Shown here one piece after another: positions 1 through 29,671 of a stretch of DNA of 29,671 nucleotides. The notes beneath the pieces were generated by a model that had not been told where the DNA came from, did no database searches, and saw nothing but the letters and a program-made list of their open reading frames with translations. The stretch is from a virus. The stretch covers positions 1-29,671 of the IMG/VR virus record IMGVR_UViG_3300042540_000639. The stretch is one strand, 5' to 3'. How positions within the stretch are numbered: position 1 is the stretch's first letter; each line of letters begins with the position of its first letter. The position numbers and the translations under genes are program-made.

Positions 1-30
1 CTGACGATAGTCAGTGAGCATGTCTTCTTA

Positions 31-130
31 GGTATAGTATATACTATATACTATATTATATAGTATACTATCTATTACTACTATAGTAGTTACTATAGTA
101 TCTATATTACTATACTACCTATATTAGGAA
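31..130. repeat. AT-rich array of perfect palindromes
   Basis: This gene-free stretch is almost pure A/T with scattered C and G. It holds four perfect palindromes in a row: TATAGTATATACTATA (33-48), ATAGTATACTAT (60-71), ACTACTATAGTAGT (77-90) and TACTATAGTA (91-100). All are built from the same TATAGTA/TACTATA half-site. It ends just before the ribosome-binding site of the first gene. It could be a protein-binding array, an origin-like unwinding element or a hairpin-forming boundary; the sequence alone does not decide. Confidence 0.75.
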
Positions 131-138
131 TTAATTAC

Positions 139-483
139 ATGATACCTATGTTATGTATATCTTGTCAGCAGAATCATGGTGTTAGAGGTCTATTCCATGC
201 TAGAGACTTAGATACTCCATGTCCTGTGTGTCGCAAGGAATGCAAACCAGCAGCGATTATCCACCTAGCAATCCCCTCTTCTTCCCAGGAAGCTCACCCA
301 ATGCTCAAGGGTGACCAAGGCTTTATGGGTGTTCCCTCTTCTCCCAGGAAAATCGCGTGTGGGTTTGGCCCACGACTTCCCAGAAATTTGACGACTTTGC
401 CAGAAGCCGCTACATGCTATGCATGCCTCCAGGCACTTGAAGATTCTGAAACATCACCCGTCAATACGGAGACTCTTGAATGA
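139..483 (+). CDS. Hypothetical zinc-ribbon protein
   Basis: I do not recognise this 114-residue protein. It begins with two Cys pairs, CISC (residues 6-9) and CPVC (28-31), with a further Cys at 35, and has another pair, CYAC, near residues 93-96. This spacing suggests a small zinc ribbon. The middle is rich in Pro and Ser and holds two copies of the window's recurrent heptamer, once as SQE and once as PRK. The start at 139 is chosen because AGGA at 125-128 lies about 10 nt upstream; the in-frame ATG at 148 is too far away. Its last codon overlaps the start of the next gene (ATGA), so the two are probably translationally coupled. A role in virion assembly is inferred from position only. Confidence 0.6.
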   Translation: MIPMLCISCQQNHGVRGLFHARDLDTPCPVCRKECKPAAIIHLAIPSSSQEAHPMLKGDQGFMGVPSSPRKIACGFGPRLPRNLTTLPEAATCYACLQALEDSETSPVNTETLE

Positions 484-977
484 GTTTTATCGCAGGTACA
501 TACAGTGCAACCTACAACAGTTTAGACCTCGGCATCATCGAAGATGGGTTCACCATCGAGTGGACTTCCAGAGCAGAAGACATCGTTTCTGACGTTAATG
601 GCGATGCTAAAGTGGATGGTGTTTACCGTGGTCTGGAAATGAATGTTTCCTTCATCCTCAGTGAATGGGATGCAGCAGGGGCACAAGGAGCATTTTGGCC
701 CTTTGCAGCGACTCTAGGCGAAGTCGGTCAGATTGGTCGATTGCTCACCTCGATGAGCAAGACGCTCATCCTAACGAAGTGTGGATCGACTGCTAACCAA
801 GTACCAGCAACGATCACTTTTACGCAAGCAATCCTTAGTCCAGGATTCAACGTATCAACTCTGTTTGCGAACAAACATCGCAAAGTACCTTTGCAGATGT
901 CGATTCTTCCAGTTGGTACAAATAGCACTGCCAACCTACAGCAATGTGAACTGCTTCGCTTCTTTACCACTGCATAA
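480..977 (+). CDS. Probable tail tube / major tail protein
   Basis: The 165-residue protein starts MSFIAGTYSATYNS and is dominated by predicted beta strands with alternating polar and hydrophobic residues. It has a DGF-IEW motif near residues 22-28 and Gly-rich turns. Size, beta-rich character and position upstream of a tape-measure-like gene fit a phage tail tube protein, which stacks as hexameric rings below the head. The family assignment rests on these general properties and not on a catalytic motif, and a minor head or tail-completion protein is the main alternative. The start overlaps the stop of the upstream zinc-ribbon gene (ATGA), so translation is likely coupled. Confidence 0.5.
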   Translation: MSFIAGTYSATYNSLDLGIIEDGFTIEWTSRAEDIVSDVNGDAKVDGVYRGLEMNVSFILSEWDAAGAQGAFWPFAATLGEVGQIGRLLTSMSKTLILTKCGSTANQVPATITFTQAILSPGFNVSTLFANKHRKVPLQMSILPVGTNSTANLQQCELLRFFTTA

Positions 978-997
978 TCTTTTCCCAGGAAACTAAC

Positions 998-1117
998 GTG
1001 AAGAAGTCTGATAAGAATCGTTGCTGGAAAGGTTACGAACCTGTAAAAGGTAAGAAGCCTTACAGCCCAGGTAGTTGTAAAAAAAGTAAAACAACTATCA
1101 AATCAAAGAAGAAGTGA
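998..1117 (+). CDS. Tiny basic Cys protein
   Basis: A 39-residue ORF with a GTG start, preceded by TTTCCCAGGAAA at about 980-991, which supplies an AGGA ribosome-binding site with about 8 nt spacing. The product is highly basic, with roughly fifteen Lys or Arg, and carries the segment CWKGYEPVKGKKPYSPGSC in its first half. Two Cys flank that Lys/Gly/Pro-rich loop. I recall similar tiny CWKGY-type proteins in other tailed phages, but their function is unknown to me. It sits between the tail tube and tape-measure candidates, so it may be a small virion or DNA-binding component. Its short length leaves some doubt that it is expressed, although the ribosome-binding site and strongly non-random composition support it. 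Confidence 0.5.
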   Translation: MKKSDKNRCWKGYEPVKGKKPYSPGSCKKSKTTIKSKKK

Positions 1118-1125
1118 GTATCACT

Positions 1126-1347
1126 ATGCCTAAGAAATCCCCCGCCAAAGGCAAATCTGTTCGCGTTCAGGTTGCAGGTAAGACTCGTTCTGTTGGTCAG
1201 AAAGGTATTACCCCGCAACCTGGAACTGCTAGAGGTGATAGGTACTGTACCAGATCATCTGGTATACCTAAGTGCAAAGATCCTCCATGCCCAAATGATA
1301 TTTCCAGGAAGCGTTGGGGATGTAAGGGCAAGAAATCCTACAAATAA
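1126..1347 (+). CDS. Small basic Cys-rich protein
   Basis: A 73-residue basic protein. The N-terminal 25 residues are Lys/Arg-rich (PKKSPAKGKS). The second half has an ordered set of Cys and aromatic residues: GTARGDRYCTRSSGI, then CKDPPCPN, then SRKRWGCKGKKS. The layout suggests a small metal-binding or disulfide-stabilised nucleic-acid-binding module. I have seen a similar RGD-YC-RS-GI ... SR--W-C-GKKS pattern in small phage proteins of unknown function, recalled without a search. The ATG at 1126 is preferred; an in-frame GTG at 1114 would overlap the stop of the previous gene. The AAGAAG upstream is a weak ribosome-binding site. Confidence 0.6.
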   Translation: MPKKSPAKGKSVRVQVAGKTRSVGQKGITPQPGTARGDRYCTRSSGIPKCKDPPCPNDISRKRWGCKGKKSYK

Positions 1348-1359
1348 CATATCCCAGGA

Positions 1360-1425
1360 ATGAACGGTAACTTCGATGGTAAACTCTTCTGGAACATTTT
1401 CAGACGGTGGAGATCAGGAGTCTAG
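1360..1425 (+). CDS. Possible 21-residue leader ORF
   Basis: ATG at 1360 directly follows ATCCCAGGA, a reasonable ribosome-binding site, and opens a 21-codon frame ending at TAG 1423-1425. The peptide starts MNGNFDGKLFW and is rich in aromatic and Arg residues. It overlaps the start of the tape-measure-like gene at 1376 in another frame; that start has no clear ribosome-binding site of its own. The small ORF may therefore load ribosomes for the larger gene by coupling. It could equally be chance. Confidence 0.25.
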   Translation: MNGNFDGKLFWNIFRRWRSGV

Positions 1426-3121
1426 TAAACTCAATGACTCCATCCGAGAGAACACTGAAAAGTTAGGTAACCTTACCAAGGTTTTATCCAGTGATTCTCC
1501 AACACTGAAAGAGATGAAGTCTAGGGCTAATGAAGTTGCTTCCAGTGAAGTACAAGCTACTGGTCGTAAGTTTGCTCTACAGCAACAAGCTCAACTCGAT
1601 AAACTCGCAGCTAACAACTTTCGAGCAACTGAAACCATCATTTCAGAATTGCTATCTAGGTTTGGTGGTACTAGCTTTTATCCTGCTCTATCTGCATTTC
1701 GTGTAGCTAGAGAATCTGTTGCAGTAGGTACTGGTAAGACTCAAAGCGAACTGGATGTCATGGACATCATTAAGTTCGTCAATGACTCTTCCAAAGAACT
1801 GCTGAACAATATGTTCACCTCGTTTGGTGAATCGATTGGTTTAGTAAAAAAGCCTATTGATGATCTAAATGCTTCTCTCCAGGAAACAGCGGAAGCAGCA
1901 GCAAAAGCAGCAGAGGAAGCAGCAAAAACAATCGATATTAAATCCATCCAAGAAGAGACTATGCCTACTCTGACAGAGTATGGTAAAGCATTTACTAAAG
2001 TTTCTCTTCCAGGAGGTATTGAGAAAGCGACAGTTGATGAACTCAACAAAGCATTAACGCTTATTCAAACAACTGATGAGTTAGCAACTAATTTTGCAGA
2101 CGTTGCTATAAAAATAGCAACAGCATTAAAAGAGATGGGTGAAGCACCTATTCCTTTTACGTTAGCTGATAAAAAAGAAAGAGAGCAATTTAAAGCAACA
2201 ACTGCTAAAGAGATGCAAGCATTCGATGTTGCTAAGAATGCTGCTATTGAAGAAAAAACAAAACCTGATGTTACTCCAGAAGCGATCAAAGCTGCGAGAA
2301 CTGCTGCTGGTATTGCAGGTTTAGGTGTTACTTCTGTTCTTTTAAGCACTGAGTTTAAAGAACTAGCTAAGGTTGCATTTCAAACTGGTACAGCAATGAA
2401 AAATGTAATTGCTGGTGCTGTATTAAATCCTCAAGGAATGTCATCAGGTACTACAGCATTACAACCACTATCAGTAGCAGCAGCAGGTTTACCAGCGATT
2501 GGTAATGTTTTAGGAGCGAGCATCGGAACTGCATTAGGCGGCCCAATAGGAGGTCTTATTGGTTCTAAGATTGGTTCCATTATAGGATCAACAGTAGGAG
2601 TACCGATTCAAGCAGCAGTAAGTATTCTTACTTCTATTGAAAATGGTGTATCACAGATTAAGGATAGTCTTGTAGGTTTTTCTCCAGATGTTACTTTAGC
2701 AATCATTGAAAGAGACTTATCATTGCTTGCTGATGATATGCGACGATCTAATCAGATTGGTGATGAAGTTGCTAGAATTACTGGAGCACAAACTAATCTA
2801 CAAATAGCATCTCGTCGTGCATTTGATAACCTAGTTGAATTAGCTGAACCATTTCTAGTTACTATTGCAAATAGTTTAGCTTTAATACTAAACGCTACTA
2901 TTGGTTCTAAAAATTTTCTTGAAGCATTTATTCAGGTAGCATTTCCTGTTTGGGGTCAAGTAGTAATTGGTTATGCAAAAAGCATAGCAGCAGGTCTTGA
3001 TACTTTAGCTGATCTATTAATTCCTAAAGCAGATATCGGTGATATAAACTCAATAGTTAATGTAAGACCTGATCCTGCTTGGTTTGGAAGAAACAATCTT
3101 AAAGTTCCAGTAGCTCCATAA
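1376..3121 (+). CDS. Tape-measure-like / injection protein
   Basis: The 581-residue protein has a hydrophilic, helical N-terminal third with Asn/Gln/Lys-rich heptad-like stretches. An Ala/Glu coiled-coil segment lies around residues 165-185 (repeated EAAAKAAEEAAK type). A Gly-zipper hydrophobic region lies around residues 375-415 (GTALGGPIGGLIGSKIG and similar), and there are further hydrophobic helices near the C terminus. Long helices combined with membrane-active segments are typical of tape-measure proteins, which span the tail tube and help DNA cross the membrane. At 581 residues it would be short for a siphovirus, so an internal virion or pore-forming injection protein is an alternative. 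The base composition becomes AT-rich from about 2050 onward. Confidence 0.5.
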   Translation: MVNSSGTFSDGGDQESSKLNDSIRENTEKLGNLTKVLSSDSPTLKEMKSRANEVASSEVQATGRKFALQQQAQLDKLAANNFRATETIISELLSRFGGTSFYPALSAFRVARESVAVGTGKTQSELDVMDIIKFVNDSSKELLNNMFTSFGESIGLVKKPIDDLNASLQETAEAAAKAAEEAAKTIDIKSIQEETMPTLTEYGKAFTKVSLPGGIEKATVDELNKALTLIQTTDELATNFADVAIKIATALKEMGEAPIPFTLADKKEREQFKATTAKEMQAFDVAKNAAIEEKTKPDVTPEAIKAARTAAGIAGLGVTSVLLSTEFKELAKVAFQTGTAMKNVIAGAVLNPQGMSSGTTALQPLSVAAAGLPAIGNVLGASIGTALGGPIGGLIGSKIGSIIGSTVGVPIQAAVSILTSIENGVSQIKDSLVGFSPDVTLAIIERDLSLLADDMRRSNQIGDEVARITGAQTNLQIASRRAFDNLVELAEPFLVTIANSLALILNATIGSKNFLEAFIQVAFPVWGQVVIGYAKSIAAGLDTLADLLIPKADIGDINSIVNVRPDPAWFGRNNLKVPVAP

Positions 3122-3138
3122 ACAAATAATGGTGTAAT

Positions 3139-5277
3139 ATGGTTTCATATAGAGGTTATGGAGAACTATCTTACGGTAGTATAAATAATTCACTTAGTGA
3201 GTTTGGTATTTATAAGTTTCCACCTACATACACATTATCAATCAACGCCAAACCAATAATGTCTGATAATGGTGTTAATGTTAAATATAATAGGTATGAA
3301 CTTACAGTAAATTGGGTTTTACCATTTGAACTTTTAGGTGGCAGAATTAACCCTGGTCAAAACGATCCTACATCCGTTGATACAGCAGTTTTTCAAATTC
3401 AACAAATTTTAATGACACCTCGTTTAGAACTTGTGTGTAAAGCACAAGGTTTTGGTCTTTCTTTTACAAGAAATTCAGATGATGATGATAATCATGGCCC
3501 AACTCCTCTTGATTTCAAATGGAAGGTGTTAGCAACACAACGATGTGTTGAAATGTCTTGGACTGTAGCGTTTCATACATCTAATGGTATTTTTTATGAT
3601 CCTCAAAATCAATTAATAAAAAGAGGTTCAGTAATACAAGATTTTGTCTGGTCAAGGACGTATGATCTTGATGAGTTTGGTGCTGCAACAATTACCACAA
3701 CAGGATCTATTTCACAAATACAGGCTCAATGGGTTAATGCTAATACTGGTTTACCAATACCTATACCAGTTAATAGGCATGTTGATAACTGGAGATTCAT
3801 GGCTTATTTTCCAGTACCATTGTACTGCAAACGTATATCTCAAAAATTTCAATATGATCCAACAACAAAAGTGATGAATTTTACTCTTGTTGACAAAGAG
3901 TTACCTACAGAAAATGCTTATCCACCTTTAGTAGTTGATATTGATTTATCACATGAACTATCATCATCTTTAGTAGATGCAGGTAAATTCTCTGGCACTG
4001 GTTTTTTGACTTGGACTAATGTCTTCAGTGGAAGCATTACCCTTAAACCAGGAGTATCTCCTTTATACGCTTACTTCTTATTTCATTTCTATCTTCGTCA
4101 AAGAATGAACCGTGTTAATAGAGAAATCACGGTAGCTGGAGCAACTTTTGGTGAAGGTGTTGCTAAAGATGATACACAAGTACCAATTAAAACTGAAAAA
4201 GATCCTGGAACTAATGTAAATGAATCACAAGCTACTGAAAAAGTAAGAACATTACTTACTAGAGTTAGCTACAAAGAATCTTTATTCAGCAGAACACATA
4301 CATTTAAAGCTGAATACTGGGCATTATATAGCCGAGAAAATTTCATAGCTCAATCAGGTATTTTTTTACCTCTTTATAATTACGCACAAAGAGATGGTAA
4401 TGAAGTTACTTGGTATGGAGCAACTAACCAAGATGATGAACCTTGGCAAAAAGATTTTAATAGAAGTTCAAATAAATCCAGTAATAAATTAAGTGTTCAA
4501 TGGGATAGATATCAAATTTACAATGATCTTGCTGTAAAAAATAATAATTCACCTTATGGATATTTATTGTTTCAAGAAACTGGTGTAAATAGAGGCCCAT
4601 ATGGTAGTACAAAATTATTTATACCTAATGATGTAAATGCACAATCCGATGAAACCGAAATAGATATACTTGATCCATATGACTTAGATGCTTGGGATAT
4701 AGAAAGTAATATCTATTCTCAAGCTAATTACAACAACACAAAACAAGATACATATGCAGGAGCTAAAGCATACATTGATCCAGAAATATCATGGATTGAT
4801 TACAAAATAAACACAACTCTTGTTGAAGATCATAATACTACTCAAGTTGTTAGACAGTCTTATGACGCTAATGTAAAAACGGGGTTACAATCATTTAGAG
4901 ATAATAACGGTCAATACGAAGGAAAACCAAATAAGAATACTACAAAGTTTGTCCTTAACAATGCTAATACTTCTGGTGCAGATCAACCAACAGATGAAGT
5001 AGTATCTACTTTTAATGGTCAACCAAACTCTGTTGTGATTCTATCTGGTTATGCGATAAGAGCAGGTTTTCCTGTTCCTATTCCTTCAATCCTTAGCTAC
5101 CAAAATAAAGCAGTATATCGAACAGGACAGGCGATGTACTCCAACAGAATAATTAGTAAAGGTGAAATCCCTGTTTATCTTGCAACTTGGTCAATTCCAT
5201 ATTACATTGACCAAACTAAGCATCGGGATGTTTTTGCCGATCTAAAGATTAATGGCTACACAGGAGAATTAGGCTAA
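3139..5277 (+). CDS. Large virion structural protein
   Basis: A 712-residue protein rich in Asn, Tyr, Thr and short beta strands, with no signal peptide, membrane helix or catalytic motif that I recognise. The N-terminal 200 residues contain repeated aromatic strand patterns and an acidic DDDD patch near residues 115-118. Composition and position in the tail region suggest a virion component such as a baseplate, distal tail or fibre-base protein; this is inference. It is markedly AT-rich, with Asn mostly AAT and many A/T-ending codons, compared with its downstream neighbours, which may reflect separate ancestry. The start at 3139 follows a weak site. The stop overlaps the start of the next gene (TAATG). 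Confidence 0.5.
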   Translation: MVSYRGYGELSYGSINNSLSEFGIYKFPPTYTLSINAKPIMSDNGVNVKYNRYELTVNWVLPFELLGGRINPGQNDPTSVDTAVFQIQQILMTPRLELVCKAQGFGLSFTRNSDDDDNHGPTPLDFKWKVLATQRCVEMSWTVAFHTSNGIFYDPQNQLIKRGSVIQDFVWSRTYDLDEFGAATITTTGSISQIQAQWVNANTGLPIPIPVNRHVDNWRFMAYFPVPLYCKRISQKFQYDPTTKVMNFTLVDKELPTENAYPPLVVDIDLSHELSSSLVDAGKFSGTGFLTWTNVFSGSITLKPGVSPLYAYFLFHFYLRQRMNRVNREITVAGATFGEGVAKDDTQVPIKTEKDPGTNVNESQATEKVRTLLTRVSYKESLFSRTHTFKAEYWALYSRENFIAQSGIFLPLYNYAQRDGNEVTWYGATNQDDEPWQKDFNRSSNKSSNKLSVQWDRYQIYNDLAVKNNNSPYGYLLFQETGVNRGPYGSTKLFIPNDVNAQSDETEIDILDPYDLDAWDIESNIYSQANYNNTKQDTYAGAKAYIDPEISWIDYKINTTLVEDHNTTQVVRQSYDANVKTGLQSFRDNNGQYEGKPNKNTTKFVLNNANTSGADQPTDEVVSTFNGQPNSVVILSGYAIRAGFPVPIPSILSYQNKAVYRTGQAMYSNRIISKGEIPVYLATWSIPYYIDQTKHRDVFADLKINGYTGELG

Positions 5278-5582
5278 TGGCTATTGAGTTTCTTCTTCCC
5301 CCCAAAGATCAAACTACAGTCTCGGTTACCGTCGATGAGAACACCAAGATTGAAGTTGAAGTGATCGACATCGTAGAGGCTTTCCAGAGATCGCAGGAAG
5401 ACTGCGAGAAGCTAGGATCGACAGATTGGATTACTCACTTCGTCAGCAAGATGAAGAACAATCACAGTCTGAAGCTATCCAGGACTGCTGCTATGATGCT
5501 CGTCAATGTCGCAACTGGAGAGCTTGTAAAAATAAAAAAATCCTGCTTTCCAGAGGTAGAGCAATCAGGTTCTACAACCTAA
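5277..5582 (+). CDS. Tail assembly chaperone, short (G-like) product
   Basis: The zero-frame product has 101 residues and begins MAIEFLLPP. It is a small acidic/helical protein of the size expected for the short member of a G/GT-type tail assembly chaperone pair, which binds the tape measure during tail assembly. It has little recognisable sequence signature. Assignment rests on the overlapping -1 frame, the slippery A AAA AAA at 5534-5540 and the downstream stem-loop that contains this product's own stop codon (5580-5582). In most phages this pair lies upstream of the tape measure; here it lies downstream of the tape-measure candidate and just before the portal gene, which is unusual. The start overlaps the preceding stop. 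Confidence 0.6.
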   Translation: MAIEFLLPPKDQTTVSVTVDENTKIEVEVIDIVEAFQRSQEDCEKLGSTDWITHFVSKMKNNHSLKLSRTAAMMLVNVATGELVKIKKSCFPEVEQSGSTT

Positions 5583-5803
5583 CTCTACCTTTGGATGACA
5601 GAATCATCCGTTACTATGCAACCGTCATTCCTAACCTTGAGGCAGAAGAAGAACTCAAACAACGTGGTAGAGAAGGTCAGCTAACTCCTGACAAGTTTTA
5701 CTCTCTACTCATATTGTCTGGTGTTCCAGAAAAAGAGGCTGATACTGCTAGAGCAAGAATGGTAATGCAACAACTTGAGAGCAAAAGCCAATGGCAAAGG
5801 TAA
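5277..5803 (+). CDS. Tail assembly chaperone, -1 frameshift (GT-like) product
   Basis: If ribosomes slip back one base at A AAA AAA (5534-5540), the first 88 codons are joined to 87 codons in the -1 frame, giving a 175-residue protein ending at 5803. The -1 extension begins ILLSRGRAIRFYN and is rich in charged helical residues. It has no plausible start of its own at the right place, and the extension continues in open frame for 264 nt up to the portal gene, which it overlaps by 13 nt. G/GT frameshift fusions are established for lambda-like and many other tailed phages. That this pair serves the tail is inferred from that precedent. A phage protein of other function made by the same mechanism cannot be excluded. 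Confidence 0.65.
5534..5594 (+). promoter_or_regulatory. Programmed -1 ribosomal frameshift signal
   Basis: Slippery heptamer A AAA AAA occupies 5534-5540 in the correct zero-frame phase (ata aaa aaa tcc). A 9-nt spacer (5541-5549) follows. Then comes a 12-bp stem: CCAGAGGTAGAG (5550-5561) pairs with CTCTACCTTTGG (5583-5594) with one G-U wobble. The 21-nt loop contains a nested 5-bp stem, AGGTT (5568-5572) with AACCT (5576-5580). The zero-frame stop TAA lies inside the loop. All parts match the textbook arrangement for -1 frameshifting. Confidence 0.8.
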
Positions 5804-7089
5804 CTAAACAAGATTTACTATCGGTTCAGTCTGCTCCTTATGAGCCATTGGGTTTTGTCAATAACTATTATGGTTATGCCCCCCATCACAGACCTATCTT
5901 CTCACGATTTGCGATTCAGCAAATGCTGGAAGATCCGAGGATCTGCTTCGGCTTGGAGTTGATTAAAGGCCCGATCCATTCCTTTACGAAATTCTTCACT
6001 GAGGAGGAATCCAAGAATCCTGCTGTTCATCAGTGGATTGTGGCTTCCGATACTTCATTCCCCTATGTCGTTAAATGCGACGATAAAGAAGTGACCGAGT
6101 TCATAGCAACGTCACTGCGTCGATTCTGGCAAGTAGGAGCGATTAAAGCCCTGAACGCAATCGAATGGGGTTACAGTGCAGGTGAAGTTATCTATCGTCA
6201 ATCGAAGGCTGATAGTCGCTCCAAGAGGCTGTACTTTGATAACCTCAAGGACTTCTACGCTCCTGACTGTTCAGCAGTCACACAGAACGGTGGTCTAGTA
6301 GGGGTAGAGGTAAACTCTGGCAACCTCAAAGAGTTTTACTTAGCTATCCCTAAAGTCTTCTATCACGTTCACCAGCGAGAGAAGAATCGCCATTACGGTT
6401 TATCCCGCCTATTCGGTGCATACGCAGCTTGGTGGGAAATCTGGACTGAGGGTGGGGTTAGGGACGTTCGACGCTCCTGGTACTATCGTAATGCGTTTGG
6501 TGGGGGATCAATGTTCTACCCAGTCGGTTACACTCAAATCGATGGTGGTAGCAAGATCAACAATCGTGATCTAGCAATTGAAATGCTATCTAAGTTACGT
6601 TCTGGTGGTTACATGGTATTCCCGAACCAATCAGATCAGAACGGTAAGCAATTGTGGCAATATGACCCACCTGTTTCGGCTGTTGCTCCACAAGGTTTGG
6701 AAACCTATATGGCAACGCTCACTGCCGAGGAACTAGAGGGTCTTGGTATTCCTCCAGAAGTCATCCAGGGTGGTGGAGGTGGTCTAGGTGCTGCTACAGG
6801 TCGTAAGATCCCGATGGTAGCTTTTTACTCCACACTCCAGAAGACCGTGGATTATCTGATTGGGGATTTCGTCAATCAGATTCTAAACTTCCTGATCCCG
6901 CTGAACTTCAACAAGCTACCTGATTTTGAGATCGTACCATTAATTCCTATTAATGCATACGGACAAACCAATCAAGAAGGTGTACCTGCTGCTCCTTCCC
7001 AGAAACTTGCGGGAGAGGTTTCCAAAGGTTCGCCTACACCTAAAGTAGAGAAGACAAGTTCAGGAACTCCTGCTACTTTGAGTACCTAA
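5791..7089 (+). CDS. Phage portal protein (Mu gp29 / DUF935-like)
   Basis: The 432-residue protein matches the style of phage portal proteins. Residues 35-75 hold an ECF-like FxxQQMLxDPRIxFGL segment. A RSWYYRN helix and a WEIWTEGG region lie near residues 210-235. The GLETYMATL-AEELEGLGIPPEVIQGG segment near residues 305-330 resembles the portal crown/stem transition of the DUF935 family. The protein would form the dodecameric ring at the head-tail vertex through which DNA enters and leaves. The C-terminal 45 residues are Pro/Ser/Thr-rich and probably disordered. The gene overlaps the frameshift extension by 13 nt. Finding the portal downstream of tail genes, with no terminase nearby, shows a rearranged virion module. 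Confidence 0.75.
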   Translation: MAKVTKQDLLSVQSAPYEPLGFVNNYYGYAPHHRPIFSRFAIQQMLEDPRICFGLELIKGPIHSFTKFFTEEESKNPAVHQWIVASDTSFPYVVKCDDKEVTEFIATSLRRFWQVGAIKALNAIEWGYSAGEVIYRQSKADSRSKRLYFDNLKDFYAPDCSAVTQNGGLVGVEVNSGNLKEFYLAIPKVFYHVHQREKNRHYGLSRLFGAYAAWWEIWTEGGVRDVRRSWYYRNAFGGGSMFYPVGYTQIDGGSKINNRDLAIEMLSKLRSGGYMVFPNQSDQNGKQLWQYDPPVSAVAPQGLETYMATLTAEELEGLGIPPEVIQGGGGGLGAATGRKIPMVAFYSTLQKTVDYLIGDFVNQILNFLIPLNFNKLPDFEIVPLIPINAYGQTNQEGVPAAPSQKLAGEVSKGSPTPKVEKTSSGTPATLST

Positions 7090-9006
7090 ATGTTTAAGCT
7101 AGAGATTGGTTCTGTATCCATCAAGTGTATTGATCCTATTGCTGTTAAACAAGCAATGGAGAGCATTGGCGTAGACAGTTCCGTTATCTCTAAATGCAAC
7201 TCAGTAGAACTAAAGCATGGGCCTCGACCAGGGACAGGTCATTTCCTCATGCTGCAATCTGATTTTGATGCTTTAGCAGCAGAGATTGCTACATTTACCA
7301 GTAGTGCTTTCTTTCCTAATCTAACGATTAAAGCAGTTGATAACTTTAATAATGGTGCTGCCTATAGTTTTGGTAATTGGACTTTAGCCACTGCTAACAC
7401 CATTTATGGTCATCCAAGCAATCCTGATGCTATTGTTTATGTTACTGCTGAAGATGTTCGTCATTGGTTAGCCAGAACATACACACCAGCAAAGACATAT
7501 AATAAGATTCGTCATACTGAAAAAAACGTAGGTGTACCAGCAGGTACAAACAGATATTATAGCGATACCCTAAACGGAAGTAATCTTTGGACAATTAATG
7601 ATATGCTTGATGATATGGTGACAGGATATTCTGCTCCTATCACTTGGACATCATCATCGTTATTAGCCGACTATTACTTTTTCAATGTCATATCTGGTGA
7701 TATGACAATTCTTGATTGGTATTCCAGAGTAGCACAAACATTACGTTGTTATTATTACGTCGATACTGCCGGTCAGGTTGTATTTGATGACGCTATGTTT
7801 GATGAAGCAGATATTAGTAGTGCCCCTACTATTTATCATATGAAAAATCTAATGATTAACCCACGCAATACTGGGTCACCATTAGAGTCACAAAAATGGA
7901 CATTAGTATTTGTTACTGCTGAAAGCCTGGTAGGCAAGCATTACAACAATGAATCAGATATTATTGATCCTACAAATCAAAATAAATATCCAGTAAACAA
8001 TTGGCAGACAGAAATAGTACCATTTACTCAAGGTGCGCAGCAAGCTAATCTTCCTCATCACTCTGCTACTACAATACCACCAACACCCCCAAGTGGTTCC
8101 CCTACTACTTTGTTCTTACCAAGTTCAGCATATTGGTCTAACCAAGTCAGTCAAATAGCTCAACGAGTTAGAACGAATATTCATCCAGAATACCGATATG
8201 TAAATATACGAGGTTACTTTGCTTATACACCTCGGTTCCAAGGTGATGTGATTGTTTATTCCAATTATGGTGATGGGTTAGCAACTAGCATCTATGGTGT
8301 GAAAGAACATGAACTTGATTACCTGACTCCAGAGTTTAAGCACTATGAGAAAGAACTAATCAGAGAATACTGGAAGTTCATTCTTAAATCACCTTTCATT
8401 TATCCAGAAGGTTATTCCTATGGATATGCTACAGCAGACATTTACTATCCAATTCTTGATGTACCAAGAAGAACATCTGTTACTATTTTTGATTTAACTA
8501 AATCATTACGAGGAATTACAGTTGGCTCTAAAGGTACTTGTCATCAGATAGGTGCTTACTATTATGCTAATTGCTGTACTGAAGCAGTTAGTAGTTCGTC
8601 TTCGATTAGCCAACCTTCTAGCTCCAGTTCATCTAGTTCTAGCTCTTCCAGTTCCAGCAGTTCGTCTAGTTCGTCTAGCTCATCCAGTTCTAGTTCTTCA
8701 AGTTCTAGTTCTAGCAGTTCTAGTTCGTCAGCATCATCCGGTTCTAGTGCCTCCAGTGGTTCTGAAGGTTCTAGTGGATCTGGATCAGGTAGTGGGTCTG
8801 GATCGGGCAGCGGTTCTGGTTCTGACGGTGGTGGTGGTACTTGCGAAGGATTCTGTTCTTATACTTGGAATGGGTCATCGTGGGATTTAGTACAAAACTT
8901 CTGTGAAGGTACTCACCCACAATGCCTATGTAGTTATCCTTCCGGCCCTGGTATATTCCCAGGAGAAGGTCGAATTACAATTTGTGTTGGTGGTGGAGCG
9001 ATATAG
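7090..9006 (+). CDS. Virion stalk protein with poly-Ser linker and Cys-rich tip
   Basis: The 638-residue protein starts one base after the portal stop. Residues 1 to about 495 form a large mixed domain rich in Tyr, Asn and Asp, consistent with a structural adsorption or baseplate protein. From about residue 500 to 560 there is an almost pure Ser run, then a Gly-Ser repeat and an acidic/Gly hinge. A compact tip of about 50 residues with seven Cys follows (CEGFCSYTWNGSSWDL and later CEG, CLC, C). The Ser codons are mixed (agt, agc, tct, tcc, tca, tcg), so the protein sequence is selected and not a DNA repeat. I infer a surface-exposed rod with a disulfide- or metal-stabilised knob. Two glycosyltransferase genes lie downstream. 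No enzymatic motif is seen. Confidence 0.55.
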   Translation: MFKLEIGSVSIKCIDPIAVKQAMESIGVDSSVISKCNSVELKHGPRPGTGHFLMLQSDFDALAAEIATFTSSAFFPNLTIKAVDNFNNGAAYSFGNWTLATANTIYGHPSNPDAIVYVTAEDVRHWLARTYTPAKTYNKIRHTEKNVGVPAGTNRYYSDTLNGSNLWTINDMLDDMVTGYSAPITWTSSSLLADYYFFNVISGDMTILDWYSRVAQTLRCYYYVDTAGQVVFDDAMFDEADISSAPTIYHMKNLMINPRNTGSPLESQKWTLVFVTAESLVGKHYNNESDIIDPTNQNKYPVNNWQTEIVPFTQGAQQANLPHHSATTIPPTPPSGSPTTLFLPSSAYWSNQVSQIAQRVRTNIHPEYRYVNIRGYFAYTPRFQGDVIVYSNYGDGLATSIYGVKEHELDYLTPEFKHYEKELIREYWKFILKSPFIYPEGYSYGYATADIYYPILDVPRRTSVTIFDLTKSLRGITVGSKGTCHQIGAYYYANCCTEAVSSSSSISQPSSSSSSSSSSSSSSSSSSSSSSSSSSSSSSSSSSSSSSASSGSSASSGSEGSSGSGSGSGSGSGSGSGSDGGGGTCEGFCSYTWNGSSWDLVQNFCEGTHPQCLCSYPSGPGIFPGEGRITICVGGGAI

Positions 9007-9013
9007 GTAGAAT

Positions 9014-9538
9014 ATGTATACAGATTGCAAATACGAACAATGTGAAGGTGACGTATCTTACTGTAAAATTGCTTACGAACTTTCTGCAATCAAATCAGTA
9101 ACATCCAAAGAAGCATGTGAGCATTGCAGTAAAATCCCTAATTCCAGAACACATAACTCGGTAACTGCTTCTTTAGCATTACAAGCAGTACGAACTCACA
9201 AACCAGAAATGGTTAAAGAGTACATCTATCAAATCAAACATCTTCTTACTACTGAAGAACCCGATCAAAAAGTAGTTGGTGAAGGCCCAGGTACAGAACT
9301 TACTAAACTTCTTTCTTGGTTTGCCAAAGACACTCCAGGATGTAAGTGCAAAGACCATGCGAATCTTATGAACGTATGGGGTGTGGATGGTTGTAGAAAT
9401 AATATGGAAACCATATTACAATGGCTTGAAACAGCAGCAAAAGATCGTGGAATACCTTTCATCAAACCTCTTGCTAAAAGTCTCGTCAATCTCGCTATCA
9501 AACGAGCAGAGTCATGTACACCGAAAGATGCTTCATAA
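9014..9538 (+). CDS. Hypothetical Cys-rich protein
   Basis: The protein has 174 residues and I do not recognise its function. The N-terminal 40 residues carry five Cys in C-x4-C-x6-C and C-x2-C arrangements (residues 5, 10, 17, 36, 39), suggesting a metal site. Near residues 110-130 there is a GCKCKDHANLMNVWGVDGC motif, and downstream the protein is helical and basic. The G-C-x-C-x6-M-x-x-W-G-x-x-x-C pattern is one I associate with planctomycete phage/prophage proteins near glycosyltransferases, recalled and not searched. The last 25 nt overlap the next gene, so coupling to the glycosyltransferases is likely. A role in glycan or virion decoration is only inferred. Confidence 0.5.
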   Translation: MYTDCKYEQCEGDVSYCKIAYELSAIKSVTSKEACEHCSKIPNSRTHNSVTASLALQAVRTHKPEMVKEYIYQIKHLLTTEEPDQKVVGEGPGTELTKLLSWFAKDTPGCKCKDHANLMNVWGVDGCRNNMETILQWLETAAKDRGIPFIKPLAKSLVNLAIKRAESCTPKDAS

Positions 9539-10212
9539 TCAATTTAGATGTCCGTAGGGATCGATTACAGCAGTTTTATGATCGATTACCCAAGAACTTT
9601 CCTTGGGGCATTCCAGAGCGTTGGCAAGCGATTCATGGGGATTCAGTAAAGCATCCTGATTGGTGGACAGCAGGTAACGGTGCGTGGGGATGCTACAAGT
9701 CTCATCTTAATATCCTTGAATACTGCCTGAATAATCGAATTGAGTCATATACTGTCTTTGAAGATGACGCATTCTTTCGAGAAGATTTCAACACCAGTAT
9801 GCTCACTTTCTATGAGCATCTTCCAGAATGGGAGATGGTCTATCTTGGTGGACAACTCTTGCATGTTGAAGGTAATCCTCCTGAAGAAGTTAATCCTTTT
9901 GTATATATTCCCTATAACGTAAACAGAACACACGCCTTCATGGTGAATACTCGCAAAGGAATGGAGATTCTCTATAAATTCCTAAATGCAACACCCTTTG
10001 AGACTCACTACCATATCGACCATCATTTAGGATTGCTACACGAACGTAAGAAGCTAAAACTGTTCTGCCCTCATAAGTGGCTTGTAGGTCAATGTGAATC
10101 CACTAGCAACATCAGTGGTCAGCAAACAGGATCAACCTTCTTCGATGATCCTCATCAATGCATCAAATATAAAAAAGATCCTTTTGCAGGTTTAGGAACA
10201 GCAAAGTTATGA
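9514..10212 (+). CDS. GT25-like glycosyltransferase
   Basis: The 232-residue protein begins with a FIINLDVRRDRLQQF motif (residues 7-21), characteristic of family 25 glycosyltransferases (LPS/collagen-type galactosyltransferases). This is followed by WQAIHGD, GAWGCYKSHLNILEYC (residues 52-68) and an acidic VFEDDAFF segment near residue 82 that supplies the metal-binding acidic motif. Such enzymes transfer a sugar from a nucleotide donor to protein or glycan acceptors. It has no signal peptide, so it acts in the cytoplasm. It overlaps the Cys-rich gene upstream by 25 nt and the next glycosyltransferase by 4 nt, forming one transcription unit with the Ser-rich stalk gene. Its acceptor is unknown; virion protein glycosylation is my inference. 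Confidence 0.8.
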   Translation: MYTERCFIINLDVRRDRLQQFYDRLPKNFPWGIPERWQAIHGDSVKHPDWWTAGNGAWGCYKSHLNILEYCLNNRIESYTVFEDDAFFREDFNTSMLTFYEHLPEWEMVYLGGQLLHVEGNPPEEVNPFVYIPYNVNRTHAFMVNTRKGMEILYKFLNATPFETHYHIDHHLGLLHERKKLKLFCPHKWLVGQCESTSNISGQQTGSTFFDDPHQCIKYKKDPFAGLGTAKL

Positions 10213-11555
10213 TTAGACTGTATATAAATCTTTTTAATTGTGTTGAATCTCAACGAGCTAAAGAATTCGATTATGTTCTAAAAAAAAATTTAGAAAATAA
10301 ATGGATCGATGAGGTTGTGATTTTTATCAGTAAACTTGATGTTTTTATATTACCTGAATCGTCAAAGATAAAAACAGTAATAACTGATAATCTATATCGA
10401 CCTACTTATAGTGATTTTGTAGATGAAGCTAACAAAAGAATTACTTGTAAAAATGATATAACAATTATCGCAAATAGTGATTGTTATTTTGACGATTCAA
10501 TTCAAGAACTATTAAAGTATGATCTTCGATACCATTGCGTAGCCTTATCCAGGTGGGAAGAAAAACTTGATGGATATATTAATTTAGAATGCCCTGTTAA
10601 TTCTCAAGATGCATGGATGTTTCAAGGTAGAATTAGGCCAATATCAAATTGTGATTATTCATTAGGTATCTATGGTTGTGACAATCGATTTGCATGGCAA
10701 TGCACTAGAGCAGGATACCTAAATATCAATCCATGTCACACTATCATAATGAGACATTATCATTTTTCTAGTTATAGAAATTCTGGAATAACCATAAATG
10801 GCCCTAAAGAAACGGTAATGCAAGTTCCAATAGATACTTGCAATCTCCCACCTAAAAATTCACTAACAACAGGTATTTTTAGCTATAGTTTGTTTGGTTC
10901 TGAAAACAGGTATTTAGCTGGAGCTAAAATGAATGCTGCTTTAGTTAAATACGTATACCCAGGTTTTTGGTGTAGATATTATGTTGATTCTTCAATATCA
11001 AAAGAACTGAAACAAGAATTGTTTGATATGGGGGTTGAGATTGTAGAAAAGAAACCTGCTATGAATCTTGCAGGTATGTTTTGGAGATTTGAGGCATTAG
11101 ATTTTGCTGGAGTTGATATGGTGGGTGTACGTGATATCGACTCAAGATTATCTATAAGAGACAGAGAAGTAACTATGGAATGGTTACAATCAAATGCCAA
11201 CTATCATACATTTAGAGATCATCCATACCATCAAACGCATATTAATGGCGGTTTCTTTTCTGCTAAGAAACCCATATCAAACATATCAGAATTGATATCT
11301 AAATATCAACACAATGGCTATTATGGTCAAGATGAGAATTTCTTAAGAGACATCATCTGGCCTGAAATTAAAGATGAATTGATGATTCATTCAACATTTA
11401 ATACAGGCCCAGAAGGTGCTTACAAAGGAAATTATTTAAATCCTTCATTTATGCAGTATAGGTTTTGTGTCGAGAGAGTGTATCACGATGAGCATGTAGG
11501 GCATACAGATCATTCTGTGTTTGGTTATCAACCATGCAATTCAACCTACAGTTAA
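10209..11555 (+). CDS. Two-domain glycosyltransferase
   Basis: The 448-residue protein looks like two glycosyltransferase domains in tandem. Residues 1 to about 210 have alternating strands and helices with an IIANSDCYFDDSI segment near residue 93 that resembles the acidic metal-binding motif of GT-A enzymes. Residues from about 222 onward start a second Rossmann-like unit (GIFSYSLFGSENRY), with GMFWRFEAL and a VGVRDIDSRLS DxD-type motif near residue 305, then HINGGFF and GYYGQDENFL, typical of GT8-like enzymes. The gene is AT-rich compared with its neighbours and contains an A9 run. It overlaps the GT25-like gene by ATGA and converges with the helicase with no gap. The substrates are not predictable from sequence. 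Confidence 0.65.
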   Translation: MIRLYINLFNCVESQRAKEFDYVLKKNLENKWIDEVVIFISKLDVFILPESSKIKTVITDNLYRPTYSDFVDEANKRITCKNDITIIANSDCYFDDSIQELLKYDLRYHCVALSRWEEKLDGYINLECPVNSQDAWMFQGRIRPISNCDYSLGIYGCDNRFAWQCTRAGYLNINPCHTIIMRHYHFSSYRNSGITINGPKETVMQVPIDTCNLPPKNSLTTGIFSYSLFGSENRYLAGAKMNAALVKYVYPGFWCRYYVDSSISKELKQELFDMGVEIVEKKPAMNLAGMFWRFEALDFAGVDMVGVRDIDSRLSIRDREVTMEWLQSNANYHTFRDHPYHQTHINGGFFSAKKPISNISELISKYQHNGYYGQDENFLRDIIWPEIKDELMIHSTFNTGPEGAYKGNYLNPSFMQYRFCVERVYHDEHVGHTDHSVFGYQPCNSTYS

Positions 11556-13058
11556 TCAAATCTCACTCTTAACGTACACCAGTCGCTTGATCGCTCTAGT
11601 GATTGCAACATATTGTAGATTGTACTCCTGCTCACCCATACTCTTTTCCAGGAGTTTTGGGTGAGGTAGGAGGTCAGGTCGGTAGATGTACACCGTATTA
11701 GCTTCTAGCCCCTTGCTACGGTGTACCGAAGATAACAATACAGCCCCCTTGTCCTTCTGATCCTTAAAAAGGTCGTTTATACGCTGTTCGACCTCTTCGC
11801 GTGTATTCAGCCCATTGCATAGCACTCGGATGCATGCACAGCGATCTTGGAGGTTTACGAGCTTCTCTTCTGCTCCCCATCGCATCTTAGCAATCTTCTG
11901 TTCTTCCTTGACCTCATAAGCCTCTAGCTTATCCAGGATACCAGCGGTAGTCTCTTCTTTGAACTTGTTGATTGTAGTGATGAGTCCCTGTCCAATATCT
12001 CGACCCTGAATGTTAGCTCGGATATTGTCCTTAATCAACCGAAACACCAGAGATACGATAGGTGCATTCGTCCGACACACAACCATCATTGATTCCTGCT
12101 TTTCGTACCCCTTACGAATATCGCTCATCATCTTGATAGCAGTGGTGTTCTCGATCACACCTTCACCATTAGACTCTGCTGCTTTGAGTTCTGGTACAAT
12201 CTTGTTAGCTTCAGCAACAATCTTGCTCCCACATCGACGAGTTGTGTTCAAAGGTAGAACATCGACTCCACCGTTCGCACCAAGCATTTCTTGCAAGCGA
12301 AACATGCTTTGATTATCTGCCCCAGAGAATCCATAGATAGCCTGATGATGATCGCCAATGCAGATGATGTGATGTCCCTGCTTCAGAATTAATTCCTGCT
12401 GTGCCCTGTTGAGATCCTGGCACTCATCTACGATCAACAAATCAACTTTCTTTGCTTTCATTGCGTAGAAAGTAGGCATCCATACCATATCAGTGAAGTC
12501 GATGATCGCCCTGTTTTCCGATGCAACCTGGAGAGCCTTATTAGCCTTTTCCAGGATCAACGAGTTACTCGCATCGCTGTTTAGATCGTAGTAATCTCGC
12601 AGGTACTCTACTTCTTCTAGAGACAGTTGCAACGCATCTTCTACACGATGACCAATCATGTTATTGCGAGCTAGATCAATGATCTTGCTTACTGTGTTGT
12701 ATGTAGCCTTTTCTTTCTTCACTTCCTTGTCGCCGTAGACATCAAACAACACCTTATCGAACTTCCAGGAATCGATCTTAGTGTAACCACGGATGTTGCT
12801 TCGGATGATCGTCAGTCCTGAAGAATGACAGGTACATGCTTCACAAGACGATGGAATTCTCTGCTGAAGTTCCGTAGCAATCGACTTGTTAAATGCTACA
12901 AATCGAGTGGTCTTCCTTTCCACTTTTTGCATCCAAGCATGAATAGCTTCCTGTTCTGGAGAGAGAGTTACTCCAGCAGGAACACCCGCTACGCCCCAAA
13001 TCATGGTAGTAGTTTTACCGGAGCCAGCTAACGCAGAAACAATCAGATTACGAGCCAT
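11556..13058 (-). CDS. SF1A (UvrD/Rep-like) DNA helicase
   Basis: The 500-residue ATP-dependent helicase has a Walker A ALAGSGKTT at residues 9-17. Motif Ia lies near FNKSIATELQQR, a Walker B/DExQ box VDECQDL near residue 210, motif III GDHHQAIYGFSGAD near 235, and late motifs HRSKGLEA and YVAITRA near the C terminus. The architecture is that of SF1A 3'-5' helicases, shortened relative to UvrD (about 720 residues), as in phage versions. It probably unwinds DNA during replication or recombination with the nuclease and ATPase encoded across the divergent promoter region. The ribosome-binding site is AAGGATCA (13064-13071, minus strand), shared with several other genes here. It is the only clear minus-strand gene and converges directly with the glycosyltransferase gene. 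Confidence 0.85.
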   Translation of the reverse strand: MARNLIVSALAGSGKTTTMIWGVAGVPAGVTLSPEQEAIHAWMQKVERKTTRFVAFNKSIATELQQRIPSSCEACTCHSSGLTIIRSNIRGYTKIDSWKFDKVLFDVYGDKEVKKEKATYNTVSKIIDLARNNMIGHRVEDALQLSLEEVEYLRDYYDLNSDASNSLILEKANKALQVASENRAIIDFTDMVWMPTFYAMKAKKVDLLIVDECQDLNRAQQELILKQGHHIICIGDHHQAIYGFSGADNQSMFRLQEMLGANGGVDVLPLNTTRRCGSKIVAEANKIVPELKAAESNGEGVIENTTAIKMMSDIRKGYEKQESMMVVCRTNAPIVSLVFRLIKDNIRANIQGRDIGQGLITTINKFKEETTAGILDKLEAYEVKEEQKIAKMRWGAEEKLVNLQDRCACIRVLCNGLNTREEVEQRINDLFKDQKDKGAVLLSSVHRSKGLEANTVYIYRPDLLPHPKLLEKSMGEQEYNLQYVAITRAIKRLVYVKSEI

Positions 13059-13063
13059 TGTAG

Positions 13064-13071
13064 TGATCCTT
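13064..13071 (-). promoter_or_regulatory. AAGGATCA ribosome-binding site (helicase)
   Basis: On the minus strand AAGGATCA lies 5 nt upstream of the helicase ATG. The same octamer precedes genes at 15056, 18847, 27394 and 28256. It combines an AAGGA anti-SD match with an ARGGAU-like core close to the CsrA consensus. Confidence 0.6.
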
Positions 13072-13114
13072 TTAAAAAAATTTCTTTCCCGCTAACGCGA
13101 TTGATTATACTTAT

Positions 13115-13131
13115 TTTCGGCGTAGCCGAAA
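13115..13131. repeat. 7-bp perfect hairpin
   Basis: TTTCGGC (13115-13121), loop GTA, GCCGAAA (13125-13131). It has no T-run of terminator type immediately following on either strand. On the minus strand it would fall at the -35 position of the TATAAT promoter, so a regulator bound here could control the helicase. Confidence 0.6.
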
Positions 13132-13134
13132 GAG

Positions 13135-13170
13135 TTCTTGTACATTTTCTTGTAAATTTTCTTGTACAAA
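13135..13170. repeat. Three 12-bp direct repeats
   Basis: TTCTTGTACATT (13135-13146), TTCTTGTAAATT (13147-13158) and TTCTTGTACAAA (13159-13170) run head to tail with no gap. Exact 12-bp periodicity places the copies a little over one helical turn apart. They look like operator or iteron sites for a DNA-binding protein. Confidence 0.7.
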
Positions 13171-13258
13171 ATTTTGTGGAATTACCTGTTGCTTTTTCCA
13201 GGAAGTGCCGATACCATTCCCCAGGTCAGATGATTTTTACTAACTCACGGAGGCAGTT

Positions 13259-13480
13259 ATGCTAGTGCTGAGTCGAATGAAGGGCGAAGTAATCTGTATC
13301 GGGAATGACATCGAAATCGTGGTGGTTTCAACCAGTACAGGTCGGTGTAAGCTAGGTATAGTAGCACCGGAGAATACAAAAATCCTACGAAAGGAACTTA
13401 TCAGTGGGAGGCAAGCCAACACACACCCAACCAATCGATCTGGTAAAGAATCGGATCATCCAATCGATCCGCAGGACTAA
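13259..13480 (+). CDS. csrA: CsrA-family RNA-binding regulator
   Basis: The 73-residue protein aligns along its first 48 residues with CsrA/RsmA. It has the MLVLSR start with Leu4 and Arg6, a KGE turn, the GIVAP motif near residues 35-40 and the critical Arg of the ILRKEL strand (equivalent to R44 of E. coli CsrA). The C-terminal 22 residues are polar and probably disordered, longer than in typical 60-residue CsrA. CsrA dimers bind GGA motifs in mRNA leaders and alter translation or stability. A strong GGAGG site precedes the ATG. It is the first gene of the rightward replication block, a natural place for a master regulator, although its RNA targets are unknown. It could act on phage or host mRNAs. 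Confidence 0.85.
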   Translation: MLVLSRMKGEVICIGNDIEIVVVSTSTGRCKLGIVAPENTKILRKELISGRQANTHPTNRSGKESDHPIDPQD

Positions 13481-13487
13481 ACCAAGT

Positions 13488-14054
13488 GTGGTCAAGAGAC
13501 AATCTCGTAGAGAACACGTTGGGAAAGTGAGTAAACTCCCATTTCATCAATGGATCACTCACATTTTCCAGCACAACGAAATCTTCGATCAGAAACTAAC
13601 TGATCTGGATATCGTCAACAGTGCAGCAGCAGAATTTTCCAGGAGACTAGCCACCATCCGGTTGCTAATTACTACTCCAGGAAAACTAGGAACTGAACGA
13701 GCAAGGTACAACAAAGCAAGTAAGACCTGTTTACTGTCTTTGCGGTACAACGAACGACAGTTTCCAATCTCTGGTTCCGGTAGTGCAGCGATGTCACTGT
13801 CAGAGATCAGAGAAAAGTGTTTTCACTACATGAAGATCGATCCTAGATTCTTCACTACAGAGGAAATCAACTGGATCGAAATACAAAAAGAAGACGGTAA
13901 CGAATACTATCAAGACTGTTGGTTACCGACTGAAGAGGACAAGAAACTTTATTCATTTGGATCACAGCAACTCGGAGTTGCCGATAACGATCCATTACCA
14001 ATCGAAATACTCGAAATTCAGTGGCTAAAAAGTGCGAAGAAAAAGAAGAAGTAA
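13488..14054 (+). CDS. Hypothetical protein between csrA and nuclease
   Basis: I do not recognise this gene. From the GTG at 13488 it encodes 188 residues; an in-frame GTG at 13404 would add 28 residues but would overlap csrA by 77 nt, though it has an AAGGA upstream. The protein is basic at the N terminus and acidic further on, ends in a KKKKK tail, and has no Cys motif or membrane helix. A WITHIFQHNEIF helix lies near its start. It overlaps the downstream nuclease gene by 23 nt, indicating coupling within the replication operon. A DNA-transaction role is inferred from context only. Confidence 0.6.
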   Translation: MVKRQSRREHVGKVSKLPFHQWITHIFQHNEIFDQKLTDLDIVNSAAAEFSRRLATIRLLITTPGKLGTERARYNKASKTCLLSLRYNERQFPISGSGSAAMSLSEIREKCFHYMKIDPRFFTTEEINWIEIQKEDGNEYYQDCWLPTEEDKKLYSFGSQQLGVADNDPLPIEILEIQWLKSAKKKKK

Positions 14055-15021
14055 ACCAGCCTGGGATTTGTATCGAGATGGGATTAGCTATTCTCTGTTG
14101 TCTCGATTCGTGAACTGCCGAGAAAGATTCCGAATCTACACAGTGGAAGGTCTAAGACCAGCCGATACATCTGACTCGATGGACTTTGGAACGATGTTCC
14201 ATTCGATCCTAGAAGAACATGCTCAAGGCCGTAATCTTGCTTACCTGAAGCGAAAGCTACAGCAGCAAGCGAAGAACGATCCTGACGCAAAAGCAATGGC
14301 AGATCAATGTCTGCTATTGTTCAAATATTACGAAGAAACTTGGCGAGAGAATGATGCTGGTCGTAACTACATTTCCCAGGAAGAAGTGTTTCGCGTACCA
14401 GTCTACTTGCCGAGTGGTCGTAAGATTGATCTTCGTGGTCGATACGATGAAATCTATCGAGAGAACGGAGCTATCTGGCTACAGGAAAATAAAACCAAAG
14501 CACACATCGATGAACTTGCCTTGAGTAACATCTTGGCACACGATCTACAAACTATGCTCTATTGTTACACGATAAAACTTAAATATAAGGAGGAACCTCG
14601 TGGTGTACTGTACAACGTAATCAGAAGACCACTACTGAAGCAAAAGCAAAAAGAAACTGACTTAGATTTCCTTCACAGAATTGAAGATGATATCAAGACT
14701 CGACCAGAACATTATTTTGTGCGTTTTCGTACAGAATTTGGTGATGGTGATGTTGAAAAATTCTGCAAGCGTACATTATTTCCACTCCTGGAAAGTGTAT
14801 GTGTCTGGTGGGAATCGATCAAAGCAAACCCTTTCAATCCGTGGACTCAAGAGGACGGGTCACCGAATCTTCACCATTACGAACGACCGTTCGGGGTGTA
14901 CGATTCGTTTCGCAACGGAAAAGGAGATTACTTCGACCTAATCACTCGCGGAGTCGATTCAGGGCTAGAACTAATAGAAACAGTCTTCCCAGAACTGGAA
15001 GAACCAGTCGTCGTCGGTTAA
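14032..15021 (+). CDS. PD-(D/E)XK nuclease, RecB/Cas4-like
   Basis: The 329-residue protein has the hallmarks of the RecB/Cas4-type PD-(D/E)XK fold. SRFVNCRERFRIY lies near residues 24-36, and a MDFGTMFHSILEEH helix near residues 50-63 supplies the His/Glu motif. The catalytic Asp of GRYDEIY is residue 139 and the ENK motif has Glu152 and Lys154. These enzymes process DNA ends and usually act with a helicase or a recombinase. Only a Cys near the start (residue 28) and one near the end are seen, so I cannot claim a Cas4-style Fe-S cluster. The start at 14032 is GTG and overlaps the preceding gene. It belongs with the Sak4-like ATPase and the divergent SF1 helicase as a recombination set. Confidence 0.75.
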   Translation: MRRKRRSKPAWDLYRDGISYSLLSRFVNCRERFRIYTVEGLRPADTSDSMDFGTMFHSILEEHAQGRNLAYLKRKLQQQAKNDPDAKAMADQCLLLFKYYEETWRENDAGRNYISQEEVFRVPVYLPSGRKIDLRGRYDEIYRENGAIWLQENKTKAHIDELALSNILAHDLQTMLYCYTIKLKYKEEPRGVLYNVIRRPLLKQKQKETDLDFLHRIEDDIKTRPEHYFVRFRTEFGDGDVEKFCKRTLFPLLESVCVWWESIKANPFNPWTQEDGSPNLHHYERPFGVYDSFRNGKGDYFDLITRGVDSGLELIETVFPELEEPVVVG

Positions 15022-15043
15022 AATAGCTACTCTTTTTTACAAG

Positions 15044-15051
15044 AAGGATCA
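15044..15051 (+). promoter_or_regulatory. AAGGATCA ribosome-binding site (ATPase)
   Basis: AAGGATCA lies 4 nt before the GTG start at 15056. It supports that start and is one of five copies of this motif in translation initiation regions of the window. Confidence 0.65.
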
Positions 15052-15055
15052 TTTT

Positions 15056-15940
15056 GTGAATCGTATTGCAACTCCTCGTCGTCCCCAGGAAAACAAACCT
15101 GCCCAGAAGCAGTTGGTCATTCCTGGGCCTAACGAACTCAACGTACCTCCCGATAATCTGCTGGAATACACCATCTGTATTTACGGGACAAAAGGTATCG
15201 GTAAAACTACTTTGACTTCTTCTATTCCAGGAGGTCTGGTGGTAATGACGGAACCCCTGCGAAAGAATCTCAAGATTCGTCAGGTTAGCCTATCGGTTAA
15301 TGATGTTGACGCGATCAATGAAGGTGCAGCAGATGCATGGGTGCAGTTCAAAAGCATCATTCAGCAATCCCAGAATCCAGAGTCAGGCGTAAAGTGCTTG
15401 ATTATCGACACTGTAGATCGTCTCTATGATGCGTGTCTCAATCATCACTGTGTCGTTGAAGGTGTTCGTCATCCAGGTGGACTCAACGACTTTGGCAAAC
15501 TTTGGTCAGTGATTAAAGACGACTTTGAAACTACGCTCAATCGAATCAGAGAAGTCGGTTTGGGATTAGTATTAATCTCCCACACCAAGGAATCTGACAT
15601 TGAAGTAGTGACTGGTGGCAAAGTCACACAGTATGGGCCTAGTTGTTCAGGTGCAGCACTTCGCTATATCAAAGCAGCAGCAGACTATGCTTTCTTCTTC
15701 GGTTGGTTTGATCGTAAGCGATGCATCCACCTCCGAGGTTACGAAAACATCTGGACTGCTTGTGGTGTTCCAGAACGATTTATTTCACCATCTGGGAATC
15801 CGCTAGAACTGATCGAAATTCCTGAAGGCGAGACCAAGGGATGGACGATCTTACAAAAAGCATTCGATAACAAAGTCTATGATGCTCTTGAAGAAGTTCC
15901 TTCTCAGGAAGCACCAAAACCATCACGTAAACGTAGTTAA
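15056..15940 (+). CDS. Sak4-like RecA-fold ATPase (AAA_24)
   Basis: The 294-residue P-loop ATPase starts at GTG. Walker A is YGTKGIGKTT at residues 43-52, Walker B is LIIDT near residues 115-119, and a sensor-like LISHTKESD follows near residues 170-180. This order matches the AAA_24/Sak4 group of phage single-strand annealing proteins, compact RecA-like ATPases that act with a cognate ssDNA-binding protein. The next gene is the likely partner. The ribosome-binding site is AAGGATCA. The C-terminal tail is basic (KPSRKRS). An alternative is a DnaB-loader-type ATPase, but the neighbouring nuclease and ssDNA-binding gene favour recombination. Confidence 0.75.
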   Translation: MNRIATPRRPQENKPAQKQLVIPGPNELNVPPDNLLEYTICIYGTKGIGKTTLTSSIPGGLVVMTEPLRKNLKIRQVSLSVNDVDAINEGAADAWVQFKSIIQQSQNPESGVKCLIIDTVDRLYDACLNHHCVVEGVRHPGGLNDFGKLWSVIKDDFETTLNRIREVGLGLVLISHTKESDIEVVTGGKVTQYGPSCSGAALRYIKAAADYAFFFGWFDRKRCIHLRGYENIWTACGVPERFISPSGNPLELIEIPEGETKGWTILQKAFDNKVYDALEEVPSQEAPKPSRKRS

Positions 15941-15993
15941 TTTTCAATTTCAAAAACTGTTGTTTGTTTCATTTAGGTAAGAGGATTTGTCAA

Positions 15994-16803
15994 ATGGCTA
16001 AAGCCCCAAAATCAGCGTTCGTAGCAACATTGTCGGCAAAGAAGAATGAACTCATCAAGGCAGCACAATCACAGCGTGCTGGTGGCATCACGGAGTCTTC
16101 CGAGATCGTAGAAGCCTACGGTCTGGATGAAGGTTCCCGAATCACGGTGAAGTGCAAACTTCTCGGCGTGAAGGTCTCCTGTCACGAAGAAGGTGCAAAC
16201 AAGGGACTTCCCTATGTTTCCTTCTCCTATGCTCCTGTCGAGGCTCCTGGTAAGGGCATGACGTTTATCTTGTATCTCCCAGGATACGACCGTAAGACCA
16301 AGGAAGTCACCGAAAAGGCAATGACTTGGATTTTCCAAGAATTTCAGGGTTTCGGGTTCGATACCCGTGACTGGGGTGCTGACCCATCTCAAATTGAGAC
16401 TGCTGGTGCAGAACTCAACAAGGAAAAACCAACCTGCATGGTCAACTTGCGTTGCAGCAAGATTCAAGCAGGTGCAAGAGCAGGTGAACTGGTAGTCAAC
16501 TTCGGTATCAATCGAGTTGTAGACACCGATGCTCCTGCTCCTAAGACTCTTTCCCAGGAACTCGACGAGGTGATGGAAGCTCCAGCAGCAAAGGTTGCTG
16601 AAACTCCTGCTCCTCGCAAGCCCGCTGCTAAGAAGGCAGCAGCATTCAAAGTAGGTGACAAAGTGATCTTCACTTTCACCGATGAGGACAACAACGAAGA
16701 AGAAGTGGAAGGTGAAATCACTGGTCTTGAGGGTGATACCTATCAAGTGACGGATGGAACTTACAGTTATGATCTGACCGCAGCAGAAATGAAGAAAGCC
16801 TAA
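15994..16803 (+). CDS. Probable ssDNA-binding protein with KOW-like tail
   Basis: The start at 15994 is chosen because an AGAGGA site lies upstream; the in-frame ATG at 15964 has none. The 269-residue protein has a beta-rich N-terminal domain of about 180 residues consistent with an OB-fold. A Pro/Ala/Lys linker follows (about 188-216), then a small acidic domain (217-269) that starts KVGDKVIF and has repeated beta-hairpin spacing (EGEITGLEGDTYQV), typical of KOW/Tudor-like modules. Position between the Sak4-like ATPase and DNA polymerase supports an SSB role: protecting single strands and recruiting partners through the C-terminal domain. This is context-based; no SSB family signature is certain. 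A rho-independent terminator follows. Confidence 0.55.
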   Translation: MAKAPKSAFVATLSAKKNELIKAAQSQRAGGITESSEIVEAYGLDEGSRITVKCKLLGVKVSCHEEGANKGLPYVSFSYAPVEAPGKGMTFILYLPGYDRKTKEVTEKAMTWIFQEFQGFGFDTRDWGADPSQIETAGAELNKEKPTCMVNLRCSKIQAGARAGELVVNFGINRVVDTDAPAPKTLSQELDEVMEAPAAKVAETPAPRKPAAKKAAAFKVGDKVIFTFTDEDNNEEEVEGEITGLEGDTYQVTDGTYSYDLTAAEMKKA

Positions 16804-16832
16804 TTTCTCATTTCTCTCTTGTTCGTTTTCTG

Positions 16833-16868
16833 CCCACCTCTATCTATGGTAGGGGTGGGTTTTTATTT
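16833..16868 (+). terminator. Rho-independent terminator before polymerase
   Basis: CCCACCTCTA (16833-16842) pairs with TAGGGGTGGG (16850-16859) with one G-U wobble. A 7-nt loop separates them and TTTTTATTT follows. It lies between the ssDNA-binding gene and the DNA polymerase, so it probably attenuates rather than ends transcription, since no promoter is evident in the 25 nt before the polymerase. Confidence 0.8.
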
Positions 16869-16893
16869 AACTTTTCCAATTAAGGAATTGTGT

Positions 16894-18831
16894 ATGACTG
16901 CTCTTGCTATTGATACCGAAACTACTGGCACTAATTTTCTCTTTGGTGCTATGCCATTCCTAGTTACTGCTTGCGATGATGCAGGTAATACATACTACTG
17001 GGAATATAAAGTTGATCCTGTAAACAGAGAGGTTTACAAAGATCCCATCCAAATCAAGGACATGCTCGATGTCTTTAATTCCTATGATGACTGGGTGTTC
17101 CACAATGCTAACTTCGATCTAAGAGCATTGTCGGTACTGACTGATATACCCATCGATGAAATCCACAATCTACGTTACGACCCAACCATCTTCTGGGATC
17201 ACATTCACGATACTCTTATCCAGAGTCATATCATCGATAGCTACGAAAGCCACAAGCTAAAAGACTTGGCTCTACGCTATCTCGACATCTCCAAGGAAGA
17301 TGAACAAGCACTTCAGGAAGCAGTAGTTGGTTCTCGTAGACTTGCCAGAAGATACAAGGACACCATCTGCAAAGGATGGGATATCGATGGTGATACGGTA
17401 GCTGACTACTGGCTACCAAAAGCAATGTGGGAATGCTCTAAGGAAGCACCTATCGAATGGGAAGATGTTTGTCTCACCTATGCTCTACGTGACGTAGAAC
17501 GAACTATCATGCTTCATGCAGTTCTCTACCCACAAATCGAATCGATGAAAGCTACTGGTTCCTACTATCGTGAGATTCGTTTGCTGGAAACCATCTTACA
17601 TATCCAGAATCATGGAATGACATTCCGTATGCCATTTGCTATCCAGGAACTCAAGGCAATGGTACAGGAACTTCACGACCTTCAGCGTGATATGAAACGC
17701 ACTGCTAAAATCTACAAGATAGAAGACCTCAACATTGATTCACCTAAACAACTTAACGAACTAATCTACACCAAAATGGGCTACCCTGTTCTTTCCAGAA
17801 CGGAGTCGGGACAACCCTCAGTGAGTGCAGATGCAATTGAAGACCTCATCAATGATGACTCTCACCTAGATTTAGACGATAAAAAATTCCTACTAAACTT
17901 GCGAGAATACAAACTGGTATCTACTAGCAAAAAGTATGTCTCCAACTACATGCAGTATGCTCTCCCCTACAATACTTACGTCAACAGAAAAGGTATTTAT
18001 TCCTATCGTATCCACCCTAACCTAAATCAAACAGGAACATCAACAACTAGATTCTCCTCCTCAAATCCCAATGGTCAAAATATCTCTACAGGTCACGAAG
18101 AAGATGATGGATCAGGTGGAAGAGTTAAACGACTTAATCTCCGAGAACTCTTCGGCCCTCCTCCAGGATGCGTTTGGTACTCCATCGATTACTCCTCACT
18201 TCAGTTAATCATTTTCGCATACGAAGCAAACGACGAAGGGATGATTAATGCATTCCTAAATGGTTATGACTTTCATAACTACGTTGCTTGTGGACTCTTT
18301 AACACACAAACACCTTCTAAAGACCAACGAAGAATTGCTAAGAACGTGAACTATGCACTGATCTTCGGAGCAGGTGCAAACAAAGTAGATGCTACTGCTG
18401 GTATGTTTGGTGCATACGAACTTTACCAGCAACAGTTTCCAATCGTGGGTGAGTACATGAACCGTATCACTCATCAAGTTCGACGTACAGGTTATGTCCG
18501 TACAAAGTTTGGTTATCCACTACGAGTACCAATGGAACAACCATACAAAGGCGTGAACTACATTGTCCAGGGAGATGAAGGTGATATCGTGAAGAACGCG
18601 ATGATGCTTTGCCATAACTTCCTAAAGACTCATAGCAGTGGTGCTAGGCTTATCATGCAAATCCATGACGAGCTAGTATTTGAATGCAGTAAGTTCAAGG
18701 ATTTTCCCCTTGAAGAAATCTGCAAGTTAATGATGGAACCAGCTAGAAAAGTTGGTTGGCACACTCCAGTTGGTGCGTCGATAGTTCATCGACACTGGGG
18801 TGATAAACAAGATGTTTCTGTTTCTTTTTAG
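16894..18831 (+). CDS. polA: Family A DNA polymerase with DEDDy exonuclease
   Basis: The ATG at 16894 follows TAAGGA and is chosen over an upstream in-frame start at 16819 that reads through the terminator. The 645-residue enzyme has a 3'-5' exonuclease domain: LAIDTETTG (ExoI), WVFHNANFDL (ExoII) and CLTYALRDVERT (ExoIII, YxxxD). The polymerase domain has motif A YSIDYSSLQLII (Asp432), motif B RRIAKNVNYALIFG (Lys483, Tyr487) and motif C QIHDELVF (Asp592). No 5'-nuclease domain is present. Two points are odd. The usual Glu of motif A, the steric gate, is Gln437. The O-helix position that is Phe in E. coli Pol I is Tyr487, as in T7 polymerase. It is almost certainly the phage replicase. Confidence 0.9.
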   Translation: MTALAIDTETTGTNFLFGAMPFLVTACDDAGNTYYWEYKVDPVNREVYKDPIQIKDMLDVFNSYDDWVFHNANFDLRALSVLTDIPIDEIHNLRYDPTIFWDHIHDTLIQSHIIDSYESHKLKDLALRYLDISKEDEQALQEAVVGSRRLARRYKDTICKGWDIDGDTVADYWLPKAMWECSKEAPIEWEDVCLTYALRDVERTIMLHAVLYPQIESMKATGSYYREIRLLETILHIQNHGMTFRMPFAIQELKAMVQELHDLQRDMKRTAKIYKIEDLNIDSPKQLNELIYTKMGYPVLSRTESGQPSVSADAIEDLINDDSHLDLDDKKFLLNLREYKLVSTSKKYVSNYMQYALPYNTYVNRKGIYSYRIHPNLNQTGTSTTRFSSSNPNGQNISTGHEEDDGSGGRVKRLNLRELFGPPPGCVWYSIDYSSLQLIIFAYEANDEGMINAFLNGYDFHNYVACGLFNTQTPSKDQRRIAKNVNYALIFGAGANKVDATAGMFGAYELYQQQFPIVGEYMNRITHQVRRTGYVRTKFGYPLRVPMEQPYKGVNYIVQGDEGDIVKNAMMLCHNFLKTHSSGARLIMQIHDELVFECSKFKDFPLEEICKLMMEPARKVGWHTPVGASIVHRHWGDKQDVSVSF

Positions 18832-18834
18832 TAT

Positions 18835-18842
18835 AAGGATCA
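18835..18842 (+). promoter_or_regulatory. AAGGATCA ribosome-binding site (primase)
   Basis: AAGGATCA lies 4 nt before the ATG at 18847, directly after the polymerase stop. It is one of five matching sites. Confidence 0.65.
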
Positions 18843-18846
18843 ACTG

Positions 18847-21027
18847 ATGCTAGACTTTTATGACTTCTACCGTGTCCACCTCAACCCAACATCTGATCTT
18901 CGAAATCAGTATGTAGGTGACTGCCCATTCTGTAACAAAAAGGAACACTTTTTCATTAATCCAGAATCCGGTATGTTCGACTGTAAGAAGTGTGGAACTG
19001 AAGGAAACCATTTAACTTTTATTACTGAGTATCACAAGCTGCATTTGGAATCTACCGATGATGGAAAATATCAAGAACTCGCTAGTAGTCGTCCTGGTAT
19101 CACTGCTGAAGTTTTACGACGAGTACGGTTTGCCTGGGATAGTGTTAACCATCGTTGGCTTGTTCCTTATCAAAACGGTTCTGACTTCCTAAATAACCTA
19201 GGAGTGTTTGTTCCTTCCCAGGGATTCAGGATATTCAAAGGGCCAGGACTTCCACTAAAGCTATACCGTCCAATTCACACCAAAGCATTCACCGATAACA
19301 TCGTTGTCTGTGAGGGTGAATGGGATCTACTAGCACTACTTCCTATCCTAGAAGAAATGGCCCCTGACTACTCTCTTTGTTCTGTTCCAGGAAGTAACTC
19401 GTTCAAGGATGAATACGTTTCCTTGTTTCACACCAAGAACGTACATCTGATGTATGACAAGGATGAAGCTGGTAAAAAGGGAATTGCCAAAGCAGTTCGT
19501 AAGCTAGAAGGTGTTGCCTCCAGCATTAAATTCCTAAAATGGGATACAGAGGATGAGTTCAATGATGCTAATGGTGAATCGGGTGGTAAAGACATCCGTG
19601 ATTTTATCTGTCATCACCAGCATTTGCAAAATCAAAGTACATCCAAGCGTAAACCCCATTTACCTAATCTGATTTGGACAACTCTGGAAAGTAACTTCGT
19701 CACTCCAGAATCCGATTCTCAAGGTGGTGGTGGGTATCTCGATGCGAAGTACACTCTTCCACCAGTGGAGAAGGTTGAATCCTGGGATGAATTAATTAGC
19801 ACCTTCCGAGGTAATCTCTACCTTACTCCAGGAAATGAGTACGCCATTGCAACATGCTTCGCAACGATCCTATCTCCTTATTTCCCAGGAGAACCGTTGT
19901 GGCTCTTCCTCATCGGGCCACCGTCATCCGGTAAAACGACCATTATTGAGTCATTTGGCGACTCTAACATCTACTGCGATGCCCAGAGCCAAATCAGTGC
20001 TAGGATGCTTGTATCGGGCTATAAAACCCCTGACGGTAAAGATATCTCTTACCTCCCAACGCTCAATGGTCGAACCCTGTTGATCAAGGACTTCACCACG
20101 GTTCTATCAATGGGTGGACACGAACAGGAAGAACTCTACGGTATCCTCCGAGATGCATTCGATGGTTCCTTCCGCAAGCAGTACGGAAACAATCAGAAAC
20201 GCATCTACAAAAACCTGAAGTTCGGATTGATCGCAGGTGTTACCAAAGCGATCCACGGTGACAATCGATCTAGTCTAGGTGAACGATTCCTCAAGATCGA
20301 ATACCTAGAGAAGGAAGAATTCTGTGAGATGTCTCACATTACCAGTGCCCTATCAGGTATGGGTCACAAGGAAGAACGTACCAAAACTCTGATGGAGCAT
20401 TCTCTAGGATATGTCGATCATCTCATCAACAATCTTCCCAGTGAACTTCCAGAACTCGACGAACAGTTCACCTTCAAGATGTCCCATCTAGCAATGCTAG
20501 TAGCTCGACTTCGTGCCCAGGTAGAACGTAGACGCGACGACTCTCTTCTCTATCGTCCAGAGTGGGAAATTGCATCTCGTCTAGCGGTACAGTTCAAGAA
20601 GATGTCCCAGTGTTTAATGGTGGTCTACGGTATTAAACAACCTAACAACCACCTTTATAACACCATTAGAAAATTGGCTTTAGATAGTTGCATTCCATTT
20701 AATGTGGAATTTGCAAAACGTATGTATGAATATCCTCAAGGTATCACCCGTAACGATCTATCCTATCATTTGCAGTTACCATCTACCAACGTGCATAGGC
20801 TCCTAACTGACCTACAGCAATTAGGTTTAATTCAGGTAAGCAAAAGTGTTTCAACAGGCCCAGGTCGTAAAATGGAGCTATACCATCTTTCTCCAGAAAT
20901 TAGTAAACTATGGCATGTTGGTATCGACACCGACCTGGAAGATAAAGAAATTCCTCCAGAACCATTACCAGAGCAAGTCGAACTTCCCAGAAGAAAACGG
21001 ATACTAAGGAAACCTATTGATGTCTGA
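18847..21027 (+). CDS. Primase-helicase fusion protein
   Basis: The 726-residue protein combines several replication domains. An N-terminal zinc ribbon has Cys26, Cys29, Cys46 and Cys49. A TOPRIM fold follows, with VVCEGEWDLLAL near 155-166 and MYDKDEAG near 203-210. A P-loop ATPase then has Walker A IGPPSSGKTT near 355-365 and a LLIKDFT Walker B-like strand near 412. The C-terminal winged helix at about 625-685 (TRNDLSYHLQLPSTNVHRLL) probably binds DNA. The order zinc-TOPRIM-ATPase is that of phage primase-helicases such as T7 gp4. However, the helicase part resembles a D5/AAA-type motor more than the RecA-like DnaB motor, so I would not name the class firmly. It would prime and unwind ahead of the polymerase. 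Confidence 0.8.
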   Translation: MLDFYDFYRVHLNPTSDLRNQYVGDCPFCNKKEHFFINPESGMFDCKKCGTEGNHLTFITEYHKLHLESTDDGKYQELASSRPGITAEVLRRVRFAWDSVNHRWLVPYQNGSDFLNNLGVFVPSQGFRIFKGPGLPLKLYRPIHTKAFTDNIVVCEGEWDLLALLPILEEMAPDYSLCSVPGSNSFKDEYVSLFHTKNVHLMYDKDEAGKKGIAKAVRKLEGVASSIKFLKWDTEDEFNDANGESGGKDIRDFICHHQHLQNQSTSKRKPHLPNLIWTTLESNFVTPESDSQGGGGYLDAKYTLPPVEKVESWDELISTFRGNLYLTPGNEYAIATCFATILSPYFPGEPLWLFLIGPPSSGKTTIIESFGDSNIYCDAQSQISARMLVSGYKTPDGKDISYLPTLNGRTLLIKDFTTVLSMGGHEQEELYGILRDAFDGSFRKQYGNNQKRIYKNLKFGLIAGVTKAIHGDNRSSLGERFLKIEYLEKEEFCEMSHITSALSGMGHKEERTKTLMEHSLGYVDHLINNLPSELPELDEQFTFKMSHLAMLVARLRAQVERRRDDSLLYRPEWEIASRLAVQFKKMSQCLMVVYGIKQPNNHLYNTIRKLALDSCIPFNVEFAKRMYEYPQGITRNDLSYHLQLPSTNVHRLLTDLQQLGLIQVSKSVSTGPGRKMELYHLSPEISKLWHVGIDTDLEDKEIPPEPLPEQVELPRRKRILRKPIDV

Positions 21028-21355
21028 CAGTGTTTATTATCTTAACACTCGGATTCTCCAATACCCTGCACCGAACAGTCCCGTAACGATTGCTTCGGTG
21101 CAGGGTTTTACATTTAAAACTGACCAGCTTTACTCCCCATCCGTAGAGCAAGCCTACATGGATCAACTCAACCAACTACGTCACAAATTCGCTACTCGAC
21201 CAGCTATCGACACACTCACCCACGATGTCATTTCTGCATCTCATCTGGAACTTCTCGCTAAAGAAGTCCGAGCAGGTAAAATCGATTGCAACAGTGTCAC
21301 TCTTATGCAGCACCCCAAGAACGAAGGTGTTGTCATTCAAATTCATTTAAAGTAA
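21020..21355 (+). CDS. Hypothetical protein after primase-helicase
   Basis: The ATG at 21020 follows CTAAGGA; an in-frame TTG lies one codon earlier. The 111-residue product is mostly helical after residue 35, with a SVEQAYMDQLNQLRHKF segment, and has no recognised motif. The gene starts inside the last codons of the primase-helicase, so it is coupled to it. A perfect 13-bp inverted repeat lies within codons 15-29. Because that hairpin is coded as protein, the repeat is unlikely to be an ordinary intergenic terminator. Function unknown; a replication accessory factor is a guess from position. Confidence 0.6.
   Translation: MSDSVYYLNTRILQYPAPNSPVTIASVQGFTFKTDQLYSPSVEQAYMDQLNQLRHKFATRPAIDTLTHDVISASHLELLAKEVRAGKIDCNSVTLMQHPKNEGVVIQIHLK
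21063..21111 (+). promoter_or_regulatory. Intragenic hairpin, terminator- or attenuator-like
   Basis: ACCCTGCACCGAA (21063-21075) is the exact reverse complement of TTCGGTGCAGGGT (21094-21106). The two arms are separated by 18 nt and TTTTA follows. The structure lies in the first third of the 21020 gene, 36 nt after the primase-helicase stop. It would act as a terminator or attenuator at the end of the replication block, or as mRNA structure. Confidence 0.6.
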
Positions 21356-21391
21356 TATATACTAATTACTTCCTAACATACGGAGCTATAT

Positions 21392-22429
21392 ATGCTAACA
21401 CCAACAGGATCAGGCCCAGGTCAAACCAACAAAAAAGATTATGTATTTCTACTAAAGCTATTAGGTATTACTCTAGTAGCGGCAATTGGTACTTTTGGTA
21501 TTGAACAGATTGATGTTATTAAATCTTTAGTACCAGCCAAGTATGCAGTCTTTATGACTGCTCTAGTTGTTCCCCTACTAACCTGGATTGTTCAGTGGGC
21601 AAGCGACAACCGCAAAGAGATCGAAGAAAGCGTAGAGGACAAACCACCTGCACCACCGATGGTCTGCTGGCTACCACTGCTCCTAACACTTTCGATCCCT
21701 GGCACTCTCTTTTCCCAGGAGATCACGGCAACTTCCGGTGACGGTCAACAAACCAATACCTTTCAGCCTTACACACTCATTAAACTGAAATGCGATGGAG
21801 AGGGAAAAAGCTATGTCTGGATCGTCCGAAGACTCCCCGATGGATTTCGTCCTGATACCGTTAGGATCGAGAACGGTAAAGAACTGGTGTGGACAGGCCC
21901 ACCTGGAATGTATGACATCGATAGTATCTTCACCGACAATAACGGAATCCTACAACAACTATTCCATCGAGTATCTATCTCGACTGGGGCTAGTCCAGAT
22001 AACAAGCCAGTACCACCAGACAACAAACCAGTGCCTCCAGTACCAGATAACGGGAGTATCGTACCCCTACCGAAACCAGGAGCAACACGATTTGGCTACG
22101 CAGGTCTTGCATACGACAACGCTCTAAAGATCCCTTCCTCCCAGAGACTATTGGCAGAGAAAATTGCCGAGAACTACGGTAGTATCTCTGCTGCTATTTT
22201 CGCTGGTGGAATCGTTGATACTCAAGCAGCATTCAACGAACTCAAGAAACGTAATCAAGAACTTTCTAGTGACCCTTCCTTCCCTGCTTGGAAAGATTTC
22301 TTCCAGTATTTGCAGATGCAAGTCAGTCAGGACTGGGACGCAAACAAATTCAAAACCAGATCAGACGTTGCTGAGATGTTCAAAGAAATTCAAGTTGGTC
22401 TGTTAGCATCTATCGGAAGGAAGGAATAA
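21392..22429 (+). CDS. Membrane protein with holin-like N terminus
   Basis: The 345-residue protein has two hydrophobic segments in its first 70 residues (about 23-40 and 50-67), holin-like in layout. A charged loop (NRKEIEESVEDKP) follows, then a third hydrophobic segment around residues 90-112 that reads like a signal peptide ending in FSQ. After this come a beta-rich domain resembling a PKD/Ig-like fold (about 115-200), a Pro-rich linker with repeated DNKPVPP (about 208-225), and a helical C-terminal domain. An internal ATG at 21659 lies just before the signal-like segment but has no good ribosome-binding site. GGAG precedes 21392. I infer a lysis or envelope-spanning role because of the neighbouring protease; this is not proven. 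Confidence 0.45.
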   Translation: MLTPTGSGPGQTNKKDYVFLLKLLGITLVAAIGTFGIEQIDVIKSLVPAKYAVFMTALVVPLLTWIVQWASDNRKEIEESVEDKPPAPPMVCWLPLLLTLSIPGTLFSQEITATSGDGQQTNTFQPYTLIKLKCDGEGKSYVWIVRRLPDGFRPDTVRIENGKELVWTGPPGMYDIDSIFTDNNGILQQLFHRVSISTGASPDNKPVPPDNKPVPPVPDNGSIVPLPKPGATRFGYAGLAYDNALKIPSSQRLLAEKIAENYGSISAAIFAGGIVDTQAAFNELKKRNQELSSDPSFPAWKDFFQYLQMQVSQDWDANKFKTRSDVAEMFKEIQVGLLASIGRKE

Positions 22430-22493
22430 GTTGTTTTCCAAAGCTACTATCGTTCGTGAGAAACCCATTCTAAAAGTTGTAAAGGAAAAGAAG

Positions 22494-22679
22494 ATGAGTG
22501 TTAAAGTAGACCTAATGAATGAAACTGCTCGTCGTGCTGATACTGTTGGTATCAAACTCAACGTAGCAGAAGTCAAGCGTACTATCTCCATCTACCATGA
22601 TGTGATGCGTGAGACTCTTACCCCAGAAGAACGCTTGCAGTATCTCGCCAAAGAATTCTTCAAGATCGAGGCTGAGTAA
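22494..22679 (+). CDS. Small helical hypothetical protein
   Basis: The preferred start is ATG 22494, with AAGGA about 8 nt upstream, giving 61 residues. An in-frame TTG at 22431 with its own AAGGAAGGA site would add 21 basic residues, so the true N terminus is uncertain. The protein is a compact helical module: ETARRADTVGIKLNVAEVKRTI followed by LTPEERLQYLAKEFFK. Its arrangement resembles small phage regulators or chaperones but I assign no function. The stop overlaps the next start (TAATG), so the two are translated together. Confidence 0.55.
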   Translation: MSVKVDLMNETARRADTVGIKLNVAEVKRTISIYHDVMRETLTPEERLQYLAKEFFKIEAE

Positions 22680-23077
22680 TGAACGCTGAAGAATTCGCCA
22701 TGCGAGTAGCAGCAGTCACCACTAATCTTCCACTAGAAGATATTGAGACTGCCTATGCAAAAGCATCCAACCCAACCGATAACTCAGAACCCGTTGTAGG
22801 CATCGATCCTATGACTATTCTAGCGATCATTACAGCAATTGTTCAGGTAATGGAATTCCTCAACAAGAACTGTAACAAACCCAAACTCCTATCTCAGAAT
22901 AGCCGAATCAGAAATCCTCTGCTGACAGCTATCTTCAGGGCTAGAGTTCACTTCGCAGCAAAGAAAGCCAACTACGAAGGTGATACCCAAAAGCTAGCAG
23001 ATGCTATGCTGGATGTCGCCCACAACAGTGGCGAAAAGGCTGTTGAAGCAGTCCTTGCCGATCTTAATTCCTATTAA
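22679..23077 (+). CDS. Hypothetical protein with one hydrophobic segment
   Basis: A 132-residue protein of unknown function. A helical N-terminal part (AVTTNLPLEDIETAYAKAS) precedes a hydrophobic stretch around residues 43-60 (PMTILAIITAIVQVMEFL) that could be a membrane helix. A basic helical C-terminal half follows. The single candidate membrane segment, next to a papain-like protease gene and a holin-like gene, makes an envelope role possible. It starts within the stop of the preceding gene. Alternatives such as a soluble virion protein cannot be excluded. Confidence 0.5.
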   Translation: MNAEEFAMRVAAVTTNLPLEDIETAYAKASNPTDNSEPVVGIDPMTILAIITAIVQVMEFLNKNCNKPKLLSQNSRIRNPLLTAIFRARVHFAAKKANYEGDTQKLADAMLDVAHNSGEKAVEAVLADLNSY

Positions 23078-23093
23078 TTCCTAAAGGTGAGAT

Positions 23094-24035
23094 ATGTATC
23101 ATTTCGGTTGGGCAGGGCCAAAGCAAGAAAATGACAACATGGATCTATTAGCTTCCCAGGCTAATTCACCTTTAGTCGATGTCAGCATGCTCGATTGGAA
23201 TGCTATATCCCAGGAAGTCCACGGTAACACCGACACCAACCCAGAGGGCAAACGATTTGCCTTCTGGGATTCGGTGGTCAAGCTCACCGGCAAACACCTC
23301 CCCAACACAAACCAGCTATTAGGCGACTGTGTAGCAGCAGGAACCGAAATGGGCATCGAATACCTACTTGCCGATGAAATCGTCAGAGAAGGCGATTTAG
23401 AAGCCTACAGACCCGTTTACCGACCTTGGATCTATGGTATCGGTCGAGTCTACATTGGTAAGAACAGAATTCGTGGTGATGGTTCTCTTCTTTCCTGGCA
23501 AATGGAAGGCTTGAAAGAGTACGGAGTCCTTGCCGAGGATGAAGTTGGCATTCCACCTTACTCTACATCAACAGGTCGAGAGTGGGGTTCTTCTGCTGCT
23601 GCTTTGAACCCTTGGAAAGAGAAAGCAGCATCTCAGTCCATCGACGAATTCGTAGAGATCACCTCCTTTGCCGACCTAGCCAAGTGCGTCATCATCGGTC
23701 ATATGTTCCCTGTGATTGCTTCTTCCCAGGGATTCCAGATGGAACTTCGGCATGATCGATCCCAGAATTGTTCCTACTTCGTTCCCAGTGGAACTTGGAT
23801 GCATCTAATGCATATTCCAGCAGTCGATTTCCGCAGCAAGAATCCCCGACTCTATGTTGGCAATCAGTGGGGCTACAGTGCCCACAGAGGACAACTCGAT
23901 GGGCCTGACGGTGGTGGCTGGGTATCTGCTGAATTCTTTGATAAGTGGGTACGCAAATCAGATACATCCTGCATGGCATTCAAAAAGTTTAATGCATGGA
24001 AACTTAAACGACCCTCATTCAACATGATCGATTGA
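23094..24035 (+). CDS. Papain-like (C1) cysteine peptidase
   Basis: The 313-residue protein shows the C1-fold active-site pattern: NQLLGDCVAAG with nucleophile Cys79 preceded by the oxyanion-hole Gln74, the catalytic His in WMHLMHIPAVD (His237 or His240, of which His240 fits the usual H-(A/I)-x-x motif better), and Asn257 of VGNQWG. No signal peptide is visible; the first residues are polar/aromatic. Papain-like proteases of this type occur in phages and prophages, where they may cleave host or virion proteins. It lies in the set with a holin-like gene and a secreted peptide, so a role in lysis or protein maturation is possible. AAGGTGAG precedes the ATG. Its substrate is unknown. Confidence 0.65.
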   Translation: MYHFGWAGPKQENDNMDLLASQANSPLVDVSMLDWNAISQEVHGNTDTNPEGKRFAFWDSVVKLTGKHLPNTNQLLGDCVAAGTEMGIEYLLADEIVREGDLEAYRPVYRPWIYGIGRVYIGKNRIRGDGSLLSWQMEGLKEYGVLAEDEVGIPPYSTSTGREWGSSAAALNPWKEKAASQSIDEFVEITSFADLAKCVIIGHMFPVIASSQGFQMELRHDRSQNCSYFVPSGTWMHLMHIPAVDFRSKNPRLYVGNQWGYSAHRGQLDGPDGGGWVSAEFFDKWVRKSDTSCMAFKKFNAWKLKRPSFNMID

Positions 24036-24055
24036 TTCCTAATAGTAATTATGAT

Positions 24056-24262
24056 ATGACATACGAACACGAATCACCTTACAAGAGTGTTCGTTCGCCC
24101 AGGCAGAAAAGAATTTGCTTAAAATGCGATAAAGAGTTTGATTCTGAAGGCCCAGGCAACCGAATATGTCTTCCGTGTCAGAGAGACAATGTACACGTCA
24201 CACGAAAAGACCCAACTCGTATGATGCATGATTTTAAAACAGGGTCACTAGGAGAATACTGA
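24056..24262 (+). CDS. Small zinc-ribbon protein
   Basis: A 68-residue protein with a classical zinc-ribbon arrangement: CLKCDKEF then CLPCQRDN, two C-x2-C pairs about 18 residues apart. It is basic in its first half (SPRQKRI). The start is uncertain: ATG 24056 has no clear ribosome-binding site, and an in-frame TTG at 24032 lies within the previous stop, which would allow coupling. Its stop overlaps the ATG of the next gene. Zinc ribbons of this size often bind nucleic acid, but no partner is visible. Confidence 0.5.
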   Translation: MTYEHESPYKSVRSPRQKRICLKCDKEFDSEGPGNRICLPCQRDNVHVTRKDPTRMMHDFKTGSLGEY

Positions 24263-24480
24263 TGAAAAACTGGATTCTAATCTTGGCAGCATTAACCTTG
24301 GGGTTTCTGGTCTGTGATGTGGCTTCTGCACAAGATTGCAAGAATGGTGTTTGCTCTCTTCCATCTGCTGTAAAGGAAGTAGTATCTGCACCTGTTCAGC
24401 TTACCAAACAAGTCGTAGCTTCCCAGCCTGTTCGCAAAGTGGTTTTGCGTCCGTTTCGTTTGTTCCGTCGATGTCGATAG
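24262..24480 (+). CDS. Small secreted Cys-containing peptide
   Basis: The 72-residue precursor has a clear signal peptide: MKNWILILAALTLGFLVCDVASA with a probable cleavage after ASA near residue 23. The mature part begins QDCKNGVCSLPSAV and ends in a basic FRLFRRCR tail with a final Cys. Three Cys could form disulfides in the periplasm. I associate this layout (signal peptide, C-NGVC, basic tail) with planctomycete proteins, from memory. AGGAGA lies about 8 nt upstream and the ATG overlaps the zinc-ribbon stop. Its neighbours suggest envelope or lysis; an anti-host or superinfection role is speculation. Confidence 0.6.
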   Translation: MKNWILILAALTLGFLVCDVASAQDCKNGVCSLPSAVKEVVSAPVQLTKQVVASQPVRKVVLRPFRLFRRCR

Positions 24481-24488
24481 AGGGTAAT

Positions 24489-24608
24489 ATGAAGAAGAGT
24501 TGTGGTTCCAAGCATGAAGCAAAAGAGTATGGTAAGTCTGCAATGTCAAAGGGTAAATCCGCTGGCATGAAGAAACCTGCTAAGAAGTCCAGCAAGAAGA
24601 TGAAGTAA
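24489..24608 (+). CDS. Tiny Lys-rich protein
   Basis: A 39-residue ORF from ATG 24489, with GAGGG directly upstream. About sixteen of its residues are Lys, and it ends SSKKMK; one Cys lies at position 5. The composition suggests a nucleic-acid-coating or virion-packaged peptide, like the other tiny basic proteins in the window. It is immediately followed by a rho-independent terminator, consistent with being the last gene of this transcription unit. Confidence 0.45.
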   Translation: MKKSCGSKHEAKEYGKSAMSKGKSAGMKKPAKKSSKKMK

Positions 24609-24637
24609 CATCATCTCATTCCCCACTCTAAACAAAT

Positions 24638-24669
24638 CCCCTCCAGGTTTTTCCTGGTGGGGGTTTTTT
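24638..24669 (+). terminator. Rho-independent terminator
   Basis: CCCCTCCAGG (24638-24647) pairs with CCTGGTGGGG (24653-24662), one mismatch in the stem, followed by TTTTTT (24664-24669). It closes the unit ending with the Lys-rich peptide and precedes the ParB-N/DUF4417 gene by 19 nt. Confidence 0.85.
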
Positions 24670-24687
24670 GTACCAGGAGCATCCCCC

Positions 24688-26001
24688 ATGCCTAAACGTA
24701 CTAAAGTAAAATCAGAAGACATCGGTGATCTAGTCTTAGAATACCGCGATCCCAGAGAACTCAAAGCGAACGAAAAAAACTGGAGACAACATCCCAGGAG
24801 ACAACGCCAAGCCTATCAAGCTCTCAAAGCTAGAGTAGGTTGGGCAGGTGCATGTCTCTACAACACTCGCACTGGTAGACTCGTAGATGGTCACATGCGT
24901 GTTGATGAAGCGATCAAGACTGGAGAAGCAACTGTACCTACTCTCGTTGGTTCCTGGACAGAAGAACAAGAGAACCTCCTACTCGCCCAGCTAGATCCTA
25001 TTGGCTCTCTAGCAGTCACTAACAATGAAGCACTTGCATCTCTTACCAGTGCCAATCAAAAAGCCTTAACCGATCTCAGCAACGATAACGACCGTAGACT
25101 TGCACAGCTTAATCAAGACCTCCAGGCTCTCACCGAACAAGAATCAGCAGCACCATTTATTCCACAGTCTACACCCATCAGGAAACCCAAAGAGAAGGAA
25201 GAAGAACCAGTAAAGACTGTTCCCGATGAAAACGATACTGCCTATGTTCCTCCAGAAGATGATAGGGATATCGTTCGTGAAATCATCCATGATGATGTTC
25301 GCTTCCCATCCACCGATACTCGACTGATTCCACTACCGCTACAAATCCCTGATCTTCTTCCAGAGTTCATCGCAACAGTCGATATGTTGCCTCATCAAAC
25401 TTTCAATCGAAGTAGATCGCAAGACACCACTGATCCTAAGACCTACTACTGTATCTCAGCAGTACCTTATCCAGACGACAGAGAAGGTGGCACTCTAGGC
25501 TTCTTCTCCGAAGACTATCGCTTTGAGCATGTGTGGAACTTCTCAGCGAACTTCCTCAGAGAACTCATGGATGGTGACTGGCAATGTGTTGTCACTCCTG
25601 ACTTCTCTAGTTTTGACATTGCTCCTTTCCCAGAAAAGCTATGGGCACTTTACCGTTCCCGCTGGTGTGGTCGTTACTGGCAAGGAATGTCGATGTACAT
25701 CATCCCCTGTATCCAGTATATGCAGGTTGGTGATGCTGATATGACTATTCCTCTGTCTATCGAAACACTACCCACACCCTGCAAGACTATTGCTCTACAG
25801 ACTCGATCCCTAACCGATTACAAAGGACTAGCCAATATCATTAATTATGCTGTTGAGCATAAAGGTGTTGAGGGTGTATTAATCTACGGTGGTGCTACTA
25901 AGAAAAAATACTTGCATGGTTATATTACTAACCAAGCAGAAATAGTATATATTCCAGACTTTATGACCGACCGTAAACGTGTTTTAAAGGCAGAGCAGTA
26001 A
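24688..26001 (+). CDS. ParB-N domain fused to DUF4417-like domain
   Basis: The 437-residue protein begins with a ParB-N/Srx-like nuclease fold: DPRELKANEKNWRQHP near residues 16-35 and VDGHMRVDEA near residues 66-75, the typical GxxR-type motif. A Glu/Pro-rich linker follows. The C-terminal domain from about residue 215 to 420 resembles DUF4417: TPDFSSFDI near 300, LWALYRSRWCGRYWQG near 313-328, and a closing GVLIYGG strand. ParB-N domains occur in phage proteins that bind or cut DNA; DUF4417 function is unknown to me. The fusion of the two is unusual in my experience. AGGAG lies 8 nt before the ATG. It may act in DNA processing or partition-like control, inferred. Confidence 0.6.
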   Translation: MPKRTKVKSEDIGDLVLEYRDPRELKANEKNWRQHPRRQRQAYQALKARVGWAGACLYNTRTGRLVDGHMRVDEAIKTGEATVPTLVGSWTEEQENLLLAQLDPIGSLAVTNNEALASLTSANQKALTDLSNDNDRRLAQLNQDLQALTEQESAAPFIPQSTPIRKPKEKEEEPVKTVPDENDTAYVPPEDDRDIVREIIHDDVRFPSTDTRLIPLPLQIPDLLPEFIATVDMLPHQTFNRSRSQDTTDPKTYYCISAVPYPDDREGGTLGFFSEDYRFEHVWNFSANFLRELMDGDWQCVVTPDFSSFDIAPFPEKLWALYRSRWCGRYWQGMSMYIIPCIQYMQVGDADMTIPLSIETLPTPCKTIALQTRSLTDYKGLANIINYAVEHKGVEGVLIYGGATKKKYLHGYITNQAEIVYIPDFMTDRKRVLKAEQ

Positions 26002-26222
26002 TGAAGCATCTCCCCCGTAGACTTACTATCCAGGAACGCTACGCACAGCAGCGTGTTAGGGACTCCTTGGAATATCAACTCAACCCCACTCGTGGCGAGA
26101 AGTTAGCCCAAGCAGTCATCCGGTCTGCAACTGGCAATGATCGCCACAATATCGACAAAATCATGGAAACAGCAGAAGACTACGTTGCTAAAAACAAGAA
26201 AGGTATAGCATCTCATGGCTAA
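26001..26222 (+). CDS. Hypothetical basic protein
   Basis: A 73-residue helical protein. Its start overlaps the stop of the ParB-N gene (TAATG) and its end overlaps the next gene by 8 nt. It contains RRLTIQERYAQQRVRDSLEYQL in two charged stretches and a KIMETAEDYVAK helix. No conserved motif is recognised. Tight overlaps on both sides show co-translation with its neighbours, and a small accessory role in the same pathway is likely. Confidence 0.55.
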   Translation: MKHLPRRLTIQERYAQQRVRDSLEYQLNPTRGEKLAQAVIRSATGNDRHNIDKIMETAEDYVAKNKKGIASHG

Positions 26223-26772
26223 GAAGAAAGCAGCACCTAAAAAGAAACCAAAGCCAAAAAAACTGACTAAGAAGGAACTTGAAGCACAGAGGAAGAAGGA
26301 CTTCAATCTCGCAACCAAACGACTGAAGAAACAGAACATCACTCTTCAGTCAGGAATTTCTAGTACCACTAGCGTAATAGAATTAAAGCGAAGAGGTTAT
26401 TCGTCTAAAGAAATCATGGCAATAGGCAATGCATTTGCCGGTAGACGAAGACCTCCTTCTAGTAAAGCACCTGCTGAAAGAATAGAAACTACAGCAGAGA
26501 AACGCTTCCGAGCAGAAGCAGCAGGAACTACTATTGGTAAGGCTTCCACCAAACCAAAGGGAGGTAAGGTTAAAGAAAAGAAAAAGAAAAAAGCTAAAAC
26601 TGTTGCTGCTGGTAAACCAATTGAAGCAAATGTCCGTCAAGGCAATGAAAAGAAATCTAACGCAACAGTCGTTAGTCGTGCTATGGTATTGAAACCAAGG
26701 AAAAGTAAAACTTCCAAAGGTTCAAACAAGTCAAAAGGTAAGCAGCGTAACAATCAAGGACGAAGAAGGTAA
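26215..26772 (+). CDS. Lys-rich basic protein, histone-like
   Basis: A 185-residue protein with an N-terminal Lys/Pro tail (KKKAAPKKKPKPKK) and further K-rich stretches around residues 115-130 and 160-185. A short ordered segment near residues 45-75 (VIELKRRGYSSKEIMAIG) looks helical. The composition is that of a histone H1-like or nucleic-acid-compacting protein. No enzyme motif is present. It overlaps the preceding gene by 8 nt. It could coat phage DNA or RNA, or bind the host chromosome. Confidence 0.5.
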   Translation: MAKKKAAPKKKPKPKKLTKKELEAQRKKDFNLATKRLKKQNITLQSGISSTTSVIELKRRGYSSKEIMAIGNAFAGRRRPPSSKAPAERIETTAEKRFRAEAAGTTIGKASTKPKGGKVKEKKKKKAKTVAAGKPIEANVRQGNEKKSNATVVSRAMVLKPRKSKTSKGSNKSKGKQRNNQGRRR

Positions 26773-26787
26773 CAACGAGAGGTAATT

Positions 26788-27024
26788 ATGAGTGTACTAA
26801 AAGCTAAGAAACGTGGACGACCCTATCTCTATCCTTGGGGTAAATGGCTTAACGGCAAGAAGCATAAGCTAATTCTTTCCAAAGATATCCACTGTACTGT
26901 TCATACTTTTCGAGTGAACTTTGTGAAGAAAGCCAAACAAGTTAATCGTAGGACTCGCACACAAACCATCACGCAAGAAGATGGTTCTATAATTTTAATT
27001 ATCCAGGCAGTTCCTTTAAGCTAA
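26788..27024 (+). CDS. Small basic hypothetical protein
   Basis: A 78-residue protein with a basic N terminus (LKAKKRGRPYLYPWGKW) that resembles an AT-hook-like GRP core near residues 9-11. Beta-rich segments follow and the C terminus is hydrophobic. The ATG follows GAGAGG. Similar small basic proteins cluster here. The GRP element suggests AT-rich DNA binding, though a single copy is weak evidence. Confidence 0.5.
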   Translation: MSVLKAKKRGRPYLYPWGKWLNGKKHKLILSKDIHCTVHTFRVNFVKKAKQVNRRTRTQTITQEDGSIILIIQAVPLS

Positions 27025-27033
27025 GAGGTATAT

Positions 27034-27201
27034 ATGGCTAAAAGCAAAAAAGCAGGTAGTTCCCTATCAGAAGCAGGTCGCACATTAGGACAAAAAGGTG
27101 GCAAGAAGGGTGGTCCAGCTAGAGCAGCAGCACTCTCTTCCAGCAAGCGATCCGCAATCGCCAAGATGGGTGGCAAGGCAAAATCTCGAAAACAAACTTG
27201 A
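27034..27201 (+). CDS. Small basic KGG-type protein
   Basis: A 55-residue ORF from ATG 27034, with TAAGAGG upstream. It includes RTLGQKGGKKGGPARAAALSS and then KRSAIAKMGGKAKSRK. The GG-x-ARA...R--IA---G pattern resembles small Lys/Gly/Ala-rich proteins of stress or DNA-compaction type; I recall the pattern but do not assign function. It is the last gene before a strong terminator. Short length but strong ribosome-binding site and clear composition. Confidence 0.5.
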   Translation: MAKSKKAGSSLSEAGRTLGQKGGKKGGPARAAALSSSKRSAIAKMGGKAKSRKQT

Positions 27202-27263
27202 CATTCAGATCCAGTTATCTACATTAAATAGTAGAGCATCTTTCCCGATACGCTCTGCTTGCG

Positions 27264-27309
27264 AAACCTTCCGGCAGTTTTGATCCTTCTGTCGGAAGGT
27301 TTTTATTTT
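27264..27309 (+). terminator. Rho-independent terminator
   Basis: AAACCTTCCG (27264-27273) pairs exactly with CGGAAGGTTT (27293-27302), extended by GCAG/CTGT pairs, and is followed by TTTTATTTTTT. It ends the 24688-27201 unit. Confidence 0.9.
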
Positions 27310-27323
27310 TTACTAATCTTCTA

Positions 27324-27352
27324 TTGCATTCTCGTCGATACAGTTCTATGTT
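27324..27352 (+). promoter_or_regulatory. Possible sigma70 promoter
   Basis: TTGCAT (27324-27329), 17-nt spacer, TATGTT (27347-27352). It lies just after a strong terminator and 42 nt before the first gene of the next unit, exactly where a promoter is needed. Both boxes deviate from consensus. Confidence 0.35.
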
Positions 27353-27382
27353 AGTAGTAATTCATTTCACTACTCGTTTCCA

Positions 27383-27390
27383 AAGGATCA
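27383..27390 (+). promoter_or_regulatory. AAGGATCA ribosome-binding site
   Basis: AAGGATCA lies 3 nt before the ATG at 27394. It is the fourth of five sites in the window. Confidence 0.6.
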
Positions 27391-27393
27391 AAC

Positions 27394-27618
27394 ATGGGAA
27401 GCGACAACACCTGTCCCTACTGTGGTAATCACATCTCTCTCGATGACGACCCACAGTTCGTTGCTAACGAACCACTTCATCAGCACTGCTATTTACTGCT
27501 TGGAGCAGAATCACTAGGACTCACACTCGATGAGTTCACCAGCAATGAAATCGATGCTCTCAATCTACATCTGTCAGAGAACGCAGAACAACCAGAAGAA
27601 GGAACAAACAATGTCTAA
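27394..27618 (+). CDS. Small zinc-binding acidic protein
   Basis: A 74-residue acidic protein with a CPYC pair (residues 7-10) and an HQHC motif (residues 30-33), which together could ligate zinc. A helical, Glu-rich C-terminal tail follows (LNLHLSENAEQPEE). It opens the accessory unit at the right end behind a likely promoter and terminator boundary. It is preceded by AAGGATCA. The next ORF begins in the last 8 nt of this gene. Acidic zinc ribbon proteins of this size are often phage anti-host or transcription modulators, but no specific partner is visible. Confidence 0.55.
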   Translation: MGSDNTCPYCGNHISLDDDPQFVANEPLHQHCYLLLGAESLGLTLDEFTSNEIDALNLHLSENAEQPEEGTNNV

Positions 27619-27904
27619 TTCACCTATCAAGTATGTCAAACACGAATACCGAGTTAATGTACCAGTTGATGTAACTGTTACTTTTGATCTTGAGGAGGGT
27701 GTTTTACCTTCTGAAGAACTTATCAAAGATTGTGCTATGCGATGCATCACACAAAGTATGGGCGTTGATTCTGGCTATCGTAAACTTCGTTTTGATAAAA
27801 ACGGTGAATGTTATGCTAATGAAATTTCATGGGCAGAACTTTATGCTGAATGTCAAGAAGAAGAATGTAAAATCATTGAGGGATTAGACGATGACCAACC
27901 GTAA
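27611..27904 (+). CDS. Hypothetical acidic protein
   Basis: A 97-residue acidic protein. ATG 27611 is chosen because it lies in the overlap with the preceding stop and has AGAAGGA upstream; in-frame ATGs further upstream have no comparable site. Beta strands with a VNVPVDVTVTFDLEEG segment are followed by a helical, Cys- and Glu-rich C-terminal half (CAMRC near residues 41-45, then ECQEEECK near residues 80-87). No family recognised. The gene overlaps the next by 14 nt and is part of a co-translated accessory set. Confidence 0.5.
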   Translation: MSNSPIKYVKHEYRVNVPVDVTVTFDLEEGVLPSEELIKDCAMRCITQSMGVDSGYRKLRFDKNGECYANEISWAELYAECQEEECKIIEGLDDDQP

Positions 27905-28244
27905 CGGATACTACACCAGCGAAGACTTGAAACGTGCCTGTCAAATGAAAGGAGTTCAGCACGTACTAGAAATCCTACCAGCCCATGATGGGTTTACTTA
28001 CGTTTGGCTACATCGCTGTAACGAAAAGTTCAAATCCATTAAACCCATTAGCCCTGTGACTCAAGATCCTGCACTAACAATGGAGAATCCGATTCACTTG
28101 GTCAACACTAAAATCCATGCCAGTCACTCCTGGCATCCTATTGCTTCTTCCCAGGAAATCTCGGTGAGGTGGCGAACCGGAGATGAAATCTCCAGACACG
28201 TTACCATCGATGAAATCCTCCACTGGATCGACAACAACCTATAA
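27891..28244 (+). CDS. Hypothetical protein
   Basis: A 117-residue protein of mixed fold with a GYYTSEDLKRAC start and a HVTIDEILHWIDNNL end. No motif recognised. It carries one copy of the TTCCCAGGAA element as SQE near residue 88. The start lies 14 nt inside the previous gene, so translation is coupled. Function unknown; its position in a small-gene accessory cluster suggests host takeover or anti-defence, which is not shown. Confidence 0.5.
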   Translation: MTNRNGYYTSEDLKRACQMKGVQHVLEILPAHDGFTYVWLHRCNEKFKSIKPISPVTQDPALTMENPIHLVNTKIHASHSWHPIASSQEISVRWRTGDEISRHVTIDEILHWIDNNL

Positions 28245-28250
28245 GGATCA
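28243..28250 (+). promoter_or_regulatory. AAGGATCA ribosome-binding site
   Basis: AAGGATCA lies 5 nt before the ATG at 28256 and overlaps the last base pairs of the preceding stop (TAA). Fifth member of the shared motif set. Confidence 0.6.
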
Positions 28251-28255
28251 ACCTC

Positions 28256-28723
28256 ATGTTCAAAAACAAAAGAGTAGACTACATACCCGATGAACTTCGT
28301 TTGATCGACGAGCAACGTCAAGCGATCTACGAGCAAACCGAAGAGATGATTAATGAAGGTACTCCTTCTTCCAAGAAGCTATCGGAAGAACAGATTCAGC
28401 AACTCGCTGATGCTGCTTGTGATCTCCACAACGATATGCATGATGCTATCAATCAGTACATGAATGTAGTCATCACTAACTGCAACATCCGACCTACACC
28501 TATAGATGTTTGCCGTGTGAATGTGATGGTGTTACGCATGTTCCTAGAACGCTTTGTCATCGGTCTACTGGTATCTCATAAGACGGGTGAAGTAACCACT
28601 ACTCAACTACTTTATTACATGAAAAGATACCTCAATCAGTTTACTACTACATTCATTCTTGGATGTGGCAAGAACAAAATCGATCTATCAGATTTCAGCG
28701 ATATGCTAGGAGATGACCTATGA
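28256..28723 (+). CDS. Helical hypothetical protein
   Basis: The protein has 155 residues and is nearly all helix, with charged N-terminal repeats (DEQRQAIYEQTEEMI) and a long amphipathic helix near residues 90-120 (VCRVNVMVLRMFLERFVIGLL). No motif known to me. A GGAGATG element at its end serves the next gene, whose ATG overlaps this stop. Could be a small regulator or a scaffold protein. Confidence 0.5.
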   Translation: MFKNKRVDYIPDELRLIDEQRQAIYEQTEEMINEGTPSSKKLSEEQIQQLADAACDLHNDMHDAINQYMNVVITNCNIRPTPIDVCRVNVMVLRMFLERFVIGLLVSHKTGEVTTTQLLYYMKRYLNQFTTTFILGCGKNKIDLSDFSDMLGDDL

Positions 28724-29226
28724 AGACTTTTGCAGGATTTTGGCGTGATGGGGCGGTAGTGCAGCCAGGGGGGGAGCAGTGCGAAAAGCGTCACTTTTTT
28801 GGAATTTTCAAGGATTCTGAGCAATACGTTTTGATTAGTCGTTCTTTTAGTCAATGGCATCAGGTCTACTGGCTCGACACAACAACGCCTACCGAACTCT
28901 CTCCGCAAGAAGCGTTTGAGTGTCATAAGGTCATCTGGCCTTCTGCTAAAAAAATTAACAAGTCGCACGATGGCTATTACTTTGATTGCGGAAATGGTAA
29001 GCCAATCATCAACTGGGGCAACTTAACCGAATATCCGCCAAAGCAGAAATGGCGAGTGCCAACAGATGCCGATAAGGGGAAGCCGTGTCGAGTCAAAGAT
29101 AAGGAAAGTGAACAATGGTATGAATCTCGGTTTTTGGTGACAGACGGCAGAAAGTTTTTAGCTCGTCGAGATGAAGATTCTTATGCGTATCCGTATGACT
29201 TTTGCGAGGTGCAATATGAAAATTGA
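28720..29226 (+). CDS. Hypothetical accessory protein
   Basis: A 168-residue protein, Trp/Tyr-rich. The central part has WPSAKKINKSHDGYYFDCGNG and the end has KWRVPTDADKGKPCRVKDKE, then YAYPYDFCEVQ. I recall similar W-P-x-x-D...C-x-V-x-D...YDFCEV patterns in small phage/prophage proteins of planctomycetes. Its DNA differs from its neighbours: a GGGGCGG run and a G7 tract near 28750-28773, T-rich runs, and no YCCAGGA copy. This suggests more recent acquisition. The start overlaps the previous stop. It overlaps the next gene by 11 nt. Function unknown. Confidence 0.5.
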   Translation: MKTFAGFWRDGAVVQPGGEQCEKRHFFGIFKDSEQYVLISRSFSQWHQVYWLDTTTPTELSPQEAFECHKVIWPSAKKINKSHDGYYFDCGNGKPIINWGNLTEYPPKQKWRVPTDADKGKPCRVKDKESEQWYESRFLVTDGRKFLARRDEDSYAYPYDFCEVQYEN

Positions 29227-29671
29227 AGTTGGCAAGAAGTACACGGATGGTAGCTCAATCGTTGATATTAAATTCATTGACTATGAAAACTGTGCATGGG
29301 GATTAGACCAGATATTACGCTCAAGATTCATTGAGTCTCGTAATGTCGATAGATGGCAAGAAGTCATAGACAAACCCGACCCTGGCGAGGGCTGGCGGCT
29401 GCTGCATCCTGAAGAAGATTTGGAAGCTGGCGATGAGTTTTGGAGTCAATCAGAGCAAACTTGGATTCCTAGTCTTCGATCGCAAACTATTCAATGTAAT
29501 GGCTGGTACTATCGTCGTCGCACAACTCCGCAGTACGTGCCGTACACTTGGGACGACAGAGAAGAGTTGCGAGACCGCTGGTTCAAACAAAAAGGCGATG
29601 TGTCTTACGAACGAAAGGTCTGTAATATCGAAGTTGAAAAGTCGGAGTTGTTTATTGATGGTTGGGAAGCA
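29216..29671 (+). CDS. Partial accessory protein (runs off window)
   Basis: The frame is open for 152 codons from ATG 29216 to the window end, so the 3' end is missing. Near residues 65-95 it has GWRLLHPEEDLEAGDEFW, then WIPSLRSQ, CNGWYYRRRTTP. This GWR-L--xE----GDE-W------W-P...YRRR arrangement is one I associate with small, often tandem, phage/prophage proteins of unknown function. It starts 11 nt inside the preceding gene and shares its composition. Function not assigned. Confidence 0.55.
   Translation, partial: MKIEVGKKYTDGSSIVDIKFIDYENCAWGLDQILRSRFIESRNVDRWQEVIDKPDPGEGWRLLHPEEDLEAGDEFWSQSEQTWIPSLRSQTIQCNGWYYRRRTTPQYVPYTWDDREELRDRWFKQKGDVSYERKVCNIEVEKSELFIDGWEA

Follow-up and report, generated by a model that had tools for sequence, protein, structure and literature searches.

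Tail genes of long-tailed phages usually run in the order tail tube, G/GT, tape measure and the rest of the tail. Xu, Hendrix and Duda are said to have described, in 2004, the G/GT tail assembly chaperones of lambda together with counterparts in other long-tailed phages. Most long-tailed phages have a G/GT-like pair; in the lambda model, copies of the short form cover the tape measure, and the tail-tube protein is brought in by the less abundant extended form (PMC5009743). The gp93/gp94 chaperone pair of phiCbK is produced by a -1 frameshift at AAAAAAC and precedes the tape measure gene (PMC3556154).

We analyzed a pair of overlapping reading frames in a 29.7-kb virus record (IMGVR_UViG_3300042540_000639, the whole of which we call the window) that shares this design and departs from its usual location. 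As in lambda, a small 0-frame protein has a -1 slippery heptamer near the 3' end of its gene, an extension of about 90 residues follows, the two products have a common N-terminus, and the phage is long-tailed and has no second candidate pair. Unlike lambda G/GT, which lies between tail tube and tape measure, the present pair comes after the tape measure and adjoins the portal; it has no detectable sequence or fold relation to G/GT, and it travels with the portal in recombination. The phiCbK heptamer is the same as that of four relatives of the window (L004-L007), and in phiCbK, as in these phages, portal and large terminase lie apart. The tape measure gene comes after the pair in phiCbK and before it here, and comparison with the phage collection revealed no sequence relation of the present pair to any phage.

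Six IMG/VR contigs (L003-L008) resolve with the window into three lineages. L003 groups with the window, the pair and portal being 98-100% identical. L004-L007 form a second lineage; they do not differ from each other over the pair, and their portal is 70% identical to that of the window. The third lineage is L008, the most distant relative, with a portal 62% identical to the window's. Searches of isolated phages and of bacterial genomes found no homologues of the pair, and searching IMG/VR with other queries gave no further lineage reaching it.

The frameshift signal in the window

The two frames are arranged for a -1 slip. The 0-frame gene (5277-5582) follows an AGGAG Shine-Dalgarno sequence at 5262-5266 (anti-Shine-Dalgarno pairing of -7.4 kcal/mol versus a window median of -4.2) and encodes a short product of 101 residues. 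Its codons at the slip site read ATA AAA AAA TCC, placing A_AAA_AAA (5534-5540) in the correct X_XXY_YYZ phase. Reading after the slip would continue as ATC CTG CTT to a TAA at 5801-5803, so that the -1 frame (5540-5803, 87 residues plus stop) would complete a 175-residue fusion. An earlier sequence-only reading had proposed these two frames, the phase of the heptamer and products of 101 and 175 residues; the frames and the phase are as claimed, and both lengths were reproduced from the reading frames. These features, the RNA stem and the tail and portal genes described below all lie on the plus strand.

We scanned the window and two related genomes, about 39,000 codons in all, for in-phase X_XXY_YYZ heptamers. 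The scan found 146. In only five does the -1 frame stay open for at least 100 nt after the 0-frame stop, and the pair's slip site accounts for three of these, one per lineage. The other two are T_TTA_AAG heptamers near gene ends (window 21346-21352 and 25983-25989), where the -1 frames extend 149 and 221 nt beyond the stop; the same scan did not flag them at the corresponding genes of the relatives.

RNA folding predicts a strong structure downstream of the heptamer. A 13-bp stem with one G-U pair joins a 5' arm at 5549-5561 to a 3' arm at 5583-5595, both arms being assigned from the folding and from stem comparison with the relatives. It is enclosed by an additional 3-bp outer helix and contains a 5-bp inner hairpin at 5567-5580 (5567-5571 with 5576-5580). 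The minimum free energy is -27.2 kcal/mol versus a shuffled mean of -13.5 (z -5.0), and none of 200 shuffles folds as well. The stem and nested inner stem seen in the sequence-only reading hold up, with altered sizes: the stem has 13 rather than 12 bp, so the spacer from the heptamer is 8 rather than 9 nt. The 0-frame stop (5580-5582) falls inside the loop as described there, within the outer stem; its first nucleotide belongs to the pair that closes the inner hairpin, and the rest of it is unpaired. An RNA motif search of Rfam gave no match.

The signal resembles the frameshift cassette of E. coli dnaX, in which an A run in A_AAA_AAN and a downstream stem serve to make a truncated product. 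The A run and stem are shared, and the window likewise has an upstream Shine-Dalgarno-like GGAGAG (5517-5522), 11 nt before the heptamer. The gene is unrelated to dnaX and its product is extended rather than truncated. No GGAG-like element was seen upstream of the heptamer in L004 or L008, and we therefore claim no upstream Shine-Dalgarno-like stimulator.

Conservation across three lineages

Heptamer and stem differ in sequence among the lineages. L004-L007 have A_AAA_AAC at the aligned place and a strong stem of their own in the same register (z -3.8). In L008 the heptamer is A_AAA_AAA and forms part of eight consecutive A's, and folding against shuffles detected no strong structure downstream of its heptamer (z -0.1). 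Downstream structure at 5-9 nt is present in the window, L003 and L004-L007. Stem pairs are mostly kept among the window, L003 and L004, with one two-sided change from G-C to A-U in the main stem; relative to the window, L004 has lost two main-stem pairs and several inner-hairpin pairs. Since the comparison covers only three sequences and two of these are almost the same, the covariation lends support and does not decide the matter.

Both protein halves are conserved across the three lineages. The predicted products have 94 and 172 residues in L004 and 111 and 175 in L008. Substitutions peak at third codon positions of the 0 frame before the heptamer and of the -1 frame after it, a pattern that is clear for the window versus L004 and weak against L008.

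Other routes to these two frames fit the comparison poorly. In the window (5426) and in L004, a TTG codon lies ahead of the heptamer in the -1 frame and could serve separate overlapping genes in which the -1 protein has its own start. No such start exists in L003, where the -1 frame lacks any start codon ahead of the slip site, or in L008, where that frame opens about 6 nt before the heptamer and offers no start in the 120 nt after it; independent initiation is thus implausible in both. An assembly error is countered by the recurrence of the 0/-1 layout in independently assembled contigs of three lineages. With a strong stem beside the heptamer in two of three lineages as well, it is highly improbable that there is no functional frameshift here. 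Slippage by RNA polymerase rather than the ribosome would give the same fusion through an added A. Runs of seven (window) and eight (L008) A's can promote it, and L008 combines the longest run with no strong stem. Polymerase slippage requires neither ribosomal phase nor stem, however, and L004-L007 keep the phase, and a strong stem at standard spacing, around only six A's, which leaves the transcriptional route with very little likelihood.

Because the arrangement is kept in three lineages despite their differences in heptamer and stem, we consider a programmed -1 ribosomal frameshift at A_AAA_AAA very likely; slippage in vivo and its efficiency are deduced from sequence. The sequence-only reading had named, as evidence that would count against it, relatives that lack both heptamer and stem while keeping the frames separate. 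No such relative appeared; only the stem is missing, in L008.

Products and gene neighborhood

The products match no protein family in the libraries searched. We folded the two halves of the fusion separately: the short product is predicted to form a beta-hairpin followed by three helices (pLDDT 86.9) and the extension to form four helices (pLDDT 78.7). A hairpin followed by helices occurs among tail chaperones and is not diagnostic of them. Searches of Pfam, PHROGs and NCBIfam with both halves gave no family match, a profile search of PDB sequences matched neither half, and Foldseek fold searches with each half returned nothing significant. No known tail chaperone is matched by sequence or fold, the alignment being shallow and such chaperones widely diverged. 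Weak matches to PHROG 2725 'acetyl-CoA acetyltransferase' (E 0.04), DUF705 (E 0.013) and Penicillinase_R (E 0.05) were judged to be chance. We also disregarded the best BFVD structure match, an uncharacterized phage protein (E 0.011), and PDB structure rows with Z up to 4.5, mostly DNA-binding domains.

The surrounding genes are those of a long-tailed phage, as indicated by a tape measure, a head-tail adaptor and a major head protein. Gene order in the relatives is large terminase, head decoration, major head protein, head-tail adaptor, tail-tube candidate, tape measure, large protein, frameshift pair and portal. The window's tail-tube candidate (480-977) was assigned from position and size; it is 60-72% identical in the relatives and has no decisive family match. 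The tape measure candidate (1376-3121, 581 residues) matches PHROG 167 at E 0.0047, and its homologue in a 57-kb relative does so at E 9e-8. Directly upstream of the pair lies a 712-residue protein (3139-5277), homologous in all relatives and lacking a family match, which to judge from its position is probably a tail protein. The portal gene (5791-7089) shares its first 13 nt with the end of the fusion, and its assignment is solid, resting on a match to PF06074 (Portal_Mu) above cut-off. The position that had been called unusual from the sequence alone, after the tape measure candidate and before the portal, is confirmed and kept in all lineages; one more large gene (the 712-residue one in the window) lies between the tape measure and the pair, and the portal comes directly after the pair. 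Farther on, window 7090-9006 encodes a 638-residue protein with a long serine run and then a Gly/Ser repeat near its C-terminus. A glycosyltransferase family 25 gene (PF01755) at 9514-10212 lies directly 3' of the structural module and is 73% identical in an L004-type relative.

The slot between tail-tube and tape measure genes is the usual though not strictly defining position of G/GT, and in no lineage does the pair occupy it. A G/GT pair in that slot was ruled out: it holds only two small Lys/Cys-rich ORFs in the window and small Lys/Cys-rich ORFs in a 37-kb relative, and the 57-kb relative, with a gap of 2 nt from tail-tube candidate to tape measure, has no room for one. Of the two ORFs in the window (999-1347), one has the motif CWKGYEPVKGKKPYSPGSCKK; the other, of about 73 residues with several Cys, is 86% identical in an L004-type relative. 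Slot inspection and the heptamer scan found no other G/GT-like frameshift pair in these phages. With the slot filled by small ORFs or 2 nt wide, no other pair was found competing for the chaperone role.

Function of the pair and its link to the portal

The best functional reading, which architecture and context make moderately probable, is that of a displaced pair acting in the manner of G/GT tail chaperones. The pair has the G/GT layout of a short protein and a C-terminally extended -1 form, with the heptamer near the 3' end. Ribosomes would slip by -1 at A_AAA_AAA, stimulated by the downstream stem-loop, and one start would yield two proteins, one abundant and of 101 residues, the other a minor fusion of 175 residues whose helical extension accounts for 87. 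Many short copies would coat the tape measure protein, the rarer extended form would recruit the tail-tube subunit, and both forms would leave before the virion is complete. The displaced chaperone suggested in the sequence-only reading stands as this functional reading and gained no match from the Pfam, PHROGs, NCBIfam, PDB-sequence or Foldseek searches. We do not claim membership of the G/GT family, because the pair is not in the usual position and no sequence or fold match identifies it. Against the chaperone reading are the negative family and fold searches, the atypical position after the tape measure, the inheritance with the portal, and L008, which has no strong stem.

Recombination ties the pair to the portal. 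The tape measure proteins of the window and L003 are 83% identical and the 712-residue proteins 54%; protein identity rises to 98-99% for the pair's two frames and 100% for the portal, and is 66% for the next gene. The boundary is sharp and falls exactly at the pair's start codon, delimiting a block at 5277-7089. That this block is 98-100% identical while the tail genes have diverged implies that the pair was inherited with the portal and not with the tail genes on which it would act.

Alternatively, the frameshift would be real and its products would serve the portal or the head-tail connection rather than tail-tube polymerization, for example by assisting portal assembly, with the extended form a rare variant. 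In all three lineages the pair lies immediately before the portal and shares 13 nt with it, it recombined together with the portal while neighboring tail genes diverged, and the family searches found no tail chaperone match. A single recombination breakpoint says little about function, however; the layout and sizes of the pair are those of G/GT, and no other G/GT-like pair was found in these phages, though most long-tailed phages have one. On this evidence a portal role is doubtful. Less likely still is a translational link, in which portal synthesis would depend both on how efficiently ribosomes shift frame and on its coupling to the rare extended protein, and the frameshift would set two stoichiometries at once. 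The fusion's TAA occupies portal nucleotides 11-13 in all three lineages, and only ribosomes that had slipped into the -1 frame would terminate across the portal start. The portal Shine-Dalgarno is weak in the window (-2.7 kcal/mol), almost absent in L004 (-0.1) and good in L008 (-6.1), where a strong frameshift stem is lacking. Together, the recombination block, the stop/start overlap and the weak portal Shine-Dalgarno keep a portal-linked role or translational coupling under consideration beside the displaced chaperone.

The mechanism is of a known kind and operates here in an unusual setting, and none of the libraries searched contains a match to the protein family. The locus adds to the tailed phages a conserved orphan frameshift gene pair in an unusual place. 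If the pair is a tail chaperone, G/GT pairs cannot safely be located by adjacency to the tape measure. If it serves the portal, stoichiometry set by frameshifting would extend beyond tail assembly.

What the first reader, a model, noticed from the sequence alone, without database searches (positions are those of the whole stretch)
7090..11555. Ser-rich virion stalk followed by two glycosyltransferases: a possible glycosylated appendage
A protein with a Ser run of about 45-50 residues, a Gly-Ser hinge and a seven-Cys tip lies directly upstream of a GT25-like enzyme and a two-domain glycosyltransferase, with one Cys-rich gene between. Bacterial serine-rich repeat adhesins are typically encoded beside their glycosyltransferases. 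I infer an O-glycosylated phage stalk, which could mask or mediate host binding. Ser codons are mixed, showing selection for the protein run.
Basis: inference. Interest (0 to 1): 0.75.

Follow-up and report, generated by a model that had tools for sequence, protein, structure and literature searches.

The report
Phage serine stalk with glycosyltransferase cassette
Viruses of Planctomycetota bacteria carry, right after their tail genes, a serine-rich stalk protein with a cysteine-rich tip, a conserved cysteine-rich partner and a swappable set of sugar-attaching enzymes, which suggests that these phages coat a tail appendage with sugars much as some bacteria do with their serine-rich adhesins.

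Summary
The arrangement is not local. In Planctomycetota phages and prophages the order tail genes / Ser-rich Cys-tipped protein / MN / GT25 (or another GT) / variable GT, methyltransferase, sulfotransferase and radical-SAM genes recurs in many lineages. New here: MN has a four-Cys N-domain that tracks Ser-rich stalks (11/11 versus 3/36 clusters, p=2e-8) and a C-domain fused elsewhere to GTs of several families. I propose that MN is an adaptor bringing GTs to the stalk, that GT25 probably primes, and that swappable genes finish the glycan. Sister phage L002 has a 96-99% identical backbone, 93% GT25, 65-72% stalk and MN, and a replaced finishing cassette. Virion location and glycosylation remain inferred. 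It works like the SRRP/accessory-Sec system but is not a member.

The parts
7090..9006 (+). Stalk protein, 638 aa: N-terminal structural part, Ser tract, Gly-Ser hinge, Cys tip
   Evidence: ORF; homologues with the same layout in L002, L004-L007
7090..8586 (+). N-terminal ~499 aa, presumed tail-tip structural part (no profile match; AF2 model poor)
   Evidence: 68% identity to L002, 48% to L004; in L008 it is a separate 470-aa gene and the Ser/Cys part stands alone; AF2 pLDDT 37
8587..8763 (+). Ser tract, 51 Ser of 59 residues; pure run of 38 at 8617-8730
8764..8841 (+). Gly-Ser rich hinge
   Evidence: sequence
8842..9003 (+). Cys-rich tip, six Cys, motif C-x3-C-x-Y-x-W-N-G-S-S-W ... C ... C-x-C ... 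PG-x-F/I-x-GE ... C
   Evidence: recurs with variation in stalks of other lineages, in some with the two halves in reverse order
9014..9538 (+). MN protein, 174 aa, proposed adaptor: N-domain with C5, C17, C35, C38; C-domain with GPGTEL and MNxWG motifs and C110, C112, C127
   Evidence: alignment A12; AF2 mean pLDDT 89; N-domain tracks Ser-rich stalks; C-domain fused to GTs in other phages
9514..10212 (+). GT25 glycosyltransferase, 232 aa; proposed first (priming) enzyme
   Evidence: PF01755 E=2.3e-11; PDB sequence match to procollagen galactosyltransferase 1, E=5e-5; 93% DNA identity to L002
10209..11555 (+). 448-aa two-part protein, probable glycosyltransferase; the swappable finishing gene of this phage
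   Evidence: halves related to phage proteins in sugar-gene surroundings; replaced in L002 by three other genes and in L004 by a GT-methyltransferase fusion

Best explanation
This is a phage-encoded appendage glycosylation module. The stalk protein is carried on or near the tail tip; its Ser tract is a flexible, heavily O-glycosylated rod that holds out a disulfide- or metal-stabilised Cys tip. During late expression, in the host cytoplasm and before virion assembly, the MN protein binds the nascent stalk through its four-Cys N-domain and recruits the glycosyltransferase through its C-domain. GT25 attaches or starts the glycan. The 448-aa protein here, or other GT, methyl-, sulfo- or radical-SAM enzymes in relatives, extend and cap it. 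The end product differs between close relatives, so the module probably tunes adsorption or escape from host defences. Shown: gene order, its recurrence, the MN-stalk correlation, the MN-GT fusions and the cassette swap. Inferred: virion location, glycosylation of Ser, the adaptor role, the order of steps, and the biological benefit.
For: (1) Stalk-first test: 25 of 25 prophage-type stalks with at least 1.1 kb of sequence beyond them are followed by MN and GT25. (2) GT25-first test: a Ser-rich ORF lies within 4 kb upstream in 20 of 31 GT25 clusters (70% identity), against 0 of 21 at 1-5 kb downstream and 0 of 9 beside remote GT25s. (3) MN-first test in genomes: all 21 full-length MN genes have a Ser-rich ORF just upstream; viral plus genomic data, four-Cys domain present: Ser-rich neighbour 11/11 clusters; absent: 3/36; Fisher p=2e-8. 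(4) The MN C-domain is fused in single ORFs to GT25, GT25+sulfotransferase, GT2, GT4, a putative mannosyltransferase (with FkbM methyltransferase), and GT-like proteins. (5) Where GT25 is missing, other GT-like genes take its place (L017, L018, L008). (6) Sister phage L002: backbone 96-99% DNA identity, GT25 93%, stalk and MN 65-72%, cassette replaced. (7) Tape measure genes lie a few genes upstream of the stalk in L168 and L018. (8) Closely packed or overlapping genes on one strand, no excess of promoter- or terminator-like sites, no membrane segments in stalk, MN, GT25 or 448-aa protein.
Against: No experiment. The N-terminal part of the stalk has no recognisable structural homologue and its model is poor, so virion location rests on gene order. 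The 448-aa protein has no profile match. Eleven of 31 GT25 clusters lack a nearby Ser-rich ORF; some are decayed, displaced or cut, but several distant ones really lack it. MN proteins with only the C-domain show no clear enrichment of GTs among separate neighbouring genes. MN has no match among solved structures. Most tests are on related prophages, so independent events are fewer than loci.
Confidence: 0.68

Rival explanations
1. The glycosyltransferases modify the host surface (LPS or other glycans) for superinfection exclusion or serotype change; the Ser tract is only a flexible linker.
For: GT25 is named for LPS biosynthesis enzymes; many relatives are prophages; finishing genes resemble surface-glycan enzymes.
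Against: Genes are packed behind the stalk in the tail region; no GtrA flippase in seven records; no membrane segments; the four-Cys MN domain tracks the Ser-rich stalk; the prophage-type stalks do not occur without the GT genes.
Confidence: 0.13
2. The enzymes glycosylate another virion protein (tube, capsid), as in mycobacteriophages, and the stalk is a bystander.
For: Mycobacteriophage GTs modify capsid and tail tube subunits (Freeman 2023, as cited in PMC11600133 and PMC12619734).
Against: The Ser-rich part is the constant neighbour across otherwise different tail modules and always precedes full-length MN.
Confidence: 0.11
3. DNA hypermodification: the glycosyltransferases glucosylate phage DNA.
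For: Weak hits of GT25 to PHROG families named glucosyltransferase.
Against: No thymidylate-synthase-type enzyme in seven records, though records may be fragments; linkage to a tail gene; linked methyl- and sulfotransferases.
Confidence: 0.03
4. Co-occurrence by shared ancestry only: a conserved gene block in related prophages with no functional link.
For: Many loci are close relatives of Rhodopirellula-type prophages.
Against: Stalk N-termini look unrelated between lineages and the first GTs differ, yet the order stays; fusions join MN and GT domains.
Confidence: 0.05

Closest known systems
Serine-rich repeat glycoproteins (SRRPs) with GtfA/GtfB and accessory Sec, Gram-positive bacteria (PMC6973325)
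   Same: Long Ser-rich tract, neighbouring glycosyltransferases, a constant first step plus a variable number of later GTs, and a partner (GtfB) that handles the acceptor
   Different: Phage tail region, no SecA found in seven records, first enzyme GT25 or another GT with no GtfA/GtfB profile match, different partner (MN), Ser tract ends in a Cys tip instead of a cell-wall anchor
Mycobacteriophage virion glycosylation (Freeman et al. 2023, cited in PMC11600133, PMC12619734)
   Same: Phage-encoded GTs (with an O-methyltransferase in cluster O phages) that modify structural proteins
   Different: Targets there are capsid and tail tube; no Ser-rich stalk, Cys tip or MN protein is mentioned in the passages I could read
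GT25 family (LPS enzymes, procollagen galactosyltransferase)
   Same: Profile match PF01755; PDB match to procollagen galactosyltransferase 1, an enzyme that acts on protein
   Different: The close relatives are almost all in Planctomycetota phages and prophages, often fused to a sulfotransferase
O-antigen conversion (gtr) cassettes of temperate phages
   Same: Phage GTs swapped between relatives
   Different: Gtr systems use a membrane flippase and membrane GTs (own knowledge); none seen here

Membership tests
GT25 | Match to PF01755 above curated cut-off | tested here: met
   44.4 bits versus 24
GT25 | Glycosyltransferase activity with a nucleotide sugar | not testable with these tools
   needs purified enzyme
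SRRP / accessory Sec system | Ser-rich region next to GT genes | tested here: met
SRRP / accessory Sec system | SecA2/SecY2 in or near the cluster | tested here: not met
   No SecA DEAD domain in window or six relatives, controls ring; SecY2 not searched
SRRP / accessory Sec system | GtfA/GtfB priming pair | tested here: inconclusive
   Pfam scan of the window's four genes finds only GT25; remote similarity not excluded
SRRP / accessory Sec system | O-glycosylation of Ser | not testable with these tools
   needs mass spectrometry
Phage virion glycosylation | GT genes linked to virion structural genes | tested here: met
   directly after the tail/portal region in the window; tape measure upstream in L168, L018
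Phage virion glycosylation | Glycan on a virion protein | not testable with these tools
   needs virions
gtr O-antigen conversion | GtrA flippase and membrane GT | tested here: not met
Phage DNA glucosylation | Base hydroxymethylating enzyme of the thymidylate synthase family | tested here: not met
   none in seven records, which may be incomplete

The most novel reading that the evidence does not exclude
A phage system, not described in the literature I could search, in which a dedicated two-domain adaptor (four-Cys stalk-binding domain plus GT-binding MNxWG domain) directs interchangeable glycosyltransferases onto a Ser-rich, Cys-tipped tail stalk, making the virion glycan of Planctomycetota phages a rapidly swapped trait.
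Probability: 0.45. Interest if true: 0.82.

Novelty: new variant of a known kind. Interest (0 to 1): 0.7.

Why it matters
It would show that phages built their own counterpart of bacterial serine-rich glycoprotein adhesins, with a new adaptor family. It would explain a class of unannotated genes in Planctomycetota phages and give cultured lysogens (Rhodopirellula rubra with four copies, Stieleria tagensis, Aporhodopirellula aestuarii, Rubripirellula obstinata, Roseiconus nitratireducens) in which phage glycosylation, adsorption and glycan swapping can be tested directly.

Tried and rejected
Chance run of Ser: rejected (conserved length and layout in homologues). Mixed Ser codons as proof of selection: weakened, because AGY/TCN alternate in a hexamer-like way in the window and L004. 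AlphaFold of the stalk N-terminus: pLDDT 37, unusable. PDB fold search with the good MN model: no match; the viral library gave one uncharacterised phage protein at E=1e-4. Search for close relatives of the 448-aa protein in viral contigs: none. The 'SPINDLY' annotation of an Acinetobacter relative: rejected as evidence, since its Pfam matches are TPR repeats outside the matching half and the record's neighbours look like bacterial chromosome genes. General GT enrichment around MN proteins lacking the N-domain: not seen. INPHARED phages: no stalk or portal homologue. Phylum-wide sample of 392 genomes: only 2 with MN, whereas 30 of 297 in the order of Rhodopirellula have it, so the family is concentrated there. 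First genome scan with the small MN alignment A1 found nothing.

Full report
What is there. The stalk gene (7090-9006) starts on the base after the gene before it, a Mu-type portal-like protein (PF06074), and lies downstream of a weakly tape-measure-like gene and other tail-region genes. It has a ~499-aa N-terminal part without any family match, a Ser tract (51 Ser of 59, longest run 38), a Gly-Ser hinge and a six-Cys tip. MN (9014-9538), GT25 (9514-10212) and a 448-aa gene (10209-11555) follow with a gap of 7 bp and overlaps of 25 and 4 bp.

Relatives of the same phage. L002 is a sister contig. DNA identity is 98.8% in the portal, 95.7-97.9% downstream, 93% in GT25, but only 65-72% in stalk and MN, and the 448-aa gene is replaced by three genes: one without a family match, a methyltransferase and a radical-SAM protein. 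In L004-L007 (portal 70% identical) the same slot holds a fusion of a DXD-type glycosyltransferase and a methyltransferase. In L008 the Ser/Cys part is a separate gene and no GT25 was recognised; instead there are GT-like genes and an FkbM methyltransferase. So GT25 is nearly constant among close relatives, while stalk, MN and finishing enzymes vary.

How general. MN-based and GT25-based scans reached 75 and 79 viral loci and 49 genome loci; the genomes with a close GT25 are almost all Planctomycetota. The stalk's N-terminal part differs between lineages, but a Ser-rich region and a Cys tip recur. Three ways of counting agree. From the stalk: 25 of 25 with room downstream have MN and GT25. From GT25: 20 of 31 clusters have a Ser-rich ORF upstream, 0 of 21 downstream, 0 of 9 for remote GT25. 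From MN in genomes: 21 of 21 full-length MN genes follow a Ser-rich ORF, most with the W/C tip. Prophage stalks keep both ends but differ in length from 547 to 1062 aa, as expected of a repeat rod.

The constant partner. MN has two domains. The N-domain has four conserved Cys. The C-domain carries GPGTEL and MNxWG motifs and three Cys; the AlphaFold model is confident (pLDDT 89) and has no match in the PDB. Clusters with the N-domain always have a Ser-rich upstream neighbour (11/11 at 70% identity), those without it rarely do (3/36), Fisher p=2e-8. The C-domain alone occurs in many other phages, and in single ORFs it is fused to GT25 (L078), GT25 plus sulfotransferase (L115), GT2 (L075), GT4 (L084), a putative mannosyltransferase with FkbM methyltransferase (L070; L079 cut by the contig end), and GT-like proteins (L056, L017). 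This is what a bridge between stalk and enzyme would look like. It is inference, and separate neighbouring genes of C-domain-only proteins show no clear GT excess.

Where it acts. Tape measure genes sit a few genes upstream in L168 and L018. The genes are on one strand, closely packed, promoter- and terminator-like sites do not exceed shuffled expectation, and no protein of the set has a membrane segment by a simple hydropathy scan. No GtrA flippase, SecA or thymidylate-synthase-type enzyme is found in seven records, which argues against host-surface conversion, accessory Sec export and DNA glucosylation, with the caveat that records may be fragments.

The 448-aa protein. No profile match. Its N-half is 31% identical to a protein beside a nucleotide-sugar epimerase in Synechococcus phage S-SKS1, and in jumbo phage LR756501 the relative of this half lies next to a GT25 relative. 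Its C-half resembles a protein inside a glycosyltransferase cluster of S-SRM01, with a conserved RDxDS motif. Probable GT, not proven.

Compared with the known. It works like bacterial SRRP glycosylation (priming pair, acceptor-binding partner, variable later GTs; PMC6973325) but is not a member: no SecA, a different first enzyme, a different partner. It is closest in setting to mycobacteriophage virion glycosylation, where capsid and tube are modified. Literature searches found no description of this arrangement, within an open-access library only. I rate it a new variant of a known kind.

Noticed in passing
window 5277-5803; L004 8018-8535; L008 9487-10012: Two overlapping ORFs joined by a conserved -1 slippery heptamer (A AAA AAA in window and L008, A AAA AAC in L004) that would fuse the 101-aa protein to a second conserved part ending at the portal gene: looks like a tail assembly chaperone made by programmed frameshifting (as lambda G/GT), read.
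   Followed up: partly
window 13259-13480: CsrA-like 73-aa protein in the phage (TIGR00202 54.9 bits, below the 70.1 cut-off).
   Followed up: no
window 3139-5277: 712-aa tail-region protein also diverges strongly from sister phage L002 (70.5% DNA) while the genes after it are 99% identical: a second candidate host-contact protein.
   Followed up: no
L015 6410-7888, L115 7626-9326: GT25 fused to a sulfotransferase domain in prophage relatives, suggesting sulfated glycans.
   Followed up: partly
L261, L263, L264, L265 (Rhodopirellula rubra): Four copies of the module in one cultured genome.
   Followed up: partly
L018 5546-6007 and L017 5450-5998 versus window 8842-9003: The two halves of the Cys tip (W-x-G-x-W part and PG-x-F-x-G part) occur in reverse order, like a circular permutation.
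   Followed up: no
L258 (CAKLQH020000005.1): A record named Acinetobacter phage MD-2021a carries recN, yqgE, rlmB and coaE here and looks like bacterial chromosome.
   Followed up: no
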